NCBI GenBank assembly: GCA_010015675.1
Contig: ML977039.1
Coordinates: 1 to 13,845, forward strand
Source of the DNA: Byssothecium circinans
Lineage: Eukaryota > Ascomycota > Dothideomycetes > Pleosporales > Massarinaceae
DNA length: 13,845 nucleotides
Direction of reading: 5' to 3'
Made by a program: the position numbers and the translations under genes. The notes under the pieces were generated by a model that did not search any database, was not told the origin of the DNA, and was given only the letters and a program-made list of their open reading frames with translations. This document shows positions 1-13,845 of this stretch, piece after piece. Numbering within the stretch: position 1 is the first letter of the stretch; the number at the start of each line of letters is the position of its first letter.

Positions 1-880
1 TTTTATTTATAACCTTAACTCTTTTTTTTTATTTATAACTTTAATCCTCTTTTTTATTTATAACTGTAACCCTTTCTTTTATTTATAACCTTAACGTTCT
101 CTTTTATTTATATCTTTAACCTTTTTTTATATTTATATTCTTAACCCTCTATTATATTTAAATCTTTAATCCTCTTTTATATTTACATCTCTAACCCTCT
201 TTTTTATTTATATCCTTAACTCTCTATTCTATTTATAACCTTAACTTTTTTTTTATTTATAACCTTAACCTTTTCTTTTATTTATAACCCTAACCTTTTC
301 TTTTATTTATAACTCTAACTTATTCTTTTATTTATATCTTTAACTTTCTTTTATATTTATATTCTTAACCTTCTCTTATATTTATATCTCTAATCCTCTC
401 TTATATTTATATCTCTAACTCTCTCTTATATTTATATCTCTAACCCTCTTTTATATTTATAACCTTAACCTTCTCTTTTATTTATAACTTTAATCTTCTT
501 TTTTATTTATAACTCTAACCTTCTCTTATATTTATAACCTTAACTCTCTTTTTTATTTATAACCTTAACTTTTTCTTTTATCTATAACTTTAACTCTTTT
601 TTTTATTTATATTCTTAACCTTCTATTATATTTATATATCTAATTCTTTCTTATATTTATATCTTTAATTTTCTCTTATATTTATATCTCTAATTCTCTC
701 TTATATTTATATCTCTAACCCTCTCTTATATTTATAACTCTAACCCTTTTTTGTATTTATAACTGTAACCCTTTCTTATATTTATAACCCTAACCCTTTC
801 TTATATTTATAACCCTAACCCTCTCTTATATTTATATCCTTGACCCTCTCTTATATTTATATCCTTAACCCTCTCTCTTT
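1..880. repeat. 25-bp subtelomeric minisatellite containing telomere-like words
   Basis: About 35 imperfect copies of a unit of about 25 bp (24-26) run from the window start to about 880. Each unit has an AT part (ATTTATAA or ATTTATAT) followed by a variable CCCTAACCCT-like part and a pyrimidine spacer. The best-preserved units lie near 780-830 and contain AACCCTAACCCT, two perfect telomere hexamers (TTAGGG on the minus strand). Other units carry C-to-T versions such as CTTTAAC, TCTCTAAC or TCTTTAATC. The C-rich strand reads inward from the left, the orientation expected if the chromosome end lies to the left. No reading frame is supported. The variants could be mutated telomere repeats or an independent satellite that captured telomere words. 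Confidence 0.9.
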
Positions 881-1904
881 ATTTCTTTCTATATTTCTTT
901 TTTTTTAACTTTATCTTTTTTTATATACTTGTAATACTATTTTATACTACTTCTTTTTATAACTTTATACTCCTTTTATTCTTTTTTTAATTTACCTTTT
1001 TTTCCTTTATCTTTTTTTTATATTTATTCTTTTCTTACTTTTTCTTTTTTCTTTTTATTATATTTTTTCTTTTCTTTTCTTTAATCTTTATCTTTCTTTA
1101 CTTTTCTTTTATTACTTTTTATTTCTTTTCTTTTATAACTCTTTTTCTTTTCTACTTTATTATTTCTTTTTCTTTCTCTCTACTACTATATTCTATTCTA
1201 CTTATTTCTTTTATATTTCTTTTATATAACTTTATAACTCCCTTTATATTATATTATATTATATTTTTATATTTTTACTCTTTCTACTTATCTTTTTCTA
1301 CTTTTATCTTTTATACTTTATTCTATTTTTACTATCTTATATATCTTCTATTTCTCTCTACTTTCTACTTTATTATCTATAACCTCTCTTTCTACTACTT
1401 TTTTCTTTTTTATCTTTTACTCTACTTTATATTTACTTATAAATAACTACTTTTATTATTTATTTTACTCTACTATCTTCTAACCTATTTTATTATTATT
1501 ATCTAATTTTTTTTCTTTTACTATACTTAACTATATATTACTCTTCTCTCTTTTATATATAATACTAATCTTTTTCTATTCTAAAAACTCTCTCTTTAAC
1601 TTCTTTAAACTTTTTATTTTTTCTATATTCCTAATCTTACTTTTAACTCTAAATACTTTTATATTTACCTTTCTATACTTTATTACGCTATTATTATATT
1701 TTATTTATTATTTTATATCTTCTACTTTTATTCTTTTATAAACTTTTGTCTTTATCTTTTCTAAATTCTTTATACTTTTGTACTATTACCCTACTATAAT
1801 CTTCTTCTTTTCTTTCACTTCCTTTTATTCCTTTTTTTTCTCTCTTCCTCTTTTTTCTCTTTTATACTTATTTATTTATATACTACCTTATATATTTCTA
1901 TTTA
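881..1904. other. G-free pyrimidine/AT-rich low-complexity tract, no gene
   Basis: Irregular T-, C- and A-rich sequence with no clear period and no gene. Counting the + strand by eye gives only nine G residues in positions 1-1920, while C remains common, so the minus strand is nearly free of C. The tract starts where the 25-bp periodicity fades and ends where the coding sequence of unit A stops, near 1905-1925. It lies directly downstream of the A gene and between it and the telomere-like repeats. It may be decayed minisatellite, but I could not align it to the 25-bp unit. Confidence 0.8.
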
Positions 1905-4900
1905 TTATCTCTCCCTATCTATATACCGCATCCGCACTATGAATTCTATTACTACCTAACTTATCTTATTCGCCTCTATCCCCCCCCATTATTTCTTCTG
2001 CCCAAGCCAATATACTATCGCCTGGAACTCCTGTTTCTTTAACCTCTCCTTTCTTTCTCCTGTCTTGCTTTGCCACTCCATCTCCCCTAACCACCCATCT
2101 TCTCGCATCCTATCCTTTACAAATTTCTTAAACTCATCTGTATATGCTATCTATGCCGCGAATATGCTTTTCACTAACACTCCCTTATACTGGCACCTAC
2201 TATCTGCCGCTTTCCTATACCCTCCTAACTCCATGTTCATCTCAAAACTCTCACATATGGCCTGCGGCAACCCGTAATCATAATAACACGAATACGGCGC
2301 CTACCTCTTGCTCCTCTCAAACTCCTCCACCCCTCTTATCACGTCATCTACCTCTTCCTTAACGCAATCCTCTAACTAATGCCTATCCGCCCTTGTCTCC
2401 CTATATATCTAGTACTACACGCAACCTACCCTCCACTCCTCTATTATCGTCACTAATCTCCCTACCTGCATCGCCTCCCGTGCCTAATGTGCTACCTCCC
2501 CTGTGCCCTACACCCTCCGCGCCATCTACTGCCTCTTAAACTTAGCTTAATCCTCTGCCTCCTCCTCTTCCTCCCCCTCCTCCTTACTCTCCTTACTCCC
2601 CTCCCTCCCCTTACTCTCCTCGCCCTCTGCCCTTTCTCCCTCTATTACTTCCTCGTCACTCCCTACTGCTATTACCCTTATCTGCTGGCAACGCTAGTAC
2701 TTCTTCACTGGCCCCCTACACTTCACCCTATCCTCCCTCCCATCTATCGCCGAATCTAACACTACCCGCATGCAACCCTCCCCACTGATAAACTCTCGCA
2801 CCTCCGGCTTAACGTCCTCCCTAAACCCCTGCCAAATAACCCCTCTCTGTGTCCTCTAGAATCCTCACATAATGATGGCCTTACTAGCCTGTCTATCCCT
2901 CCCCGCCCATCCGCTCTCCTGCGCGTACTGCTATATTAAATAGATTATCCCTACGTGTACTACCGCCTAGATCGTGGGCGCGTCCACCCCTAACCCTAAC
3001 GCGTTCATCACCGTGAACACCTACTGCTGACCCCTCGTCAACTGCTCCACTAACACCTACTTCTCGCGACTGCTGCCCACGTTGTGGTAATAATAAACGC
3101 AACCTAACACCTCTACTAACCGCTCCATCTTTGCTACCATGTCGCAATACATGATTACCTGCCCTAGTGGCGGGTACTTCCATCACAACCCCTCTACTAA
3201 CCGCTGCACTGCCTTCTCTTTGCCTCCCTCCTCCCCTGCGTCATACTCCTAGACCTGATACTAGATGTTAGCCTACGCCGTCGCCCCACGGAACCACTAG
3301 CACCGTGCCTTGCCCGGCAATCCCATCAACCAGATAAATGACTCCTCCTCGCTAGGCCGCAACGTCACTATTAAATACACTATCTGCGTCTCTATGGTAA
3401 CTAACCCGCGCAACGCTAACATCTAGCTCCTCTACCCTTGCAACGCATCTAATACTACGTGGTACTCGTCCACTATAATCTAGTCTAACCGCCCCATTAA
3501 CTACTATTAGTGTATGAACTGCCTGAACGCCTCTCCTACTACTGACTTAGGCGTCACTAATACCACCTAGGCCCACTTATGCGGCCGCTGGCTACTCTAC
3601 TCCACGCATGTAATGCCCACCCACTCGCACTAATCCCTTATGTCTATACGCAATGAAACTAACGGCACTACCACCACTGTCACCCCGCTGGACACCAACG
3701 CTAGCAACATAAATAACACGCTCTTTCCCGCCCCCGTCCCTATAATTACCACTACGGGGCTCTTCCCCCACATGATGGCCTACAACGCCAGCTTCTAGAC
3801 GCTATAGAACCGTGCCTACTCGCCTACTATCTACCTTAATCCCTCCTTTACGTCTATATGCCATATTATCTTCCATTGCTAGTACTCCTCCTCCCTGGCT
3901 TCCTTCCACGATGCTCTCGCGCGGCTGCTCTGCGCCATGGGCGCCTCTATAGCTAACGCCATCTATAAAAACGCGTGCCATTCCGTGCTAACCCGCCGTA
4001 ACGCCCTCCTTTTCCTCTCCATGCTAAACGTGGCCTCATCTATCCCCCGCCCATATATGATATTGGCCACGCTAGAACTGTGCCCGGCCTAGATGTTAAA
4101 TGCCTCATCCTCCTCTCCCTCCTCTCCCTCCTCGTCCGCCTGGATCAACGCCTTCACTGCTAACGTGTCATTAATGTACCTATAGAATATGGCCTTAGTC
4201 CCGTGCCTCCACATCATGATGTTAATCTTGACCCCTATGTGCTTCAATGACTACTCTTAGATAGCCTGTTGCACGCGGTTGCCGTTCCACAACCTTAACT
4301 AGATTAACCTATCCTCTTTATCCCCTTCATCACCTTCGCCCTTACCCCCCTTACTTCCCTCCTCGTCCCCTCCAGTTCTGTCCCTCTGGCTTAGGCTTAG
4401 TAAACGCGGCCTCTTCCTCTATAGCATCATCTATATCTTCTCTAGCTTAGGCTCCTAAATATACGTGCTATTAACTACGTCCCCCCTAATCGCCGTCTTA
4501 ATCTGCACCTAAAATGGGTAGATGAACCATAAATAATACACCACTAACGCCCTGACCTCCTGTGGCACGTATCAATGGATCACCTTGCTCTTCCCGCTTA
4601 ACCTAACGTTCTTGTGGTACGCCGTCACAAACACTACTAACCTATTCTTGATGGATACCCCGCGCATGTCTCCGTTAGCGCTATTCTTGTACTGGATCGT
4701 TATCGCCTTACTGCCTCGCGCTAGCAAACCGTACGTTATGTGCACCAACGTGATTAACAACCCTAAAAACGTCTCTATCGCCCATTAATACGCCTCCACC
4801 TGCTCCCTCTTCTACACCGCCCCCTCCCCTATACTCCTAGCCGCCCTCGTGCCTAGGATGTTAATGAATACCTCCCGTAACCACTTCTCCCTCCCTACGC

Positions 4901-6767
4901 GCTTCCCTAACCACGCTGGTGGGCTCTCTGCGTCCGTGGCGCCTTAGTTCCGCGCGTCTTCTATGAAACTCTACCCCATCCTCCTCTCTGCTAGGTTGTC
5001 CACTAAATAGTCCTAATAGATCGCTGGCAACGCCGTAGTCCCCTCTATGATCCCCCCCTCCTCATCCACCTATAATAATATTAGCTCCTCTAATAACTAC
5101 TACCGCGCCTCCGCGACCGTGCCGTGGACCATTAACCATAACTGCGGCATGCTAAACTAGATGTTGCCGTATAATAACGTGTTACCTACCTAATCTACTA
5201 CGCTCTCTATGCTGGTCGTGTATTGGATCTTCATCCCATACGCCTTTAACCGCTGGATGCAATCAATGGGCATCAGCTCACCGCCGTGCCGCGTTAATGT
5301 CATGAACTAGTCAGCCATCTCTCGTATAAACTAGAAATGGCTAGGCGCCATCTCCTACGCCATCTCGTACCTTTATCCCTCTCTCTGCAATTTGGCCACG
5401 CGTTCCTAGCGCATCTGTGTGGATTAGTACAATACTAACATGCGTGTGATGGTGACCACGGCCGCCTGCTTGGGCGTGTATATTAATGGGCTTATCCACC
5501 TATAATCCGCATTAATCCCTAACACTGCTATAGCGCTAATTAACGCGCTGCCGTGCTCGTCATCCCCTAATAGGTAGTCTAGTAACCCTATCATAAACGC
5601 CATCACTAACCCCTCTACCTGCTCCTCCTGCTCCTAGTCTAGCTTATCTTTATTGCTGTCTAACTCCTTAAACTAATCCTTCTCTTCGTCCTCCTCTTCT
5701 ACTCGCCCTACCGCCATCTTAATCTTCTATAATAACACCTCCTACTAGATTATTAACTGGTATAGCGGCCTTTAGTTCTCTATATCTATAACCCCCTCCT
5801 TATACCTTACTACTACTAATCCGTGCGTCTACTAAATGTACCACATGATCTCTAACTACCACCCGCTGTACCTAATCATTGTCTTCTCCATCTGCCGCGC
5901 GTTAAACGGCTTTTCATTAGTAATGTTGCCCGTCTTACGGCAGTTAATGTAATTTATGGCTGCTATCCTAACTACCTCCGCCCTTAACGCCTGCTACGCC
6001 TTCTAAATCACCATCCGCACCGCCTAATACACCCTATCTAACGCCTTCTCCCGCCGTACTAGTGCCTAGGTTAACGTTAACAACCATTCATGGTTTAACC
6101 CCTTCAAATGCTTCGCCCACCCGGCCTAATCCAACCACGCGTTGAATGCGAAATAGTCCTAGTCAGCCTAGATCTAGGATATCCTCTCCTACTCAGCCGC
6201 GTTCCATCTTTCCATGGCCTAGCTCAACAATAACTGCACCGCGCTTCCTATGTCGCCATCCTCGTCCTCGCTGTGCGTGGGCTGCTAGACGTTACTAGGC
6301 TAGTTGACTTTAAACAACCATCCTAACCATCCTACACCCTGTAACTTTTAGCACCACACCCCTTCTGTCCACATCGTCTGTACCTCTGCCTAGTAGCCCT
6401 TATACTGGTGGCCTCTCTTCCTACTATTCTCCTATCTATGCTCTTTTTAATAATGTTCCTGCATCCGCCTTCTTTCCTAATTGATGTACCCACACGACCT
6501 GCATTAGAGCCCGTCATAAAATACGTGCAAATGCTCTATGGGCTTAGCTACCCCGTGTAGGATCACCACCTCTTCCTTAGTAGCTGCCCATCGACGATAC
6601 ATTACCGTAGCCCTAATAATGTCTGATCAGGTTCTCGCTATCAATTCCTTATGGTTGCTGTTTAAATGCGCCCACACCTGCGACTTTAACACGGCATGGC
6701 GGTGCTCCCTGCACACAGCGACGCGCTGCGCTGGCAAATACTTAAAGATGATGTCTAATTGCTCCAT
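1905..6767 (-). pseudogene. Unit A: full-length telomere-linked RecQ-type helicase with recombinase-like region, stop-riddled
   Basis: One frame of 1,621 codons runs from the ATG at 6765-6767 (MEQLDIIF) to a TAA at 1905-1907, with no net frameshift. A zinc-finger-like start has C19, H34 and H39. A tyrosine-recombinase-like region follows: R684 (LLARGSK), K719 (AYHKN) and R854-H855 (MWRHGTKAI). The RecQ-type helicase has Walker A GTGAGKS (K1015), motif II DEYH (1100-1103), motif V ALGLGVD (1256-1262) and motif VI QESGWAGRD (1283-1291). The C-terminus keeps the late telomere-linked-helicase sequences CYYDYGLPQAIC, CQYKGVL and WGGIEA. By family comparison from memory, DEYH replaces DECH and the Trp at 1287 replaces Arg, both C-to-T-type changes. 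Numerous in-frame TAG/TAA codons sit mostly at expected Gln positions; at least two TGA occur, one in VIH*YVPQEV. The length matches a complete family member. The recombinase assignment rests on motif spacing only. Confidence 0.9.
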
Positions 6768-6835
6768 AGTATATCTGTATAATAGATGGACCTACTATAC
6801 GCATCACTTACTACTTATCCTAATCTAGCCACCCC

Positions 6836-6843
6836 CTTTTATA
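6836..6843 (-). promoter_or_regulatory. TATA box of unit A
   Basis: On the minus strand this reads TATAAAAG, 69-76 bp upstream of the ATG of unit A. It is the only good TATA-like word in this leader, and it sits just downstream of two telomere-like words. Unit C has a weaker TATTTATA at a similar distance (13593-13600). Use as a promoter is inferred from position and sequence. Confidence 0.5.
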
Positions 6844-6849
6844 CTATAG

Positions 6850-6888
6850 TTAGGGTTACTTAACTAGTTGCAACGGAAGTTAGGGTTA
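6850..6888. promoter_or_regulatory. Pair of telobox words 30 bp apart upstream of the TATA box
   Basis: The + strand has TTAGGGTTA at 6850-6858 and again at 6880-6888, each within AGTTAGGGTTAYT. On the gene strand these read TAACCCTAA. The spacing of 30 bp is close to three helical turns, and the first word lies 7 bp upstream of the TATA box. TTAGGG words are known binding sites for Tbf1/TRF-type Myb proteins in fungi; that such a protein controls this gene is inference. They could instead be interstitial telomere remnants. Confidence 0.5.
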
Positions 6889-7074
6889 TTTTATTAGCTA
6901 TACATGCCTCACTTATAGTCGTGGGTGTAAATACTAGCTTGACGTTAGCTACACTACTCCTACCCTGATTGTATCGCGAAACCATGTCGCATCCTAAATC
7001 TAAGACTGGTGATGGATTGCGCTTGCTCTACTATACCTACCTATGAAGTTGCAGCTGATATTTCCAGTGGTTAA

Positions 7075-7172
7075 GGCTTAATCCATTTAATTGAAGCTAG
7101 CAAATGGATTAAGCCCCTAGTCTTCAGCGCGCACAGTGCATAATTAAATAGATTAAGGGTATAATCTATTTA
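7075..7172. repeat. Two-hairpin palindromic element at the 5' edge of unit A
   Basis: First inverted repeat: GGCTTAATCCATTT (7075-7088) pairs perfectly over 14 bp with AAATGGATTAAGCC (7102-7115) across a 13-nt loop containing TTGAAG. A core follows, TTCAGCGCGCACAGTGCA (7123-7140), with its own GCAC-A-GTGC dyad. Second inverted repeat: TAAATAGATTA (7145-7155) pairs perfectly over 11 bp with TAATCTATTTA (7162-7172). The arms of both hairpins are versions of one word, ATCYATTT. A matching element lies at 13736-13829 upstream of unit C, with the same core and the same spacing between the first hairpin and the core. It could be a recombination site, replication or transposon terminus, or operator. 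Confidence 0.85.
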
Positions 7173-7714
7173 CGTATATAATGATAGCCTAAGAAGTTTC
7201 TATTACTTATTATGTTACCTACTACGTCCGCGCTGACTACCACCACGGCTGCTAGGTTGCTCTCGCCATGCTTCTACTCTATACAGTTAATGCCGTACTT
7301 TCGCATACGGCCTACTAAGTCCTTAATGAGCGCTTAATACGGCACCACCACGACCGTTATCCCGGCGCCCTCCAAGCAAGCCGGCACACTGAACAGCAGA
7401 CTCTTGCCTCCGCCCGTCAGAAGCACAACGACAAGCGGCGTCTGTCCGTCAAGCACCGCGTGCAGCGCCTGCTCCTGCTCGACTAATTGGAAGCCAACCT
7501 CCTCTTGACTAAGCACCTGCTACATTGCCTTCCTAACAGCCTCGTCCTAATTATCTCGCGTCCGAGTCCCCTTCTACTGTAGTGCTAGCTCTTCCTCCCT
7601 AATCTCATCTCCACTGCTGCGCTCCCATCTCTTCCCTACCTTGCTTACCTCGCTGCTGCTGGTCCATGCCTCTTTCTGCTCGCCCTCACCCCCTTCAAGC
7701 CCTAAGAAGCGGTG

Positions 7715-7793
7715 CTACAGCGTGCTGAGCGGCCGGAAAGCTTTAATCAAGCGTATGCTGAGATGCTTGATAATGTCTATCAGCACGCTGTAG
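7715..7793. repeat. Nested perfect inverted repeats inside unit B
   Basis: CTACAGCGTGCTGA (7715-7728) is a perfect 14-bp inverted match of TCAGCACGCTGTAG (7780-7793). Inside it, ATCAAGC (7746-7752) pairs with GCTTGAT (7765-7771) over a 12-nt loop. The structure lies in frame within the coding sequence of B, between the recombinase-like region and the helicase (the IDIIKHLSIRLIKAFRPLST stretch), a stretch that looks conserved in the family. It may be a coincidence of coding constraint, but 14 perfect base pairs is long. Confidence 0.75.
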
Positions 7794-9322
7794 TTCCCTA
7801 CCCCTATTATCGTCATCCATGCGCTCTACAGCTTAACTAAGTCTTCCCCCTCCTCGTCTACCTCAGCCTCCTCCGTCTCCCTAATCTTATCTTGATACCC
7901 CTTGCTGAATGACTCCCCGACCACCACCCGGCTGATACTGACGGCCGTGTGCTGGTAGTCCAGCGTGTGCAGCTCAACCCTAAGTCTCTTACCCGTCTCC
8001 CGCCTGAGCGCTCGCGTTAGTCAATCCGTCCCCTACAGCCCCTACTCGTCGGCCCACACGTAGTCACTGAAGCTGCCGCTAAGCACCTGCACTATTAGAT
8101 ACTCCTAAAATGGCTGCAAGTACGCTAAGTACATTACCATGACCTGCCTAAGCCGCAGTAGGAGAAAGCACGGCACTACCTTTAGCTTGTCCTACTATAA
8201 CTATGACTTGTGATAGCGGACCACGGTCATCACCTGTCTATCTATGATGAAGATGTTGCGGTCCTGCAGCAGCCCATTCTGATGCCGCATCGTCGTCACT
8301 TCCAACCCCTAACCCGGCTGCCCAGATGTCATGTGCACGCAGACCATCAGCAGCATTAAGAAGCGGTTGACTTAACGCAAGTACCACTTTACCTACTTAA
8401 CATTCCACCTGCCATCGCTTGACTAAAGTGTACGGCCTCGCTTACTCTACTCAGCCTAGGTTAGCATCCACTCTAGCTTGTCCTCAAGATTGTTGTTACG
8501 CTGTTTGACGAAAGACATGCCTCACTAGGTGAACGTGACGTCATTAACAATCTACTTAAGCTTAATGATGAACTAATCCTCAGCCTTTACTACCTAGAAT
8601 AGCTCCTCTTATAGCATCTGCTTGGCTTCGGCCACCATGTCCTAAGCCATCTTGCGGAAATGGCTAATGTAGATCAGTCAGCCGTTCAAGTAGAAGATCC
8701 TCTTATCTTTTAACTAGTACGCGTTGCCTGAGTTACCAGCCATCATCGCAACGTACTTGCCGTACGCTAGCAAGCTGATCGCCTCGCTCATTAGACTGTA
8801 TGAGCCGTCAGCTAGATACTTCTCTCTCACATACAAGAAGAGTTCCTGGTCCTCGTCCGTCTGCTCATTACGGCACGCTGCTGGAAGCAGTTTCTCTACG
8901 GCGAGCACTCTTATGCAGTATACCATGCCGGCGAGCATGTACGAGTAGTTCTTTGCCGTGCGCAAGTGATTCGCCTCAGCGTCGATGCCCAATACGGCGA
9001 GAAAGTGAATGAGCCCGCTACTGAACGGCTAATCACCCACGGACTCAAAGATGAATGATGCAAGTGCGTTAAGTAATGCCTCTAGCTAGGGTTCCTAATT
9101 ATCATTATCATTGTCGTTAAGCATCTCCTACAGCGTTACTACCAGCTCCTTCTGACGGCCCTTCTAGTAGAACAGCTCGCGCGCATCCTTCATAAGATCC
9201 GTCTCTTCTATGCGTCCGCTTTAACGGCGCGGGTGGCTGTCCCTATTGCTGTCACTGTCACTTCCGTCGCTGCTACTCCTAGAGCTCTAATTATCTAAGA
9301 TGTCCTCTTCATCCACCCGCTT

Positions 9323-9358
9323 GCCGTCTACGTTGCTGTTGCCGTCTACGTTGCTGTC
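9323..9358. repeat. 18-bp tandem duplication in the linker of unit B
   Basis: GCCGTCTACGTTGCTGTT is followed directly by a second copy differing at the last base, then by a partial third copy (GCCGTCC). The period is a multiple of three and encodes GNSNVD-type repeats within the acidic, Ser/Asn-rich linker. It looks like a replication-slippage expansion that kept the frame. Confidence 0.8.
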
Positions 9359-10273
9359 GCCGTCCTCACCGCGGCTGCTTCATTCTATCCTCGCCTGCTC
9401 ATCGGCCATAATGCGTAGAAAGTAGCAGACAAACTTAACTATATAGCTAGCGTAGCGGGCCTGACTCTCTAGGTTCTATAGTTAGGCTATCGGCCGTTAA
9501 TCGACCTCCTGCCGCTTTGCACTCTAGAGCCACCGTCTCATTTCCTGTACAAGCGTTGACAGCCTAACCACGCTCCTCTCTACTAGCAGCTTAACTAGCT
9601 TCGCAGCGCGCTGCAGCTTCACTTCACCCTAATCGGGCAGTCGGATCTAATGTGCGAGATGCGCTAGATTCCGCTTCACGAGATACTCTAGCTATCCTGT
9701 CCGCTTGAACTAGCTAGTCTTGTTAGTCTTCACAGCCTCTACGTCCATTACCTGCGCCTCCTCTTTATGCGCCTGCGTTGTTACCTCCCATTCGGCTAGC
9801 CTTGCACGGATGACGTTGGCCGGCTCGCGGGGGACGGACGACGCGCTGTTATTAACTGCTGCCTTGACGATGAAATATCGCCGCTGCCTGCCAGCCTAGA
9901 AGAACGTCTGCACCTTAACTTTCTAAAAAAGCATGCTTGTATCACCCTTCCATAGCAGCCCGTGCTTACTCTTGCAATGCTTTCGTAGCCTGTCCTGATT
10001 AATTATGATGAAGTTGCAACCTTCCTTAGCGCATTGAAGCCTATTAAGTGGCTCTCCCAACTCCTTGATCAGCGGACCTAGCGGCGGCGGCAGTTCAACG
10101 TCCTTAGGCTTCTTGATCCACTAGTACCTATAGTGCTCTACAATCCTCTCCCTTTCTTTGCTCGCCATAGTATGATGATCACGCAGATGCGCGTTTAGAT
10201 TCTGTACACTAGTAGCATGCTCCCTGCAGACAAGCACCTTGTACTTGCAAAGATACTGAAAGTTTTCTTCTAT

Positions 10274-10638
10274 ATTCTTAAACGATAGCGGTGATTGGGT
10301 TCGGCTGCTATTTCTCCTGCAGTGGGTTGCGCTTCATTGTGTTAACGTTACTACGGGTGACCGTGCGTCCTAGCAGAACTCTATTGCTGCTAGAGTCTAC
10401 CCTCGCCTTGACCGCCACCCAACGTAGAGAGTAGAGCTGCAAGGTAGGGGATCAGTGCTCCTGATGCCGCTGAGCAATAGTTGCCTACAAAATTTGTTCA
10501 GAGAATGTGTCGCTGCGGAGTGGATTATCCCTCCTATTCCCATGGATCATCCCTATCCGCGCCCTGGATCTGGGCTAGCGACCCTAACGCTAGACCTATT
10601 CCACCACGGATTAGGCATAATCCGTCGCGTCCTCTCGG
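10274..10638 (-). other. Leader and 5' boundary region of unit B
   Basis: Non-coding stretch between the likely start of B and the truncated end of unit C. I see no TATA box and no copy of the TTCAGCGCGCAC core found upstream of A and C. It does hold hairpins at 10575-10593 and 10606-10625 near its distal edge, plus nearby GGATTATCC and GGATCATCC words (10520-10555). An ATG in the middle (10350s, minus strand) is out of frame with B and quickly meets a stop. Confidence 0.6.
10575..10625. repeat. Two short hairpins at the 5' edge of unit B
   Basis: CTAGCG (10575-10580) pairs with CGCTAG (10588-10593) around an ACCCTAA loop. ACGGATTA (10606-10613) pairs perfectly with TAATCCGT (10618-10625) around GGCA. 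The second shares the GGATTA/TAATCC word with the first hairpin of unit A. The outer hairpin ends about 14 bp from the last codons attributable to unit C, the same arrangement as at the A/B boundary. It is probably the B-subfamily counterpart of the two-hairpin element, but the core sequence is absent. Confidence 0.6.
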
Positions 10639-13509
10639 TTAGGCTTCTCTGCGTGCGGCGGCTGCGGCCCTTGTTCCCCTGTTGCGCCGCGCCTTGAATG
10701 CGGATGGCATCTGCAAAAATGCGTGCCACTCCTCGCTCACCCGCCGGAACGCTGCCCGCTTGGACTCGGTGCTGAACGTGGCCTCGCTAATTAGCCGCCC
10801 GTATATCAACCCGCTGATGTGGGAACTGTGCCTAGTCTGTAGATTAGCTGCTTCATCTTCCTCCTCCCCCTCGTCATCCTCGTTAGCCTGTACTAACGTC
10901 CGCACGGCTATCTTGCTATTGATGTATTAGTGGTAAATTGCCTTAGTCCTATACCTCTATCCCATGATAGTTACGGGAACGCCTATGTACTCTAACGAAG
11001 CCTTCTAGATGGCGTGCTTAACCTAGTTGCTATTCCATAGCTTAACCGCATGGCCATCTTCTTCTTCATCTTCATCTTCCCCTTCCTCTTCCCCTTCGCC
11101 TCCTACCCTCTGCTGTGAACGGTCATTAGTTGTCTGCTTCTTTCGCTGGGGCATGGTCCATTCCTTCTCTAGCTTAGGTTCCTAAATGTACGCGCTGGAC
11201 TTGACCTCCTCGCTACCTAATATGCGTTCCATCTTTTCCGCGAACGGCAGTGTGAACCATAAATAATACACCATTAACTCACCTACTTCACGCGGCAAAT
11301 ATTGGTGGATCACCTTAGTGCTCCCTAACTACCTAATGTTTTTATAGTACATGGTCACATATACCACTAACCCACCTTTAATAAAAATCCCCTGATTCTC
11401 TCTATTTGCGCTGTTCTTATACTGGATCGTCACTAGCTCGGTTCCTCATGCTAGTGACCCCCCTATCATGTGCACTAATGCTGCTAACTCTTGCTAGAAC
11501 TCCCTTATAGCTTATTAGTATGCCTTAATCTAGTCTTGGTTCCATACCACGGACCTGCCAACGGCTATGGCCGCTCTAGTCGCTATTCTGTCAATGAACT
11601 CCCTTATTAACTATAGCTCATTAATTAACCGCTGCTCTAACCATGTTAGGGGAAACTCCGCATTGATGGCATCTATGTTACGGGCATCTTCTATGAAACT
11701 CTATCCTATTTTCTACTCGGCTAGGTTGTCCACCAACCTGTCCCAATGGATTTTAGGTAATGCGGTAGTGCCTAGTACGACGCTGCCCTCCTTATTAACT
11801 TGTAATAGCATTAACGCCTCTATTAATTGCCTCTGCGTGCTAGCAACTATGCTATGGATCATTAACCGCAACTGTGGCATGCTGAAGCAGATATTGCCGT
11901 ATAATAATGTATTATCTACCTAATCTACTACGCCTTCTGCGCTGAAACTGTACCAGATCTTCATCCCATATGCCTTCAACCGCTGGATAGCGTCGATGGG
12001 AGTCAGCTCACCATTATACTTAGTCAACGTTATAAAGTGGTTAGCCATTTCCTTTATAAAGTAGAAATGGCTAGGTGCCATGTCTTCCGCATCCTGCTAA
12101 CTCTACCCTTCTGCCTCTAACTTAGCTCTACGGACCTTGCGCATCTGCGTTAACTAGTACAACACCAACATGCGCGACACATTGATGACGGCGGCTTGCT
12201 TAGGCGTGTATAGCAACAGTATCATCCACCTATAGTTAGCGTTAATCCCTAGCATAGCCATGGCGCTAATCAACGTACTACTATACTCGTTATCTCCTAG
12301 TTCATGGTCTAGCAACTATAATACAAACTTTAACACCTATTCCTCTAGCTCTTCTTCTTGTTCTGCGTTGAATCCGTCGTCGCTGTCGGACTTAGAAAAC
12401 TAATCATCCCCGTCCTCGTCCTCGTCTCACCCTACTATAGCTTTGATTTTTTATAATGGCCTTTCCTGCTGGGCGGTTAAACGGTATGGTAGCTTCCTAC
12501 TTTAGACCTTATGCTCTTTATCCGCGCTAATCTTAGGCAGCTTATAGGTCTACTAAATGTACTATATAATCTCTAACCACCACCCGCTGTACTTAACCAT
12601 GGTCTTGCCCGTCTACCATGCGTTAAATGGCTTCTCGTTAGTAATGCCGCCCACCTTACGCTAGTTAATGTAGTTCATGGCCGCTAACCCTACTATAGTA
12701 GACCGCGATGACTACTAGGCCTTATAGATGACTATCTGTAATGCCTAATACACCTTGTTTAACGCCTTCTCTCTAGGCCTTGGCTTCTAGACGGTAGTCA
12801 ACAGCTAACTGTAGTCTAAGCCCTTTAAATGTTTCACCCACCCAGCGCGGTCTAGATACGCGTTAAATATGTACTAGTCTTAGTCAGCGTTAATATGGTC
12901 CTGCTACCTCTTCCTAGAAAGCTCTATATTAGTGGTCGCCTGGCTTAATGACATAGTAATAGCTTGCTAGATGTCCTTATCCTTATCCCTATGGTTAGGT
13001 CTATGCTGGTTTTGCTTAGGCTCGCTGACTATAAATGGCTTACCTAGATAGCCCGCGGGCTAGAACTTCTAGTATGACACCCCTTCTATCTACATGATGG
13101 GATGCTCTAGCTGCTAGCCTTTGCTAGGTCGGCCTCACTTCCTTGTGTTCTACTAGCCGTGCTCGGACCAGCAATAGTTCTAGATATCTTATATGGTATG
13201 ATATATGCGACTGCACGCTTAATTACTAGCTATAGACCCTATGCACATGAATCTATCCTTGTATACTTCTAGGTAGGGGATGGGCCTAGATTTAGGCTTA
13301 GGAAACACGACTTCATCTTCTGTAGTCGCCTATTAACGGAATGATCCAGCGGCTAAAACTACTTTCTAGCGCGTCTTTAGGGTGAATTCCTTATGCTTAC
13401 GGTCTAGGTGGGTACGCAACTGGGACCATACCACGGCATGATGGTGGGTCTTACAAATAGCAACGCGATATGCCCACGAATATTCAAAAATACTGTTTAA
13501 CTACTCCAT
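10639..13509 (-). pseudogene. Unit C: A-type recombinase-like/helicase gene truncated before the helicase domain
   Basis: One frame of 957 codons from the ATG at 13507-13509 to TAA at 10639-10641, without net frameshift and with about 51 in-frame stops (about 48 TAG/TAA, 3 TGA). It is clearly paralogous to unit A over its whole length: a MEQL start, zinc-finger-like C19/H34/H39, shared stretches such as LISAMAMLGI, YTPKQAAV, QRLKAYGMKIWY, SFIEDARN, TIQYKNSAN, EPKLEK and TKAIY. In the recombinase-like region the Arg box codon is TGA (11446-11448, residue 688; CGA in A), and the second box has Tyr853 where A has His855, so the site is doubly damaged. The match to A ends after WHAFLQMPSAFKARR-like residues, about 170 nt before Walker A would appear. 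Many stops fall at the same positions as in A. It probably lost its 3' half when unit B was joined. Confidence 0.9.
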
Positions 13510-13735
13510 GCTGCTGGGTTAGCTCTATACAACGTGATTTTGGTGATGGTAGTGGTGTCGCTGGCTTTACTTACGCGCGCATGGGTTGCTATTATAAATA
13601 TCAACCCCCTAGCACTTCCACCTATATTGCTCGCGAGCCTAACGTTAGATTATTACATGGAAACCTATGCTGGATTCGCCGTGTCGCGTTGCACCAGGCT
13701 GTAAAATTGCAGCCTTGACTTCCGTTGTTTTGGAC
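13510..13735 (-). other. Leader of unit C
   Basis: Non-coding stretch upstream of C. On the minus strand it contains TATTTATA at 13593-13600, about 85 bp before the ATG, comparable in position to the TATA box of unit A. A small inverted repeat, AGGCTG/CAGCCT, lies at 13696-13715. A + strand reading frame here (13470-13718) shows no recognisable protein and is not called. Confidence 0.5.
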
Positions 13736-13829
13736 CCTATCTGGTTTTTTGAAGTTCGTAAATCAGATAGGCCCCTGTATTTCAGCGCGCACGGTGCACC
13801 TAAAAACCAGATTGAGTCTATCTGATTTT
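13736..13829. repeat. Two-hairpin palindromic element at the 5' edge of unit C
   Basis: First hairpin: CCTATCTGGTTT (13736-13747) with AAATCAGATAGG (13760-13771), one mismatch, loop containing TTGAAG. Core: TTCAGCGCGCACGGTGCA (13781-13798), differing from the unit A core at one base. Second hairpin: AAAACCAGAT (13803-13812) with ATCTGATTTT (13820-13829), one mismatch. All four arms are versions of ATCTGRTTT, while in unit A all four are versions of ATCYATTT. The order and the spacing from first hairpin to core match those upstream of A. The window ends 16 bp further on, so the sequence joined to its outer edge cannot be seen. Confidence 0.85.
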
Positions 13830-13845
13830 CGCATTGTAGGATAGG

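Follow-up and report, generated by a model that had tools for sequence, protein, structure and literature searches.

The two-hairpin feature that occurs twice in our window (the whole stretch analysed, 13,845 bp at the tip of a Byssothecium circinans contig in a RIP-mutated 48-Mb genome) belongs to a subtelomeric mobile element, of which it forms the final ~110 bp. This element is probably mobilised by a recombinase and joined at TAG via one defined right end, with the telomere as its other end. Its copies share an exact end with varied flanks, a TAG in the target, one orientation and one polarity of truncation, and the encoded protein combines OrsD and RecQ helicase domains with the residues of tyrosine recombinases (YR) and a YR-like fold. 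With its RecQ domain and multiple copies at chromosome ends, the unit A gene is a telomere-linked helicase (TLH).

Right ends of the subtelomeric units

A first-pass annotation had described two hairpins flanking a near-identical core in A and C. This pattern is real, but its extent was set too short, as the feature continues to a sharp end at 7187 and 13844, respectively (Table 1). The near-identical core was borne out (TTCAGCGCGCACRGTGCA at 7123-7140 and 13781-13798), and inverted arms at both sites differ between A and C yet are largely paired, as claimed. The arms are not those of independent helices, however: in each A or C end a single family-specific word is written four times to give the four arms, and arms two and three are direct repeats. 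All seven A-type ends in the fetched loci stop at the identical point. The end of unit B (10643) differs from A and C in word and layout, and 8 of 300 shuffles gave a dyad as good as that of B. Searching for the core with up to two mismatches gave 38 matches. A check for cores without hairpins, covering all but five two-mismatch matches (two on C1 and one each on C13, C38 and C39), found one, on C14, that lacks the dyads. C14:655679 and C63:29427 (4 mismatches) were rejected as copies, the motif standing alone with the dyads absent. Rfam returned 0 matches at the gathering threshold and thus no known structured RNA.

Table 1. Features of the window.
Feature	Position	Strand	Sequence or remark
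Distal tail of unit A	1..1900	+	pyrimidine-rich, almost G-free
Telomere-like 25-bp satellite in unit A tail	4-884		35 copies
Unit A gene, RIP-broken	2028..6767	-	OrsD + tyrosine recombinase + RecQ helicase; both limits chosen by analyst
RecQ helicase domain, unit A	2853..3869	-
Tyrosine recombinase region, unit A	3960..5165	-	from alignment and fold
Catalytic residues, unit A	R 4718-4716, K 4586-4584, R 4208-4206, H 4082-4080, Y 4055-4053	-
Right end of unit A, candidate recombination site	7075..7187	+	terminus ..ATGATAG 7181-7187
A dyad 1	7075..7115 (arms 7075-7088/7102-7115)	+	GGCTTAATCCATTT / AAATGGATTAAGCC, spacer 13 nt
A core between dyads	7123..7140	+	TTCAGCGCGCACAGTGCA
A dyad 2	7146..7171 (arms 7146-7155/7162-7171)	+	AAATAGATTA - 6 nt - TAATCTATTT
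Unit B	7188..10643		telomere side cut by right end of A
Right end of unit B	10606..10643	+	terminus ..TTAGG 10639-10643; 12 B-type ends in fetched loci
B dyad	10606-10625	+	ACGGATTA-GGCA-TAATCCGT
Unit C	10644..13844		telomere side cut by right end of B, ahead of helicase domain
Right end of unit C	13736..13844	+	terminus GATAG 13840-13844, one base short of window's end
C dyad 1	13736..13771 (arms 13736-13747/13760-13771)	+	CCTATCTGGTTT / AAATCAGATAGG, spacer 12 nt
C core	13781..13798	+	TTCAGCGCGCACGGTGCA
C dyad 2	13803..13829 (arms 13803-13812/13820-13829)	+	AAAACCAGAT - 7 nt - ATCTGATTTT, fixed C.A mismatch

Folded as single-stranded DNA (+ strand only), both ends are more stable than their shuffles (A, z -4.96, 0/200 equally good; C, z -2.35, 1/200). 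Pairing was then compared across 29 RIP-decayed ends (7 A and 22 C), a set made up without the five tandem C ends on C96 and C99 and the 12 B ends. Within families, C helix 1 keeps its pairing beyond shuffling (205/264 cells; 0/2000 shuffles equally good). Neither Watson-Crick pairing in A helix 1 (80/84 cells; 1745/2000) and A helix 2 (72/84; 899/2000) nor pairing in C helix 2 (182/242; 560/2000) exceeds shuffling, so that within family A and for C helix 2 the arms vary without kept pairing, an outcome named beforehand as speaking against the first-pass reading. Pooling A and C gave 0/2000 shuffles for each helix, a result that mostly reflects the single A/C split. In C, one pair per dyad departs identically in 22/22 copies (G.T in helix 1, C.A in helix 2). 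The loop-core pseudoknot suggested by the first-pass annotation is not conserved; the one pair that varies (columns 23-55) forms in 12 of 29 copies.

Two options had been offered for these arms. Selection on folded DNA or RNA has the kept pairing of C helix 1 in its favor; the other three within-family tests, the fixed departures and the pseudoknot speak against it. Because of the fixed departures in C and the mostly lost within-family pairing, words bound by a protein are a better fit than hairpins under selection. The second option, a dyad read by a protein that we infer to co-evolve with it, is the better supported, given the four-copy family word, the exact element end and the adjoining tyrosine recombinase gene. 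Dyads of this sort are bound by tyrosine recombinases, some of which, such as the integron integrase, act on folded single strands.

Each family has a single stopping point (..RATAG for A and C, ..TTAGG for B), beyond which the copies continue into differing sequence, in many cases the interior of another, cut unit; that the element has a defined right end is well supported. Repeats in the flanks past the end were seen only at tandem partial units and a few common target sites, and inside the window C's flank consists of one base followed by N. Of 19 independent A/C-type junctions, 16 had a TAG already present at that point in the best uninterrupted target (background 3.4%). All 33 ends on long contigs face the centromere, with the telomere side variably truncated, and 33/33 scored ends lie 60 kb or less from one or another of 19 contig ends, several of which carry telomere repeats.

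The gene beside the right end

The unit A gene begins ~420 bp inside the right end of A. Its protein matches the zinc-finger domain OrsD (1.6e-14), DEAD (1.5e-11) and Helicase_C (3.7e-7) in Pfam and RecQ1 in the PDB (3.3e-17), and the genes on the - strand of units B (OrsD 4.3e-11, DEAD 4.3e-9) and C (OrsD 1.6e-11) have matches as well. In-frame stops are mostly TAG, with TAA and TGA also present, TpA is enriched, and reverse transcriptases genome-wide show the same mix of stops as the helicase genes. On these grounds a recoded genetic code was rejected in favor of RIP.

That the middle part of the protein is a tyrosine recombinase is well supported. The catalytic residues occur in order in the aligned rows that hold a letter (R 40/40, K 40/40, R 40/40, H 39/39, Y 38/38). 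At the HxxR histidine, a position that varies in some tyrosine recombinases, 0/40 rows have H, and the column holds M, S, I, L and others. The fold of the middle region resembles the YR catalytic domain and is closest to XerH, XerA and Cre. Foldseek by itself gave no significant match; VIA-align re-examines Foldseek's candidates, and absence there carries no meaning. In Pfam, the three proteins of the window match no DUF3435-type captain up to E 10 and neither Rep (HUH) nor PIF1, the helicase being RecQ.

OrsD-bearing homologues of this protein were found in Parastagonospora, Pyrenophora, Bipolaris and Fusarium. Genome contigs of bacteria and archaea yielded one weak match (L041) and two contigs that look fungal, and there was no relative among 39 pattern matches on viral contigs. 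L040 has an open frame of 1600 residues; before it come the C-terminal part of another copy, a gap of N and finally CTATC, which is the terminus on the opposite strand. L039 and L040 have three direct repeats in common (spacings 54/23 and 55/24), and their dyads are not beyond shuffling; this arrangement is only suggestive.

Proposed joining at chromosome ends and its alternatives

In the recombinase-mobilised element that we favor, the four arms would be YR-binding half-sites in two dyads, and the words would have diverged between element families alongside their recombinases. The YR would cleave the TAG at the terminus and link it to a TAG elsewhere, usually at another chromosome end, and the gene, pyrimidine-rich tail and telomere would travel along; we infer that joining is one-ended and that the target's tip is lost and replaced. 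RecQ is a 3'-to-5' helicase, and this part of the protein could proceed inward from the cut, unwinding the element. The element would require just one end, since the telomere would act as the second. Repeated cycles and erosion would produce arrays in which units are cut on the side facing the telomere, and RIP would kill copies. In its fullest form, which we put forward tentatively and with less than even confidence, the YR-RecQ fusion of a one-ended, telomere-addressed element would cut its own end at TAG, join a TAG in another arm and carry the whole chromosome tip with it, the telomere being the second end, and TLHs would be chromosome-end-swapping transposons, possibly reading the end as a folded strand.

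A two-ended YR transposon resembling Cryptons or Starships is a less likely source, in which a circular form would insert at TAG and later trimming and healing would leave right ends and truncated interiors. Starships carry their YR gene at one end and show short target repeats, direct and 2-12 bp long (PMC12153272, available part), Cryptons are flanked by 4-bp repeats (PMC7175516, likewise in part), on C56 a telomere has healed into a truncated unit, and the defined end is seen on the right side only, the left end being absent from the assembly. Before trimming, however, the distal half of the target would remain beyond the left end, and right-truncated pieces of this kind are almost missing (1 clear case in 59 segments); the remainders of B and C do not reappear distally within the window, and the 33/33 orientation demands an additional rule. 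Telomere-directed retrotransposition in trans would take the right end as the 3' end of a + strand RNA, with a reverse transcriptase reading the hairpins and a chromosome 3' end in CTA priming on the TAG at the terminus (cf. Terminons, MoTeR and FoTeR). The centromere-facing constant end, truncation on the other side, head-to-tail arrays, and the microhomology at the constant end and the fold near it recall Terminons as presented in part of PMC6431247, and reverse transcriptases are numerous in the genome, some of them close to contig ends, although among the RVT_1 matches listed, a minimum for the genome, none lies on C63. We consider this origin quite improbable: Pfam matches no reverse transcriptase to the gene frames of the window's three units, the required RNA is antisense to the element's gene, which supplies a DNA recombinase instead, and the 46 junctions listed, from three families, have neither poly(A) nor telomere repeats.

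Alternatively, the recombinase may use one strand folded as a hairpin, as at integron attC, with replication finishing a one-strand exchange that would be inherently one-ended. Pairing of the arms in both families despite their differing sequence, the stable folds of A and C, the kept pairing of C helix 1 and a fixed departure at one place, which could serve as a structural cue, are in keeping with this; we nevertheless rate it improbable, as within-family pairing is lost in 3/4 tests (though in dead copies), arms two and three are direct repeats as half-sites would be, and the layout of B differs. Spread of helicase genes by ordinary subtelomeric recombination, with the conserved stretch merely a promoter, draws on subtelomeric helicase genes being common to several chromosome ends (PMC4522978, in the part available). 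It is already disfavored, and very improbable, because homologous exchange would not halt at a single base per family with TAG in the partner, as at 46 ends of three families.

Known elements and the biology of telomere-linked helicases

Several known systems share parts of this arrangement. Helitrons have a hairpin ~15 nt ahead of a short terminal motif and a helicase; here, in contrast, the helicase is RecQ instead of PIF1, Rep has no match, the gene lies on the opposite strand and the end holds a four-copy word. Integron attC sites combine a tyrosine recombinase with paired arms of variable sequence and a 3-bp exchange region, whereas our ends have four-word dyads at eukaryotic chromosome ends, and use of a folded strand is putative. 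In Starships, too, the YR gene sits at one end, from which the captain reads inward; the present element differs in having no DUF3435-type match, a fused RecQ, a length of few kb, a telomere-bound position and no second end seen. Academ transposons are, to our knowledge, not YR elements. They carry a RecQ helicase (PMC3627910, available part). Cryptons are likewise small YR-encoding DNA elements of fungi, without terminal inverted repeats (PMC7175516, same part), and lack the helicase fusion, OrsD domain and one-sided subtelomeric arrays found here. Terminons, MoTeR and FoTeR share the chromosome-ward constant end, truncated far side, head-to-tail arrays and fold beside the attaching end (portions of PMC6431247, PMC12857005 and PMC4522978), but our units have no reverse transcriptase, join at TAG rather than at telomere repeats and encode a DNA recombinase.

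The TLHs of Magnaporthe, Ustilago (UTASa/UTASb), Fusarium and Zymoseptoria are likewise RecQ-type, multicopy and subtelomeric, with truncated copies, whereas here the protein also bears a tyrosine recombinase and the unit an exact dyad-bearing terminus joined at TAG. Telomere-linked RecQ helicases occur across many fungi and have been known for decades as odd subtelomeric genes. OrsD has been noted in Ustilago UTASb (PMC10532341, in part). A literature search, mostly within non-subscription sources, found no combination of a tyrosine recombinase or an exact TAG-joined terminus with TLH, and the available portions of PMC12857005, PMC4522978, PMC9594970, PMC12153272, PMC10532341, PMC6431247, PMC3627910 and PMC7175516 contain no link between tyrosine recombinases and TLH.

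The fused recombinase and the precise TAG-joined end offer a testable account of why TLH genes sit at chromosome tips and how they spread: TLH may be mobile elements for which the telomere serves as one of the ends. Attachment to chromosome tips by a constant end is known for retroelements (Terminons, PMC6431247, available part). If our reading is true, such attachment by a DNA recombinase would be an unusual mode of transposition and a possible cause of fungal subtelomere shuffling, and if the word families use different recombinases, they would provide a ready set of specificities for comparison.

Right Ends of the Subtelomeric Units

The positions that the first-pass annotation gave for the core and arms were borne out by the sequences of units A and C. 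The two-hairpin element that it had proposed is real and important; what went unrecognized is that the feature belongs to a telomere-linked helicase (TLH) element, as its candidate recombination end. Searching with the two ends by blastn returned 40 C-type and 14 A-type matches; four of the A-type matches are short tandem partials. The similarity among dyad-bearing copies ceases after ..GATAG, or after AATAG in a few copies, and beyond that point the sequence varies among loci; flanks recur beyond the terminus in tandem partial units and at a few target sites used repeatedly. This stop in similarity, together with the locus-specific flanks, indicates that the feature is an end. B, the unit between A and C, stops at an end of its own (..TTAGG at 10,643), and 12 B-type ends were present among the fetched loci. 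The end of A (7,187) abuts a cut interior of B and the end of B a cut interior of C, while C stops at 13,844 and is followed by one base and then by Ns. Partial units in head-to-tail arrays, and other features, are collected in the table.

Coordinates of arrays, satellites and other features of the subtelomeric units
Location	Feature	Remarks
Window 4-884	Pyrimidine-rich 25-bp satellite	35 copies, CCCTAA-like words; degenerate telomere-like repeat of the distal tail
C1:2100157-2103589	Head-to-tail partial units, 1,148 bp	End region kept; array joined at its own TAG
C96:21102-21324	Head-to-tail partial units, 74 bp	End region kept; array joined at its own TAG
C68:177501-177621	Head-to-tail partial units, 31 bp	End region kept
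C63:13846-27692	Long N run	Begins one base past the end of C; hides the target of C
C18:795859-798714	C unit split by another insert	Insert of ~1.8 kb
C96:21324-26200	C unit split by another insert	Insert of ~3.0 kb; ~4 bp of the interrupted C copy repeated at the insert
L039 907-4549	Two tandem LINE-type gag/endonuclease copies	Helicase gene directly downstream; CCHC knuckles assigned by eye

The genome comprises 48.4 Mb in 109 contigs, several of them closed by canonical CCCTAA telomere arrays; the window is bases 1-13,845 of contig C63. An excess of TpA and numerous TAG, TAA, and TGA stops interrupting otherwise open frames give the window the pattern expected of repeat-induced point mutation (RIP), and reverse transcriptases elsewhere in the genome show the same kind of breakage. 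The window gene has named homologues in Parastagonospora, Pyrenophora, Bipolaris, Aureobasidium, and Fusarium, a set that suggests a dothideomycete-like fungus. Long open TLH frames (1,851 and 1,600 residues) also occur in two loci, L039 and L040, filed as Planctomycetaceae and Erythrobacter MAGs, and these contigs look like fungal contamination.

Junctions, Targets, and Arm Words

We obtained an uninterrupted target copy for 31 of 46 ends and none for the other 15, collapsed the junctions by hand into independent events, and read the best native target copy. TAG stood in the target exactly at the position of the element's own TAG in 16 of 19 independent A/C-type targets, against a background of 3.4%; the remaining three read ATA, TAA, and AAG. 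B-type targets had the final G or GG of TTAGG in common in five of six cases. The element end was untrimmed in all 46 junctions, an argument against generic end joining. Each of two target sites was hit twice by different units: a palindromic AAAGG/CCTTT site in a B-like unit (L015/L023) is joined to a C-type end on one contig and, on a second contig, to a B-type end, with repeat D also joined within a few bases, and the TAATAAAC target was used by B in both an A unit and a C unit. Repeat D (L024, L025, L021) is a fourth subtelomeric repeat with a sharp right end (..TTCAACCTTCAT) whose terminus is not TAG; it adjoins cut C and B units.

When the arms are placed in structural register, all four prove to be copies of a single word, in the orientation <- -> core -> <-. 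The word is AAATRGATT in A; in C it is AAACYRGAT (first and third) or AAATYRGAT (second and fourth), with CC in place of YR in one copy. Because these C words differ, helix 2 carries a C.A mismatch and helix 1 a G.T pair, identically in 22 of 22 copies. The earlier proposal that arms vary while keeping their pairing was mostly not borne out within families, where pairing was no better than after shuffling in three of four tests. The lone positive result, helix 1 of C (0 of 2,000 shuffles as good), may stem from subfamilies of related C copies (GATAG versus GATTG words), and for this reason we do not take it to prove folding. Since the copies are RIP-decayed, absent pairing is equally no proof against it. 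A conserved multi-copy word at an element end looks like a set of protein half-sites.

Orientation, Distal Tails, and a Proposed Mechanism

The interior faced the nearest contig end in all 33 ends scored on contigs of known length above 100 kb (50 ends listed, 17 unscorable, every tandem copy counted separately). Of 59 family segments measuring 150 bp or more, 45 retained the right end, three were cut by the locus edge, and 11 lacked it. Ten of these 11 are simple-sequence tails, copies split by insertion or deletion, or divergent ends; the exception (C76:6295) is a B segment right-truncated at repeat F (GGTGCAAAGTATTAATA..), which is found beyond element ends elsewhere. A units with gene and tail stand at two contig ends (the window and C9), and a C unit with gene and tail stands at the end of C102, beside an N run; all these tails are nearly G-free. 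The A tail leads into the 25-bp telomere-like satellite, and the tail at the C9 contig end resembles that of the window. A truncated unit on C56 has a telomere-repeat cap.

According to published accounts, TLH genes are subtelomeric RecQ helicases (PMC4522978, PMC12857005, PMC10532341), Starships have a tyrosine recombinase at one end and 2-12-bp repeats (PMC12153272), and Terminons have one end attached to chromosome tips via reverse transcription (PMC6431247). Unlike Starships, the window proteins show no Pfam match to the captain family. One-ended telomere attachment is already known from Terminons, whereas a recombinase-helicase as its agent was not found in the literature searched. The combination of TLH and tyrosine recombinase was likewise not found in the open-licence literature searched, where "telomere-linked" with "tyrosine recombinase" returned 0 papers; this is no proof of novelty.

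The partner of the right end is likely the tyrosine recombinase inside the helicase gene. This enzyme could bind the arm words, cleave at the TAG that ends the element, and recombine with a TAG elsewhere, the triplet common to both partners being what strand exchange would test. From the cut, the helicase could unwind the element inward. Wrong-way joining would presumably yield broken or two-centromere chromosomes, and survival of centromere-facing ends alone would account for the orientation, with no need of a second end. Given the near-absence of displaced target halves, these elements may replace chromosome tips rather than insert into them.
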